Made by a program: the position numbers and the translations under genes. The notes under the pieces were generated by a model. The model had not been told where the DNA came from, ran no database searches, and was given only the letters and a program-made list of their open reading frames with translations. This document shows, piece by piece, positions 1 through 64,000 of a DNA stretch of 64,000 bases; the stretch's first letter is position 1; each line of letters begins with the position of its first letter. The DNA is from Candidatus Eiseniibacteriota bacterium (GTDB lineage: Bacteria; Eisenbacteria; RBG-16-71-46). Where the stretch lies: NCBI GenBank assembly GCA_016178725.1, contig JACOSV010000018.1, positions 29,518 through 93,517 of the forward strand, given 5' to 3'.

Positions 1-2
1 CG

Positions 3-692
3 CGCCGAATCGGCTACGCGCACGAGGCGAGGAGCTTCATGCTCACGGAGGCCCTGCGCCGCCCGCCGCGCGGCGAGCTCCACTTGAGCCGCGAGTACCT
101 CGCGCTCGGCGCGCGGCTGGGCGCGCGCGAGGTCGCGCTTCCGAAGCTCGCGGTCCGCGCGGAGGCCCACGACGCGGCGCGGGCGCTGGTCGGCGAGGCG
201 GCGGCGGGGCGCGGCGTCGCCGTGATCGCGCCGCGGTCCGCATACGGTCCCGCGCGCCAGTGGCCGGCCGAGCGGTTCGCGGCGCTGGCGCGCGCGCTGA
301 TCGCGGGCGGCCGCACCGTGCTCGTCGCCGGAACCGGGGCGGAGGCCGACACCTGTGCCGCGGTCGCGGATGCCGCGGGCGAGGGGGCGCGCTCGATCGC
401 CGGGCGCACCACGCTGCCGGTGCTCGCGGCGCTCGTGGCGGCGGCGGACGTCGCCGTGTGCAACGACTCCGGTCTCGCCCACCTTGCGGGCGCGGTGGGG
501 ACGCCGACCGTCACGCTCTACGGCTCGACGTCGAGCGCGTGGACAACCGCTCTCGGCCCGCGCGTGCGCATCATCCAGCATCCGCCGGTCTGCTCGCCGT
601 GCTTCCGCCGCACGTGCGCGATCGGTTATCGGTGCCTCACGGCGATCGACGTCGCCGAGGTCGCCGGCGCCTGCCGGGCGATGACGAGATGA
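3..692 (+). CDS. Heptosyltransferase (glycosyltransferase family 9), 5' end missing
   Basis: The reading frame is open from the window edge, so the ATG at 39 is internal; the residues before it (RIGYAHEARSF) already fit the family. The visible 229 residues are the C-terminal nucleotide-sugar-binding half of a GT9 enzyme, which adds ADP-heptose to the LPS inner core at the cytoplasmic face of the inner membrane. Family marks are CNDSGLAHLAGAVGTPTVTLYG and the Cys-rich end CSPCFRRTC, typical of heptosyltransferase II (WaaF-like). The stop overlaps the start of the next gene by 4 bp (ATGA), and that gene is a heptose-bisphosphate phosphatase, so the two probably form one LPS-heptose operon. Family assignment is firm; the exact acceptor is not readable. 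Confidence 0.85.
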   Translation, partial: RRIGYAHEARSFMLTEALRRPPRGELHLSREYLALGARLGAREVALPKLAVRAEAHDAARALVGEAAAGRGVAVIAPRSAYGPARQWPAERFAALARALIAGGRTVLVAGTGAEADTCAAVADAAGEGARSIAGRTTLPVLAALVAAADVAVCNDSGLAHLAGAVGTPTVTLYGSTSSAWTTALGPRVRIIQHPPVCSPCFRRTCAIGYRCLTAIDVAEVAGACRAMTR

Positions 693-1738
693 GGATCGTC
701 GTGGTGGGAGGGACCGTCTCCGCCGACGACCGCATCGCGATCGCCGCGGCCGGGCTCGCGCTGCGCGGCCACGACGTGCGCTGGCTCGGCGCCGTGCCGG
801 CGGCGTTCCTCACCTCGGGCGTCGAGCCGGTCGGACTGCGCGCGCTGCCGGCCCTGCGGGCCGAGGTCGTGATCGGCGCGGACGCGCCGCGGCGGCTCGC
901 GATCGCCGCATGGCTCTCCGGCGCCGAGGCGATGGTGTTGACGACGACGAGCGAGCGCGCGGGGCGCTGGGGGTTCCTCGATCGGTTCGCGTGGTCCGCA
1001 ACCGCGTCTCTGGCGCTCGCGACCGACCATGACGCGCACGCGCTGGTGGACGGCCCGCGCGGCCTCGCGCGCGAGCGTGTCGGCCTCTGGCCCGACGGGA
1101 CGCCCGGAACGACACCCGACGCGGCGCATCCCGACACGGAAGTCCTGGAGCGCGCCGGCGAGCGCACCCTCGCCGGCCACCGCGCGAAGCGCCCGCGCCC
1201 GGCGGTGTTCGTGGACCGCGACGGCACGCTGATCCGCGAAGAGGGTTACCTCTCCGATCCGCGAAAGGTCGAGGTGCTGCCCGGCGTCGCGCGCGGCCTG
1301 CGCGCGCTGCTCGACGCGGGGATCCCCGTGGTGGTGGCGACCAACCAGTCGGGCATCGGCCGCGGCTACTACACCGCCGAGTCCGTCTACGAGGTGATGG
1401 CCGTGATGCGCCGCATGCTGCGCGCAGAGGGCGTCGAGCTCACGGCCATCTATCTCTGCCCGCACGCGCCCGGGGCCGGCTGCCCCTGCCGCAAGCCCCG
1501 TCCCGGACTGCTCGAGCGCGCGGCCGAGGATCTCGTGCTCGATCTCCCCGGCTCGGTGATGATCGGCGACAAGCTGAGCGACGTCGCGACCGGGCATCAC
1601 GCCGGGTCGCGCGGCGTGCTCGTGCGCACCGGCTACGGCGCCGCCGAGGAATCCGCGGCGCACGGTGCTGCGCGGGCGCCGGACGCCGTGGTCGACGACG
1701 TCGGGGTCGCGGCGGAGTGGGTGCTCGAGCGATCGTGA
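689..1738 (+). CDS. gmhB: D-glycero-D-manno-heptose 1,7-bisphosphate 7-phosphatase with extra N-terminal domain
   Basis: ATG at 689 overlaps the upstream stop; 349 aa. Residues about 171-349 are a HAD phosphatase with the nucleophile motif FVDRDGTLI, the NQSGIGRGYY signature and the zinc loop CPHAPGAGCPC, all hallmarks of GmhB, which removes the 7-phosphate in ADP-heptose synthesis. GmhB alone is normally about 180-190 aa. The first 165 residues (MRIVVVGGTVSADD...) resemble the N-terminal Rossmann half of a GT-B glycosyltransferase, but no donor-binding second half follows. This may be a fusion with a degenerate transferase or a new accessory domain. The heptosyltransferase just upstream supports the LPS role. 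Confidence 0.88.
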   Translation: MRIVVVGGTVSADDRIAIAAAGLALRGHDVRWLGAVPAAFLTSGVEPVGLRALPALRAEVVIGADAPRRLAIAAWLSGAEAMVLTTTSERAGRWGFLDRFAWSATASLALATDHDAHALVDGPRGLARERVGLWPDGTPGTTPDAAHPDTEVLERAGERTLAGHRAKRPRPAVFVDRDGTLIREEGYLSDPRKVEVLPGVARGLRALLDAGIPVVVATNQSGIGRGYYTAESVYEVMAVMRRMLRAEGVELTAIYLCPHAPGAGCPCRKPRPGLLERAAEDLVLDLPGSVMIGDKLSDVATGHHAGSRGVLVRTGYGAAEESAAHGAARAPDAVVDDVGVAAEWVLERS

Positions 1739-1775
1739 ACGGAGTGTTGCGCGCGCGTAGCGCGCGGGACCGGCG

Positions 1776-2852
1776 TCAATGCGTGCGGTCGAGGTCGATC
1801 CGGTAGTCGCCGCCCGAGGAGTCCCGTGTGTAGCGCAGCCGGTAGTCGGTGATGCGCAGCCGGTCCGGCGTGATCCAGTCGTCCTCGACCAGCTGGTCGA
1901 GCCGTTCGGGATACGCGCCGTGCTCGTGCCGGTAGAGCTCGAGCACCTGCCGCAGGTCGCGGATCTGGGCGGCGGCGAACACGTCGGGACCCGACGCCGC
2001 CGCCGAGGGCCGCGCCAGCCACCGGCCTCCGGCCAGCGCGCCGGCGACGATCGCCAGCCCCACGATGACCGCGACCGCCTCGCGGGCGAAGCGCAGACCT
2101 TGCGCCACCGGCGTGCGGGCGGCCTCGGGCTCGGGCGCGCCGGGATCGCGGCGCCCGACGAACTCGACCCACTCCGCCTCCATCAGCCGGTGGATGGCCT
2201 CATGCGCCTCGTATTCGGTGAGCGCGGCGGCGGCCACGACCTCGGCGACCGTGTGCTGGCCGTCGATGATGCCGAACAACTCGCGCTCCTCCTCGGAGAG
2301 CGAGGCGTCGGGATCCGGCAGGTCGCGCACGCCGAGGAGCTGATGCGGATCGGTGAACCGCGTACGGAAGCGCTTCTCCTCGTCCACGCGGCGCGCCGAC
2401 TCGATCAGGGCGCCCTCGGCGCTCAAGCGCACGAGTCGCGCGCCGGTCCAGGTGACGGCCGGGTCGAAGCGATACGTGCCGGCCTCCCAGTGGGCGAGGG
2501 TGAGCAGCGTGTCGAGGATCTGACGCTCGACGTAGCCGGCGAGCTCCTCCTGATCCATGTAGCGGCCGTTGAGGATCAGGTCCTCGAGGTCGCGCCCGGT
2601 CTCCTTGTGGATGGCGATCAGGCCGCGATACTGCTCGTCCGAGAAGCGCTGGATCGTGCGCAGGAATTCCACGAGCGGATCGTCGCGCTTCATGCCCGGC
2701 TCGCGCGCCGAGACCACGCGGCCGTCGTGAACGTAGACGACGCAGCGTTCGGCGTCCTTCTCGAGCAGCAGGCATCCGGTTTTCTTCTGGGTCCCGAGGA
2801 GCTGCAGGATTTCGGACACCGAGAAGTCGCGGAGATTGCCCTGGAGCGCCAT
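1776..2852 (-). CDS. DUF4388 (PATAN-like) protein with membrane anchor and T2SG-like tail
   Basis: 358 aa from the ATG at 2852; the ORF-track extension to 3293 runs antiparallel through the upstream gene and is not needed. The N-terminus ([20 protein letters not shown], then [10 protein letters not shown] and [11 protein letters not shown]) is the DUF4388 domain found in signalling proteins of delta-proteobacteria and FCB phyla. A winged-helix-like middle is followed by one transmembrane segment (about residues 255-275, [18 protein letters not shown]). The C-terminus ([29 protein letters not shown]) looks like the processed part of a type II secretion pseudopilin G. It lies 8 bp after the TPR gene upstream on the same strand, probably in one transcript. 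The function is unknown; a sensory or gliding/secretion regulator is possible. Confidence 0.75.
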
Positions 2853-2860
2853 GCGTTCGC

Positions 2861-4966
2861 CTACGCGGCCCTGGCCGTGGTGGTGGTGGCCTGCGTCGGC
2901 CGGCTGCGCACCGGCGAGACGAGTGCCGCGGCGCGGCGGGCTTCGCCCGCGGCCACCCCGAAGTAGCTCAGGATCGAGAAGGCGTAGAGCGCCGCCCAGG
3001 AGGCGAGGATCAGGATCGGCGAGAGGACGCTGCCGGAGCCGGTCGGCGACTGGAACGTGAACGGCGCGTGGACGCCGAGCCACGGCGCCGAGAGCAGCAC
3101 CATGCCGCTCGTGATGGCGAGCGCGCGGAAGCCGCGGTGGAACGCGAGCAGCCCGAATCCCGGGATCAGCGCCGCGAGCGTCGTGCGCGTCAGGCGCTGC
3201 GAGCGCTCGACCGCGAGCCGGCGGCGGCCGAGCAGCACGCGGCTGAACTCCGCACTCTCGGCCCGTCCGGCCTCGCCGCCGCATGCCGGGCACAGCGCGA
3301 GCTCACGGCGGCGCTGGGCGCAGCGGCGGCAGATGATCCGGCCGCAGTTGTGGCAGGGGCGGAGCGGCGCGACCTTCTGCCAGCGCAGGCCCATGGTGAC
3401 GCTCGCGAGCGCGACGATGGCGACGAGGAGCGAGAAGCGCCAGCCCGCCGACTCGACGTGGCCGCGCCACGCCGCCGGCGTCGCGGCGACGCCCGCGCCG
3501 CGGCCGTCGAGCACGATCGTCCACAGCGTGCGCGGTGCGAGCCACTCGTCCGCGAGCGGCATCGTGCCGTCGTCGGTGCCGAGCGCCTGCTGGCCCTTCA
3601 CCAGATCGAAGTCGATCGCCGACGCCTTCGCCGCCGCCTCGGTCGCGTCGTGATACTCGAACTGGCGCGTGTAGACCTGCGAGAGGTTGAACCACGCGGA
3701 GGCGTTCTCGGGCTGGATCGCGACGGCGCGGCGGTAGAGCCCGATCGCCTCGTCGAGCCGGCCCTCGGCGACGAGCACGTTGGCGAGGTTGTTCAGCACG
3801 CGGTCGTTCTTCGGCCACAGCGACGACGCGCGCCGGTACGCGGTCTCGGCGGTCGCGAGGTCGCCGCCCTGCCGCGCCGTCCAACCGAGACCGAACTGGA
3901 CCGCGGGGTTGTCGGGCGCCGTCGTCGCGAGGTTCGCGAGCTCCGCGCCGCGCTCCGGCGTCCACGCCTCATCCTGCAGCTCGGCCACGCCGTAGAGCGG
4001 CGCCTGATCCACGCGCAGCGGCGCCGCGAGACGGCCGAGCACGCCGCTCGCGAGGGGGATCGCGATGAGCGTCATGACGAGCAGCGCGTAGAGCGTGCGC
4101 TCGCGCGAGCGCAGTACGGGCCACACGAGCCCGAGCAGCAGCACCGCGGGCAGCGCAAGGCCGACGCCGCACGCGAACGGCAGCGCGAGCAGCACCCACG
4201 CCCAGAGGCGGGCGGAGCCCGGCGACAGCAGACGCGCGACACGCTCCTGCCAGAGGTGGCGCAGCTCGGCCTGGCGCAGCACGACGAGCGCGAGCCCCGT
4301 CGCCACGAGCCCGACGAACAGCGCATGCATCGCGAAGAACGCCAGGTTCGCGACCAGCTCGATCTGGAGCAGGAAGCTGCGGCGGACGATGTCGAGGGCG
4401 ACGCCGTAGTGCATGAGCGTCTGACCCGGATCGCGGAGAACGCTCCACGAGGCGAGCGTCAGGTGCGGCGTCACGAAGCCCGGATCGAGATCGGCCGCGC
4501 CGCGGATCAGGCGCACCGCTTCCTGATACTGGCCCGCGCGCTCGGCGATCAGTCCGCGGCGAAAGAAGAGACGCGCCTCGTCGGGCATCGCGGGGCGATG
4601 CTGCGCGCGCTTGTACGCGAGCCACGCGTCGAGGTCATGAAGGTCGGAGGGAGGCGCCGCGGATTCCGAGGTGGTGGACGCCGCGGCCGAGGCCGGCGTC
4701 GCGGCATCTGCGGAAGGCGTCGCCGCAGCCCCATCGCCGGGATTCGCCGCCGGCGTCGTGACGGCCGCCTCGGCGACCGTCGTCGACGGCGCCATCGCGT
4801 CCACGGTGGGATCGCTGGTCGAATCGGCGCGGACGATGGACGCCGTGCACAAGGCTGCGGCCATGCCGAGGGATGCGGTCCACGCGAGCGTCGCGGCCCA
4901 TGCGCCCGCGTGCGTTCGCCGCGCGCGCCTGATCCGAAGCGCGCCCGTGGAGTCGATCGAGGCCAT
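2861..4966 (-). CDS. TPR repeat membrane protein with zinc ribbon
   Basis: 701 aa, starting at the ATG at 4966. An Arg-rich start and hydrophobic stretch ([21 protein letters not shown], ending near VRADS) look like a signal or anchor. A Thr/Ala/Pro-rich linker, one TPR-like unit, a group of membrane spans around residues 200-310, and a longer TPR block (about 325-440) follow. Near residue 545 there is a four-Cys zinc ribbon ([14 protein letters not shown], then CPACGG), and the end carries two or three further membrane helices. TPRs suggest a scaffold for an envelope complex. It is probably co-transcribed with the DUF4388 gene 8 bp downstream. I do not recognise a named family. Confidence 0.7.
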
Positions 4967-4979
4967 GGTTCGCAGTCCC

Positions 4980-5008
4980 TTGACAGTGGCGGAAGGCGTC
5001 CTTACGTT
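4980..5008 (+). promoter_or_regulatory. Predicted sigma70-type promoter for asnS
   Basis: TTGACA (4980-4985), a 17-bp spacer and TACGTT (5003-5008) form a near-consensus promoter pointing at asnS. It would give a leader of about 140 nt. It sits between divergent genes and overlaps nothing coding. This is a sequence match only. Confidence 0.5.
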
Positions 5009-5155
5009 GCCGCGAGTTCGCTAGCCGTTATCGGCCCCGCGCGCCGGGCGCTTAACCGCTTTGTGCGCCGGCGCGGGCGGGCAACTCGCGCGCCGCCTTT
5101 CGGTTCCCGGCATCCCGGAGTCCGGCTCGCGCGCCTTCGGACCCGGAGTCTTCGC

Positions 5156-6472
5156 GTGACGTCTTCACCCGGCGCAACCGTTCCCTGGATCCGGATCCGC
5201 GAGGCGTCGGCGCACCTCGGCGCCGACGTCGAGGTGCGCGGCTGGCTCGCGCACCGCCGCTCGAGCGGCAAGGTCCAGTTCCTCGTCGTCCGCGACGGCA
5301 GCGGGACGATGCAGTGTGTCGCGGGCCGCAACGACGTGAGCCCCGAGGCCTGGCAGGCACTCGAGACGCTGACACAGGAATCGTCGCTCATCGTCCGCGG
5401 CCGCCTGCGCGCCGACGCGCGCTCGCCGGGCGGCGTCGAGATGGGGCTCCAATCGGTCGAGATCGTCGCGATCGCCGAGGGCTACCCGATCACGCCCAAG
5501 GAGCACGGCACCGACTTCCTGATGGATCACCGGCACCTGTGGCTGCGCTCGCCGCGCCAGCAGGCGATCCTCACGATCCGCGCCGAGATCGTTCAGGCGT
5601 TCCGCGACTTCATGCACGGCGAGGGATTCCTGCTCGTCGATGCGCCGATCTTCACACCCAACGCATGCGAGGGGACGACGACGCTGTTCGAGACGCAGTA
5701 CTTCGATGAGCGCGCGTACCTGACGCAGAGCGGGCAGCTCTACGCCGAGGCCGCGGCGATGGCGTTCGGTCGCGTCTACTGCTTCGGGCCGGCGTTCCGC
5801 GCCGAGAAGAGCAAGACGCGCCGCCACCTGATCGAGTTCTGGATGATGGAGCCCGAGTGGGCGTTCGCGACGCTCGAGGACGTGATCGGACTCGAGGAGC
5901 GGCTGCTGGTGTATGTCGTGGGCCGCGTGCTCGAGCGGAACGCCGAGGCGCTGAAGACGGTCGAGCGCGACGTGACGAAGCTCGCGCGCGTTCGCGCGCC
6001 GTTCGCGCGCATCCACTACAACGACGCCGTGGCGCGGCTCCACGCCGCCGGGCAGGCGTTCGAGTGGGGCGGCGATTTCGGCGGGACGGACGAGACGATC
6101 CTCGCCGAGCAGTTCGAGACGCCGGTGTTCGTCACGCACTATCCGGCGGCGGTGAAGGCGTTCTACATGGAGCCGGATCCCGCCGATCCCAGGCTCAGTC
6201 TCTCGTGCGACTGCCTCGCGCCCGAGGGCTACGGCGAGATCATCGGCGGCGGGCAGCGCATGGCCTCGCTCGATCTGCTGACGCGGCGCATCGACGAGCA
6301 CGGCCTGCCGCAGGAGGCGTTCGAGTGGTACAAGGACCTGCGGCGTTACGGATCGGTTCCGCACGCGGGCTTCGGCATCGGTGTCGAGCGCACGCTGGCG
6401 TGGATCGCCGGGCTCGATCACGTGCGCGAGACGATTCCGTTCCCGCGCATGCTCTACCGGCTGCGGCCCTGA
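5156..6472 (+). CDS. asnS: Asparaginyl-tRNA synthetase
   Basis: 438 aa from GTG at 5156 (GGAG lies a few bases upstream). The 1134-aa ORF-track version extends antisense through the TPR gene and is rejected. The enzyme charges tRNA-Asn in the cytoplasm. An N-terminal OB-fold anticodon-binding domain ([25 protein letters not shown]) is followed by the class II catalytic core with motif 2 ([21 protein letters not shown]) and motif 3 ([16 protein letters not shown]). The EKSKTRRHL form is typical of AsnRS, not AspRS. The length is normal. It is monocistronic between a divergent gene and a hairpin-rich gap. Confidence 0.95.
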
Positions 6473-6480
6473 AACGGCCG

Positions 6481-6504
6481 GGCCGCCGCCCGAAGGCGGC
6501 GGCC
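6481..6504 (+). terminator. Hairpin after asnS (no T-tract)
   Basis: A perfect 10-bp stem, GGCCGCCGCC / GGCGGCGGCC, encloses a CGAA tetraloop 9 bp after the asnS stop. There is no T-run, so it is either a Rho-assisted 3' end or a stabilising hairpin. Confidence 0.5.
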
Positions 6505-6737
6505 GCGACCTACGATCGAGGAGTCCGGTCCGCCCCAGCGAGAGGTGGATGGAATGCGCGCCTCGCGGGATGCCGACATCGCAGGGATGCGTGCGCGCTT
6601 CCGGAGGACTCCCCGAAACCGTGGCGACCGCGAGGTACCGGTCGCCGGGACCGGGGATTCTAGGACGGCCGAGGTCGGTTCGCGAGGGGTTTCCGCGTCG
6701 CTCCGCCGCCTCACGGGGGGCGCCCGCGCCACGGTTC
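6505..6737 (+). other. Intergenic region with nested inverted repeats (possible structured RNA)
   Basis: No credible ORF lies here. GGAGTCC (6520-6526) can pair with GGACTCC (6606-6612). CCCCG (6611-6615) can pair with CGGGG (6652-6656), and inside that GCGACCG (6624-6630) pairs with CGGTCGC (6639-6645) across an 8-nt loop. The first two stems share two bases and so are partly alternative. It precedes the 6738 promoter, so it would be asnS 3' UTR or a separate small RNA. I recognise no known riboswitch or RNA family. Confidence 0.3.
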
Positions 6738-6766
6738 TTGACAGTCCCGGAAGCCGACTCTAGTGT
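6738..6766 (+). promoter_or_regulatory. Predicted promoter of the PstS-like/STAS/Tol operon
   Basis: TTGACA (6738-6743), a 17-bp spacer and TAGTGT (6761-6766). It is the best promoter match in the gap and lies about 70 nt before the TTG start at 6836. Confidence 0.55.
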
Positions 6767-6835
6767 GCCGCGCTGCCCGCGAGCGTAGAAGGCGGGGCGT
6801 GCGACGGACGCGACCACGGGAAAGCGGAGCAACCA

Positions 6836-7813
6836 TTGATTGACAAGGGCCTCCGCGGCTTCCTAGACTTCTCGACCTTCGATGCTCCGGGTTTCGGCCG
6901 CCGGCTTCTCGGCTTCGCGGCTGGACCGCTGACGATCGCCGCCCTGCTTTGCGGCTGCTCCCCGCAGCGCCCCGGCCGGGCAGTGGAAGACTCGATCACC
7001 AGCGGGCGTATCTCCATCGTCTGTGCTCCGGATCTCGAGCCGTTGATCCGGCGTGAGCGCGGGGCGTTCGTCGCGCTCTACCCGGACGCCGCGGTCGAGA
7101 TCCGGGCCGGCGCGTCGCGCGAGGCGATCCGCGCGCTGTTCGCGGCCGAGTGCGACGTGGCGGCGATCGCGCGCGAGCTCGAAAGCGAGGAACGCGGCGC
7201 GGCGCTTCGCGGAGGGCTGGAGCTGGAGGGCTATCGGTTCGGGCGGGACGGGGTCGCGGTGGTGGTGCATCCGGGGAATCCGGTGCAGAACATCGCGCTG
7301 GACGACCTGCGCGGCATCTACGCCGGCCGGGTGAAGGCGTGGAGCGAGGTCGGCGGCGCGAACCTTGCGGTGCGTCCGGTGTTCCAGGCGCCGGGAGCGG
7401 ACATCACGACGTTCTTCGCGCAGCGGGTGATGCAGGGGGAACAGGTGCAGGTGCCGGTGGTGTATGAAGACTCGGATTCCGACGTGGTCGCCTACGTCGC
7501 GGCCCATCCCGAGGCGATCGGCTTCGTGTCGCTCGCCTGGGCCGACCGCGGCGTACGCGCGTTGCGCGTTGCCTCGCTCAAGGGCCTGCCGTTCTGGAAG
7601 CCGGATCCAGAGACGGTGTACGGCGGCGATTATCCGCTCACCCGCTTCATGAACCTCTACGCCCGCCCCGGCGGACGGGCGCTCGCCAACGGATTCATCA
7701 CGTACGTGACGAGCCGCGACGGCCAGCAGCTGGTGCACGAGCAGGGGCTCGTCCCAACCGCGGTGCCGGTGCGCTTCGTGCGGCGTTCGTCGATGCTGGG
7801 GAGTCACCATTGA
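6836..7813 (+). CDS. PstS-like phosphate-family solute-binding lipoprotein
   Basis: 325 aa from a TTG start. A hydrophobic stretch ends in a lipobox (ALLCGC, lipidated Cys41), so it should be membrane-anchored outside the cytoplasm. The rest is a PBP-like domain: RISIVCAPDLEPLI, then VVVHPGNPVQNIALDDLRGIYAG, and a C-terminal IGFVSLAWADRGVRALRV stretch, as in PstS-type phosphate-binding proteins. No PstC/A/B transporter genes follow. Instead the next genes are TPR, STAS and TolQ/TolR/TonB types, an arrangement suggesting a sensory or energy-transduction role rather than classical phosphate import. The stop overlaps the next ORF by 4 bp. Confidence 0.75.
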   Translation: MIDKGLRGFLDFSTFDAPGFGRRLLGFAAGPLTIAALLCGCSPQRPGRAVEDSITSGRISIVCAPDLEPLIRRERGAFVALYPDAAVEIRAGASREAIRALFAAECDVAAIARELESEERGAALRGGLELEGYRFGRDGVAVVVHPGNPVQNIALDDLRGIYAGRVKAWSEVGGANLAVRPVFQAPGADITTFFAQRVMQGEQVQVPVVYEDSDSDVVAYVAAHPEAIGFVSLAWADRGVRALRVASLKGLPFWKPDPETVYGGDYPLTRFMNLYARPGGRALANGFITYVTSRDGQQLVHEQGLVPTAVPVRFVRRSSMLGSHH

Positions 7814-9633
7814 ACATACAGAGGAGGGGATCGCTCCTGAAGAGACGAGAGCTGAATCGCGCGCCGCACGCGGCATGGATGACGATCGCGTGCATGGTCG
7901 TCGCGCTGGGCGCCGCGGGCGCGGCCCGCGCCGACGACCTCAAGGACGCCCAGACGGCGCTCAAGGCGGGCCGCTACGACGACGCCGCTGCCCTGTTCGA
8001 GAAGGCGGCGGGCCAGGGCTATGCCGCCGGTCGCGCGGGCGTCGGTCAAGTGTGGCTGCGCCGCCGGCAGCTCGACAAGGCGATGGATCAGTTCCAGCTC
8101 GCCCAGAAGATGGATGCCGGATTCGCGCTCTCGTACTGGGGGCAGGGCGAGGTGCTGCGCCTCGAGGACAAGTGCGGCGACGCGATCCCGCTCTACCAGA
8201 AGGCGACCGAGCTCGACCGCAAGTTCCCCGAGGCCGAGCTCGCGCTCGGCGACTGCTACGTGCAGACCCGGCAGTTCGACAAGGGGGTCGCGGCGCTCAC
8301 GGTCGGTCTCGGCTGGGGCACGAAGTGGCGGCCGCGCTTCCTCACGGCGCTCGGACGCGCCGAGGAGTCGCGCGATTCGCTGCGCGCCGCCGGCATCTAC
8401 TTCACCACCGCGCGGCAGGAGGCGCCCGACGACGCGACCGTGCTCAAGGAGCTCGGTGAGTTCTACTTCCGGCGCGGCACGTGGGCGCTCGCCATCCAGG
8501 AGTGCCAGGCGGCGGTCGATCTCGACTCGACCGACATCGACATCCGCTTCGCGCTCGGTCAGGCGCTCTTCTACGACCAGCGGTACAACGACGCGCTCGA
8601 CCAGTACCTGTGGGTGACCCGGCGCGACGCCGATTACGCGCCGGCGCAGCTCGCGCTCGGCAACCTGCTCTTCCTCTCGGGCGCCGCCGACGTCAAGCGC
8701 TACGCCGAGGCGCGCGGCCCGCTCGAGGTCTACACGCGGCTCAAGCCCAACGACCCGAAGGGTTGGAGCCTCCTCGGACGCAGCGATTACTACACGCACC
8801 GACCCGAAGCGCTGGCCGAGCTGCAGAAGGCCGAGCAGCTCGGCGACAAGAGCAAGGAGATGTACACGGTGCTCGGCCGCTACTACGCCGACCAGAAGGA
8901 CTGGGCCAAGGCGCTCGATTTCTTCGGCCGCGGCGATCCCACTCCGCGCGACCTGCTGCTCATCGGGCAGATGTTCGTGTTTCAGAACAATCAGTCGGGC
9001 GCCGACTCGATCTACAAGGCGATCATCGCGCGCGACTCGACCACGAGCGACGCCAAGTTCGCGATGACCGAGCTCGGCAAGGGACGCTTCCGCGCGAAGG
9101 ACTATCCGGGGGCGATCGCGACGCTCAACCGGCGAATCGCGCTTGACCCGAACAGCGGCGAGGCTTACTACTACATCGGTTTGTCGTATAAGGAGATGAA
9201 GCAGTACCCGGAAGCCTTGGACGCGCTGCGCAGGTCGGCGGCGGTCGACTCCGCCAAGGGCGAGCGCCACTTCTGGCTGGGCATTCTCTACGCGCAGCAG
9301 AAGGACGACGAGAACGCGCGGGCGTCGCTCGAGCGTTCGGTCGCGCTCGACTCCACCAGCAAGACGGCGGGCGTCGCCTACCGGCAACTGGGCTACTATC
9401 GTCTCCTGCAGAAGGATTGGACCGGCGCGATCACGCTGCTCGAGCGCGCCGTCTCGCTCAACGATCAGGACGTTCAGGCGATGGTCTGGCTCGGACAGGC
9501 CTGGCAGAACAGGGGCGATCGGGCGAAGGCCGCCGAGTGGTACAACAAGGCGCTCAAGGTCGATCCGAATCAGCCGGACGCGAAGAAGGGTCTGCAGATT
9601 CTCCAGGCCCCGCCCAAGGGAGGAACGAAATGA
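7810..9633 (+). CDS. Exported TPR repeat protein
   Basis: Up to 607 aa. The ORF track starts at a TTG (7810) that overlaps the previous stop. However, a perfect GAGGAGG lies at 7821-7827 and the in-frame CTG at 7837 sits 9 nt after it, giving the start (M)KRRELNRAPHAAW, a good signal-peptide n-region. The true start may therefore be 7837. A signal peptide (cleavage near AARAD) is followed by about a dozen TPR units over the whole length, for example YAAGRAGVGQVWLRRRQLDKAMDQFQ. It is predicted periplasmic, a scaffold for the downstream Tol/Ton-like complex. No enzyme domain is visible. Confidence 0.8.
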   Translation: MNIQRRGSLLKRRELNRAPHAAWMTIACMVVALGAAGAARADDLKDAQTALKAGRYDDAAALFEKAAGQGYAAGRAGVGQVWLRRRQLDKAMDQFQLAQKMDAGFALSYWGQGEVLRLEDKCGDAIPLYQKATELDRKFPEAELALGDCYVQTRQFDKGVAALTVGLGWGTKWRPRFLTALGRAEESRDSLRAAGIYFTTARQEAPDDATVLKELGEFYFRRGTWALAIQECQAAVDLDSTDIDIRFALGQALFYDQRYNDALDQYLWVTRRDADYAPAQLALGNLLFLSGAADVKRYAEARGPLEVYTRLKPNDPKGWSLLGRSDYYTHRPEALAELQKAEQLGDKSKEMYTVLGRYYADQKDWAKALDFFGRGDPTPRDLLLIGQMFVFQNNQSGADSIYKAIIARDSTTSDAKFAMTELGKGRFRAKDYPGAIATLNRRIALDPNSGEAYYYIGLSYKEMKQYPEALDALRRSAAVDSAKGERHFWLGILYAQQKDDENARASLERSVALDSTSKTAGVAYRQLGYYRLLQKDWTGAITLLERAVSLNDQDVQAMVWLGQAWQNRGDRAKAAEWYNKALKVDPNQPDAKKGLQILQAPPKGGTK

Positions 9634-9977
9634 AGCAGCGGCAGGTGGAGAGCATCGCCATCCTCACCCCCAAGGGCTACTTGAGCGGCGGGGACGAAAC
9701 CGACGAGCTCGAGCGCGTCATCAAGACGCTGGGCGAGGGCGGAAACAAGAGCCTGATCATCAACCTGAGCGAGACCCAGCACCTCAACTCGACCGCGCTC
9801 GGCGTCCTCATCTCGGCCCACTCCAGCTACGTCCGCCGCGGCGGGCAGATGAAGCTCTGTGCCGTGGACAAGCGGATCGAAAACATCTTCGTCATCACCA
9901 AGCTGTCGCTCGTCTTCGACGTGTTCCCGAGCGAAGAGCAGGCGATCGCGAGCTTCGCGGAATCGAAGCCCGTCTAG
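9630..9977 (+). CDS. STAS-domain anti-sigma-factor-antagonist-like protein 1
   Basis: 115 aa; ATGA overlap with the TPR gene. The whole protein is a single STAS domain. The switch region reads HLNSTALGVL where SpoIIAA has DSSG, so a phosphorylatable Thr occupies the usual position. Such proteins are cytoplasmic partners of anti-sigma kinases or complex organisers. No kinase or phosphatase partner is encoded nearby. Two relatives are in the window (10005 and 60385); all share a GGDETD-type N-terminal motif. Confidence 0.82.
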   Translation: MKQRQVESIAILTPKGYLSGGDETDELERVIKTLGEGGNKSLIINLSETQHLNSTALGVLISAHSSYVRRGGQMKLCAVDKRIENIFVITKLSLVFDVFPSEEQAIASFAESKPV

Positions 9978-10004
9978 TCGCGGCCTCGGGGAGGGCATGA
10001 TCGC

Positions 10005-10364
10005 GTGGCGATCCGGCGCAGACAGATCGACAGCATCGTCATCCTGTATCCGAAGGGCAGCTTCTTCGGCGACCAGGAGACGGACGATCTGCAGAAGGCG
10101 ATCATGGACGAGGCGGCCGGCAGCAACACCCGGCTGGTCCTCAACATGACCGAGTGCCAGACGCTCAACTCGATCGCGATCGGCGCGCTGATGCGCGGCT
10201 ACTCGAACTACAAGGGGCGCGGCGGCGAGATCAAGCTGTGCGGTCTCGGCAAGCGCCTCCTGGATCTGTTCACGATGACCAAGCTGATCCGTGTTTTCGA
10301 CCACCACGCCACGGAGGAGCAGGCGCTCGCGGCGTTCGCCGCGGGGGCTGCGCCGCCGGTCTAG
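10005..10364 (+). CDS. STAS-domain protein 2
   Basis: 119 aa from GTG at 10005, preceded by GGGGAGGG. A single STAS domain, close to the third STAS protein at 60385 in its N-terminal half (GDQETDDLQKAIMDEAAGSNTRL). In the switch loop (TLNSIAIGAL) the normally phosphorylated position is Ile, so it may be locked in the unphosphorylated-like state or signal through the neighbouring Ser. It sits directly before the TolQ-type gene. Confidence 0.8.
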   Translation: MAIRRRQIDSIVILYPKGSFFGDQETDDLQKAIMDEAAGSNTRLVLNMTECQTLNSIAIGALMRGYSNYKGRGGEIKLCGLGKRLLDLFTMTKLIRVFDHHATEEQALAAFAAGAAPPV

Positions 10365-10379
10365 GAGGACACTCGCGCA

Positions 10380-11120
10380 ATGAGCCGTTTCATCGTTCCG
10401 CTCGGATTCAGCCTCGCCGCGATCGTCTCGATCGCGATCTGGTTCTTCCTCCCGCAGCTCGGCCCGCTCGGTGAGCAGATGAACAAGGGCGGACCCCTGG
10501 TCGCCGGGCTCATCCTGCTCGCGATCCTCCAGACGTCCTTCATCATCGAGCGCGTGTGGAGTCTGCGGAAGGCGGCCGGACGCGGCTCGCTGCCCGACTT
10601 CCTCAACAACGTGCGCAAGGCGCTCCACCGCAACGACGTGCCGGCGGCGATCCAGCTGTGCGGCCAGCAGCGCGGCTCGGCGGCGAACGTGATCCGCGCC
10701 GGCCTCGAGCGCTACCAGCAGGTGCAGGCCGAGGGTGCGCCGAAGGAGAAGGTGGTCGCGGAAACGCAGGCGGCGATCCAGGAGGCGAACGGCCTCGAGG
10801 TGCCGCTGCTCGAGCGCAACCTGATCGCGCTCTCGACCATCGCCTCGATCGCGACCATGGTGGGACTGCTCGGAACGGTGATCGGCATGATCCGCTCGTT
10901 CTCGGCCCTGGGCCACACGGGCGCCGTGGACGCCTCGAAGCTCGCGGTCGGCATCTCCGAGGCGCTCATCAACACGGCGGGCGGCCTGTTCGTCGCCATC
11001 GGGGGCATCGTCTCGTACAACGTGTTCGTGACCCGCGTCGATAACTTCAACTACATGATGGACGAGGCCTCGTACGAGGCCGTCCAGCTGCTCACCGCGT
11101 CGGTGGGCGACCGCCGCTAG
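10380..11120 (+). CDS. MotA/TolQ/ExbB-family proton channel
   Basis: 246 aa, AGGAGG upstream. An extra N-terminal membrane helix (IVPLGFSLAAIVSIAIWFF) precedes the usual three. The core signature is present: STIASIATMVGLLGTVIGMI and ISEALINTAGGLFVAIGGIV. It should form the proton-conducting pentamer in the inner membrane with the two ExbD/TolR proteins encoded downstream, driving a TonB-type protein. TolQ and ExbB cannot be told apart from sequence alone. Confidence 0.88.
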   Translation: MSRFIVPLGFSLAAIVSIAIWFFLPQLGPLGEQMNKGGPLVAGLILLAILQTSFIIERVWSLRKAAGRGSLPDFLNNVRKALHRNDVPAAIQLCGQQRGSAANVIRAGLERYQQVQAEGAPKEKVVAETQAAIQEANGLEVPLLERNLIALSTIASIATMVGLLGTVIGMIRSFSALGHTGAVDASKLAVGISEALINTAGGLFVAIGGIVSYNVFVTRVDNFNYMMDEASYEAVQLLTASVGDRR

Positions 11121-11132
11121 GGGAACGGAACG

Positions 11133-11621
11133 ATGCTCAAGAAGAAGCGCCGCATCGGCATCAGCATCGACATGACGCCGATGGTCGACGTCGCGTTCCT
11201 GCTCCTGATCTTCTTCATGTGCACGACGCAGTTCAAGCCGCCGGAAAAGGACAAGATCGTGCTGCCCGAGTCGAACTCCGAGGCGAAGTCGCCGGAGTCG
11301 GACATCATCACGATCGCGGTGACCGGTCCCAAGCCGGAGTACGCGAACCAGTCGCGCGTGCGCGTCGTGTACCGTCAGGGCGGCCAGGAAGTGACGCGCG
11401 AGCTGATGCCCGAGATGGTTCCGACCGATCTCGCCACCGTGCTCGCGAACGCCCGCGCGGCCAATCCCATGGCGCGCATGATCGTCAAGATGGACAAGGA
11501 TGCGACGTACGGGATCATGGCCGACATGATGAAGGCGCTGCAGGACGCCAAGGCGCCGCGCTTCAACGTCCAGACCGAGCTGGCCGGCAAGAAGGGCCTG
11601 TTCTCGGCCGCCGGAAAGTAG
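11133..11621 (+). CDS. ExbD/TolR-family protein 1
   Basis: 162 aa. One N-terminal membrane helix carries the essential proton-relay Asp (MTPMVDVAFLLLIFFM), followed by a periplasmic domain. It is the partner of the adjacent channel gene. It shares 37 identical nucleotides with the second ExbD gene around this motif but differs in the periplasmic part, so the two probably form a heterodimer or alternative rotors. Confidence 0.88.
   Translation: MLKKKRRIGISIDMTPMVDVAFLLLIFFMCTTQFKPPEKDKIVLPESNSEAKSPESDIITIAVTGPKPEYANQSRVRVVYRQGGQEVTRELMPEMVPTDLATVLANARAANPMARMIVKMDKDATYGIMADMMKALQDAKAPRFNVQTELAGKKGLFSAAGK
11164..11200 (+). repeat. 37-bp exact direct repeat within the two exbD genes
   Basis: Bases 11164-11200 recur exactly at 11725-11761. 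Both copies encode IDMTPMVDVAF of the transmembrane helix. This reflects paralogue conservation or gene conversion; it is not a mobile-element repeat. Confidence 0.8.
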
Positions 11622-11636
11622 AGGAGGTGAGCGACC

Positions 11637-12134
11637 ATGGGTGCTGTTGACGCCCCACAACCACGATCCAGCGGTAAGAAGAAGGGCAAGGGCATCCATC
11701 GGCCCAAGCGCCGTGTCGGTGTGCGCATCGACATGACGCCGATGGTCGACGTCGCGTTCCTCCTGCTCATCTTCTTCATGGTGACCACGGTGTTCCGCAC
11801 GCCGCAGGCGCTCGAGATCAACCTTCCGCCCGACAAGGACGTGAAGATCGAGGTCGCGCAGTCCAAGGTGCTCACGGTGCGGGTGCTCCCGGACAACCGT
11901 GCCTACTGGCGGCGCGGCGAGGATCCCTGGGCCCGCGTCGACGTCGGCAGCTTGAGCGCGGTGTTCAAGGTCTTCCACGGCAACAAGGACATCGTCGTCC
12001 TGATCAAGATCGACCGCGACGCGAAGTTCAACAACATGGTGAGCATCATCGACGAGCTGGATCTCGCGGGTCTGACGCGGTTCTCGCTCGCGACGCTCGA
12101 TCCCAACGAGAAGAAGGAGGTCGAGGCGCTGTGA
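11637..12134 (+). CDS. ExbD/TolR-family protein 2
   Basis: 165 aa, GAGGTGA upstream. A basic N-terminal tail (SGKKKGKGIHRPKRR) precedes the same Asp-containing helix, MTPMVDVAFLLLIFFMV. The periplasmic domain ends LAGLTRFSLATLDPNEKKEVEAL. It is a second rotor subunit for the TolQ/ExbB-type channel. The GTGA overlap with the TonB gene indicates translational coupling. Confidence 0.87.
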   Translation: MGAVDAPQPRSSGKKKGKGIHRPKRRVGVRIDMTPMVDVAFLLLIFFMVTTVFRTPQALEINLPPDKDVKIEVAQSKVLTVRVLPDNRAYWRRGEDPWARVDVGSLSAVFKVFHGNKDIVVLIKIDRDAKFNNMVSIIDELDLAGLTRFSLATLDPNEKKEVEAL

Positions 12135-12862
12135 GGTCGACGGCCGTGATGGACGAGCAGGAGAGTCTATTCAGCTTCATGCCCTACGGGGCGCCCGAGC
12201 TGAAGGAGGTGGCGCGGAAGTACATGTTCCGCGGCGTCCTCGTCGGCTGCGGAGCGTTCCTGGTCGTGTTCATTCTGTCGTTCGGGACCAACGTCTTCCT
12301 GAGCCACCGGCCGCACGAGACGAGCGTCATCGTCGTGCCGTATCGCGAGCTCGCCGCGCCGCCGCCGCTCACGCAGGACGCGCCGCCGCCGCAGGTGCAG
12401 GTCGCGGGGCCGGTGACGCCGCCTACGGTCGGCGTCGCGGTGCCGGTGCCGGACGCCGAGGCGCCGCCGGAGCAGACGATCGCCTCGCAGGAGGAGATCG
12501 CGCAGGTGACGCCGGGCGTTTCGTCGGGACAGGGCGAGCTGGTCGTCGCGCCGCCGACGGACGAGGAGCTGCCCAAGTTCGGCGAGTACGTCTACGTCGA
12601 GGAGCTTCCCGAGGCGATCACCAAGGTGCAACCCGAGTACCCCGAGATCGCGCGGTCGGCCAACGTCGACGGCACGGTGATGATCCAGGCGCTGGTCGGC
12701 AAGGACGGCAGGGTCAAGGACACGAAGGTGGTCAACTCCATCGCGATGCTCGACGCGTCCGCGGTGGCGGCGGTCAAGCAGTGGGTGTTCAAGCCGGCGC
12801 TATCGAACAACAAGCCCGTCGCGGTGTGGGTGGCCGTCCCGGTGCGCTTCTCGCTGCACTGA
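12131..12862 (+). CDS. TonB-family energy transducer
   Basis: 243 aa from GTG 12131 (an in-frame ATG at 12149 is an alternative). One membrane helix (GVLVGCGAFLVVFILSFGTNVFL) is followed by a Pro/Glu-rich periplasmic linker and a C-terminal TonB domain (VQPEYPEIARSANVDGTVMIQALVGKDGRV, then VKQWVFKPAL). It links the proton channel to an outer-membrane or periplasmic partner. It is the last gene of the operon, before a terminator. No TonB-dependent receptor is in the window, so its client is unknown. Confidence 0.88.
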   Translation: MRSTAVMDEQESLFSFMPYGAPELKEVARKYMFRGVLVGCGAFLVVFILSFGTNVFLSHRPHETSVIVVPYRELAAPPPLTQDAPPPQVQVAGPVTPPTVGVAVPVPDAEAPPEQTIASQEEIAQVTPGVSSGQGELVVAPPTDEELPKFGEYVYVEELPEAITKVQPEYPEIARSANVDGTVMIQALVGKDGRVKDTKVVNSIAMLDASAVAAVKQWVFKPALSNNKPVAVWVAVPVRFSLH

Positions 12863-12877
12863 TATCGCGCGTTTCGT

Positions 12878-12916
12878 AACGCCCCGCCCGGCGATCCGCG
12901 GCGGGGCGTTGCTTTT
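12878..12916 (+). terminator. Rho-independent terminator of the Tol/Ton operon
   Basis: The 11-bp stem AACGCCCCGCC / GGCGGGGCGTT with an 11-nt loop is followed by GCTTTT. It lies 15 bp after the TonB-gene stop. Confidence 0.85.
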
Positions 12917-12937
12917 GCCGCGCCGGTCCCGGTGGCG

Positions 12938-12967
12938 TTGACCCCTTGCGGCGCGCCTCCGTATCTT
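12938..12967 (+). promoter_or_regulatory. Predicted promoter of the YIP1-type gene
   Basis: TTGACC (12938-12943), an 18-bp spacer and TATCTT (12962-12967), just after the terminator and 61 nt before the ATG at 13029. Confidence 0.45.
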
Positions 12968-13028
12968 GTCTCGTTCCCGACCGTGGTCTCCCGGGGTCCG
13001 GGCCGCCATCCCCATCAGGAGGACTTCC

Positions 13029-13805
13029 ATGGAGTCGCCCCCCAACACGCCCCTGACCGCGCCGGCGCCCGATGCCGGCGCCGCAGCGCCGAACCTCTCG
13101 CCGTTCCAGCGCGCGATCGCGATCTTCGCCCGTCCGACGGCCGCCTGGAGCGGCCTCGACACGCACGCGCAGTGGTGGTTCCCGCTGATCATCATGATCG
13201 TCTTTGCCGCGTGCTTCTCGACCGTGCTCCACGACCGCGCGCTCATGCCGATGTTGAGCGAGCAGTGGGAGCAGTCGGTGGCGGACGGCAAGATGACCGC
13301 GCAGCAGGTGGATAAGATGGAGCAGATGATGGGCGGTCCGACGGGCAAGGCCATCGCCGTCGTCCAGCAGGCCGTGGCGTGGCCGATCATCATGCTCATA
13401 TCGGCGCTGCTGATCTGGTTCGGCGCGGGATTCGTGCTCGGGACCAAGTTCCGCTACCGACTCGCGCTCGAGACCGTCGCATGGTCGTCACTCATCACGA
13501 TTCCGGGGCAGGTGCTCGCCGGGGCGCTCATGTGGAGCCGCGAAACGATGAAGGGCATCCACACCGGCTTCGGCATCCTGCTGCCCGACGATCCGTCGAA
13601 CAAGCTGCTGGTCGGCCTCGGCATCTTTCTCGACGCGATCGGCCCGCTCTCGCTCTGGTATCTGGCGGTGGTGATCATCGGCGCGGCGGCGCTGTCGGGG
13701 GCGAAGCGCTCGTCGGTCGCCTGGGTGATCGGCGGGATCTACATCGTGCTCATGCTCTTCTTCAGCGTGCTCGGCGGCATGTTCAGCCGGGGCGCAGGCA
13801 GTTGA
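13029..13805 (+). CDS. YIP1-family multi-pass membrane protein
   Basis: 258 aa from the ATG at 13029, preceded by AGGAGG. The cytoplasmic N-terminus has the SPFQRAIAIFARPTAAW signature seen in bacterial YIP1-family proteins. Hydrophobic helices follow near residues 48-63, 116-138, 155-170, 195-225 and 230-252. The family's bacterial role is not established. It precedes the TolC-MacA-ABC exporter genes by 93 bp and may be co-transcribed. Confidence 0.7.
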   Translation: MESPPNTPLTAPAPDAGAAAPNLSPFQRAIAIFARPTAAWSGLDTHAQWWFPLIIMIVFAACFSTVLHDRALMPMLSEQWEQSVADGKMTAQQVDKMEQMMGGPTGKAIAVVQQAVAWPIIMLISALLIWFGAGFVLGTKFRYRLALETVAWSSLITIPGQVLAGALMWSRETMKGIHTGFGILLPDDPSNKLLVGLGIFLDAIGPLSLWYLAVVIIGAAALSGAKRSSVAWVIGGIYIVLMLFFSVLGGMFSRGAGS

Positions 13806-13898
13806 ACGCTTGCAACTTTCACGGATCGGTCGCGTAAGCAGGGCACGCCCCCGGGGATCCGCCCCGCGAGTGGCCAATCAACGTCTCGGAGATCGCGC

Positions 13899-15275
13899 AT
13901 GAGCACGAAGGCATTGTGGCGGGTCGGGGCCGTCCTGGCGCTGGCCGTGACGCTCGGGGCCCGCACCGCGGCGGCCGCACCGCTGACCGCGGACGGCGCG
14001 GTGAAGGTGGCGCTCCAGAAGAGCACCGAGATGCTCAACGCCGAGGCGGGCGTCATACAGGCGAAGGCGAGCCTGACCGGCGCGTACGGCGGTCTGCTTC
14101 CGACATTCTCGGTCGGCGCCGGTCGCAGTGACGGCCGCACCAACGGCTCGTTCGGCCAGTCCGCGGTGAGCTTCCTTCCCAACGGCGATCCTTTCCTCGC
14201 GACCGGTTCGCGCTTCAACAGCAGCGCCACGACGCTCTCCGGCAGCTGGAGCATCCTGAGCCTCGGCTCCTGGGCGCAGCGCTCGGCCGCGTCGCACGGC
14301 ATGCGCTCGGCGCAGTTCACCCGCCAGGCCACGCGGAACGACGTGGCGCTCGCCACGCGCCGCCAGTTCTACGGCGTGGTGCAGGCGATCAAGCTGGCCG
14401 AGGTGGCGACCGGAGCGCTCAAGCGTTCCCGTGACGACGAGCGGCGCGTGAACGCGATGTTCCAGGTGGGATCGGTGTCCAAGAGCGATCTCCTCAAGGC
14501 CCAGGTCGCCACGGCGCAGGCGGAGCTCGACTCGATCACCGCCGACCACGCGATCATCGACCAGCGCATCGCGCTCGCGGAGCAGATGGGCGTGATCGAG
14601 CCGGAGCTCGGCGCGGTCGACACGGTGCTGGTCGCGACGCCGGCGAGCTACGACGAGGCGGCGATCCTCTCCGAGGCCTCGCGCGGCCGGCCCGATCTCG
14701 TTGCGGCCGAGGGCTCGCTGCGCTCGGCTCGGGCGAGCGTGGCGGCGGCGCGGCTGGCGCGCCTGCCGTTCGTGAGCGCCACGGGCAGCGCCAGCTTCAA
14801 CTCGCGCCAGTTCTCGACCGTGAGCGGCACCGATCTCAAGCTCGGTCAGGCGCTGGCGCTCCAGCTGCCCGCGAGCGGCTCCAATAGCTCGTGGCGCACG
14901 ACCGTCTCGGTGAGCTGGGACCTGTTCGACCTCGCCGGCATCGACGCGCGCATCGGCTCGAGCCGCGCCGGAGAGATCCGCGCGCAGGCGGCGTACGACG
15001 CGCTCAAGCGCAACCTCGCGAGCGAGGTGCATCAGTCGCTGCTCGCGTACAACGAGGCGCTGGCGCAGAACAACGTGGCGCAGCGCGGACTCGAATCCGC
15101 GACCGAGAACCTCAAGCTGACGCAGGAGAAATACAACGTCGGATCCGCCACGATCCTCGAGTTGATCGACGCGCAGGTGCAGCTGCAGACCGCGCAGAGC
15201 AACGTCGTCAAGGCACTGGCCGCCATCCGCGTCGCCGAGGCGCAGGTCAATCGCGTCCGCGGCCACGGTGAGTAG
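13899..15275 (+). CDS. TolC-family outer-membrane efflux protein
   Basis: 458 aa. A signal peptide (LALAVTLGARTAAAA) is followed by two OEP repeats: long coiled-coil helices (QAKASLTGAYGGLLP; VGSVSKSDLLKAQVATAQAEL; YNVGSATILELIDAQVQLQTAQSNVVKA). It should form the trimeric outer-membrane channel of the tripartite exporter encoded by the next four genes. The family match is clear; the substrate is not. Confidence 0.9.
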   Translation: MSTKALWRVGAVLALAVTLGARTAAAAPLTADGAVKVALQKSTEMLNAEAGVIQAKASLTGAYGGLLPTFSVGAGRSDGRTNGSFGQSAVSFLPNGDPFLATGSRFNSSATTLSGSWSILSLGSWAQRSAASHGMRSAQFTRQATRNDVALATRRQFYGVVQAIKLAEVATGALKRSRDDERRVNAMFQVGSVSKSDLLKAQVATAQAELDSITADHAIIDQRIALAEQMGVIEPELGAVDTVLVATPASYDEAAILSEASRGRPDLVAAEGSLRSARASVAAARLARLPFVSATGSASFNSRQFSTVSGTDLKLGQALALQLPASGSNSSWRTTVSVSWDLFDLAGIDARIGSSRAGEIRAQAAYDALKRNLASEVHQSLLAYNEALAQNNVAQRGLESATENLKLTQEKYNVGSATILELIDAQVQLQTAQSNVVKALAAIRVAEAQVNRVRGHGE

Positions 15276-15299
15276 GCGGATGGAAGGAGCGCGTATCCG

Positions 15300-16583
15300 A
15301 TGAAGAAGAAATGGCTGTGGATCGCCCTTGCGGGCGTGCTGGTGATCGTGCTCGTGGTCGCGAACATCGCCCGGACCTCGGGCGGCAAGGTGGAAGGCGT
15401 CCAGCTCGCCCGGCTGCGCGTCGAGGACGTGACGTCGCGGGTCAAGGCGCCGGGCAAGATCGAGCCGAAGACGCAGGTCAAGATCAGCGCCGACGTGCCG
15501 GGCAAGATCATCCGGCTCGCCGTGGCCGAGGGCGACCGCGTGCGCACCGGGCAGCTGCTGCTGCAGCTCGACGACACGCAGTACCGTGCGATCTTCAATC
15601 AGTCGAAGGCGAACCTGGCCGCGGCGCAGGCCCGGCTCAAGGATGCGCGCGCGACCCTCAAGGTGGACGAGGACAACTACGTCCGCCAGCGGTCGCTGTT
15701 CGAGCAGAAGCTGCTCTCGCAGGCGGAGTGGGACCGCGCCGCGGCGACCATCGAAACCGCGCGATCCGCGGCGGCCTCGGCCCAGGAAGACGTCACACGC
15801 AGCGAGGCGATGCTGGCCGCATCCAACGACAACCTCAACAAGACGCACTTCGTCGCCCCGTTCGACGGCGTAGTCAGCGCGCTCGACGTCGAGCAGGGTG
15901 AGATCGTGATGACCGGCACCATGAACAATCCGGGCACGCAGATCATGGTGGTCTCCGACCTCTCGCGCATGCAGGTCCGCGCCGACGTCGACGAGGCGGA
16001 CGTGGTGGACATCCGTATCGGCCAGAAGGCCAGGATCAAGGTGGATGCGCTGCCCGACACTCTGTTCGACGGCACGGTGACCGAGATCGGCAACACGGCG
16101 AAGCGGACGATCACCGCCGGCAGCGAAGGGCAGACGAATTTCGAGGTCCACGTCGTGTTCGACCACACGGTGCCGGCGGTGCGGCCGGGGATGACCGCCG
16201 ACGTGGAGGTGCAGACGGGCACGCACGCCAAGGCCAAGGCCGTGCCGATCCAGGCGGTCGTCGTGCGCACCGAGCGCGAGCTGCAGAAGGCGATGCGCAA
16301 GACCGCGGGGCGCAGCAAGCCCAGGCCCGGCGATGCCGCCGCGGACGAGGACACGGTGGGCAAGAAGGACAAGGAGGTCACCGGCGTCTTCGTCGAGAAG
16401 AACGGCGTCGTGACGTTCGTGCCGGTCAAGGCCGGGATCGCCAGCGAATCGATGATCGAGGTGACCGGCGACGTGAAGGAAGGCGACATGGTGGTGTCCG
16501 GGCCGTACAAGGCGCTGCGCGAGCTCAAGCCCGGCGCCAAGGTCAAGCGCGAGGAAGCGGCCGGCGTTCGGAAGAAGGGCTGA
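15300..16583 (+). CDS. MacA-like periplasmic adaptor (HlyD/RND membrane-fusion family)
   Basis: 427 aa. An N-terminal membrane anchor (KKKWLWIALAGVLVIVLVVAN), then barrel-sandwich/lipoyl halves (VSADVPGKI-like IKISADVPGKIIRLAVAEGDRV and HFVAPFDGVVSALDVEQGE) flank an alpha-helical hairpin. A beta-barrel and membrane-proximal domain follow. A charged Lys/Asp insertion (about residues 340-362) interrupts the C-terminal domain. It bridges TolC and the ABC permeases. Confidence 0.88.
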   Translation: MKKKWLWIALAGVLVIVLVVANIARTSGGKVEGVQLARLRVEDVTSRVKAPGKIEPKTQVKISADVPGKIIRLAVAEGDRVRTGQLLLQLDDTQYRAIFNQSKANLAAAQARLKDARATLKVDEDNYVRQRSLFEQKLLSQAEWDRAAATIETARSAAASAQEDVTRSEAMLAASNDNLNKTHFVAPFDGVVSALDVEQGEIVMTGTMNNPGTQIMVVSDLSRMQVRADVDEADVVDIRIGQKARIKVDALPDTLFDGTVTEIGNTAKRTITAGSEGQTNFEVHVVFDHTVPAVRPGMTADVEVQTGTHAKAKAVPIQAVVVRTERELQKAMRKTAGRSKPRPGDAAADEDTVGKKDKEVTGVFVEKNGVVTFVPVKAGIASESMIEVTGDVKEGDMVVSGPYKALRELKPGAKVKREEAAGVRKKG

Positions 16584-16586
16584 TCG

Positions 16587-17291
16587 ATGCTCATCAGCAT
16601 CCGCGACCTGCACCGCGTCTACGAGGTCGGCACCGAGAAGGTCCACGCACTGAACGGCGTCTCGCTCGACATCGCGCAGAACGAATACGTCGCGATCATG
16701 GGCCCGTCGGGCTCGGGCAAGTCGACGCTCATGAACATCATCGGCTGCCTCGATACGCCCTCGAGCGGCTCGTACCGGCTCAAGGACCACGAGATCGGCT
16801 CGATGTCCGACGACGAGCTGGCGCGCATCCGGAACATGGAGATCGGCTTCGTGTTCCAGACCTTCAACCTCCTCGCGCGCGCCGACGCCCTGCACAACGT
16901 CGAGCTGCCGCTGGTCTACGCCGGCGTCAAGCACGAGGAGCGGCGCAAGCGGGCGCGTGAAGCGATCGATCTCGTGGGCCTCTCCGACCGCATGAAGCAC
17001 AAGCCGAACGAGCTCTCCGGCGGGCAGCGGCAGCGCGTCGCGATCGCGCGCGCGCTGGTGAACAAGCCGAGCATCATCCTCGCCGACGAACCGACCGGAA
17101 ACCTCGACACCGCGACCGGCGAGGAGATCATGGCGGCGTTCAAGAACATCTGGCAGCAGGGCAACACCGTGATCCTGGTCACGCACGAGCCCGACATCGC
17201 CGGGCATGCCAACCGCGTCGTCCGCATGCGCGACGGCAAGATCGAGAGCGACGTGCAGCAGACGGCCTCCGTGATGGGAGCGAGGCGATGA
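16587..17291 (+). CDS. ABC transporter ATPase, MacB/LolD type
   Basis: 234 aa. Walker [10 protein letters not shown], signature [15 protein letters not shown], Walker [13 protein letters not shown], and the switch His in LVTHEPDIA. In E. coli MacB the ATPase is fused to the permease; here it is a separate protein serving two permease genes. It overlaps the first permease gene by 4 bp. Confidence 0.93.
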
Positions 17292-18505
17292 ACCTGCGCG
17301 AGAGCTCGGGCATCGCGCTCGCCGCGCTGCGCGCGAACAAGATGCGCTCGTTCCTGACGTTGCTCGGCACCATCATCGGCGTGATGTCGGTGATCGCGGT
17401 GCTCTCGTTCGTCGAGGGACTCAACCGCTTCGTCTCGGAGAAGCTGCTCAACGCCGGCGCCAACGTCTTCTACGTCGACCCGTACGGCCTCGTCACCAGC
17501 CAGGAGGCGTGGGAGAAGGTCAAGGACAACCCGGTCATCACGCTCGACGACGCCGACGCGCTGCACGGCTCGGTGCCCCATGCCTCGATCATCATCGCCC
17601 AGTCGGGAACGAACGGCTCGGCGCACTACCGGGGCAAGGAGGTCAAGAACGTCTCGATCAAGGGCAGCGGCCCGGGCTACGAGATCATCGACGACCTGAC
17701 CATCGCCGAGGGGCGGCAGCTCACCGAGCTCGACGACCAGCGACGTCGCATGGTGTGCGTGATCGGCTCCGATGTCGTGGACGAGCTGTTCCCCAACGCG
17801 GACCCGGTCGGCAAGGAGATCCGCCTCGGCTCCGAGAGCTACGAAGTCGTGGGCGTCATCGCGTCGAAGGGCAAGCTGTTCGGCCAGAGCCAGGACCGCT
17901 TCGCGACGATTCCGATCCGCACGTTCCAGAAGTTCAAGCAAAAGCGCGGCAACTTCGGCATCGCGGTCAAGACCATCGACCAGGCATCGATGCCGGTGGC
18001 CGAGCAGGAGGTGCGCAACCGCCTGCGCGGGCTGCGCCATCTGCGCCCCGGTCAACCGGACAACTTCGGCATCACCACCTCCGAGAACGTGATGGAGCTC
18101 TACCAGAACCTGACCGGGGGGATCTTCGTGGTCACGGTCGGCGTCGCCGCGATCTCGCTCCTGGTCGGCGGCATCGTGATCATGAACATCATGCTGGTTT
18201 CGGTGACCGAGCGGACGCGCGAGATCGGCATCCGCAAGGCCATGGGGGCGAAGCGCCGCGACATCCTGACGCAGTTCCTGGTCGAGGCGACGACGCTCTC
18301 GATGACCGGCGGACTCATCGGCGTCCTGAGCGGGATCGGCATCGCCATGCTCGTCGGTGCGGTATCGCCGCTCCCGGCCGCGGTGAGTTGGCCGGCGGTC
18401 GCGATGGGGATCACCATGTCCGGGTTGATCGGCATCTTCTTCGGTTCATTCCCGGCGTGGCGGGCTTCGCGCCTCGATCCGATCGACGCGCTCCGCTACG
18501 AATAG
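17288..18505 (+). CDS. MacB/FtsX-type ABC permease 1
   Basis: 405 aa. The N-terminal helix ([23 protein letters not shown]) is followed by a large periplasmic MacB-PCD domain, then three helices with the FtsX motif ([28 protein letters not shown]). The C-terminus [17 protein letters not shown] is the family end signature. It is a homologue of the next gene and probably forms a heterodimer with it. Confidence 0.92.
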
Positions 18506-18508
18506 CCG

Positions 18509-19774
<1,266 letters not shown>

Positions 19775-19799
19775 CGGCGCGAACGGCACATCCGGTTTT

Positions 19800-20594
19800 C
19801 TACGGAAGATTCGGCTCGTTCGGGAACGCCTCGCGTGCGAGGCGAATGAACGGTCCCGCTCTTGGGCCGATCCACCCGGCCTGATGGACCCCTCCCGAGA
19901 TCCCAATGTTGAACTCACCGCAGCCAAAGCAAAGGAACATATCCATCGAGTGGCCTTCTCGCTCGAAGCGGACCATCACCCCGGGCTCGTACTCGCACAT
20001 GTGCCGGTCACCCTGCAGCACGGGAATGTAGAGCGAGGAGTCCTCGAGGGCTTCGAATAGTTCGCGCAAGGAGGAGTCGGACGGAGTTGGGCCTTCTGCG
20101 ATCACCGGCACGGGTCCCGAGAATGAGCGCGTCGACCAATCGCGCCAATTGATCCGTAGCACTCGGATCCGCTCGGCCTGATGCATGCATACGGCCAACG
20201 TCGAATCGATCGTCGGGTGCCAGCGCCCTTGAGCGACCAAGCTATCTCGCAGGTACAGGAAGCGTGGGTAGGGACCCCCCGTGAAGCAGTAATGCTTTGT
20301 GACCGTTCCCTTTTCCGGGAAAACCATGGTGTCGAGGATCACCTCGCGCCCCACGCACTGGACGCGAACAACCCAGCGACCGGCCGGAACCGACGCGATT
20401 CGAAATCGACCTGAAGCGTCGGTCATACCCCCGTAACGCCCCACCATGACGTTTGCGAAGCTCACGGGCACGGAGCGGCCAGCGACGCAGTCCGAAACTT
20501 CTCCTTCGAACCATGCGACGGGACCGCTGGGGGCGAACATGAGCGGGACGAAGAGCAGACTTGATAAGCCCCATTTGACGGACATGTCGCCCAT
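19800..20594 (-). CDS. Exported Cys-rich protein with carboxypeptidase-regulatory-like domain
   Basis: 264 aa from the ATG at 20594 (20585 also possible; no clear ribosome site). A signal-like start (KWGLSSLLFVPLMFAPSGPVAW) is followed by a beta-sandwich resembling the CarbopepD_reg fold (GEVSDCVAGRSVPVSFANVMVGRYGGMTDASGRFRIASVPAG). The remainder is unrecognised and carries several Cys, including FLCFGCGEF. Base composition is visibly lower in GC than its neighbours (stretches near 50-60%). It stands alone, convergent with the exporter operon, and may be a recent acquisition. Function unknown. Confidence 0.6.
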   Translation of the reverse strand: MGDMSVKWGLSSLLFVPLMFAPSGPVAWFEGEVSDCVAGRSVPVSFANVMVGRYGGMTDASGRFRIASVPAGRWVVRVQCVGREVILDTMVFPEKGTVTKHYCFTGGPYPRFLYLRDSLVAQGRWHPTIDSTLAVCMHQAERIRVLRINWRDWSTRSFSGPVPVIAEGPTPSDSSLRELFEALEDSSLYIPVLQGDRHMCEYEPGVMVRFEREGHSMDMFLCFGCGEFNIGISGGVHQAGWIGPRAGPFIRLAREAFPNEPNLP

Positions 20595-20626
20595 GCTAGC
20601 AGCGCTTTCGGTCTTGCCGCCCCTGC

Positions 20627-20632
20627 TATGAT
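20627..20632 (+). promoter_or_regulatory. -10 box of uvrA (leaderless candidate)
   Basis: TATGAT ends 9 nt before the uvrA ATG, so transcription would start at or very near the start codon. No good -35 box is seen. Confidence 0.4.
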
Positions 20633-20641
20633 CCGGCGCTC

Positions 20642-23592
<2,951 letters not shown>

Positions 23593-23596
<4 letters not shown>

Positions 23597-24702
23597 ACCC
23601 CCCGACCCCCGCCACCGCCGAGAAGCCCGCGGCGCCCGCGGTGAAGCGCGCGGCCACGATGAAGGCGATCGTCAAGACCCGGCCCGGTCCGGGCGCCGAG
23701 GTGCGCGAGGTGCCGGTGCCGACGTGCGGCCCGCGCGAGCTGCTGCTGCGCGTGCGCCGCGCCGGCGTGTGCGGCACCGATCTTCATATCGTCGAATGGG
23801 ACCGCTGGTCACAGGGACGTCTCAAGCCCCCCGTGACGCTCGGGCACGAGTTCGTCGGCGATGTGATCGAGCGCGGTGGCCAGGTCACGGAGTTCGACGT
23901 CGGCGACCGCGTGTCGTGCGAGAGCCACATCGTCTGCCAGCACTGTATCGCCTGCCGCACGGGCAACGCCCACGTCTGCGAGAACACGCGCATCCTCGGC
24001 GTGGACGTGAACGGCGGCTTCGCCGAGTTCGTCGCGGTGCCGGCGGTCAACGCGTGGCGCGCGCCGGCGAACATTCCGATCGAGGTCGCGGCGGTGATGG
24101 AACCGCTCGGGAACGCCGTGCACACCGCGTTCGCCGGGCCGCTCTCGGGCTGCAACGTGGCCGTCACCGGCTGCGGACCGATCGGCCTCTTCGCGATCGG
24201 CGTCGCACGCGCCGCCGGCGCCGCGCGCGTGTTCGCCAGCGACGTTTCGCCCTACCGCCTGGAGCTGGCGCGGACGATGAACGCCGACACGGTGATCGAC
24301 GTGAGCCGCGAGAACTTCGTCGAGCGCGTGAAACAGCTCACCAACGGCCTCGGCCTCGACGGCGTGCTCGAGATGTCGGGGAACCCGCAAGCGGTGCGGG
24401 ACGGGCTGGCCGCGCTGCGCAACGGCGGCCGGCTCTCGCTGCTCGGCCTGCCCAAGGAGTCGTTCGAGCTCGACTGGAACCGGCTCGTCATCTTCAAGGG
24501 CGTCACGATCCACGGCATCATCGGCCGGCGCATGTACGAGACCTGGTACCAGATGGACAACCTTCTCGGCTCGGGCCGGCTCGACATCCGCCCGGCGATC
24601 ACGCACGTCATGCCGATGGAGGCGTTCGACGATGCGATCGACCTGCTGCGCTCCGGCAAGGCCGGGAAGGTCGTGCTCGTGCCCTGGGGCGAGAGCGCGT
24701 GA
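23593..24702 (+). CDS. tdh: L-threonine 3-dehydrogenase
   Basis: 369 aa; the ATG overlaps the uvrA stop, and MKAIVKTRPG at about residue 23 is the usual N-terminus. A zinc-dependent medium-chain dehydrogenase that oxidises threonine to 2-amino-3-ketobutyrate with NAD. Catalytic zinc residues lie in GVCGTDLHIVEWD and LGHEFVGD; structural zinc Cys in CQHCIACRTGNAHVC. The C-terminal half is a Rossmann domain (VTGCGPIGLFAIGVARAAGA). kbl follows, as in E. coli where the order is reversed, which fixes the substrate assignment. Confidence 0.92.
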
Positions 24703-24715
24703 GGGGAGACGGGCC

Positions 24716-25924
24716 ATGTTCGACACGCTGAAGCCGCAGCTCGAGGCCGAGCTCAAGAAGATCCGCGACGCCGGGCTCTACAAGGACGAGCGCGTGCTCG
24801 CCTCGGCGCAGGGACCCGAGGTCACGCTCGCCGACGGCCGCACGGTGCTCGTCTTCTGCGCCAACAACTACCTCGGCCTCTCGAGCCATCCCGACGTGAT
24901 CGCGGCGGCTCACCGCGCGCTCGACAGCCGAGGCTACGGCCTCTCGTCGGTCCGGTTCATCTGCGGCACGCAGGACATCCACAAGACGCTCGAGCGGAAG
25001 ATCGCCGAGTTCCTGCGCACCGACGATACGATCCTCTACGCGGCATGCTTCGACGCCAACGGCGGCGTCTTCGAGCCGCTGCTCGGCGAAGAGGACGCGA
25101 TCATCTCGGACGCCCTGAACCACGCCTCGATCATCGACGGCGTCCGGCTGTGCAAGGCGCAGCGCTGGCGCTACGAGAACAACGACATGGCCGACCTCGA
25201 GCGTTGCCTGAAGGAGGCCGTCGCCAAAGGCACGCGCCACCGCCTGATCGCGACCGACGGCGCCTTCAGCATGGACGGGGGCATCGCTGATCTGAAGTCC
25301 GTCTGCGACCTCGCGGAGCGCTACCGGGCCCTGGTGATGGTGGACGACTGCCACGGCATCGGGTTCCTCGGCGCCAGCGGCCGGGGCAGCACCGAGCTCG
25401 CCGGCGTCATGGGCCGCGTCGACATCATCACCGGGACGCTCGGCAAGGCGCTGGGCGGAGCGCTCGGCGGCTTCACCACCGGCCGGCGCGAGATCATCGA
25501 GTTCCTGCGCCAGCGTTCGCGACCCTATCTCTTCTCGAACACGCTTCCGCCCGCGGTCGTCGGCGCGAGCATCGCGGTGTTCGACCTGCTTTCGCGCACG
25601 ACCGAGCTGCGCGACCGGCTCGAGACCAACACGAAGCGCTTCCGCGCCGCGATGACCGCGGCCGGGTTCGACATCAAGCCCGGCACGCACCCGATCGTGC
25701 CGATCATGCTCCACGACGAGCGCCTCGCCCACGACATGGCGCGGCGGCTGCTCGATCGCGGCCTCTACGTCATCGGCTTCTCGTTCCCGGTGGTGCCCAG
25801 GGGACAGGCGCGGATCCGCGTCCAGCTCTCCGCGGCGCACGAGACCCGGCACATCGATCGCGCGGTCGCCGCCTTCACCGAGGTCGGGCAGGAGCTGGGC
25901 GTCCTTCATATCTCCGCGCGCTAG
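24716..25924 (+). CDS. kbl: Glycine C-acetyltransferase (2-amino-3-ketobutyrate CoA ligase)
   Basis: 402 aa from the ATG at 24716 (GAGGGGAGA upstream). A PLP-dependent alpha-oxoamine synthase that splits 2-amino-3-ketobutyrate with CoA into glycine and acetyl-CoA. Markers are FCANNYLGLSSHPDV, the DDCHGIGFLG motif and the PLP lysine in GTLGKALGGALGG. With Tdh it makes glycine that the gcv genes downstream can cleave. Confidence 0.94.
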   Translation: MFDTLKPQLEAELKKIRDAGLYKDERVLASAQGPEVTLADGRTVLVFCANNYLGLSSHPDVIAAAHRALDSRGYGLSSVRFICGTQDIHKTLERKIAEFLRTDDTILYAACFDANGGVFEPLLGEEDAIISDALNHASIIDGVRLCKAQRWRYENNDMADLERCLKEAVAKGTRHRLIATDGAFSMDGGIADLKSVCDLAERYRALVMVDDCHGIGFLGASGRGSTELAGVMGRVDIITGTLGKALGGALGGFTTGRREIIEFLRQRSRPYLFSNTLPPAVVGASIAVFDLLSRTTELRDRLETNTKRFRAAMTAAGFDIKPGTHPIVPIMLHDERLAHDMARRLLDRGLYVIGFSFPVVPRGQARIRVQLSAAHETRHIDRAVAAFTEVGQELGVLHISAR

Positions 25925-25932
25925 GAACGATC

Positions 25933-26316
25933 GTGTCCGATTCCGCCGCTCACGAGTATCCCTACGTCACGCTTCTCAACGTCCTCTATCCCCAGCTCGA
26001 GGTCGTCAACGTCCGCGGGCTGATCGACGGCTGCACGCATCGCTGGTGGAACCAGACGCTGTGCAAGGTGAACGACTCGGTCGTGCGACTCGGCGTCGTC
26101 CGCGGCGAGTATCACTGGCATCAGCACGACGACGAGGACGAGTTCTTCTTCGTCGTCGAGGGGCGGCTGCTCATCGATCTCGAGGACCGCACGGTCGAGC
26201 TCCCGGCGGGGAAGGGCTTCGTCGTGCCGAAGGGCGTGCGCCACCGCCCGCGGGCGCCGGAGCGCACCGCGATTCTGATGGTCGAGGGCGCAGGGATCGT
26301 TCCGACCGGGGACTAG
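25933..26316 (+). CDS. Small cupin-domain protein
   Basis: 127 aa from GTG at 25933, 8 bp after kbl. A single cupin barrel with metal ligands in HWHQHDDEDEFFFVVEG and the second motif PKGVRHRPRAP. Enzymatic role unknown. Its place between kbl and gcvT suggests metabolite sensing or detoxification in threonine/glycine breakdown, but that is inference. Confidence 0.8.
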   Translation: MSDSAAHEYPYVTLLNVLYPQLEVVNVRGLIDGCTHRWWNQTLCKVNDSVVRLGVVRGEYHWHQHDDEDEFFFVVEGRLLIDLEDRTVELPAGKGFVVPKGVRHRPRAPERTAILMVEGAGIVPTGD

Positions 26317-26329
26317 GGGGCCCGCTTCC

Positions 26330-26358
26330 TTGACCGCTCCGGTCGCGTTCGCTAACGT
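26330..26358 (+). promoter_or_regulatory. Predicted promoter of the glycine-cleavage operon
   Basis: TTGACC (26330-26335), a 17-bp spacer and TAACGT (26353-26358) lie 27 nt before gcvT. No glycine riboswitch fits in this short leader. Confidence 0.5.
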
Positions 26359-26385
26359 GCGTCCGCCTCTCACCCGGAGCCTTTC

Positions 26386-27501
26386 GTGGAGCCCACGGCC
26401 ACCCTCAAGCGCACGCCGTTCCATCGCTTTCACAAGGATGCGGGCGCCAAACTCGTCGATTTCGCTGGCTTCGAGATGCCGCTCCGCTACGCCGGCGACG
26501 TGCGCGAGCATCAGGCCGTCCGAACGTGCGCCGGCCTCTTCGACATCTCGCACATGGGCGAGTTCATCGTGCGGGGCGTGGGCGCCGCGGAGTTCCTCGA
26601 CCGGGCGCTGACCAACGACATCGCCTCGACCACGCCCGGGCAGGCCATGTACACGGTCATGTGCCGGCCGGACGGCGGGATCGTGGATGACCTGTACGTC
26701 TACCGTTCGGGCGATCACTTCATGCTGGTTGTGAACGCCTCGAACATCGCCAAGGACTTCGCCTGGCTGCGGGACCAGTGCCCGACGGGCGTGTCGCTCA
26801 CCGACCGCTCGGACGACACGGCGCTGCTCGCGGTGCAGGGTCCGAAGGCGTCGGACGTCCTGCGCGGCCATGTCCCCGAGCCGGCGCTCGCGATGCCCGC
26901 GAACCGGTTCGTCGAGGGCCCGCTGTTCGGCGTCCCCGCGACGATCGCCCGCACCGGCTACACGGGCGAGGACGGCTTCGAGCTCTACTTCAAGTCCGGC
27001 GACGCGTTGGCCGTGTGGAACGGCCTGATCGAGGCGGGGCGGCCGCACGGGCTCGAGCCCGTCGGACTCGGCGCGCGTGATACGTTGCGGCTCGAGATGG
27101 CGTACATGCTCTACGGCAACGACATCGATGACACGACCTCGCCGCTCGAAGCCGGCCTCGGCTGGACCGTGAAGCTCGCCAAGCCCGCGTTCACCGGGCG
27201 CGACGCGTTGGCCCGACAGAAGGAGCAGGGCCTCACACGCCGGCTGGTCGGCCTCGAGGCCGAGGGGCGGCGCGTGCCGCGCCACGACATGGCGGTCGAA
27301 TCCGGAGGCCGCGCGGTCGGCCGCGTCACGAGCGGCGCATACGGCCCGAGCGTCGGGAAGGCGGTGGCGATGGCGTACGTCGACGCGACCTCGGCGGCGC
27401 TCGGCGCCGCGCTCGAGGTGGCGGCCGGCGCGAGCCGGATCCCGGTGCGCGTGGTCAAGCGTCCCTTCTACACCCACGGCTCCCGCCGCGCGGCGGGCTA
27501 G
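26386..27501 (+). CDS. gcvT: Glycine cleavage T protein (aminomethyltransferase)
   Basis: 371 aa, GTG start. It transfers the methylene group from aminomethyl-lipoyl GcvH to tetrahydrofolate and releases ammonia. Family marks: FHKDAGAKLVDFAGFEMPLRY, DISHMGEF, TGYTGEDGFEL and GLGARDTLRLE. First gene of gcvT-H-PA-PB. Confidence 0.96.
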   Translation: MEPTATLKRTPFHRFHKDAGAKLVDFAGFEMPLRYAGDVREHQAVRTCAGLFDISHMGEFIVRGVGAAEFLDRALTNDIASTTPGQAMYTVMCRPDGGIVDDLYVYRSGDHFMLVVNASNIAKDFAWLRDQCPTGVSLTDRSDDTALLAVQGPKASDVLRGHVPEPALAMPANRFVEGPLFGVPATIARTGYTGEDGFELYFKSGDALAVWNGLIEAGRPHGLEPVGLGARDTLRLEMAYMLYGNDIDDTTSPLEAGLGWTVKLAKPAFTGRDALARQKEQGLTRRLVGLEAEGRRVPRHDMAVESGGRAVGRVTSGAYGPSVGKAVAMAYVDATSAALGAALEVAAGASRIPVRVVKRPFYTHGSRRAAG

Positions 27502-27509
27502 GAGGATCG

Positions 27510-27899
27510 GTGAGCTACCCCGAGGATCTGCGGTACACGGCGGAGCACGAGTGGGCGCGGCTCGAGAGCGGCCTCGTCACCGTCGGCATCACCAGCTACG
27601 CGACCGAGCAGCTCGGCGACATCGTGTTCGTCGAGCTCCCCGAGCTGGGGAGGCGGCTCGAGGCGATGAAGGCGTTCGGCACGATCGAGGCGGTCAAGAC
27701 CGCGAGCGACCTGTTCGCGCCCGTCGCCGGCGAGGTCGTCGCGATCAACGAGGCGCTCGCCGACAATCCCGCGCTCGTCAACCAGTCCCCGTTCGGCGAG
27801 GGCTGGATGATCCGCGTGAAGCCGGCCGACGCCGGCGATCTCAAGCGCCTCATGAACCACGAGGCGTACGCGCAGCTCATCGAGGAGCAGCACGCGTGA
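27510..27899 (+). CDS. gcvH: Glycine cleavage H protein (lipoyl carrier)
   Basis: 129 aa from GTG. The lipoylated lysine lies in GTIEAVKTASDLFAPV. It carries the aminomethyl group between P and T proteins. The start YPEDLRYTAEHEWARLE and the end NHEAYAQLIEE are typical. It overlaps gcvPA by 4 bp (GTGA). A lipoate-protein ligase at 38142 could modify it. Confidence 0.97.
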   Translation: MSYPEDLRYTAEHEWARLESGLVTVGITSYATEQLGDIVFVELPELGRRLEAMKAFGTIEAVKTASDLFAPVAGEVVAINEALADNPALVNQSPFGEGWMIRVKPADAGDLKRLMNHEAYAQLIEEQHA

Positions 27900-29287
27900 G
27901 CTTCATCGGCCTCTCGCGGGACGAAGAGCAGCGAATGCTGGCCGCGATCGGCGTGACGCGATTCGACGATCTGATCGCGACGGTGCCCGAGGCGGTGCGG
28001 CTGCGCGAGCCGTTGGCGGTGCCCGGACCGCTCTCGGAGATCGAATCGCGGGCGCGTTTCGGCGAGTGGGCGCGGATGAACGACGCCGACCGCATGGCCT
28101 CGTTCCTGGGCGGCGGGCTCTACGACCACTACATCCCGGCGGCGCTGCAGGCGATCGCGATGCGCTCGGAGTTCGCGACCGCCTACACGCCGTACCAGCC
28201 CGAGGTGGCCCAGGGCTCGCTCACGGCGATCTTCGAGTTCCAGAGCATGATCGTCGAGCTGACGGGCACCGAGGTCGCCAACGCCTCGCTCTACGACGGC
28301 GCCACCGCGGCCGTCGAGGCGGCACTGCTCGCGCGGCACCAGACCGGCCGCGCGCGCGTCGTCGTGGCGGGTGCGGTGCATCCGCACATCGTCGACGTCC
28401 TGCGCACGTATCTGGGCGCGGACAACGTCACGGTCGTCGCCGACCGTGGCGGCGCGTGCGCGGAGGACGACCTCCAGGCGGCGCTCGGGGCCAACGTCGC
28501 GGCGGTCCTCTACCAGCACCCGAACTTCTTTGGCGTCCTCGAGCAGCCGGCCGCGCTGCACGCGCTCGCCCACGGCGCCGGCGCGCTGGCGGTCGCGGTG
28601 TGCGACCCGATCGCGCTGGCGCTGCTCGAGCCGCCGGGGGCGGCGGGCGCCGACATCGTCGTCGGCGAGGGCCAGTCGCTCGGCAATCCGCCGTCCTTCG
28701 GCGGGCCGCTGCTCGGGTTCTTCGCCTGCACGAAGGCGCTGGTGCGGCGGATGCCGGGGCGCATCGCCGGCGAGACCGTGGATCGGCTCGGCCGGCGCGG
28801 GTTCGTGCTCACGCTCCAGACCCGCGAGCAGCACATCCGGCGCGAGAAGGCGACCTCGAACATCTGCACGAATCAGGGTCTGCTCGCGCTGCGCGCGACG
28901 ATCTATCTCGGCCTGCTCGGCAAACTCGGGCTCACCGAGGTCGCCGAGCTGTGCGTGCAGAAGTCGCATCATGCAGCGGAACGCGCCGCGGCGATCGCGG
29001 GCTATCGGCTCGCCTTCGACGCGCCGTTCTTCCGCGAGTTCGTGCTCGAGTGCCCGGTGGACGCGGCCACCGTGATCCGCGCCGGCCGCGCCGCGGGCGT
29101 GCTCGCGGGCATCGACCTCGGCCGATTCCAGCCCGAGTGGCGCCGGCGGCTGCTGGTCGCGGTCACGGAACAGCGGAGCGCCGCCGACATCGAGCGCTGG
29201 CTCGGCGCGCTGCGTGCCGCGGCCGGAACGTCGCGCGACACGGTCGCGGCGGCGGGGGACGGCGGCGCCCGGCGAGGCGCGCGATGA
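27896..29287 (+). CDS. gcvPA: Glycine dehydrogenase (decarboxylating) subunit 1
   Basis: 463 aa from GTG at 27896. N-terminal half of the split P protein, an aminotransferase-fold subunit without the PLP lysine. Marks: FLGGGLYDHYIPAAL, TAYTPYQPEVAQGSL, LYDGATAAVEAAL and TREQHIRREKATSNICTNQ. The split form is common outside proteobacteria such as E. coli. The stop overlaps gcvPB by 4 bp. Confidence 0.96.
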   Translation: MSFIGLSRDEEQRMLAAIGVTRFDDLIATVPEAVRLREPLAVPGPLSEIESRARFGEWARMNDADRMASFLGGGLYDHYIPAALQAIAMRSEFATAYTPYQPEVAQGSLTAIFEFQSMIVELTGTEVANASLYDGATAAVEAALLARHQTGRARVVVAGAVHPHIVDVLRTYLGADNVTVVADRGGACAEDDLQAALGANVAAVLYQHPNFFGVLEQPAALHALAHGAGALAVAVCDPIALALLEPPGAAGADIVVGEGQSLGNPPSFGGPLLGFFACTKALVRRMPGRIAGETVDRLGRRGFVLTLQTREQHIRREKATSNICTNQGLLALRATIYLGLLGKLGLTEVAELCVQKSHHAAERAAAIAGYRLAFDAPFFREFVLECPVDAATVIRAGRAAGVLAGIDLGRFQPEWRRRLLVAVTEQRSAADIERWLGALRAAAGTSRDTVAAAGDGGARRGAR

Positions 29288-30786
29288 CGACGATGCCGCG
29301 GCGGCTCCTGATCGAGCAGGGCGGGCCGGGCCATCGCGGGCCGGCACTGCCGCGTTGCGACGTGCCGACCCGGCCCGTCACCGAGCACCTGCGCGGCGCG
29401 CGCCTGCGTGCGGAGCTGCGTCTGCCCGAGGTGAGCGAGCCCGAGGTCGTGCGGCACTTCGTCGAGCTCTCGACGCTCAACCACCACATCGACCGCGGGC
29501 TCTATCCGCTCGGCTCGTGCACGATGAAGCACAACCCCAAGATCAACGACGAGATCGCCGGGCTGGCCGGGTTCGCGCTCGCGCACCCGCTCGGCGACGA
29601 CGCCGCGAACCAGGGCGCGCTGCGCGTGATCCGCGAGCTCGAGAAGGCACTCGCCGCGATCAGCGGCTTCGCCGCGGTGAGCACGCAGCCGGCGGCGGGC
29701 GCTCAGGGCGAGATGACCGGCCTGCTCATGATCCGCGCCCACCATCGGGCGCGCGGCGAGGGCGAGACGCGCCGGCGCGTCATCGTGCCCGACTCGGCGC
29801 ACGGCACGAACCCGGCGAGCGTCCACCTCGTCGGCTACGAGACGGTGGTGATCCCGTCCGAGGCGCACGCGACCGTGGATCTCGACGCGCTGCGCGGCGC
29901 GCTCGACGAGCGCGCCGCGGCGGTCATGCTCACCGTGCCCAACACGCTCGGCCTGTTCGAGCCGCGCATCCGCGAGATCACCGCGCTCGCGCACGCCGCC
30001 GGAGCGCAGGTCTACATGGACGGCGCCAACATGAACGCGCTGGTCGGGCTCGTGCGCCCGGGCGACCTCGGCTTCGACGTCATGCACATCAACCTGCACA
30101 AGACGTTCTCGACGCCGCACGGCGGCGGCGGGCCGGGCGCCGGGCCGGTCGCGGTCGCGGCGCACCTCGAGCCCTACCTGCCGGCTCCCCGCGTGGTGGA
30201 GCGCGACGGTCGCTACGCGCTCGACGAGGACCGGCCGCGCTCGATCGGACGCGTGCACTCGTTCCACGGCAACTTCGGCATCCTGCTGCGTGCGCTGGTC
30301 TATGTCTCGACGCTCGGTCCCGAGGGGCTGCGCGCCGTGAGCCGCACCGCGATCCTCAACGCCAACTACCTCATGCGCCGGCTCGCCGGGCGCTACGACC
30401 TGCCGCACCCGGAGCACTGCATGCACGAATTCGTGCTCTCGGGGCGCGGACTCAAGCGCCACGGCGTCAAGACGCTCGACGTCGCGAAGCGTCTGCTCGA
30501 TTTCGGCGTCCACGCGCCGACGGTCTACTTTCCCCTGATCGTCGACGAGGCGCTGATGATCGAGCCCACCGAGACCGAGACGCTCGACCGGCTCGATCAC
30601 TTCGCCGCCGCGATGGAACGCATCGCGGACGAGGCGGCCGCGAATCCGCAGACGCTGCTCGACGCGCCGCACACGACGCCGGTCGGCCGGCTCGACGAGG
30701 CGCGCGCCGCGCGCGAGCTCAAGCTCCACTGGGCGTCTTCCGGCGCCGCGCGTCCCGCCGCCGCGCCCGCATCCGCGCGTGGCTGA
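29284..30786 (+). CDS. gcvPB: Glycine dehydrogenase (decarboxylating) subunit 2
   Basis: 500 aa. Catalytic PLP half of the P protein; the lysine is in HINLHKTFSTPHGGGGPG. Marks include YPLGSCTMKHNPKIN and QPAAGAQGEMTG. It decarboxylates glycine and loads GcvH. A low-complexity Ala/Pro tail ends the protein, and the next gene starts 8 bp before its stop. No gcvL (lipoamide dehydrogenase) is in the window. Confidence 0.96.
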   Translation: MTTMPRRLLIEQGGPGHRGPALPRCDVPTRPVTEHLRGARLRAELRLPEVSEPEVVRHFVELSTLNHHIDRGLYPLGSCTMKHNPKINDEIAGLAGFALAHPLGDDAANQGALRVIRELEKALAAISGFAAVSTQPAAGAQGEMTGLLMIRAHHRARGEGETRRRVIVPDSAHGTNPASVHLVGYETVVIPSEAHATVDLDALRGALDERAAAVMLTVPNTLGLFEPRIREITALAHAAGAQVYMDGANMNALVGLVRPGDLGFDVMHINLHKTFSTPHGGGGPGAGPVAVAAHLEPYLPAPRVVERDGRYALDEDRPRSIGRVHSFHGNFGILLRALVYVSTLGPEGLRAVSRTAILNANYLMRRLAGRYDLPHPEHCMHEFVLSGRGLKRHGVKTLDVAKRLLDFGVHAPTVYFPLIVDEALMIEPTETETLDRLDHFAAAMERIADEAAANPQTLLDAPHTTPVGRLDEARAARELKLHWASSGAARPAAAPASARG

Positions 30787-31231
30787 CCGTCCGCCCGCGC
30801 CGCCGCCCGTGGATCCGTCCGCGCCGCTCGAGTGGTCGTTCAACCCGTGGCATGAACGACCGGCGCAGGCGTGGGGCGCGGCGGCCGTGGTGATCGTCAC
30901 CGTGGCGCTGGTCGCGGGCGCGGGGCTCCCGGCACTGGTCACGGCGGCGCTCGCGGCAGGGCTCGGCGCGGCACTCGGCCGGGCGCTGCTGCCGGCGCGC
31001 TGCGCGCTCGACGACGCCGGCGTCCGCTGGGGCGTCGGACCGCTCGTCCAGCGCCGGCCGTGGTCGGCGTTCCGGCGCGCGGTACGCGCCGGCGACGGCG
31101 TGCTGCTCTCGCCCTTCTCGCGGCGCAGCCGCCTCGACGCGTACCGCGCCGTGTTCCTTCCGTTCCCGTCGCGCCTCGCCGCGCGGCTCGTCCCGGACAT
31201 CGACGCGCGACTCGCCCGCCATGGCCTCTGA
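30779..31231 (+). CDS. Small membrane protein with PH-like tail (unknown)
   Basis: 150 aa, GTG start overlapping gcvPB by 8 bp. A Pro-rich cytoplasmic start is followed by two hydrophobic helices (AVVIVTVALVAGAGLPALVTAALAAG...) and a basic beta-rich C-terminus (CALDDAGVRWGVGPLVQRRPWSAFRRA) reminiscent of bacterial PH-like domains. Not recognised further. Its coupling to gcvPB and to the next small gene suggests co-expression, not function. Confidence 0.55.
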   Translation: MADRPPAPPPVDPSAPLEWSFNPWHERPAQAWGAAAVVIVTVALVAGAGLPALVTAALAAGLGAALGRALLPARCALDDAGVRWGVGPLVQRRPWSAFRRAVRAGDGVLLSPFSRRSRLDAYRAVFLPFPSRLAARLVPDIDARLARHGL

Positions 31232-31541
31232 TCCCGCCGCGCCGACGCCCGACGCCGAGGACCTCGCCCTCCTCGACCGCGCCGCCGCACGCATCGTCGA
31301 GCTCCACATGGAGGTGCCGGCGATCCTCACGCTCGAGAGCGTGCGGCCGCTCACACTGGTCGCGGGCCAGGCGATGATCTTCTTCGAACCGATGGTGCAG
31401 GCGCTGTTCCGACTCGGCGACTACCGACGGTTCACCGCGCTGATCGAGCGGCGCGGGACGCCCCCGCTCCTGATCGAACGCATCGAGCGCGCGGCCGAAG
31501 CGGCGCGCTCCAGGCGCGCCGCGAACGGCCCGCCGGCCTGA
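31221..31541 (+). CDS. Small helical protein (unknown)
   Basis: 106 aa, ATG start overlapping the previous gene by 11 bp. Predicted all-helical, no membrane segment that is convincing (TLVAGQAMIFFEPMVQALF is amphipathic), with a basic end. Its position directly before the MutL-type ATPase gene (11 bp gap) suggests a link to that system. No family recognised. Confidence 0.5.
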   Translation: MASDPAAPTPDAEDLALLDRAAARIVELHMEVPAILTLESVRPLTLVAGQAMIFFEPMVQALFRLGDYRRFTALIERRGTPPLLIERIERAAEAARSRRAANGPPA

Positions 31542-31552
31542 GCGCGAGGCGC

Positions 31553-33373
31553 ATGGACCCCCGACCCTTCGACACCGCCCACATCCGCTCCATCCTCGCC
31601 ACCGACTGCGGCTCGACCACCACCAAGGCGATCCTGATCGAGCGCCGTGGCGACGCGTTCCGCCTCATCGTGCGCGGCGAGGCGCCCACCACGGTCGAGG
31701 CGCCGTTCGAGGACGTGACGCGCGGCGTGCTGAACGCGGTGCGCGAGGTCGAAGAGCTCGCCGGCCGCCGCATCCTCGACGGCGACCGCATCGTCTCGCC
31801 GCAGACCGCCGACGTCGGCGTGGACCTCTACGTCTCGACCTCGAGCGCGGGCGGCGGACTGCAGATGACCGTCTCGGGGCTGGTGCTGCAGATGACGGGG
31901 GAGAGCGCGCAGCGCGCCGCGCTGGGCGCCGGCGCGATCGTGATGGACGTGATCGCGCTCAACGACGGACGGCGGCCGCACGAGAAGATCCGCCGGCTGC
32001 GCCAGCTGCGCCCCGACATGATCCTGCTCTCGGGCGGCACCGACGGCGGCGACGTGCGCCGCGTCGCCGAGATGGCCGAGATCCTCCTCGCCGCCGATCC
32101 GCGCGCGCGCCTCGGCGCCGGCTACCAGCTGCCGGTGATCTACGCCGGCAACAAGGACGCGGCCGGCGTGGTGCGCGAGACGCTCGCCGAGAAGACGGCG
32201 CTCTCCGTGGTGCCCAACCTGCGGCCGGCGATGGAGCGCGAGAACCTCGGACCCGCGCGCGACGCGATCCACGAGCTGTTCATGGAGCACGTGATGGCGC
32301 ACGCGCCCGGCTACAAGAAGCTCATGACCTGGTCGCCGGTGCCGATCATGCCGACGCCCGGCGCGGTCGGGATCATCATCGAGGCCATCGCGCGGCGGGA
32401 CGGACGGTCGGTCGTGGGCGTGGACATCGGCGGCGCGACCACCGACGTCTTCTCGGTGTTCGGCGGCGTGTTCAACCGCACCGTGTCGGCGAACCTGGGC
32501 ATGAGCTACTCGGTGTCGAACGTCATGGCCGAGGCCGGGCTCGCGAACATCCTGCGCTGGGTGCCGTTCGCCGTCGACGAAGAGGACCTGCGCAACCGGG
32601 TCAAGAACAAGATGATCCGCCCGACGACGATCCCGCAGACGCTCGAGGACCTGGTGATCGAGCAGGCGATCGCGCGAGAGGCGCTGCGGCTCGCGTTCGA
32701 GCAGCACAAGGCGCTCGCGGTCGGGCTCAAGGGCGTGCAGACCGAGCGCACGATCTCGGACATCATGAGCCAGAGCGCCAGCGGCGCGACGCTCGTGGAC
32801 CTGCTCGACCTCGGGCTGCTGGTCGGTTCGGGCGGCGTGCTCTCGCACGCGCCGCGCCGCGCGCAGGCGGCGCTGATGATGATCGACGCGTTCCTGCCCG
32901 AAGGCCTCACGCACCTCGCCGTCGACAGCATCTTCATGGCCCCGCAGCTCGGCGTGCTCTCGACGGTGCACGAGGCGGCGGCGACGCAGGTGTTCGAGCA
33001 CGACTGCCTGGTGCGGCTGGGCGCGGTGCTCGCGCCGATCGGCGCCGGGCGGGCGGGACAGTCGTGCGTCACGGTCGAGGTGCGCGGCCCGGGGGGATCG
33101 GGCGCGCCGGTGCGCATCGCCTACGGCGAGCTCGTGCTGCTGCCGCTGCCGGAGGAGGGGGTCGTGCGCGTGGTCGCCACACCCGAGCGCGGCTTCGACC
33201 TCGGCGCGGGCAAGGGCAAGCCGCTCGAGGCCGAGGTGACCGGCGGTGTCGTCGGCCTGATCGTGGACGCGCGCGGCCGGCGCCCGTTCGCGCTGCCCGA
33301 CGCTCCCGCGGCACGCATCGCGAAGCTCAAGCAGTGGCACGCGGCGCTCGGCCTCTACGCGAGGGACATCTAG
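31553..33373 (+). CDS. Glutamate-mutase-L (MutL/GlmL) family ASKHA ATPase
   Basis: 606 aa. ASKHA-fold nucleotide-binding motifs: phosphate-1 ATDCGSTTTKAIL, phosphate-2 VVGVDIGGATTDVFSVF and adenosine LLVGSGGVLSHAP. The family was named for proteins encoded next to coenzyme-B12 mutases and is thought to reactivate or chaperone them. No mutase S/E subunits or B12-binding domain is encoded in the window, so the client is unknown. The next gene starts immediately after its stop. Confidence 0.85.
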   Translation: MDPRPFDTAHIRSILATDCGSTTTKAILIERRGDAFRLIVRGEAPTTVEAPFEDVTRGVLNAVREVEELAGRRILDGDRIVSPQTADVGVDLYVSTSSAGGGLQMTVSGLVLQMTGESAQRAALGAGAIVMDVIALNDGRRPHEKIRRLRQLRPDMILLSGGTDGGDVRRVAEMAEILLAADPRARLGAGYQLPVIYAGNKDAAGVVRETLAEKTALSVVPNLRPAMERENLGPARDAIHELFMEHVMAHAPGYKKLMTWSPVPIMPTPGAVGIIIEAIARRDGRSVVGVDIGGATTDVFSVFGGVFNRTVSANLGMSYSVSNVMAEAGLANILRWVPFAVDEEDLRNRVKNKMIRPTTIPQTLEDLVIEQAIAREALRLAFEQHKALAVGLKGVQTERTISDIMSQSASGATLVDLLDLGLLVGSGGVLSHAPRRAQAALMMIDAFLPEGLTHLAVDSIFMAPQLGVLSTVHEAAATQVFEHDCLVRLGAVLAPIGAGRAGQSCVTVEVRGPGGSGAPVRIAYGELVLLPLPEEGVVRVVATPERGFDLGAGKGKPLEAEVTGGVVGLIVDARGRRPFALPDAPAARIAKLKQWHAALGLYARDI

Positions 33374-34522
33374 ATGGCGCACGCCTACACGCCCGGGCTC
33401 CGCGTCACCGGGCACGCGGTGATCCGCCGCGAGCGCAGGCTCCCGCTCAAGGGCGAAGTGCTGGCGCGGATCGGCGACGCAGTGGACGCCGACACGGTCG
33501 TCGCGCGCACCGAGCTTCCGGGCAACGTGCAGACGATCAACGTCGCCTCGCGGCTCGCGCTCGACCCCGCGCGCGTGCCCGACTCGCTCGTCGCACCGGT
33601 CGGGAGCGCCGTGGCGAAGGGCGACGCGATCGCCGAAGGCAAGAGCCTCTTCGGCCTGATGAAGCAGCGCGTCGAAGCGCCGGTCGCCGGCACGATCGAG
33701 AGCGTCTCGCCGGTCACCGGACAGGTGATCCTGCGCGAGGCGCCGATCCCGGTCGAGGTCCACGCCTACGTGCGCGGCACGGTGGCCGAGGTGATCGAGG
33801 GCGAGGGCGTGGTGGTCGAAGCGGTGGGAGCCCTCATCCAGGGGATCTTCGGCGTCGGCGGCGAGACGTTCGGTCCGTTGCGCATCGCCGCCGCCGCGCC
33901 CGACGAGGAGCTCGCCGCGGCGCGGCTCTCGGCCGAGCACCGCGGCGCGGTGGTGGTCGGCGGCTCGTACGTGTCGTACGCGACGCTCATGCGCGCGCGC
34001 GAGCTCGGCGTCGCGGCGGTGGTGGTGGGCGGGTTCGACGACGGCGGGCTCAAGCGCCTGCTCGGCCGCGACCTCGGCGTCGCGATCACAGGCGCGGAGG
34101 ACCTCGGCCTGACGTTGGTGCTGACCGAGGGCTTCGGCCGGATCCGCATGGCCGACCGCACGTGGCGGCTGCTCGCCGCGCACGAGGGACGGCAGGCGTC
34201 GGTGAGCGGGGCGACGCAGATCCGCGCCGGCGTCCTGCGCCCGGAGATCGTGATCCCGGGCGTGGGCGAGCGCTCGGGCGACGCGACGTCGGTCGGCCGC
34301 CGCGAGACAGCATCGGATGGCGGCGCCGGCATCGAGATCGGCTCGCTGCTGCGCGTGATCCGCGAGCCGTTCTTCGGCCGGATCGGGCGCGTCACGGCGC
34401 TCCCCGCCGAGCTCCAGCCGCTCGAGACCGAAGCGCGGGTCCGCGTCATGGAGGTCGAGTTCGCGGACGACGGCGCGCGGGCGATCGTGCCGCGCGCGAA
34501 CGTCGAGCGGATCGAAGACTGA
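33374..34522 (+). CDS. Barrel-sandwich (lipoyl/RnfC-like) partner of MutL-type ATPase
   Basis: 382 aa, starting on the base after the MutL stop. The N-terminal third has beta-sandwich repeats resembling RnfC/biotinyl-type barrel-sandwich hybrids (VAPVGSAVAKGDAIAEGKSLFGL, then VEAPVAGTIESVSPVTGQVILRE). The middle (HRGAVVVGGSYVSYATLMRARELGVAAVVVGGF) looks like an alpha/beta nucleotide-fold segment, and the end has a KOW-like beta segment (IREPFFGRIGRVTALPAELQPLETEARVRVMEVEF). No lipoylatable EAMK-type lysine is evident. Function unknown. Confidence 0.6.
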   Translation: MAHAYTPGLRVTGHAVIRRERRLPLKGEVLARIGDAVDADTVVARTELPGNVQTINVASRLALDPARVPDSLVAPVGSAVAKGDAIAEGKSLFGLMKQRVEAPVAGTIESVSPVTGQVILREAPIPVEVHAYVRGTVAEVIEGEGVVVEAVGALIQGIFGVGGETFGPLRIAAAAPDEELAAARLSAEHRGAVVVGGSYVSYATLMRARELGVAAVVVGGFDDGGLKRLLGRDLGVAITGAEDLGLTLVLTEGFGRIRMADRTWRLLAAHEGRQASVSGATQIRAGVLRPEIVIPGVGERSGDATSVGRRETASDGGAGIEIGSLLRVIREPFFGRIGRVTALPAELQPLETEARVRVMEVEFADDGARAIVPRANVERIED

Positions 34523-34540
34523 CGGCCGACGCATGCGGCG

Positions 34541-34569
34541 TTGACATGCTTCGCGGCGCGTTGTTACGG
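34541..34569 (+). promoter_or_regulatory. Predicted promoter of the DUF6754 membrane-protein operon
   Basis: TTGACA (34541-34546), a 17-bp spacer and TTACGG (34564-34569), giving a leader of about 80 nt before the GTG at 34654. Confidence 0.5.
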
Positions 34570-34653
34570 TCGCGGGGCATCAGGGAAGAGACGAGTGGCC
34601 GGAAGCCTCCCGCCGATGCCGCCCGTCGCCGGTCACGACCCAGGAGGTTCCGC

Positions 34654-35922
34654 GTGCCACGAGGGCCGCGCCGCGAACGGTCGCGCTTCCGTGTATTCGC
34701 CCTGATCGCGCTCACCAGCCTCACCCCGGCCGCCGCGATGGCCGCAGGATCGGCCGCGGCGGCGCGCACCGCCGCCCCGGCCGACAGCCTTTCCGCCCAT
34801 GTGGCCCTGCCGGCCGAGAGCCTCGTCGCGCGGCCGCCCGCGCCCCGCCCGCCGTCCGGCCTCGTCGCGAACGACGTCCCGAACGACGCCGGCCAGGCGA
34901 TCCAGCTCGAATGGAAGCTCTCGCCCGACGACGCGACGACCAGCGCGATCGTCACGCAGTACTTCCTCGCCCGCTCCGAGACTCCGGGCGGGCCGTGGGC
35001 CGTCGTGGATTCGGTCGCGCGGGGCACGACGTCGAAGGTGGATCAGACCGTCGATCGCAACGTGGACTACTTCTACCGCGTCGACGCGGTCGGTCCCGGC
35101 GGTCGCACCGAGGCGGGCAGCGTCACCGGGCCGGTGCGCGGCGTGTCGCAGTGGATCAACTCGACGCGCTGGAGCGTGCTCACCGGCTGCATCGTGTTCT
35201 TCGCGTTCGTCCTCTACTACATCGCGAGCGCCCAGTCCGGGAAGAAGCCGTTCGTGCGCCGCATCCCCGGCATCGACGCAATCGAAGAGGCGATCGGGCG
35301 CGCGACTGAGATGGGGCGTCCGGTCCTCTACGTGCCGGGCATCCAGGACATCAGCGACATCCAGACCGTCGCCGGCCTCGTGATCCTCGAAAGCGTCGCC
35401 AAGCTCACGGCGCGGTACGAGACGCCGATCATCGTGCCGGTCACGTACCCGATCCCGTTCACGATTGCCGAGGAGATGGTGAAGGGCGGCTACCTGCACG
35501 CCGGACGGCCCGAGAGCTACGACCCGAACAGCGTGCGCTTCGTCTCGCCGGAGCAGTTCGCGTACGTCGCCTCGGTGACCGGCGTCATGCTTCGCGATCG
35601 GCCCGCCGCGCACATCTTCATGGGCTCGTTCTTCGCCGAGTCGCTCCTGCTCGCCGAGACCGGGTTCGCGACCGGCGCGATCCAGGTCGCCGGCACGGCC
35701 AACGTGCACCAGCTGCCGTTCTTCGTCGTCGCCTGCGACTACACCCTGATCGGCGAGGAGCTCTATGCCGCCAGCGCCTATCTCTCCGGCGAGCCCAAGC
35801 TCGTCGGCAGCCTCAAGGGCGCGGACCTCATGAAGCTCCTGATCCTCGGCACCGTGCTGATCGGCTGCCTGCTCGAAACCCTCAACGTCCACGGGCTGAC
35901 GACGTGGATGGTCACGCAATAG
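34654..35922 (+). CDS. DUF6754-type membrane protein with fibronectin-like domain
   Basis: 422 aa from GTG at 34654, chosen because AGGAGG lies 6 nt upstream; this gives a good signal peptide (FRVFALIALTSLTPAAAMAAG). A fibronectin-III-like domain (about residues 65-165) is followed by a membrane helix (WSVLTGCIVFFAFVLYYIA), a cytoplasmic alpha/beta domain (RRIPGIDAIEEAIGRATEMGRPVLYVPGIQDISD) and a C-terminal helix. The cytoplasmic part matches what I know as DUF6754. Heads a four-gene operon of membrane proteins. Function unknown. Confidence 0.7.
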   Translation: MPRGPRRERSRFRVFALIALTSLTPAAAMAAGSAAAARTAAPADSLSAHVALPAESLVARPPAPRPPSGLVANDVPNDAGQAIQLEWKLSPDDATTSAIVTQYFLARSETPGGPWAVVDSVARGTTSKVDQTVDRNVDYFYRVDAVGPGGRTEAGSVTGPVRGVSQWINSTRWSVLTGCIVFFAFVLYYIASAQSGKKPFVRRIPGIDAIEEAIGRATEMGRPVLYVPGIQDISDIQTVAGLVILESVAKLTARYETPIIVPVTYPIPFTIAEEMVKGGYLHAGRPESYDPNSVRFVSPEQFAYVASVTGVMLRDRPAAHIFMGSFFAESLLLAETGFATGAIQVAGTANVHQLPFFVVACDYTLIGEELYAASAYLSGEPKLVGSLKGADLMKLLILGTVLIGCLLETLNVHGLTTWMVTQ

Positions 35923-35933
35923 GGGGCCGCCCG

Positions 35934-36596
35934 GTGAAGCGCGAGGTCCCGCTCCTCATCACCGCCGTGATCGGCCTGTTCATGATCCTGTCGTTCTTCG
36001 TGCCGCACCAGGCCTTGAGCGTGCCCGCCGACTTCCTGCAGGCGAGCGCCGTGATCCTGGTCGGGTTCGGCTACGTGCTCGGCGGCGCCAACGCGCTGCG
36101 CGTCAACTTCGACGCGATCTACCGCCGCCAGCCCGGCTGGGGGTACAAGGTCGTACTGGTCGTCTCGCTGATCCTGACCGTCGCGATCGGCGCGATCGAG
36201 GGCCCGGGATTCCTCAACGAGGGCCGGCGTTCCAAGTGGATCTACGACTGGATCTACTCGCCGATGTCCTCGACGATGTTCGCGCTGCTCGCGTTCTTCA
36301 TCGCATCGGCCGCGTTCCGCGCCTTCCGCATCCGCACGGTCGAGGCCGGGCTGCTCGCCGCCGCGGCGCTGATCGTCATGCTCGGCCGCGTCCCGATCGG
36401 CGACGTGATGACCGACGGGCTCTTCCGCTGGCTGCCCGGGGGCCTCCACCTGAGCACGATCCAGCAGTGGATCATGGACGTGCCGCAGAACACCGCGAAG
36501 CGCGCGATCCTGATCGGCGCCGCTCTCGGCGTGATGTCCACCGGCCTGCGCGTGATCCTCGGGATCGAACGCTCGTACTTGAGCGGGGAGGACTAG
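35934..36596 (+). CDS. Multi-pass membrane protein (unknown)
   Basis: 220 aa from GTG at 35934. About six membrane helices (first VPLLITAVIGLFMILSFFV). A conserved-looking extracytoplasmic loop, EGPGFLNEGRRSKWIYDWIYSPMSS, sits between helices 3 and 4. Second gene of the DUF6754 operon, 11 bp after the first and 3 bp before the third. No family recognised beyond this context. Confidence 0.6.
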   Translation: MKREVPLLITAVIGLFMILSFFVPHQALSVPADFLQASAVILVGFGYVLGGANALRVNFDAIYRRQPGWGYKVVLVVSLILTVAIGAIEGPGFLNEGRRSKWIYDWIYSPMSSTMFALLAFFIASAAFRAFRIRTVEAGLLAAAALIVMLGRVPIGDVMTDGLFRWLPGGLHLSTIQQWIMDVPQNTAKRAILIGAALGVMSTGLRVILGIERSYLSGED

Positions 36597-36599
36597 CCC

Positions 36600-37430
36600 A
36601 TGGCCTGGACCACCATGCTCGAGAAGCTCGACCGGCGCTGGATCTTCGCCGTCATGGGGCTGCTGGTCGCGGTGCCGCTCGTGTTCCCAGCCGGCCTGCC
36701 GCTCACCGTGTCCGCGCCCGCGCGCGGGTTCAGCGACGCGATCGACGCCGTGCCCGACGGCTCGACCATCCTCATGTCCTGCGACTACGACCCGAGCGCG
36801 CGCCCCGAGATGGTGCCGATGACGCGCACGGCATTCCGCCAGCTCATGCGCAAGAACTGCCGCGTAGTGGTGACGGTGCTGTGGAACGCCGGGCCGGCGC
36901 TGGTGGACGCGACGCTCAACGACATCGCCAGGGAGTTCCCGCAGAAGAAATACGGCGTCGACTGGGTGAACCTCGGCTACAAGGCCGGCGACGACGCGGT
37001 GATGGTGCTCATGGGCAAGGGGATCGCCAACGCGTTCCCGCGCGACTACCACGGCAACGAAACGAAGAGCCTGCCGATCATGCACAACGTCCGCGACTAC
37101 TCGAGCTTCCCGCTGCTGGTCAACATCTCGGCGGGATTCCCGGGCACGAAGGAGTGGGTGCAGCAGGTGCAGTCGCGCTTCCACCTGCCGATGGTCTCCG
37201 GGTGCACGGCGGTGAGCGCGCCCGAGTACTACCCGTATCTCCAGTCCGGGCAGCTCAAGGGCCTGCTCGGCGGCATGGCGGGCGCCGCCGAGTACGAGAA
37301 GATCCGCGGCGAGAACGGCACCGCCACGCGCGGCATGGACGCGCAGTCGCTGGCCCACGTCTTCGTCGCGTTCTGCATCGTGCTCGGCAACGTCGTGCAG
37401 TGGGCGAAGCGGCGGGAGGGGACGTCGTGA
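36600..37430 (+). CDS. Membrane-anchored alpha/beta protein (unknown)
   Basis: 276 aa. One N-terminal helix (WIFAVMGLLVAVPLVFPAGLPL) and one C-terminal helix (AHVFVAFCIVLGNVVQWA) flank a roughly 200-residue soluble domain with alternating strands and helices (STILMSCDYDPSARPEMVPM; RVVVTVLWNAGPALVDATLN; VDWVNLGYKAGDDAVMVLMGKGI). Topology places this domain outside the cytoplasm if the N-terminus is inside. Coupled to the next gene by a GTGA overlap. Function unknown. Confidence 0.6.
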   Translation: MAWTTMLEKLDRRWIFAVMGLLVAVPLVFPAGLPLTVSAPARGFSDAIDAVPDGSTILMSCDYDPSARPEMVPMTRTAFRQLMRKNCRVVVTVLWNAGPALVDATLNDIAREFPQKKYGVDWVNLGYKAGDDAVMVLMGKGIANAFPRDYHGNETKSLPIMHNVRDYSSFPLLVNISAGFPGTKEWVQQVQSRFHLPMVSGCTAVSAPEYYPYLQSGQLKGLLGGMAGAAEYEKIRGENGTATRGMDAQSLAHVFVAFCIVLGNVVQWAKRREGTS

Positions 37431-38128
37431 GCCTCCACATCGCATCGTTCCCGGCCCACTTCGAGATCTGGCTCGGCGCGTTCCTGACGCTGTGCATCTT
37501 CAGCTTCCTCTACAAGGACAATCCCTTCTACCGCTTCGCCGAGCATCTCTTCGTCGGCGTCTCGGCCGGCTACTACATCATCCTCAACTTCTGGACCGTG
37601 ATCGTCCCGAACCTCTGGGAGCCGCTGGTCAAGGCCTGGGGCAACGCCCAGGGCCACACCGGCATGATGTCGCTGTTCCTGCCGCGGCTCGGCGACTACC
37701 GCATCTTCCTCGTGTTGCCCGGCGTCCTCGGCCTGATGCTGTTCTCGCGCTTCTTCGGCCGCATCGGCTGGCTGTCGCGCTGGTCGCTCGCGGTGATCCT
37801 CGGCGTCTACGCCGGCATCCGCACCACCGGCGCCGCGCAGGCGGATTTCGTGGCGCAGGTGCAGGGGAGCCTCCAGCCCCTCTGGGTGGCAGGACATCTC
37901 GGCACGAGCCTCAACGCGATCATCTTCACCGTCGGGCTCGTCACCTCGCTGCTCTTCTTCTTCTACAGTCGCGAGCACAAGGGCAGCCTCGGCGTCGCGT
38001 CCAAGCTGGGCATCTACTTTCTCATGGTGTCGTTCGGCGCCGGCTACGGCTACACGGTGATGTCGCGCATCTCGCTCCTCATCGGACGCTTCCAGTTCCT
38101 GCTCGAGGACTGGCTCGGATTGAAATAG
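37427..38128 (+). CDS. Multi-pass membrane protein (unknown)
   Basis: 233 aa from GTG at 37427, overlapping the previous stop. About six membrane helices, beginning FEIWLGAFLTLCIFSFLY; the loop YKDNPFYRFAEHLFVGVSAGYY is distinctive. Last gene of the four-gene membrane operon. The 13-bp gap to lplA downstream may mean read-through into it. Confidence 0.6.
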   Translation: MSLHIASFPAHFEIWLGAFLTLCIFSFLYKDNPFYRFAEHLFVGVSAGYYIILNFWTVIVPNLWEPLVKAWGNAQGHTGMMSLFLPRLGDYRIFLVLPGVLGLMLFSRFFGRIGWLSRWSLAVILGVYAGIRTTGAAQADFVAQVQGSLQPLWVAGHLGTSLNAIIFTVGLVTSLLFFFYSREHKGSLGVASKLGIYFLMVSFGAGYGYTVMSRISLLIGRFQFLLEDWLGLK

Positions 38129-38141
38129 CTCACGGTCCGCC

Positions 38142-38918
38142 ATGATCCTCTGGTGTGACGGCGCGCACGACCCCGCGGAGAACATGCGCCGCGATGCGGC
38201 CCTGCTCGCGGCGGCCGAATGCGGCGCGGCGCCGGTGCTGCGGCTCTTCCGCTTCGCCCCGCACGGGATCACGCTCGGGATCCACCAGCGCGCCGGGCGC
38301 ACGCTCGATCTCGCGCGCTGCCGCAGGGACGGCGTGCCGTGGGCGATCCGTCCGACCGGGGGCCGCGCCATCTTCCACGCCGAGGAATGGACGTACGCGT
38401 TCGCGGCGCCGATCGACGATCCGGAGTGGGGCGGATCGCTGCGCGAGGCGTACGCGCGGGTCAGCACGCTCGTCCTCGCCTCACTCCTGCGCCTCGGCGT
38501 TCCCGCCGCATTCGCGCCCTCCGGCGCCGGCGCCACCGCCGGCGCGGCGGATGCGGCGTGCTTCGCCTCGGCCGCCGCGCACGAGCTGACGCTCGCGGGC
38601 GCGAAGCTGGCGGGCAGCGCACAGCGTCGCGGCGCACGCGCCTTCCTCCAGCAGGGGAGCGTGCTGCTCGGCGACGGGCATCTGCGGCTCGCGGACTACC
38701 TCGCGCTGCCGGAAACCGGGCGCGCGCGGGCGCACGAGGCGCTGCGGCGCGCCACCGCCGGCGCCGGGAAGCATCTCGGCACGGAACCGCCGCTCGAGCG
38801 CTGGGCGGATGCGCTCGCCGCCGAGCTCGGCGCCGCAGTGAGGCGCTGCGGCGGCGCGGCGGGAGCGTTTCTGTTGATTCCCGCGACGTCGCGTTCCTAT
38901 ACTCCGGCGGCGTTCTAA
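38142..38918 (+). CDS. Lipoate-protein ligase / lipoyl transferase, LplA-LipM type
   Basis: 258 aa. BPL/LplA-fold acyltransferase with RPTGGRAIFH and the catalytic lysine in LAGAKLAGSAQRR. Such enzymes attach lipoate or octanoate to the lysine of H protein and 2-oxoacid dehydrogenase E2; the GcvH encoded 10 kb upstream is the obvious local client. It lacks the separate C-terminal accessory domain of E. coli LplA, so a LipM-type octanoyltransferase is equally possible. Confidence 0.78.
   Translation: MILWCDGAHDPAENMRRDAALLAAAECGAAPVLRLFRFAPHGITLGIHQRAGRTLDLARCRRDGVPWAIRPTGGRAIFHAEEWTYAFAAPIDDPEWGGSLREAYARVSTLVLASLLRLGVPAAFAPSGAGATAGAADAACFASAAAHELTLAGAKLAGSAQRRGARAFLQQGSVLLGDGHLRLADYLALPETGRARAHEALRRATAGAGKHLGTEPPLERWADALAAELGAAVRRCGGAAGAFLLIPATSRSYTPAAF
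38874..38903 (+). promoter_or_regulatory. Predicted promoter of the oligopeptide ABC operon
   Basis: TTGATT (38874-38879), an 18-bp spacer and TATACT (38898-38903), lying inside the 3' end of the lipoate ligase gene and 50 nt before the ATG at 38954. Confidence 0.5.
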
Positions 38919-38953
38919 TTCAAACGGTCGCAACGCTTCGGGGGGAGGCGGTC

Positions 38954-40780
38954 ATGTCGTCACGCGTACGGTGGACGGTGCTCACGGCGCTCGCAGGCGC
39001 GCTGCTGGCGGGGACGTGGGGTTGCGGGGCGGGCACCGGCGCGTCCGGCTCGGCGTATCAGGACCCGCATGCGCTGCCGGCCGATACGCTGACGATGCCG
39101 ATGGACGAGGTCGGCACGTACGGCGGCCGGTTCGTGATGGCGGAGACCGCCCCGCCGCGCACGTTCAACTCGGCGATGGCGAACGAGAGCTCGTCGTACG
39201 ACGTCACCGACGGGCGCCTGTACACGACGCTCGTGGACTACGACAACGCCTCGCAGCGCAGCGTCCCCGGTCTCGCCAGGGCGTGGGAGATCAGCCCCGA
39301 CGGCCTGACGTCCACCTGGCACCTGCGTCGCGGCGCCGCGTTCACGGACGGCCACCCGATCACATCGGCCGACGTGCTGTTCTCGTTCGAGATCTACATG
39401 GACGACACGCTGCACGTCGCGCTCTACGACTTCCTCAAGGTGAAGGGCCGGAAGCTCGAGGTCAGCGCGCCGGATTCGTACACGGTGGTGATCAAGGTCT
39501 CGGCGCCCTACGCGATGCTCGAAGACGTCGTGAGCTCGGTCTACATCCACCCGAAGCACGTCCTCGAACCCTACTACCGCAGCGGCCGCCTGGCGTCCGC
39601 CTACAGCGTCAGCACCCCGCCCGAGAGCCTCGTCACCAGCGGACCCTGGAAGCTCAAGCAGTACGTGCCGAATGAGAAGACCGTCCTCACGCGCAACCCG
39701 TACTGGTACGGCGTGGACGCTCACGGCCACCGGCTGCCGTACCTCGACGAGCTGGTCTTCCTGATCGTGCCCGACCAGAACACGGCGGCGCTCAAGTTCG
39801 ACGCCGGCGAGGTGGACGCGCTCGACGACGTGAAGCCCGAGAATTATGCCCGCTACGAGAAGGGGCAGAAGGCGGGCAACTTCACCTTCTACGACCTCGG
39901 ACCGGCGCTCAACACGAACTTCTTCTGGTTCAACCTCAACCGCGTGCGCGAGGCCAAGCCGGGGAAGAAGATCGGCCAGCCCTACGTCGACGCCACGCAC
40001 TACGCCTGGTTCAGCAATCGCGACTTCCGCCGCGCGGTCTCGAAGGCGATCGATCGCGACGCCATGATCAAGAGCGTCTTCTACGGCTTCGCCGTCAAGA
40101 ACTGGTCCACGCTCACCGCCGGGAACAAGGTCTGGTACACGCCCGACGTGCACCACGACGACTACGATCTCGAGGGCGCGAAGAAGCTGATCGCCGGGCT
40201 CGGGTGGAAGGACACCAACGGGGACGGCTACGTCGAGGACGCCCAGGGCCACACCGTCGCCTTCACCATCAAGACCAACAGCAGCAACCTCATGCGCGTC
40301 GGCATGTGCAACTTCATCAAGGACGATCTCAAGAAGATCGGCATCCGCGTCGATTCCACGCCACTCGACTTCAACTCGCTGATCACCAATCTGCGCTCCG
40401 ACTTCCAGTACGAAGCGCTGCTGCTCGGCCTGCAGAGCGCGGTGCCGCCCGATCCCGGCATGGGCCAGAACGTCTGGAGGTCGACCGGCCTCACGCACTA
40501 CTGGAACGTGAAGCAGCCGAAGCCCGAGACGCCGGCCGAGGCGCGCGTGGATTCGCTGGTCGCCGCGAACGTCGGGACGCTCGATATGTCCGAGCGCCAT
40601 CGCACGTGGACCGCGATGCAGAACACGATCAACGACGAATGCTTCGTGATGTGGCTTCCGACGCTGGTCTACAAGACCCCGATCCGGAACCGATTCGGCA
40701 ACGTCCACCCCACCGTGATCCCGCATCGGATCATCTGGAACATCGACCGGGTGTTCGTGAAGTCCAAGGCGCGCGCCTGA
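38954..40780 (+). CDS. Peptide/nickel-type ABC transporter solute-binding lipoprotein
   Basis: 608 aa from the ATG at 38954 (GGGGGAGG upstream). A lipoprotein-like signal (ALAGALLAGTWGC) anchors an SBP_bac_5 domain: VPGLARAWEISPDGLTSTWHLRRGAAFTDGHPITSADVLFSFE and FRRAVSKAIDRDAMI are family signatures. It captures oligopeptides or other solutes in the periplasm for the permeases encoded next. Family members of this size often bind peptides. Confidence 0.9.
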   Translation: MSSRVRWTVLTALAGALLAGTWGCGAGTGASGSAYQDPHALPADTLTMPMDEVGTYGGRFVMAETAPPRTFNSAMANESSSYDVTDGRLYTTLVDYDNASQRSVPGLARAWEISPDGLTSTWHLRRGAAFTDGHPITSADVLFSFEIYMDDTLHVALYDFLKVKGRKLEVSAPDSYTVVIKVSAPYAMLEDVVSSVYIHPKHVLEPYYRSGRLASAYSVSTPPESLVTSGPWKLKQYVPNEKTVLTRNPYWYGVDAHGHRLPYLDELVFLIVPDQNTAALKFDAGEVDALDDVKPENYARYEKGQKAGNFTFYDLGPALNTNFFWFNLNRVREAKPGKKIGQPYVDATHYAWFSNRDFRRAVSKAIDRDAMIKSVFYGFAVKNWSTLTAGNKVWYTPDVHHDDYDLEGAKKLIAGLGWKDTNGDGYVEDAQGHTVAFTIKTNSSNLMRVGMCNFIKDDLKKIGIRVDSTPLDFNSLITNLRSDFQYEALLLGLQSAVPPDPGMGQNVWRSTGLTHYWNVKQPKPETPAEARVDSLVAANVGTLDMSERHRTWTAMQNTINDECFVMWLPTLVYKTPIRNRFGNVHPTVIPHRIIWNIDRVFVKSKARA

Positions 40781-40790
40781 TCGGCGCCTG

Positions 40791-41756
40791 ATGCGCACCT
40801 ACATCCTTCGCCGTCTGCTGCAGGCCATCCCGCTGCTGCTCGGAATCTCGGCGCTCACGTTCCTGCTGATCAAGCTGACGCCGGGCGACTTCCTCAACAC
40901 GATTGCCGAGAATCCGATGGTCTCGGCCGATCAGATCGACGCCATGCGGCACCGCTTCGGCCTCGATCGACCCTGGCCGGTCCAGTACGCGATCTATCTC
41001 CGGAACATCTTCCTGCGCGGCGATTTCGGCGATTCCTTCTCCTTCCACCAGAAGGTCGCGGTCGTCATCCGCGCGGGATTGCTGAACACACTGGTCCTCG
41101 CCTCCGCGGCCGCGCTGGTGACCTGGCTGCTGGCGATCCCGCTCGGCGTGGCGGCGGCGGTGCGCCAGTACTCGTGGCTCGACAAGGCGCTCGGCGTCTT
41201 CGGCGTGATCGGGCTCTCGGTCCCGGAGGTGCTCTCGGGCCTGCTCCTGCTGATGCTCGCGGTGCGGATCGGATGGCCGGTCGGAGGGATGCACTCGCTC
41301 GACTACGACGCGATGGACCCGATCGGCAAGGCCATCGACGCGCTCAAGCATCTGGCCATGCCCGCGATCGTCGTGGGCCTCACGCCGCTGGCCGGGCGCA
41401 TGCGGCAGATGCGCGGCAACCTGCTCGACGTCCTGCGCCTCGACTACGTCACGACCGCCCGTGCCAAGGGGCTCGACGAGCGCGCCGTCGTCTACAAGCA
41501 CGCGGTCCGAAACGCGATCAACCCGCTGATCACCCTCTTCGGGTTCACGCTCGGCGCCCTGGTCTCGGGGTCGCTGGTCGCCGAGATCATCTTCGCCTGG
41601 CCGGGGCTCGGACGCATCACGTTCGAGGCGATCAGTACCAAGGACCAGTATCTGGTGATGGGCGCCGTCAACATGGCCGCCCTCGTCCTCATCCTCGGCA
41701 ACCTCGTCGCCGACCTCCTGCTCGCCGTGGCCGATCCGCGCATCGCGTATGACTGA
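40791..41756 (+). CDS. Peptide/nickel-type ABC transporter permease (DppB-like)
   Basis: 321 aa. Begins MRTYILRRLLQAIPLLLGISALTFLLIKLTPGD, the DppB/OppB N-terminal signature; six membrane helices; the EAA coupling loop includes YVTTARAKGLDERAVVYKHAVRNA. Overlaps the next permease gene by 8 bp. Confidence 0.93.
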   Translation: MRTYILRRLLQAIPLLLGISALTFLLIKLTPGDFLNTIAENPMVSADQIDAMRHRFGLDRPWPVQYAIYLRNIFLRGDFGDSFSFHQKVAVVIRAGLLNTLVLASAAALVTWLLAIPLGVAAAVRQYSWLDKALGVFGVIGLSVPEVLSGLLLLMLAVRIGWPVGGMHSLDYDAMDPIGKAIDALKHLAMPAIVVGLTPLAGRMRQMRGNLLDVLRLDYVTTARAKGLDERAVVYKHAVRNAINPLITLFGFTLGALVSGSLVAEIIFAWPGLGRITFEAISTKDQYLVMGAVNMAALVLILGNLVADLLLAVADPRIAYD

Positions 41757-42900
41757 CGGCGATCTCGATCCGACCGGCGTGGCGGACGCCGCCGACGCCG
41801 ACCGGCTCGGCCACCTTCCGGGGCTGTCCCCGTGGGGGATCTTCTGGCGTCAATTCCGCCGCAGCCCGCTCGCCGTCGCCGGGGCGGCGCTGCTCGGCTT
41901 CTTCTACACGGTCGCGCTTTTCGCTCCCTTCATCGCGCCCTACGGCGAGGCCGACATGGACCGCGAGCGCTTCTTCCATCCGCCGCACGCGCTCCACTGG
42001 ATCGATCCCCACGGCCGCTGGCATCTCGTCCCGTTCGTCCACCCCACGCGCGACGCCGGCGGGCAGGCGTTCGTCGAGGACCGCACCCGTGTCGTGCCGA
42101 TCCGCTGGTTCACGCACGGCGCGAAGTACCGGCTCTTCGGCCTGATCCCCACCGACCGGCACCTGTTCGGCGTGGACCCTCCGGACCGCATCTTCCTGTG
42201 GGGCGCCGACACGTCCGGCCGCGACGTCTTCTCGCGCGTCCTGTACGGCGCCCAGATCTCGCTCACGGTCGGGCTCGTCGGGCTCGTCATCTCGTTCACG
42301 ATCGGGATGATGCTCGGCGGCATCGCCGGCTACCTCGGCGGGTGGGCCGACGCGACCATCATGCGCGCGACGGAGCTGCTGCTCTCGATCCCCGCGCTGT
42401 ACCTGATCATCGCGCTGCGCGGCATCTTCCCGCCCACGCTCTCGAGCCAGCAGATCTACCTCGGCATCGTCGCGATCCTGGCGTTCATCGGCTGGGCCGG
42501 GCTCGCGCGCGTCATCCGCGGCATGGTGCTGTCGATCCGCCGCCAGGAATACGTCGCCGCCGCCGAGGCGCTCGGCATGAGCCGGCTGCGCGTCGTCGCC
42601 CGGCACATCCTTCCGAACACGTTGTCGTTCGTGATCGTCGCCGCGACCATCACCATCCCGGGGTACATCCTCGGCGAGATCTTCCTCTCGTTCCTCGCCG
42701 TCGGCGTGCAGGAGCCCGCGGCCTCGTGGGGCAACATGCTCAACGCGGCGCGCAGCCAGTCGGTGATGATCAGCTTCCCCTGGATGCTGATCGCGCCGGC
42801 CGCGGCCATCTTCGTGACGGTGATGGCGTTCAATCTGCTCGGCGACGGGCTGCGCGACGCGCTCGACCCGCGCAGGGTGATGGGAGGGAAGTCCGGGTGA
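41749..42900 (+). CDS. Peptide/nickel-type ABC transporter permease (DppC-like)
   Basis: 383 aa, longer than the usual roughly 300. The extra length is an insertion after the first membrane helix (about residues 65-145), a charged extracytoplasmic segment ([20 protein letters not shown]...) before the conserved [22 protein letters not shown]. The EAA loop is [24 protein letters not shown]. The insertion may contact the binding protein. Overlaps the ATPase gene by 4 bp. Confidence 0.92.
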
Positions 42901-43920
42901 GCGCGCCGATCCTCGAGATCGAGAATCTCCAGACCTACTTCTTCACCGACGACGGCGAGGTGCGCGCCGTGGACGGCGTCAGCTACGCGATCGGCGAGCG
43001 CGAGACGCTGGCGGTGGTGGGCGAGTCGGGGAGCGGCAAGAGCGTTACGGCGCTCTCGGTCCTGCGCCTGATCGCCGAGCCGCCCGGGAAGATCGTCGGG
43101 GGGAAGATCCTGTTCCGCGGCTGCGATCTGACCGCCGCGACGCCGGCCGAGATGCGCGCCATCCGCGGCAAGGCGATCTCGATGATCTTCCAGGAGCCGA
43201 TGACGTCGCTCAACCCCGTCTACACCTGCGGCGAGCAGATCATCGAGACGCTGATCCTCCACGAGAAGATCGACCGCCGCGCCGCGCGCGAGCGGGCGAT
43301 CGCGATGCTCAAGCTGGTCGGCATCCCGGTCCCCGAACAGCGCGTGGACGAATACCCGCACCAGATGTCCGGCGGCATGCGCCAGCGCGTCATGATCGCG
43401 ATGGCGCTCGCCTGCCGGCCCGCGATCCTGATCGCCGACGAGCCGACGACGGCGCTCGACGTCACGATCCAGGCGCAGATCCTCGAGCTGCTCAAGCGGC
43501 TCCAGGCCGAGCTCGGCATGGCGGTGCTGCTCATCACGCACGACCTCGGCGTGGTCGCCGAGACCGCCGACCGCGTCGCGGTGATGTACGCGGGCCAGGT
43601 GGTGGAGTACTGCGACGTCGACGAGGCCTTCCGGCGGCCGCTCCATCCCTACACCGCCGGGCTGCTGGCCTCGTTGCCGCGGCTCGGCGACCACCGCGCG
43701 ACGCTGCGCGTGATCCCCGGCAACGTGCCGAACCCGGCGCGCTTCCCGCAGGGCTGCCGCTTCCATCCGCGCTGCCCGGTCGCCGAGGAGCGCTGCCGCA
43801 CCGAGCCGCCGCTGCTCACGTTCGACGGCACCCATCGCTCGCGCTGCTGGCGCGCCGACGAGATCGCCACGGGGCGTCTCGACCCGACCGGCGCCGGCGG
43901 TGACGCCGCGGGAGGCGGTC

Positions 43921-43928
<8 letters not shown>
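42897..43928 (+). CDS. Peptide ABC transporter ATPase (DppD-like)
   Basis: 343 aa from GTG overlapping the previous stop. Walker [10 protein letters not shown], signature [15 protein letters not shown], Walker [13 protein letters not shown], and the oligopeptide/dipeptide C-terminal zinc or Fe-S-like motif ([17 protein letters not shown]). Pairs with the second ATPase. Confidence 0.95.
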
Positions 43929-44928
<1,000 letters not shown>

Positions 44929-44945
44929 TCGCGTCGGTTTCCCCA

Positions 44946-44968
44946 TCGGCCCGGCGATCGCGGGCCGA
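44946..44968 (+). terminator. Hairpin after the importer operon (no T-tract)
   Basis: Perfect 8-bp stem TCGGCCCG / CGGGCCGA with a 7-nt loop, 17 bp after the last importer stop. No T-run follows on the plus strand. Confidence 0.45.
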
Positions 44969-45191
44969 AACCCCCACGCCCTGACGCGCGCGCCGTGGGC
45001 CGCCCGACCCATCCACGGAGCACCCGGCCTCGTAATCCCATGCGGCGCGGGCTCCAGCGCGCACGCGGTCGGCGGCCGCGGCACGTGCCGACGCTCCGGC
45101 ACCGCGGTTGCGTTGCTCATGGGACAGCGCCCAGCGGTTGCGTCCCGCGCGAGCGGGCGGCGCCGACGGGACGAAAAACCAAATACACGCT
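44969..45191. other. Non-coding gap before the microcompartment operon
   Basis: About 220 bp without a credible gene. The ORFs listed here are Arg/Pro/Gly-rich shadows. It is followed by the inverted-repeat region and the BMC promoter. Confidence 0.5.
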
Positions 45192-45363
45192 GTTCCCTGT
45201 ACGGCTCGTGATTGGCCGGCTGTGGGCTGATCCCCCTATCGCGAGCGAAGGAGTCTTACGGACCGGTACACGGCCGAAACGGGGAACTTCTTCATGGGCC
45301 CCTCCGCGGCGCACCTCCTCAGCGCCCCACACCCCACGGCCGCGGTAGGGGCCCAAGACTTTT
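45192..45363 (+). ncRNA. Candidate structured RNA upstream of the microcompartment operon
   Basis: Relative to its surroundings this segment is less GC-rich (the stretch just before it reads AAAAACCAAATACAC). GTTCCC (45192-45197) can pair with GGGAAC (45282-45287), and adjoining TGTAC (45198-45202) with GTACA (45266-45270). It ends in a strong hairpin with TTTT. This is the profile of an independent small RNA or a regulatory leader, but I recognise no known family (not tmRNA, RNase P or SRP RNA), and no promoter for it is certain. Confidence 0.3.
45296..45363 (+). terminator. Strong bulged hairpin with T-run
   Basis: GGGCCCCT-CCGCGG (45296-45309) pairs with CCGCGG-T-AGGGGCCC (45340-45354), 14 bp with one bulged base. 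It is followed by AAGACTTTTCC. It would end transcripts entering from upstream before the BMC promoter. Confidence 0.55.
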
Positions 45364-45452
45364 CCACTCCCCGCGTGTGAGCGAAACGGGCGCGCGAGCC
45401 CGCCACGCGCCCGCCCGCGATCGTCCGACCGGGCGCGCCACGCGCTCGGTCG

Positions 45453-45481
45453 TTGACCCCTCGCGCCAACCCTGCTAGCGT
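45453..45481 (+). promoter_or_regulatory. Predicted promoter of the microcompartment operon
   Basis: TTGACC (45453-45458), a 17-bp spacer and TAGCGT (45476-45481), about 70 nt upstream of the first BMC-H gene. Confidence 0.45.
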
Positions 45482-45550
45482 CCGCCCGCGGCGTCACGGC
45501 AAGTGTCGTGGCCGCAAGGACCTTCGCGAAACAGGAGAGCCGGCCGCCGG

Positions 45551-45856
45551 GTGGTCAGAGAAGCGCTGGGGCTCGTCGAGACACGCGGATTCACGGGCGC
45601 CGTAGAAGCCGCGGACGCCATGTGCAAGACCGCCCGCGTCCGGTTGGTGCGCTACGAGACGATTCAGGGAGCGCGGGTGACGGTTGCGATCCGCGGCGCG
45701 GTGGCCGACGTCGAGGCCGCGGTCGCCTCGGGTGTCGCGGCCGCCGCCCGCGTCGGCGAGGTGCTCGCCTCGCACGTCATTCCCGCGCCCGACGTGCAGA
45801 TCGAAGAACCGCTGGCGGGGCCGTCCGGACGGCGGCCGCGATCCGCCGGGGCCTGA
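45551..45856 (+). CDS. Microcompartment shell protein BMC-H 1
   Basis: 101 aa from GTG at 45551; the track start at 45503 adds a Pro/Arg-rich leader with no family match. AGGAGAG lies 12 nt upstream. A single BMC domain (VREALGLVETRGFTGAVEAADAM) that forms hexameric shell tiles. The pore loop reads TIQGARVTV, not the common KIGGGxVTV, so the pore chemistry should differ from the second BMC-H. A Pro/Arg-rich tail ends the protein. Confidence 0.9.
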   Translation: MVREALGLVETRGFTGAVEAADAMCKTARVRLVRYETIQGARVTVAIRGAVADVEAAVASGVAAAARVGEVLASHVIPAPDVQIEEPLAGPSGRRPRSAGA

Positions 45857-45877
45857 CCCTTACCAAGAGGTGGATCC

Positions 45878-46177
45878 ATGCAGGAAGAAGCCCTGGGGTT
45901 GATCGAAACGCGCGGCTTCGTGGCGATGGTCGAGGCGTCGGACGCGATGGTGAAGGCGGCGCGCGTCGAGCTCGTGCACTACGAGAAGATCGGCGGCGGC
46001 TACGTCACGACGCTCGTGCGCGGCGATGTCGCGGCGGTGCGCGCGGCGACCGAGGCCGGCGCGGCCGCGGCCGCGAAGGTCGGCGAGGTGGTGTCGGTCC
46101 ACGTCATCCCGCGCCCGCACGCGATGCTCGAGGACGTGCTGCCGATCACGCGACCGGAACACGCGGCCAAGAAGTAG
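45878..46177 (+). CDS. Microcompartment shell protein BMC-H 2
   Basis: 99 aa, AGAGGTGG upstream. Canonical BMC domain: [28 protein letters not shown] and the pore loop [16 protein letters not shown]. Forms hexamers, probably the main shell facet protein. The 22-bp gap from BMC-H 1 places it in the same operon. Confidence 0.95.
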
Positions 46178-46184
46178 GTCGCCC

Positions 46185-46490
46185 GTGATCCTGGCGCAGG
46201 TGCTGGGCACGGTCGTCTCGACGCGGAAGGATCGCGGGCTCACCGGCCTCAAGCTGCTGCTCACCCGCGAGGTGGACGGCGCGTTCGAGCCGACCGGCAA
46301 CTACGTCGTGGCGGCGGACGCGGTCGGCGCCGGCAGTGACGAGCTGGTGCTGCTCGCCCAGGGATCCTCGGCGCGCATGACCGAGGTCTCGCGCGAGAAG
46401 CCCGTGGACGCGGTGATCGTCGGCATCGTCGACGTCGTCGAGATCGCCGGCGCGGACGCCTACCTCAAGCGCGCGGCGAAGGCGCGCTAG
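46185..46490 (+). CDS. Microcompartment vertex protein BMC-P 1 (EutN/CcmL family)
   Basis: 101 aa from GTG. Starts VILAQVLGTVVSTRKDRGLTGLKLLL and ends DAVIVGIVDVVEI, the EutN/CcmL beta-barrel signatures. Forms pentamers that cap shell vertices. One of three BMC-P genes here. Confidence 0.93.
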   Translation: MILAQVLGTVVSTRKDRGLTGLKLLLTREVDGAFEPTGNYVVAADAVGAGSDELVLLAQGSSARMTEVSREKPVDAVIVGIVDVVEIAGADAYLKRAAKAR

Positions 46491-46497
46491 GCCCGCC

Positions 46498-47916
46498 ATG
46501 ACGATCTACGCGGGGCGCATCGGCAGCATCGTCGCCGAGGTGCTCGAGCGACTCGCGGCCGACGAGCCCGCGCGCGGGGGCCGCACCGAGCCGGTCGGCG
46601 TCCACCGCGATCTCGACACGGCGGTGTCCGCCGCGCGGGCCGCATTCGCGGCGTACGAGGCCGTGCCGCTCGAGACGCGCAACGCCATCGTCACCTCGAT
46701 CCGCGAGACGCTCGCCGGCCAGTACCGGACCCTCGCCGAGGTCGCGGTCGAGGAGACCGGGCTCGGCCGCGTCGAGGACAAGATCCTCAAGAACCGGATC
46801 GTCACCGAGCGCACCCCCGGGACCGAGGACCTGACGCCGGTCGCGTGGACCGGCGACCACGGCATCACGCTCGCCGAGCGCGCGCCGTACGGCGTGATCG
46901 CCACCATCACGCCGGTCACGAATCCGACCGAGACGATCATCAATAACGGCATCTCGATGATCGCCGGCGGCAACACCGTGGTGTTCTGCCCGCATCCCAA
47001 CGCGCGCCGCGTGTCGAACCTGACGATCGACCTCATGAACCGCGCCGCCCGCCGCGCCGGCGCGCCGCACCCGCTCTTCCATTCGGTCGAGCAGCCGACG
47101 ATCGAGGTCGCGCAGAAGCTGCTCCAGTACAAAGGCATCCGCCTCAACGTGGTCACGGGCGGCCCGGGCGTCGTGAAGGAGGCGCTGGCGGCGGGGAAGA
47201 AGGCGATCACCGCCGGCCCCGGCAACCCGCCGAGCGTCGTCGACGAGACCGCCGACCTCGAGCGCGCCGCGCGCGACATCCTTGCCGGCGCGTCGCTCGA
47301 CAACAACATCGTCTGCACGGACGAAAAGGAAGTGATCGCGGTCGCGATGATCGCCGATCGCCTCAAAGAGGCATTCGCGCGCGCCGGCGCCATCGTCCTG
47401 CCGCCGCACCAGGTCGAGGCGCTGCGCAAGGTCGTGCTCGAATCCGAGCGCGGCCCGCGCCATCACGCCGTGATTCAGCGCCGCTTCGTCGGCAAGTGCG
47501 CCGACGTGATCCTGCGCGAGGCCGGGATCCCGTGCGATCCGTCGAAACGGCTGGCGCTGTGCGAGGTGGACAACGACCATCCATTCGTCTGGACCGAGCT
47601 CATGATGCCGATCCTGCCGCTGACGCGCGTCCGCACCGTGGATCAGGCGATCGACTACGCCATCGAGGTCGAGCACGGCTTCCGCCACACCGCCTCGATG
47701 CACTCGCGCAACATCGAGAAGCTCTCGGCGATGGCGCGACGCTGCGACTGCTCGATCTTCGTCAAGAACGGACCGAATTTCGCCGGCCTCGGCTACGGCG
47801 GCGAGGGCCCGACCAGCTTCACCATCGCCAGCCCCTCGGGCGAGGGCATGACCACGGCGCGGAGCTTCACGCGGCTCCGCCGCTGCACGCTGGTCGACGC
47901 GTTCCGGATCGTGTGA
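46498..47916 (+). CDS. Microcompartment aldehyde dehydrogenase, CoA-acylating type (PduP/EutE-like)
   Basis: 472 aa. Converts an aldehyde to acyl-CoA with NAD inside the shell. The catalytic Cys273 is in DNNIVCTDEKEV; NAD-site sequences include TPVTNPTETIINN and VVTGGPGVVKEAL. The first about 20 residues (IGSIVAEVLERLAAD) form a predicted amphipathic helix ahead of the catalytic domain, the pattern of an N-terminal encapsulation peptide. It is the only enzyme in the operon. The aldehyde substrate cannot be read from sequence. Confidence 0.93.
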   Translation: MTIYAGRIGSIVAEVLERLAADEPARGGRTEPVGVHRDLDTAVSAARAAFAAYEAVPLETRNAIVTSIRETLAGQYRTLAEVAVEETGLGRVEDKILKNRIVTERTPGTEDLTPVAWTGDHGITLAERAPYGVIATITPVTNPTETIINNGISMIAGGNTVVFCPHPNARRVSNLTIDLMNRAARRAGAPHPLFHSVEQPTIEVAQKLLQYKGIRLNVVTGGPGVVKEALAAGKKAITAGPGNPPSVVDETADLERAARDILAGASLDNNIVCTDEKEVIAVAMIADRLKEAFARAGAIVLPPHQVEALRKVVLESERGPRHHAVIQRRFVGKCADVILREAGIPCDPSKRLALCEVDNDHPFVWTELMMPILPLTRVRTVDQAIDYAIEVEHGFRHTASMHSRNIEKLSAMARRCDCSIFVKNGPNFAGLGYGGEGPTSFTIASPSGEGMTTARSFTRLRRCTLVDAFRIV

Positions 47917-48464
47917 TGCACGTCGCCATCGCCGCGATCGAGACCAGCAGCATCGCCCAGGGCACCGTGGCCGGCGACGCCATGGTGAAGCAGGCCGAGG
48001 TGACGCTGATCGAAGCCTGCCCGCTCTCGCCCGGCAAGTACTGGGTCCTGATCGGCGGCGAGGTCGGCCCGGTGCGCGCCGCATTCGCGCGCGGCGTCGA
48101 GGTCGCAGCCGAGACGCTGCTCGACTCGCTCTTCATCCCGCAGCTCCACGCGATGGTGGTGCCGGCGCTTCGCGGCACGCCGGGCGCGCGCGACGACGAC
48201 GCCCTGGGCGTGATCGAAACGCTCACGGCCGCGGCCGCGATCATCGCCGCCGACCGCGCCGCGAAGACGGCCGACGTCCTGCTGCGCGACATCCGGCTCG
48301 CGAACGGGCTCGGCGGCAAGGCGTTCGTCTTCCTGTCGGGCGAGGTGGGGGACGTGCAGGCCGCCGTGGACGCGGGCCGCGACGAGGCGGTGCGGAAGGG
48401 GCTGCTCGTGCGCTCGGTCGTGGTGCCGCGACTCCACCCGCAGATGAAGGAGCGCGTGTACTGA
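47916..48464 (+). CDS. Microcompartment shell protein BMC-T (PduT-like tandem domain)
   Basis: 182 aa; ATG shares a base with the previous stop (TGATG). Two BMC domains in tandem (MHVAIAAIETSSIAQGTVAGDAM; ALGVIETLTAAAAIIAADRAAK), so it forms pseudohexameric trimers. It aligns well with Salmonella PduT (as remembered), where Cys38 binds a 4Fe-4S cluster in the pore. Here the aligned residue is Ser38, in CPLSPGK, with a Cys three residues earlier. Cluster binding is therefore uncertain. Confidence 0.93.
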   Translation: MHVAIAAIETSSIAQGTVAGDAMVKQAEVTLIEACPLSPGKYWVLIGGEVGPVRAAFARGVEVAAETLLDSLFIPQLHAMVVPALRGTPGARDDDALGVIETLTAAAAIIAADRAAKTADVLLRDIRLANGLGGKAFVFLSGEVGDVQAAVDAGRDEAVRKGLLVRSVVVPRLHPQMKERVY

Positions 48465-48751
48465 TGCACTTCGCGCGCGTGGTCGGCACGGTCGTGTGCA
48501 CGGTCAAGGTGCCGTCGTGGCGCGGCCACCGGCTGCTGGTCATGCAGCCCACCGACCCGCAGGGCGCGGACCACGGACGCACGCTGGTCGCGGTGGATCT
48601 CGTCTCGGCTGCTCCCGGGCAGCGCGTGTTCTACGTGCGCGGCCGCGAAGCGGCCAACGCGCTGCCCGACGCCGACAATCCCGCCGACGCGGCGATCGTC
48701 GGCATCGTGGACGACGTGCGCATCCTCCCGCCCGAAGGCGGCGGACGATGA
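48464..48751 (+). CDS. Microcompartment vertex protein BMC-P 2 (EutN/CcmL family)
   Basis: 95 aa, TGATG overlap with BMC-T. MHFARVVGTVVCTVKVPSWRGHRLLVMQP and AAIVGIVDDVRIL are family ends. It has an unusual central loop (RVFYVRGREAANALPDAD) where relatives have a Gly-rich turn. Confidence 0.9.
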   Translation: MHFARVVGTVVCTVKVPSWRGHRLLVMQPTDPQGADHGRTLVAVDLVSAAPGQRVFYVRGREAANALPDADNPADAAIVGIVDDVRILPPEGGGR

Positions 48752-49017
48752 TGCTCGGGCGCGTCGTGGGCGACGTCGTCGCCACGATCAAGCATCGCGA
48801 GCTCGAGCGGCGCAAGCTCCTGCTCGTCCAGCCGCTCGGCGGCGACGGCGCGCCCGTCGGGCGGCCGGTGATCGCGGTGGACAGCGTGGACGCGGGCGTC
48901 GGCGATCACGTGCTGGTGGTGGACGAAGGCAACGGCGCGGCGCAGGTGCTGGAACGTCCGCGCGGGCCGGTGCGGACGGTGGTGGTCGGCGTGGTCGATG
49001 CGGTCACGCGCGGTTGA
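48748..49017 (+). CDS. Microcompartment vertex protein BMC-P 3 (EutN/CcmL family)
   Basis: 89 aa from ATG at 48748 (48751 is a second in-frame ATG). MLGRVVGDVVATIKHRELERRKLLLVQP and TVVVGVVDAV. Last gene of the seven-gene operon. Three BMC-P paralogues per locus are usual in metabolosomes such as those of planctomycetes. Confidence 0.92.
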   Translation: MMLGRVVGDVVATIKHRELERRKLLLVQPLGGDGAPVGRPVIAVDSVDAGVGDHVLVVDEGNGAAQVLERPRGPVRTVVVGVVDAVTRG

Positions 49018-49237
49018 CTCGGTGCGCGCGAAAAACGCCGTGAAGAAAGGGACGCTCGTGCTAGATTGGCGACGTTCCATGGTGAGGACAAACGACACAG
49101 CGATTTCTCGAACGAGCGTCTGATCTCGGGATTCTCCGTGGGGCGTTCCCCCGCGAAGGCCGCCGGCGCCGGTCCGCGCGGCCCGCAACGCGCCTGCCAC
49201 GGGCACTGATCATCCGGCTCCTACCGGGAGGCCATCG

Positions 49238-49552
49238 ATGACCAAGGCGGATCTGGTGGAGGAGATCTCGGCGCAGACCGGGGTCTCGAAGAATCACACG
49301 GCGTTGATCGTCGACGGGATGCTCGATGCGCTGTGCCGCGCCCTGAGCGACGGCAAGCACCTCGAGATCCGCGGATTCGGCACGTTCAAGGTGCGCGAGC
49401 GCCGGGCGCGCCGCGCGCGCAACCCGCGCAGCGGCTCCGAGGTGATGGTTCCGGCCAAGCTGGTCCCGGTCTTCAAGCCGAGCAAGGAGCTGCGGGCGCA
49501 GGTGATGGGTGAGGCCGGCGCGGAGTTGACGCCCGAGCCGGTCGCGTCGTAG
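49238..49552 (+). CDS. HU/IHF-family DNA-binding protein
   Basis: 104 aa. MTKADLVEEISAQTGVSKNHTALIVDGML, then IRGFGTFKVRERRARRARNPRSG, the family fingerprint. Bends and compacts DNA. A short acidic tail (GAELTPEPVAS) extends the usual 90-95 aa. The 220-bp upstream gap has TAGATT at 49062-49067 as a possible -10 box but no strong -35, and no other feature that I recognise. Confidence 0.93.
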   Translation: MTKADLVEEISAQTGVSKNHTALIVDGMLDALCRALSDGKHLEIRGFGTFKVRERRARRARNPRSGSEVMVPAKLVPVFKPSKELRAQVMGEAGAELTPEPVAS

Positions 49553-49577
49553 GCCGCACGACCCTCAAGGAGAACCG

Positions 49578-49673
49578 ATGGGATCCGGAAAGAAGCGCAA
49601 GCGGAAGAAGATCGCCACGCACAAGCGCAAGAAACGTCTGCGGAAGAACCGCCATAAGAAGAGACTCCGCTAG
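49578..49673 (+). CDS. COX24/AURKAIP1-like very basic mini ribosomal protein
   Basis: 31 aa, missing from the ORF track. ATG at 49578 with AAGGAGA 4 nt upstream. Sequence MGSGKKRKRKKIATHKRKKR... is almost only Lys, Arg and His. It matches the short COX24 domain of the mitochondrial small-subunit protein mS38 and its bacterial counterparts, which sit in the decoding region of the 30S subunit. It follows the HU gene by 25 bp and probably shares its transcript. Confidence 0.8.
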   Translation: MGSGKKRKRKKIATHKRKKRLRKNRHKKRLR

Positions 49674-49791
49674 CCCCGCGGTCCCGATCGAAGAACCTCC
49701 GGCCCGCCGTCTCCTCGGCCGCGCGCACTTCGCGCGCGGCCGCTGGACATTCGACCCCGCGCGGCGTTGGCGAGGCGGCGTCCGTGCCCTC

Positions 49792-51432
49792 GTGTGGCAC
49801 GGGCGCCACGTCCCCGAGGACGGCGACTACTGCATCGCCGAGGTGCCGGATGACGGGCCGGCGCTGCTCGTCGAGGTTCTCGGCGCCGAGGATCGTCCCG
49901 AGTGGGATGACCATGCCGTCGCCTCGCAGTTTCGCCTGCGCACGCGCTTCCCGCACGCCGCCGACGAGGAGGCCGCCGCATGCCACGCGCCCGGCGCGCA
50001 CGAACGGCGCGGTCGGCTCGACCTGCGCGAGACGCTGACGTTCACGATCGACCCCGAGGACGCGCGCGACCACGACGACGCGCTCTCGGTCGTCCCCGCC
50101 GGCCGCGGGCGGTGGGAGGTCGGCGTCCACATCGCCGACGTCTCCCACTATGTGCGGCCCGGCTCGGCCCTCGACCGCGAGGCCGAGCGCCGCGGCACCA
50201 GCGTCTACCTTCCGGGCGGGGTGATCCCGATGCTTCCGGAGCGCCTCTCGGGCGATCTCTGCTCGCTGCGACCCGGCGAGGACCGCCTCGCCCTCTCGGT
50301 GATCGTGCGCCTCGATGCCGCGGGCGACGTCGAGGACGCGCGTTTCGCCGAGACGGTGATCCGCAGCGCCCATCGCTTCCACTACGGCGAGGTGCAGGTC
50401 GCGCTCGACGGCGTGCGACGGCTCCCCGGCGCCGCGCAGCACGCGGTCGAAACGCTGATGACCCTCGCGCGCGGCCTGCGCGGCCGCCGGCGCGCGGCCG
50501 GGGCCCTCGACCTCGACGTGCCGGAGGTCAAGGCCTGGGTGGACGAGCGCGGCCGAACGGTGCGCTTCGAGCGCCGCGCCCACCTCGAGAGCCACGAGCT
50601 GATCGAGGAGTTCATGCTGCTCGCCAATCGGTGCGTCGGCGCCGCCGCGGCGCGCGGCGGCGCGGCGGCCGGACCGGGCGGCGGCCTGCTCTACCGCGTG
50701 CACGATCCGCCGGGCGAGCGGAAGCTCGAGGACCTCGACCGCATGCTCAAAGCCCTCGCGCTGCCGCGGCCGGGCGATCTCCGCGACCCGGCGCGCGCGC
50801 TGCAGACGATCCTCGCCGTGCGCCTCGATCCGCCGCGGCGCCGTCTCGTCCATCGCCTGGTGCTGCGCTCGCTCGCCCGCGCGCGCTATTTCGAGCGCGA
50901 CACCGGGCACTTCGGGCTCGCCGCCCGCGAGTACTGCCACTTCACGTCGCCGATCCGGCGCTATCCCGATCTCCACAACCATCGCCGCGTGCGCGAGTGG
51001 ATCCGCGGCCGGCCGAGCGGCGCGTGGGATCCCGCGGCGCTCGAGGCGCTGGCGACGCGCACGAGCGCGACCGAGCAGAACGCCGCCGAGGCCGAGCGCG
51101 AGGCGACGAAGGTGAAGGGCCTGCGCGTGCTCGAAGGGCGACTCGGAGAGCGGGCTTCGGGTATCATCACCGGGTTCATCCCCCTGGGGTTCTTCGTCGA
51201 GCTCGACGACGAGCCGCTCGAGGGTTTCGTGAGGGTCGGGCACGATCTGGACGACCACTTCGTGCTCGATCCGTCCGGCGTGCGGATGATGGGACGCCGC
51301 AGCCGGCGTCGTTTCAGCCTCGGAGATCCGGTTCGTGTGATCGTCGCGCGCGTCGACGTGCCGGCCCGCGAGTGCGACTTCGCGCTCGAGCTGCCGCAGC
51401 GCCGCCGCCATCCCCATTCGAGGAGAGCCTGA
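49792..51432 (+). CDS. RNase II/RNase R-family 3'-5' exoribonuclease
   Basis: 546 aa from GTG at 49792. RNB active site FTIDPEDARDHDDALSV with the metal-binding Asp residues; also VGVHIADVSHYVRPGS and YCHFTSPIRRYPDLHNHR. A C-terminal S1 domain (SGIITGFIPLGFFVELDD) is present. Family members are often over 600 aa. The frame stays open upstream to 49513 and its residues (ARRLLGRAHFARGRWTFDPA) look like the cold-shock domain, but there is no canonical start codon there. The N-terminus is therefore uncertain. Confidence 0.88.
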   Translation: MWHGRHVPEDGDYCIAEVPDDGPALLVEVLGAEDRPEWDDHAVASQFRLRTRFPHAADEEAAACHAPGAHERRGRLDLRETLTFTIDPEDARDHDDALSVVPAGRGRWEVGVHIADVSHYVRPGSALDREAERRGTSVYLPGGVIPMLPERLSGDLCSLRPGEDRLALSVIVRLDAAGDVEDARFAETVIRSAHRFHYGEVQVALDGVRRLPGAAQHAVETLMTLARGLRGRRRAAGALDLDVPEVKAWVDERGRTVRFERRAHLESHELIEEFMLLANRCVGAAAARGGAAAGPGGGLLYRVHDPPGERKLEDLDRMLKALALPRPGDLRDPARALQTILAVRLDPPRRRLVHRLVLRSLARARYFERDTGHFGLAAREYCHFTSPIRRYPDLHNHRRVREWIRGRPSGAWDPAALEALATRTSATEQNAAEAEREATKVKGLRVLEGRLGERASGIITGFIPLGFFVELDDEPLEGFVRVGHDLDDHFVLDPSGVRMMGRRSRRRFSLGDPVRVIVARVDVPARECDFALELPQRRRHPHSRRA

Positions 51433-52019
51433 TGCCGCAGAAGAAGGCCGTGCGCAGGAGGGAACGGCGCCGCATGTCGCGCGCCGACGCGCAGCTCAGC
51501 ATGCGCGTCGAGGGAGCCGGCGCCGACAGCGCACTCGCGTCGATCGTCACCGAGAGCCGCAACATCTCGGGCAGCGGTATCTACTGTCTCTCGCCGCACT
51601 ACGTCGCGCCGCTCTCCAAGATCGCGGTCACGATCGTTCTTCCGGGGCTTCCGGGCCGGATGCCGCGCCAGCGCCTGCTCAAGTGTGAGGGCCTCGTGGT
51701 CCGCTGCCAGAACCAGTCGGCGGGCGCGGGGCGCGCGTTCGAACTCGCGTGCAGTTTCCTCGGACTCGAAGAGTCGTCGCGCCAGCTGCTCGATGAATAC
51801 GTGATGTGGCGGAACATCGAAGCCATGCGCCATCCCGCGGCCGGCGCGCGGCGCGTGCGAAACGGCGCCGCCCGCACCAACCGCACGGGCAGTGGCGGAC
51901 GCGCCCCGGCCGCGCGTGCGACCAGCGGCACGGCCGCCACGCGCGCGACGACGCGGCGGCGCGCCGCGGCGGCCGGCGCGGGCAGCGCCGCATCGCGCAG
52001 GCGCCGCACGCTCCACTAG
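51432..52019 (+). CDS. PilZ-domain protein with basic disordered tail
   Basis: 195 aa, TGATG overlap with the exonuclease gene, AGGAG upstream. An Arg-rich N-terminus (RRRERRR) and NISGSG fit the RxxxR and (D/N)xSxxG c-di-GMP-binding motifs. Residues about 130-195 are a low-complexity Ala/Arg/Thr stretch, likely nucleic-acid or surface binding. The role is unassigned; coupling to an RNase is notable. Confidence 0.72.
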   Translation: MPQKKAVRRRERRRMSRADAQLSMRVEGAGADSALASIVTESRNISGSGIYCLSPHYVAPLSKIAVTIVLPGLPGRMPRQRLLKCEGLVVRCQNQSAGAGRAFELACSFLGLEESSRQLLDEYVMWRNIEAMRHPAAGARRVRNGAARTNRTGSGGRAPAARATSGTAATRATTRRRAAAAGAGSAASRRRRTLH

Positions 52020-52021
52020 GC

Positions 52022-53389
52022 ATGGCAACGGCCGACCCGGTCACCCTCGTCGTGCGGCCGGGCCGCCCGCTTGGCGGCGCCTTCACGCCGCCCGGCGACA
52101 AATCGATCACGCACCGTGCGTTCCTGCTCGGTCTCCTCGCCGAGGGCGAGACGAGCGTCGAGGCGGCGAATCCCGGCGCGGACGGGGCGGCGACCCTGTC
52201 GTGCGCCGCGGCGCTCGGCGCGCGCGTTCAGTCGCGCGACGGCGTGATCCGCATCGCCGGCCGGGGCGGGGCGCTGGTCGAGCCCGACCGCGTGCTCGAC
52301 TGCGGGAACTCGGGCACGACGCTGCGGCTCCTCGCCGGCGTCCTCGCTTCGCAGCCGTTCCTCGCGGTCTTGAGCGGCGACGCCTCGCTCAACGCCCGTC
52401 CGGTCGCACGGGTGATCGAGCCGCTGCGCCGGATGGGCGCGTCGCTGCACGCGCGGGACGGCGACCGGCTGCCGCCGCTGGTCGTCCGCGGCGCCGCGCT
52501 CACGGGCGTGGAATTCGACGCCCCGACCGCAAGCGCCCAGGTCGCGTCGTCGATCCTACTCGCCGGCCTCGGCGCGCGCGGCGTGACGTCGGTCGGCACC
52601 ACGGCCGGCGTGCGCGACCACACGCCCCGGATGCTCGAGCGTTTCGGCCTTCCGATCCGCGCGCAGGGCGGCGACGGCGGGGTGACGCGGTGGACGGTCG
52701 AGGGCCCGGTCGTGCCGCGCGCGGCGCGCGTGCGCATCCCCGGCGACTTCTCCGCGGCCGCGTTCTTTCTCGCCGCCGCGGCGGCGACGCCGGGGGCGCG
52801 CGTCACCGCCCGCGGCGTGAGCCTCAATCCCACACGCACCGGCCTGCTCGCGACGCTCGAGGCGATGGGAGCGATGGTCGAGACGCGCGCGATCGCGGCG
52901 TCGCCGGCGGACGGCACGGGCGGCGAGCCGGTGGGCGAGATCACGGTCACCGGGCCCGACCGCCTCGAGGCGACGACGATCGCGCCCGATCGCGTCGCCG
53001 CGATGATCGACGAGATCCCGGCGTGGGCGATCGCCGCGAGCGCGGCGCGCGGCGTGTCGCGGCTCACCGGCGCCGGCGAGCTGCGCATCAAGGAGAGCGA
53101 CCGCATCGCGGCGCTGGCCGTAAACCTCGAGCGCCTCGGCATCGCGGTCGAGGAGCTGCCCGACGGCCTCGCGATCACCGGCGGACGTGTCGCGGGCGGG
53201 ACGGTGGACGCGGCGCTGGACCATCGCATCGCGATGGCGTTCGCGGTGCTCGCGACGCGGGCATCCGGCCCGGTCGTCATCCACGGCGCGGGCGGGATCG
53301 CCACGTCGTATCCCGGTTTCGCCGACGCGCTCGCGGCACTCGGCGGCGACGTCACGTCGGGCGATGCGGCCGTCGCGGCGCGCGGGTGA
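52022..53389 (+). CDS. aroA: 3-phosphoshikimate 1-carboxyvinyltransferase (EPSP synthase)
   Basis: 455 aa. Sixth step of the shikimate pathway. Substrate motifs: PPGDKSITHRAFLLG, DCGNSGTTLRLLAG, RIPGDFSAAAFFLAAA and ELRIKESDRI. The GNSGTTLRL form resembles class II enzymes such as that of Bacillus. Starts the aroA-cmk-plsC-rpsA series. Confidence 0.95.
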   Translation: MATADPVTLVVRPGRPLGGAFTPPGDKSITHRAFLLGLLAEGETSVEAANPGADGAATLSCAAALGARVQSRDGVIRIAGRGGALVEPDRVLDCGNSGTTLRLLAGVLASQPFLAVLSGDASLNARPVARVIEPLRRMGASLHARDGDRLPPLVVRGAALTGVEFDAPTASAQVASSILLAGLGARGVTSVGTTAGVRDHTPRMLERFGLPIRAQGGDGGVTRWTVEGPVVPRAARVRIPGDFSAAAFFLAAAAATPGARVTARGVSLNPTRTGLLATLEAMGAMVETRAIAASPADGTGGEPVGEITVTGPDRLEATTIAPDRVAAMIDEIPAWAIAASAARGVSRLTGAGELRIKESDRIAALAVNLERLGIAVEELPDGLAITGGRVAGGTVDAALDHRIAMAFAVLATRASGPVVIHGAGGIATSYPGFADALAALGGDVTSGDAAVAARG

Positions 53390-53393
53390 GGCG

Positions 53394-54140
53394 ATGAGTT
53401 TCGCGGTCACGATCGACGGCCCGGCGGCGGCGGGGAAGAGCACCACCGCACGCGGCGTCGCCTCGCGCCTCGGCTTCCTCTACGTCGACACCGGCGCGCT
53501 CTACCGCGCGATCGCGCTCAAGGTGCAGCAGGGCGGGATCCCGCCCGACGATCGCGACGCGGTCGAGCGGCTGGCGCGCGAGACGCAGGTCGCGCTGTCG
53601 GGCGCCCCCGACCATCCGCGCGTGTGGCTCGACGGCGCCGAGGTGAGCGACGAGATCCGCACGCCGGCGGTGAGCGAGCTCTCGTCGCGGCTCGCGGCGC
53701 AGCCGGCGGTGCGACGCCGGCTGATCGAGATCCAGCGCGCACTGCGCGACCGCGGGCCGCTGGTCGCCGAGGGCCGCGACCTCGGCACGGTCGTGTTCCC
53801 GGATGCCGAGATCAAGGTGTACCTGGATGCCGACCTCGACACACGCGCGCGCCGCCGGTTCCGTGAGCGCGAGCGCCTCGGCCTGCCGATGACGCTCGAC
53901 GAGGTGCGCGACGAGCTCGAGCGACGCGACGCCCGCGACCGCGGCCGTTCCGAGAGCCCGCTCGCCGTCCCCGAGGGGGCCCGGGTCCTCGACACCAGCG
54001 GCATGACGGTCGCGGACCAGATCGAGGCGGTGCTCGCGGTCGTGGCGTCCCATCCGGCGTTCCCGGCCGGGCCGGGGTGTCCGGGCGGCCGTGCCGACGA
54101 CCCGGTCCGCGAGCGCTCCGAGGGGGGCGCCGGCGATTAG
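53394..54140 (+). CDS. cmk: Cytidylate kinase
   Basis: 248 aa from ATG at 53394. P-loop GPAAAGKSTTARG; then LYVDTGALYRAIALK, EGRDLGTVVFPDAEIKVYL and DARDRGRSESPL. Phosphorylates CMP and dCMP. A roughly 20-residue Gly/Pro/Arg extension ends the protein. Conserved neighbour of aroA and rpsA. Confidence 0.96.
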   Translation: MSFAVTIDGPAAAGKSTTARGVASRLGFLYVDTGALYRAIALKVQQGGIPPDDRDAVERLARETQVALSGAPDHPRVWLDGAEVSDEIRTPAVSELSSRLAAQPAVRRRLIEIQRALRDRGPLVAEGRDLGTVVFPDAEIKVYLDADLDTRARRRFRERERLGLPMTLDEVRDELERRDARDRGRSESPLAVPEGARVLDTSGMTVADQIEAVLAVVASHPAFPAGPGCPGGRADDPVRERSEGGAGD

Positions 54141-54148
54141 GAGATTCG

Positions 54149-54796
54149 TTGCGCGGGTACTATAGTGCCGTGCTGCTGTTGGCTGGCGGATGTCTGCGGG
54201 TCCTCACGCGATACTCGGTGCGCGGGCGTAAGCACGTCCCCCTGCACGGGGGCGTCATCGTCGCCTCGAACCACGCATCGTATTTCGACCCGCCGTTGCT
54301 CGCCTGCGCGGCGCCGCGGGAGGTGCACTTCCTGGCCAAGGAAGAGCTCTTCCGCATCCCCGCGTTCGGCGCGCTCATCCGTTCGGTCAACGCGATCCCC
54401 ATCCGCAGGGGCGTGGCCGATCTTTCGGGATTGAGCCGCGCTACCGAGCGTCTCCGCGCGGGCGCGGCGCTGCTCATGTTCCCCGAGGGGAGCCGGATGC
54501 GGGACGGTGAGCTGCATTCGGCGCGTCCGGGCGTCGGGATGATGGCGGTGCAGGCCGACGTCCCGATCGTGCCCGCGTACGTTTCGGGCAGCCATCGCGA
54601 GAAGGACTGGTTCACGCGCGGCGTGCGCGTCCGGGTGACGTTCGGCCCGGCCCGCCCGTGGCGCGAGCTGGCGGGAGCGGATTCCGATCTCACGCCGGGT
54701 CGTGCGCTGTACCAGCGCATCGGCGCGGCGGTCATGCGCGAGATCGCGCTCCTCAAGGCGGAGCAGGAACGATCGGCTTCACGCGGAGCGGCCTGA
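54149..54796 (+). CDS. plsC: 1-acyl-glycerol-3-phosphate acyltransferase (PlsC family)
   Basis: 215 aa from TTG at 54149, chosen because AGGAG sits 5 nt upstream; the track start at 54077 lies inside cmk. Motifs I NHASYFDPP and III FPEGSRM define the family. An N-terminal hydrophobic segment (YYSAVLLLAGGCLRVL) anchors it to the inner membrane. Makes phosphatidic acid. Confidence 0.9.
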   Translation: MRGYYSAVLLLAGGCLRVLTRYSVRGRKHVPLHGGVIVASNHASYFDPPLLACAAPREVHFLAKEELFRIPAFGALIRSVNAIPIRRGVADLSGLSRATERLRAGAALLMFPEGSRMRDGELHSARPGVGMMAVQADVPIVPAYVSGSHREKDWFTRGVRVRVTFGPARPWRELAGADSDLTPGRALYQRIGAAVMREIALLKAEQERSASRGAA

Positions 54797-54855
54797 CGGT
54801 ACGGCCGGCAGGACGCTCCCTATCCGATACACGTCTGAAGGAGGCACACAGGTTC

Positions 54856-56670
<1,815 letters not shown>

Positions 56671-56678
56671 TCGTTCCG

Positions 56679-57671
56679 ATGAAGTATGGCGCGGCGGCGT
56701 GGCGACACGTCGCCGCGTTCTGCTTCCTGCTCCTGGCGGTCGGAAGCGGGACCGCCGCTCCGGCCGGAACGGCTCGGACACCCTCCGTCGCGACGGCCCC
56801 GCCTCCGACCGCGAAGCCCCGGACGCCTTCCGCGATGGCCGCTGCGCCGATGTCGCTGGGGGCATTGCTCGCGACGACGCCGGCGGACAGCCTGATCGGG
56901 CCGCTGCGGCGGTACGAGACGGATCGGTCGATGGCCGCAGCGGCGGGCGAGGCGGCACTCACGCTGGGCCGGCTGCACGCCGCGCGCGGCGAGTACCGTC
57001 CCGCCGCCGAGGCGTTCGCGCGCGCCGCCGCGCGGCTCGATCCGGCGCGCAAGCCCGAGGCGCGCCTCTGGCTCGGTTTCGCATGGCTCGCGCTCGGCGC
57101 GACCGACCAGGCACGCGCGGCGCTCGACGAGGTCGCGAGCGTTCCGGGCCCGCATCGCGCCGCGGCCCGGCTCGCCCTCGCGCAAGCGTGGGACGCCGCC
57201 CGGCGGCCCGACCGCGCCGCCGCGGTGCTCGAAGGCCTGCTCGCGGACGATCCCGGTGAAGCCGCGCCGGCGGCGCTCGATCGCCTCGCCACGCTCGACG
57301 ACGACGCCGGACACGCGGACCGGGCTCGCAGGCTGCGCGAGCGGCTGCTCCGCGACTTCCCGCGCAGCATCGAGGCCGCCGCCGCTCGCCGCGCCGTGTT
57401 CTCGGCCGCCGCGGCCCGTCCGGACGAGCGCCGCGTCGGCGGCATCGCGGTGGTGATCGGATCGTTCCTCGACGAGGCGCGTGCGCGTTCGCTCGCGTCC
57501 GCCGCCCGCTCCGCGGGATTCTCCGGCGCGACGGTGGTGAGCCAGGGGCAGGGGCTCGCCGCCGTGCACTCGGTGCGCATCGGCGTCTTCGCCACCGCCG
57601 CCGAGGCGCACCGCGCCGCCGATCAGGCCGAGAAGGCGCTCGGCGTCTCCGCGGAGCTGACGCGCCCCTGA
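56679..57671 (+). CDS. Exported TPR-SPOR domain protein
   Basis: 330 aa from ATG at 56679, 8 bp after rpsA. A signal peptide (HVAAFCFLLLAVGSGTAAPAG), an Ala/Pro-rich linker, TPR-like helices (ALTLGRLHAARGEYRPAAEAFARAA) and a C-terminal SPOR domain (IAVVIGSFLDEARARSLASAARSAGFSGATV). SPOR domains bind denuded peptidoglycan, so a periplasmic cell-wall or division role is likely. Confidence 0.78.
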   Translation: MKYGAAAWRHVAAFCFLLLAVGSGTAAPAGTARTPSVATAPPPTAKPRTPSAMAAAPMSLGALLATTPADSLIGPLRRYETDRSMAAAAGEAALTLGRLHAARGEYRPAAEAFARAAARLDPARKPEARLWLGFAWLALGATDQARAALDEVASVPGPHRAAARLALAQAWDAARRPDRAAAVLEGLLADDPGEAAPAALDRLATLDDDAGHADRARRLRERLLRDFPRSIEAAAARRAVFSAAAARPDERRVGGIAVVIGSFLDEARARSLASAARSAGFSGATVVSQGQGLAAVHSVRIGVFATAAEAHRAADQAEKALGVSAELTRP

Positions 57672-57697
57672 CGCTGGCCGCGCGCCGTGTCAGCCCG

Positions 57698-57703
57698 TAT
57701 TCT
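57698..57703 (+). promoter_or_regulatory. -10 box of mutS (leaderless candidate)
   Basis: TATTCT ends 6 nt before the mutS ATG. No convincing -35 box is visible at 17 bp. Confidence 0.35.
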
Positions 57704-57709
57704 GCGCGC

Positions 57710-60388
57710 ATGAGGCCGCCTCCGCCGATGCCCGCCGATCCCGCTGCGTCACCCGCCCGCGGGCGCCCGCGCGCCCCGGACCGTTCGCCGCTCATGGAGC
57801 AGTACCGCGGCGTCAAGCGCGCGCATCCCGACGCGTTCCTGTTCTTCCGCCTCGGCGACTTCTACGAGATGTTCTTCGACGACGCGGTGCGCGGCGCCGC
57901 GCTGCTCGGGCTCACGCTCACGTCGCGCAACAAACAGGATCCCGCGCCCATCCCGATGTGCGGCATCCCATGGCACCAGCGCGACGCGTACGTCGCACGG
58001 CTGCTGCGGCTCGGGCACAAGGTCGCGATCTGCGATCAGCTCGAGGACGCCGCCACGGCGAAGGGCATCGTCCAGCGCGGCGTGACCGAGGTGCTCACGC
58101 CCGGCTCGGTGATGGCCGAGGGCTTCGTCGAGCCCGCCGCGAACAACTTTCTCGCCGCGCTCTGGCCGGCGGGCGATTCGCTCGGCGTCTGCCTGATCGA
58201 CACCTCGACGGGCGAGGTCAAGCTCGCCGAGCCGCCGTGGGACGAAGCCTCCGCGTTCCTCGCGCGGCTCGGCGTTTCGGAGTGGGTCGTACCCGAGGCC
58301 GACGCGCTCGTCGAACCCGCGCGCGGGCGGCTCGACGCCGCGCGCCGCGGCCTCGCCGGCGCCGTGAGCCCGATGCCGATCGCGGCGTTTCTCGCGGGCG
58401 ATCCGCTCGCCGACCGCTGGGGCGCCGAGGGCGCGCGCGAAGCCGCCGCGGCGCCCGAGGCCGCTCGGGCGGCGGCCGCCGCGATCGCCTACCTCGAGCG
58501 CGTGCAGGGCGGTCCGGCGCGCCAGCTCGTCCGGATCGAGCGCTGGAGCGCCGCGGGGACGATGACGGTCGATGCGACGACGGCGCGTCACCTCGAGCTC
58601 TTTCAGCATGCCCCCGGCGGTGAGGCGCGTCACACGCTCTGGCACCACGTGAACCTGTGCGTCACGGCGCTCGGCGCGCGCCGCCTGCGCGCGTGGCTCG
58701 AGCGCCCGCTCGCGACCCTCGCGCCGCTCGTCGCCCGCCAGGACGCGGTCGAGCGCTGGATCGCAGCCGGGGCCGCGCGCGGCGAGGTCCGCGAAGCGCT
58801 GCGCGGCATGCCCGATCTCGAGCGTCTCGCGGCACGCATCGTCTGCGAGCGCGCCACGCCGCGCGACCTGGGCGCGCTGCGCGACGCGCTCGCGCGCCTG
58901 CCGCATCTCGCGGCGCGGATCGACGCGAGCGGCGTTCCGATGTCCTCGCCGGCGCGCGCGGCGCTCGCCGGAATCCCCGCGCTCGAGTCGCGGCTCGCTG
59001 CCGCGCTGGTGGACGAGCCGCCGGCGATCGCGCGCGAGGGCGGCATCGTGCGGAGCGGATTCGACGAGCTGCGCGACCGCCTCGATCAAGTCGCGCACTC
59101 CGGCAAGCGCTGGATCATGGACCTCGAGGCCGCGGAGCGCGCGCGCACCGGCATCCCGAGCCTCAAGGTCGGCTTCAACCGTGTGTTCGGCTACTACCTC
59201 GAAGTGACGCGGCCGCATCTCGCGCGCGTGCCCGCCGACTACGAGCGGCGCCAGACGCTCACCACCGCCGAGCGCTTCGTCACGCCGGAGCTCAAGACCA
59301 AGGAAGGCGAGGTGCTGGGCGCCGAGGAACGTCTCGTGGCGCGCGAGATCGAGCTGTTCACCGCGCTGCGCGCCGAGGCGGCGACGCACCGCGCGGCGAT
59401 CGAGCGAGCCGCCGACGCGCTGGCGGCGCTGGACGCCGAGTCCACGCTCGCCGAGGCCGCCGCGCGCTACGGCTGGACGCGTCCGAGGCTCGAAGACTCC
59501 GACCGGCTGACCCTCGATGGCGCGCGTCACCCGGTGGTCGAGCGCCTGCTGCCGGGCGGCGAGTTCGTGCCCAACGACTGCGCGCTCGACGGCGCGCGGC
59601 GCCAGATCCTGCTCCTCACCGGGCCCAACATGGGCGGCAAGAGCACCTACCTGCGTCAGATCGCGCTCGCGGTGCTGCTCGCGCAGGCGGGATCGTTCGT
59701 GCCCGCGACGCGCGCCGAGATCGGGCTCGTCGACCGGCTGTTCACGCGCGTCGGCGCGAGCGACCGGCTCGGCGCGGGCGAGAGCACGTTCATGGTCGAG
59801 ATGCGCGAGACGGCCGCGATCCTCGCCGCCGCGACGCCGCGGTCATTGGTGCTCCTCGACGAGCTGGGCCGCGGCACCGCGACCTACGACGGCCTCGCGC
59901 TCGCGTGGGCGGTGACGGAGTTCCTGCACGCGGGCGGGGGCCCCAGGCCGCGCACCCTGTTCGCGACGCACTACCACGAGCTGACGCAGCTCGCCGGCAC
60001 GCTGCCCCGGCTCGCCAACGTGCACGCGACCGTGAAGGAGTGGGGCGACGAGGTGGTGTTCCTGCACCGCATCGCCGAAGGCGCCGCCGATCGCTCCTAC
60101 GGGATCCAGGTGGCGCAGCGGGCGGGGCTGCCGGCGCCGGTCGTGGCGCGGGCGCGCGAGGTGCTGCGCGAGCTCGAGCGCGAGCGCACCGTCGAACACC
60201 TCGAGGCCGCGGAAGCCGGGGGATCGTTGCCGCTGTTCGCGGCCGCGCCGGCGCCGGCGCATCCGGTGATCGCCGAACTCGAGAGGCTCGACCCGGAACG
60301 CCTCACGCCGCTCGAAGCCCTCGAGCGGCTCGCGCGCTGGAAGCGCGAGGTCGGCGGGGGCGGGGGCGGCGGGCGGCCGAACGCCTAG
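57710..60388 (+). CDS. mutS: DNA mismatch repair protein MutS
   Basis: 892 aa. Mismatch-recognition FYEM motif (RLGDFYEMFFDDA), connector and lever domains, then ATPase Walker A TGPNMGGKSTYLRQ, GAGESTFMVEM and Walker B LVLLDELGRGTATYDG. The end, SLPLFA...LERLDPERLTPLEALERLARWK, is the MutS C-terminal signature. A short Pro-rich N-terminal extension precedes PLMEQYRGVK. Its stop overlaps the stop of the convergent STAS gene. Confidence 0.97.
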   Translation: MRPPPPMPADPAASPARGRPRAPDRSPLMEQYRGVKRAHPDAFLFFRLGDFYEMFFDDAVRGAALLGLTLTSRNKQDPAPIPMCGIPWHQRDAYVARLLRLGHKVAICDQLEDAATAKGIVQRGVTEVLTPGSVMAEGFVEPAANNFLAALWPAGDSLGVCLIDTSTGEVKLAEPPWDEASAFLARLGVSEWVVPEADALVEPARGRLDAARRGLAGAVSPMPIAAFLAGDPLADRWGAEGAREAAAAPEAARAAAAAIAYLERVQGGPARQLVRIERWSAAGTMTVDATTARHLELFQHAPGGEARHTLWHHVNLCVTALGARRLRAWLERPLATLAPLVARQDAVERWIAAGAARGEVREALRGMPDLERLAARIVCERATPRDLGALRDALARLPHLAARIDASGVPMSSPARAALAGIPALESRLAAALVDEPPAIAREGGIVRSGFDELRDRLDQVAHSGKRWIMDLEAAERARTGIPSLKVGFNRVFGYYLEVTRPHLARVPADYERRQTLTTAERFVTPELKTKEGEVLGAEERLVAREIELFTALRAEAATHRAAIERAADALAALDAESTLAEAAARYGWTRPRLEDSDRLTLDGARHPVVERLLPGGEFVPNDCALDGARRQILLLTGPNMGGKSTYLRQIALAVLLAQAGSFVPATRAEIGLVDRLFTRVGASDRLGAGESTFMVEMRETAAILAAATPRSLVLLDELGRGTATYDGLALAWAVTEFLHAGGGPRPRTLFATHYHELTQLAGTLPRLANVHATVKEWGDEVVFLHRIAEGAADRSYGIQVAQRAGLPAPVVARAREVLRELERERTVEHLEAAEAGGSLPLFAAAPAPAHPVIAELERLDPERLTPLEALERLARWKREVGGGGGGGRPNA

Positions 60389-60741
60389 GCGTCGGCCGGG
60401 CTCATCGCGAACGCAGCGAGCGCTTCGACCTGCGTCGGATAGTGGCCGAAGATGTTGATCAGCTTCGCCACCACCAGCGCGCTGGTCATCCGGCGCTGCA
60501 GGCCGCACAGCTTGATGCTCGCGTTGCGACCCGCGTAGTTGCGATACGCCTCGACCAGGACACCGATCGCGGTCGAGTTCATCATGCTGCACTCGGAGAG
60601 ATCGAGCAGCAATCGCGTGTTGCCGCCCACCGCTTCGTCGAGGATCGCCTTGCGGAGCTGATCGGTCTCGTCCCCGCCCCAGAACTCGCCGCCCGCCTGA
60701 ATCACGGTCACGCCCGCTTCGACCCTGCGTCGCACGCTCAT
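60385..60741 (-). CDS. STAS-domain protein 3
   Basis: 118 aa from ATG at 60741 (GGGGAGAACGTG directly upstream); the track's longer start is unsupported. Single STAS domain: GGDETDQLRKAILDEAVGGNTRL, then the switch MMNSTAIGVL with Thr in the phosphorylation position. Closest in the window to STAS 2. It ends 4 bp inside mutS on the opposite strand. No kinase lies nearby. Confidence 0.82.
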   Translation of the reverse strand: MSVRRRVEAGVTVIQAGGEFWGGDETDQLRKAILDEAVGGNTRLLLDLSECSMMNSTAIGVLVEAYRNYAGRNASIKLCGLQRRMTSALVVAKLINIFGHYPTQVEALAAFAMSPADA

Positions 60742-60904
60742 CACGTTCTCCCCGCGCGCCGACCCCGCCCTCCCGGCGCGGACGCGCCGGAGCGGCAAGG
60801 ATCGAGATACGGGACGCCGTCGGCGACCGCGACTCGACGGGGCAGGGAATGGGCGGGGGGCCGGGTGCGATGTCGCGTCGGCTTCACGACGTCCACATCA
60901 ATTG

Positions 60905-61813
60905 CTACCGCTCGGACGAGGCCGGCGCCACACCTTTCACGGCCCGGCGGGCGGCCCGCGCCAGCTCGGTGTCGGGGCAGGCGGCGGCGAACTGCGCCGC
61001 CGCGGCCTCGAGCCGCGCGTCGGGCGCTCCGGCGGCGGCGTCCAGGGCGAGCCACGTGAGGCGCTCGACCGCGCCCGGCCGCAGCGCCCGGTCGAGCACC
61101 GCGGCCAGCGTCTCGGCCGCGGCGGGCTCGCGGCCGAACGTGCGCGGCGCCTTCCACAGGGCGCGCGCCGCCTCGGCCCGCACGTCTTCGACGGAATCGT
61201 GGAGCGCCGCCTCGAGCCGCGTCCGCAGGCTATCGCAAAGCGGCAACCCGACGAACGGCGACGGATGATCGGCGGTCGCGCCCTCGATCCCCGCCACGAT
61301 CACGTTGACGCCGCACGCGAGCACGGCCTGCTGGCGGACGATCGGATCGGGATCGCGCGTGTAGGGCAGGATGCGCGCGACGTCGGCGGGCGAGTGAAAC
61401 GTCGAGCGCCGGATCACGTCCATGCGCGCGCGCGATCCGCGCGGCGGCGCGTTGCGCGCTTCCGGGAAGTAGGGCGTGCGCACGACCAGCGCCGCCCCGG
61501 CGACCATCAGCGCGATCGCGAGCGCGAGGCGCCGCAGCGTCGCCCCGGCCGATCCGCTCCAGGCCAGCGTCGTCAGCGCGCCGAGCCCGGCGCCGAGCAG
61601 CGGCAACCCGATCCATCCGCTCGGGGCGAGCGCGCGCGTGAACAGCAGCGCGAGGAATCGCGGCAGGCGCCCGAACACCGGCAGCGCGAGCAGCGCGGCG
61701 ACCGCGAGCGTCAGGAGCGGCACGAGCAGCGCCCCGGCGAGCATCGCGCCCGGCAGACGGCCGCGCGGATCGGCGTCCGGCGGGCGCGGCGCCGGTGCGG
61801 GAGAGACGGTCAT
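60905..61813 (-). CDS. Membrane protein with HEAT-like C-terminal repeats
   Basis: 302 aa. Two or three N-terminal membrane helices (AMLAGALLVPLLTLAVAALLALPVF; LRRLALAIALMVAGAALVV) are followed by helical repeats resembling HEAT units (YTRDPDPIVRQQAVLACGVN; SVEDVRAEAARALWKAP). Twenty-two bp after the methyltransferase gene, probably same transcript. Function unknown. The 163 bp between this gene and the STAS gene shows nothing recognisable. Confidence 0.6.
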   Translation of the reverse strand: MTVSPAPAPRPPDADPRGRLPGAMLAGALLVPLLTLAVAALLALPVFGRLPRFLALLFTRALAPSGWIGLPLLGAGLGALTTLAWSGSAGATLRRLALAIALMVAGAALVVRTPYFPEARNAPPRGSRARMDVIRRSTFHSPADVARILPYTRDPDPIVRQQAVLACGVNVIVAGIEGATADHPSPFVGLPLCDSLRTRLEAALHDSVEDVRAEAARALWKAPRTFGREPAAAETLAAVLDRALRPGAVERLTWLALDAAAGAPDARLEAAAAQFAAACPDTELARAARRAVKGVAPASSER

Positions 61814-61835
61814 CGAGGGCGCGGCGCGGCGGCGA

Positions 61836-63689
61836 TCAGGGCGCGCCCTCGAGCACCTCGAGACAGTTCTCGAAGCGCCCGAAGCTCGGCATCAGGTATA
61901 CGCCGTTCGCCTTCGACCGGCAGGCCGCGAGCAGCTCGCGCGCCAGCTCGATCCCCACCTTCTGGCCCTCGTTCCCGGCTTCGTGCATGCGCGCGCGGAT
62001 CCAGTCGGGAACGTGGATCCCCGGCACCTCGTTGTGCAGGAACTCGGCGTGGCGGAACGATTGCAGCGGGAGGATGCCGATCAGGATCGGGATCTTCGTC
62101 AGCCCGCTCAAGCGCTCGATGAACCGCTCCCAGCAGCCGAGCTCGTAGACCGGCTGCGTCATCACGAACTGCGGCCCGGCGTCGAGCTTGCGCCGGACGT
62201 ACTCGAATTCCTTGTCGAGGTCCTCCGCGGTCGGATTGACGCCGCAGCCGATCGCGAACTTCGTCGCCGCGCCGATCGAGGAGCCGGCGAGATCCGTGCC
62301 CTGGTTCATGCGATGACAGATGCGCATCAGGCCCGGCGCGTCGGTGTCGAACACCGCCGTCGCGTTGGGATAGTCGCCGAGACTCGGCGGATCGCCGGTG
62401 AGGCACAGGATGTTGCGGATGCCGAGCGCGTGCGCGCCGAGCAGGTCGCTCTGCAGCCCCATCAGATTCCGGTCGCGGGTCGTGTGATGGAGGATGACCT
62501 CGACCCGCGGGAAGTGCTGATGGATCTGATAGGCGAGGGCGAGCGCGCTCATGCGGATGCGCGCGAGCGGCGAATCGGCGATGTTGATCGCGTCCACGCC
62601 CCGCTGCGCCATCATACGGGCGGCCTCCATCACCTTGGTCGTGTTGACGCCGCGCGGCGGGTCGATCTCGACGCTCACCACGAATCGCTCGCGCAGCTTG
62701 CGCAGCAGCGTCGGCTCCTCGGTCTCGCGCACCGGCCGCACCGGCGCCGGCGCCTCTTCGAGCACGCGCACGTCGGCGCCCGGCGCGAGCTTCTCGACGC
62801 CGCGATTCGAGCCGAGCCGCTCGCGCATCGCGCGCGTGTGCGCCGGCGTCGTGCCGCAGCAGCCGCCGACGATGCGTACGCCCAGCTCGACCGCGCGGGC
62901 GGCGAACTCGGCGAAGTACTCGGGGCTCGAAAGGTAGACGTAGCGTCCATCCACCATCTGGGGCAGGCCGGCGTTGGGCATCGCCGACACCGGCGTCCCG
63001 CCGGCGGCGCGCACCACCTCCTCGAGCATCTCGAGCGTCGGCTGCGGGCCGACGCCGCAGTTGATGCCGACGACGCTGGCGCCCGCCTCGGTCAGACGCC
63101 GCACCGCCTCGGTCGGGGCGTGGCCGTAGAGCGTCTTGCCGTCGGTGCCGTAGGTCATCTGCGCGATCACCGGCACGTCGAGGCTCACGCGCCGCACCGC
63201 GCGCAGCGCCGCCAGGATCTCGTTCAGGTCCTGGAACGTCTCGAGGATGAAGCAGTCGCATCCGCCCTCGAGCAGCCCCTCCGCGCTCGCCCGGTAGTGC
63301 CCCTCCGCCTCGGCGACGGTCAGCTGGCCGAAGGGATCGAGCAGCTGGCCGAGCGGCCCGACCGAGCCCGCGACCAGTGCGTCCACACCCACGATCTCGC
63401 GCGCGGCGCGCGCCACCTTGACACCCTGGCGGGCGATGAGGCGCACCTTGTCGGCGAGCCCGTGCGCGCCGAGGCGCAGCGCGTTCGCGCCGAACGTGTT
63501 GGTCTCGATGATCTGCGCACCGGCCGCGAGGTAGTCACGGTGGATGGACTCGATCAGCGTCGGGCGCGAGAGGTTGAGCTCGTCGAAACACTCCTCGAAC
63601 CGCACGCCGCGCTGGTAGAGCAGCGTCCCCATGGCGCCGTCGGCGACCAGCGGTCCGGCGGCGAGACGGTCCAGCAATGGTGAAGACAT
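61836..63689 (-). CDS. Bifunctional homocysteine S-methyltransferase / methylenetetrahydrofolate reductase
   Basis: 617 aa from ATG at 63689; the track start at 63815 runs into the divergent promoter. N-terminal homocysteine methyltransferase (LVADGAMGTLLYQRG; zinc Cys in VVGINCGVG and VGGCCGTTPAHT) fused to a MTHFR domain (FVVSVEIDPPRGVNTTK, NILCLTGDPP). The B. subtilis YitJ protein has the same arrangement and length. Makes 5-methyl-THF and methionine. No cobalamin-binding domain is present, so it is not full-length MetH. Confidence 0.93.
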   Translation of the reverse strand: MSSPLLDRLAAGPLVADGAMGTLLYQRGVRFEECFDELNLSRPTLIESIHRDYLAAGAQIIETNTFGANALRLGAHGLADKVRLIARQGVKVARAAREIVGVDALVAGSVGPLGQLLDPFGQLTVAEAEGHYRASAEGLLEGGCDCFILETFQDLNEILAALRAVRRVSLDVPVIAQMTYGTDGKTLYGHAPTEAVRRLTEAGASVVGINCGVGPQPTLEMLEEVVRAAGGTPVSAMPNAGLPQMVDGRYVYLSSPEYFAEFAARAVELGVRIVGGCCGTTPAHTRAMRERLGSNRGVEKLAPGADVRVLEEAPAPVRPVRETEEPTLLRKLRERFVVSVEIDPPRGVNTTKVMEAARMMAQRGVDAINIADSPLARIRMSALALAYQIHQHFPRVEVILHHTTRDRNLMGLQSDLLGAHALGIRNILCLTGDPPSLGDYPNATAVFDTDAPGLMRICHRMNQGTDLAGSSIGAATKFAIGCGVNPTAEDLDKEFEYVRRKLDAGPQFVMTQPVYELGCWERFIERLSGLTKIPILIGILPLQSFRHAEFLHNEVPGIHVPDWIRARMHEAGNEGQKVGIELARELLAACRSKANGVYLMPSFGRFENCLEVLEGAP

Positions 63690-63697
63690 GGCGAGCG

Positions 63698-63727
63698 ACT
63701 CTAGGTCGTCGAGGGCGAGCGCTGCAA
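63698..63727 (-). promoter_or_regulatory. Predicted promoter of the methyltransferase/MTHFR gene (leaderless candidate)
   Basis: On the minus strand, TTGCAG, an 18-bp spacer and TAGAGT. The -10 box ends 8 nt before the ATG at 63689. Confidence 0.45.
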
Positions 63728-63745
63728 GCGAACCGCCGCCGCTGC

Positions 63746-63751
63746 TATAGT
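63746..63751 (+). promoter_or_regulatory. -10 box of the S55-like gene (leaderless candidate)
   Basis: TATAGT ends 8 nt before the GTG at 63760. Divergent from the methyltransferase promoter 20-50 bp away. Confidence 0.35.
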
Positions 63752-63759
63752 GCGCGATC

Positions 63760-64000
63760 GTGATTCCACGATCCGCGCGCGCGCTGGCAATCGCGATGTC
63801 GCTCGTTCCCCTCACGGCGCTCGCCGCGCCGGTCGCGACCCTCGCCCCCGATCAGCTCCGCCCCGGCCAGAAGGCGGTCGTCAAGACCGTGTTCGAGGGC
63901 ACGAAGGTCGAAGACTTCGAGGCCGAGATCGTCGGTGTCGTCAAGGGCGGCCGCACCGAGGGCGACATGATCATCGCCCGCGCCACCAGCCCGCGCGTGA
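63760..64000 (+). CDS. SpoIVB/S55-peptidase-like exported protein, 3' end missing
   Basis: First 80 residues only, cut by the window edge and absent from the ORF track. GTG start, signal peptide (RALAIAMSLVPLTALAAPVA), then LRPGQKAVVKTVFEGTKVEDFEAEIVGVVKGG, which matches the N-terminal signature of SpoIVB-type S55 domain proteins (LRPGMKGxxxTVF). The catalytic Ser would lie downstream of the window. Predicted periplasmic. Confidence 0.65.
   Translation, partial: MIPRSARALAIAMSLVPLTALAAPVATLAPDQLRPGQKAVVKTVFEGTKVEDFEAEIVGVVKGGRTEGDMIIARATSPRV

Follow-up and report, generated by a model that had tools for sequence, protein, structure and literature searches.

Introduction

Small STAS proteins of the SpoIIAA/RsbV type are antagonists in partner switches with the kinases SpoIIAB/RsbW, and their textbook role is transcriptional output through anti-anti-sigma activity (PMC8256260). 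The residue phosphorylated in Bacillus subtilis SpoIIAA is Ser58 (PMC3517971). Some partner switches have targets that are not sigma factors or are unknown. Among them are SypA/SypE, BtrV/BtrW and RbaV, which combine a small STAS protein with an RsbW-like kinase but show no obvious sigma factor (PMC8256260, PMC10120452). In Vibrio SypA, the phosphosite is S56 in the motif FLDSSG, and the following residue, S57, contacts the kinase (PMC10120452). Besides these switches, the STAS protein MlaB acts directly on the transporter subunit MlaF, with its phosphosite-equivalent Thr52 lying within the MlaF contact (PMC7367683).

Both STAS switches and ExbB-ExbD-TonB motors are well-known systems, and the open-licence literature searched contained no report of the two stably united in an operon. 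Searches for STAS together with ExbB/TolQ and for Eisenbacteria together with TonB returned no description of such an operon, and a review devoted to STAS-only proteins mentions neither ExbB nor TolQ (PMC8256260).

Organization of the STAS-ExbB operon

The window, that is, the whole stretch of 64,000 nucleotides analysed here, is part of contig C83 of a 3.07-Mb MAG (G000). The genome belongs to Candidatus Eisenbacteria, a little-known phylum of soil and groundwater. Eight genes of the plus strand follow one another in the order SBP-TPR-STAS1-STAS2-ExbB-ExbD-ExbD-TonB with spacings of only -4 to +27 bases. The first (6836-7813) encodes a secreted or lipoprotein-type substrate-binding protein that is distantly PstS-like; it matches Pfam PBP_like_2 with 114.5 bits and scores 121.9 bits against TIGR02136, below the cut-off of 206.6. 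The gene of the TPR-repeat protein (7810-9633; TPR_16, 131 bits) overlaps both the SBP gene and STAS1 by four bases, and the N-termini of the SBP and TPR proteins resemble export signals, that of the latter being signal-peptide-like. The ATG of STAS1 at 9630 overlaps the TPR stop codon (ATGA), with GGAGG just upstream.

STAS1 (9630-9977; Pfam STAS, 53.8 bits) is an RsbV/SpoIIAA-type switch protein carrying N-S-T-A-L-G, and STAS2 (10005-10364; 42.7 bits) is its paralogue with N-S-I-A-I-G. The original prediction of two STAS reading frames between a TPR protein and a proton channel is thus borne out by the Pfam domains. They are followed by an ExbB/TolQ proton-channel subunit (10380-11120; MotA_ExbB, 102.1 bits), two ExbD/TolR subunits (11133-11621 and 11637-12134; ExbD, 81.7 and 98.1 bits), both with the membrane Asp motif DMTPMVDVAF, and a TonB-family energy transducer (12131-12862; TonB_C, 81.3 bits). 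The MotA_ExbB, ExbD and TonB_C domains all exceed their cut-offs within this one operon. The locus therefore resembles ExbB-ExbD-TonB and TolQ-TolR systems in having ExbB, two ExbD proteins with membrane Asp motifs and a TonB protein. It differs from them in the addition of SBP, TPR and one or two STAS genes, and its ExbB protein falls far below the NCBIfam equivalog cut-offs (exbB, 67 bits against 206.2; tolQ, TIGR02796, 107.3 bits against 221). Downstream of TonB, and conserved as neighbours by synteny, lie genes for a Yip1-domain membrane protein (12966-13805, plus strand; Yip1, 32.5 bits), a TolC-like outer-membrane factor (13899-15275, plus strand) and an HlyD/MacA-like adaptor (15300-16583, plus strand), the last two named from sequence.

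A third STAS paralogue, STAS3, was anticipated at 60385 and is present on the minus strand (60385-60798; Pfam STAS, 38.7 bits) beside mutS. The matching STAS gene of the sister genome G034 (locus L184) also lies beside mutS, so STAS3 is a conserved third paralogue.

STAS family assignment and fold

With a Pfam cut-off of 22.6 bits, STAS1 and STAS2 each clearly contain a single STAS domain. Against the NCBIfam model TIGR00377 (ant_ant_sig), the STAS proteins of the window score 51.3, 46.8 and 46.5 bits and narrowly miss the cut-off of 53.45; they are therefore called RsbV-like rather than RsbV. In the AlphaFold model of STAS2 (pLDDT 87), Ser56 lies in the first turn of the helix spanning residues 56-71. 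The top structural matches of this model in the PDB are SpoIIAA in SpoIIAA-SpoIIAB complexes, followed closely by RsbV from the RsbV/RsbW complex. In a PDB search with STAS2, matches to a designed 'Pizza' protein were rejected as a repeat artefact, no single stretch of which passes.

The window proteins are thus similar to SpoIIAA/RsbV antagonists in having a single STAS domain of about 115 amino acids, a Ser that starts helix 2, and these antagonists as top matches in both fold and sequence. They are unlike them in having Asn for Asp before the Ser, and also in genomic context: SpoIIAA and RsbV switch partners with SpoIIAB and RsbW, whereas here no kinase or sigma factor gene adjoins STAS1 or STAS2, which are linked instead to ExbBD-TonB genes.

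Position of the phosphorylatable serine

The motifs named in the original prediction, NSTA in STAS1 and STAS3 and NSIA in STAS2, are literally present. Its assignment of Ile to the phospho position of STAS2 proved to be a one-residue register error. A HMMER alignment to SpoIIAA structures places L-N-S-T-A-L-G of the query under M-D-S-S-G-L-G, and PDB entry 1tid reads M-D-A-S-G-L-G at the same columns. This entry is the S58A mutant of the SpoIIAA phospho-Ser. Since the register matches SpoIIAA Ser58, 1tid and SypA S56 alike, the predicted phospho-acceptor is the Ser directly after Asn, in STAS1 and STAS2 alike, and the Ile of STAS2 stands one residue later.

Over 75 STAS domains, the phospho-acceptor column holds Ser in 73 and Thr in two, and the next column, occupied by Ile in STAS2, varies among T, V, I, L, M, S, P and A. 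The Ser is kept in every examined copy of STAS1, STAS2 and STAS3, including 17 of 17 STAS2 sequences. Loss of the phosphosite in STAS2 is ruled out by the alignment to SpoIIAA and 1tid together with this Ser column. The residue before the Ser is Asn, not Asp, in 69 of the 75 domains, among them the STAS proteins encoded beside an RsbW kinase. Asn is therefore characteristic of the group and does not indicate loss.

Selection and phylogeny of the STAS paralogues

Comparison with the nearest relatives gave pN/pS values of 0.16 for STAS1, 0.32-0.39 for STAS2 and 0.21 for ExbB. All three genes are therefore constrained, with STAS2 evolving faster than STAS1. In a STAS tree built on 106 columns, in which many forks lack resolution, the STAS2 sequences fall into a single clade (99/96), joined by STAS3 (100/97) and separate from STAS1. 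The ExbB-linked STAS proteins are also separate from the kinase-linked STAS proteins of an lspA cluster. Both STAS groups occur together in families f3, f5 and f9 of the tree, and both locus types are present in f170. Since these four families carry kinase-linked as well as ExbB-linked STAS genes, a one-step move of the kinase-linked STAS into the ExbB operon is ruled out, and the sequences indicate that the ExbB-linked STAS is an extra paralogue, not simply a relocated kinase STAS. In family f8, a lone STAS gene of the kinase-linked clade lies near a divergent pilin-like gene (L135:9182-9523 and L136:9305-9649).

Conservation of synteny

A total of 47 genomes of the phylum were searched with STAS1, STAS2 and ExbB, and the loci were checked by profile searches. 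The ExbB operon was found in 34 genomes; 31 of these have STAS positioned between TPR and ExbB, and 17 have the STAS1-STAS2 pair. All pairs belong to the window's family of 20 genomes, in which STAS1 orthologues occur in 19 and STAS2 in 17; STAS1 stands alone in two (G035 and G036), and the operon is absent from the incomplete genome G019. A single STAS gene precedes ExbB in these two genomes, in G018, G016, G005 and G001 and in eight genomes of f11. Families with a single STAS gene in the slot are f2, f3, f5, f9 and f11, and the STAS-ExbB link spans six families of the phylum. The operon lacks STAS in G017 (f10) and in G014 and G015 (f8). A search of 385 genomes of relatives recovered similar ExbB proteins in 15 genomes outside the phylum, with STAS missing from the operon in most. 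TPR-STAS-ExbB was present in two of these, G099 and G219, and also in G391, a family mate of G219, which makes three genomes of two lineages.

The original prediction named synteny restricted to this genome as the finding that would speak against it. Such uniqueness is excluded by the 31 of 34 phylum genomes and the cases outside the phylum. Orthologous synteny in many genomes, combined with purifying selection, likewise excludes a chance arrangement.

Other arrangements were seen around the operon. In some of the genomes outside the phylum, the slot between TPR and ExbB is taken by an unrelated membrane protein, about 235 amino acids long, with an RYxYIGFEVFP-like N-terminus (L167:9549-10268, L168:10620-11354 and L179:10717-11409), and the two examples tested gave no Pfam match. 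In f11, the STAS-linked set is directly followed downstream by a second ExbB-ExbD-ExbD-TonB set (L111, L112, L126 and L127). G462 has a TPR-ExbB-ExbD-ExbD-TonB operon without an internal STAS, and the TonB gene of this operon converges tail-to-tail with a STAS gene (L291:4010-5205).

A distant kinase and candidate phosphatases

The ExbB operon contains neither a kinase nor a phosphatase gene. A genome search for RsbW-type kinases and PP2C phosphatases, as suggested with the original prediction, revealed one clear stand-alone, intact orphan RsbW-type kinase (C51:388-834; HATPase_c_2, 81.3 bits), in which the ATP-binding boxes EAGTNAIQHG, DTGPGF and GRGI are readable, and seven SpoIIE-type phosphatase domains. 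The kinase gene thus lies at a distance, unlike those of the SypA/SypE, BtrV/BtrW and RbaV systems.

Its locus has the order lspA-rluD-rsbW-yqgF. The arrangement lspA-rluD-STAS-rsbW-yqgF is found in f3, f4, f5, f6, f7 and f9 and at about ten loci of another phylum, and in f1, f2 and f8 (L215 and L216 in the last) the cluster is without STAS, the kinase still being there. By this gene order, the window's family has lost the STAS gene from the lspA cluster. Kinases of this type group together, the C51 kinase and the kinase of G017 grouping with STAS-paired kinases. In G017, whose ExbB operon lacks STAS, the most STAS1-like protein (60% identical to STAS1) is encoded directly beside the only such kinase of the genome, and in f11 the kinase gene adjoins a SpoIIE phosphatase gene. 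The picture suggested is that of a split partner switch, with the kinase at one locus and STAS in the motor operon. Other small STAS proteins of the genome, namely STAS3 and one on C17, could be the kinase substrate instead.

Two further STAS loci were observed in this genome. At C82:30170-34040 (L062:6174-10034), a stressosome-like cassette comprises an RsbR-like STAS, an RsbS-like STAS with an MDS motif, an RsbT-like ATPase, a PP2C fragment, a histidine kinase-like domain and a response regulator. A degenerate STAS-like gene lies between mraZ and rsmH on the minus strand (C1:40180-40461; L064:6181-6462), and its phospho-Ser position, judged by eye, is not Ser or Thr (HVDFRLV).

Proposed mechanism and alternative explanations

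Our leading but tentative reading is that STAS1 and STAS2 are phosphorylatable RsbV/SpoIIAA-type partner-switch proteins fixed in an envelope-motor operon, served by a distant kinase and PP2C phosphatases and probably acting on the ExbB motor in a way similar to that of MlaB on MlaF. The orphan C51 kinase would phosphorylate STAS1 and STAS2, and the SpoIIE/PP2C phosphatases would reverse this. With less assurance, one phospho-form of STAS might bind the cytoplasmic face of ExbB and might then raise or lower the activity or the assembly of the proton motor. Because the SBP and TPR proteins carry export signals, a cytoplasmic STAS protein would have access only to the cytoplasmic domain of ExbB and the short N-terminal segments of ExbD and TonB, and ExbB offers the only large cytoplasmic surface encoded in the operon. 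MlaB, the STAS subunit of MlaFEDB, offers a parallel as a stand-alone STAS protein associated with a transport machine of the envelope. That machine is an ABC transporter, whereas here it is an ExbB/ExbD/TonB motor driven by protons, and contact of STAS with the motor is suggested by synteny and the MlaB precedent. Regulation of the motor by STAS is plausible, and since G017, G014, G015 and most genomes outside the phylum carry the operon without STAS, STAS would be a modulator at most. A more specific proposal, in which a Ser-phosphorylation partner switch was re-aimed from sigma factors to the ExbB/ExbD motor, phospho-dependent binding to ExbB gates TonB energy transduction and the kinase was left behind in the lspA-rluD-yqgF cluster, is rather doubtful.

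Conventional output has to be weighed against motor control. STAS1 and STAS2 may be ordinary RsbV-type antagonists, expressed together with the motor, that release a sigma factor or another RsbW target by binding the orphan RsbW kinase, so that the operon reports the state of the envelope and the motor is the input, not the target. The RsbV/SpoIIAA-like sequence and fold, the orphan kinase with its phosphatases and the textbook function of such proteins all agree with this. It would leave the repeated placement of STAS next to ExbB unexplained, and we consider it somewhat unlikely. Three sigma70 region-3 proteins, named by eye, are encoded in the genome, an RpoD-like protein on C76, a FliA-like protein on C31 beside an FlhG-like ATPase, and a second RpoD/RpoS-like protein on C16; none adjoins STAS or kinase genes, which neither proves nor excludes a transcriptional output. 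Considerably less probable is a passive neighbour, a STAS gene inserted once before ExbB and inherited by descent without a functional tie to the motor. The same operon does exist without STAS in some genomes, and the depth of the tree is limited by its 106 columns. Nevertheless, the link has persisted across six of the phylum's families and two outside lineages, a duplicate STAS gene has been retained as well, and the genes are tightly spaced with an ATGA overlap.

A division of labour along the lines of the original prediction, with STAS1 as the switch and a phosphosite-less STAS2 as a fixed scaffold of the motor, rested on the one-residue misalignment and finds no support. It is very improbable, as the Ser is invariant in STAS2 and every clade, the STAS1 orthologues included, shows variation in the Ile column. 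What speaks for some difference between the paralogues is the faster evolution of STAS2 and the correspondence of its Ile (position 59) to SypA Ser57, a contributor to kinase binding (PMC10120452), so the kinase affinity of STAS2 could differ.

Significance

The results correct the idea that one of the two STAS proteins is dead. To our knowledge, post-translational control of ExbB/ExbD/TonB motors has hardly been described. If the tentative reading of motor control is true, the operon would represent a phosphoswitch on such a motor, with candidates named for the kinase, the substrate Ser and the target. The results also provide a candidate substrate for the core RsbW kinase of an uncultured phylum.
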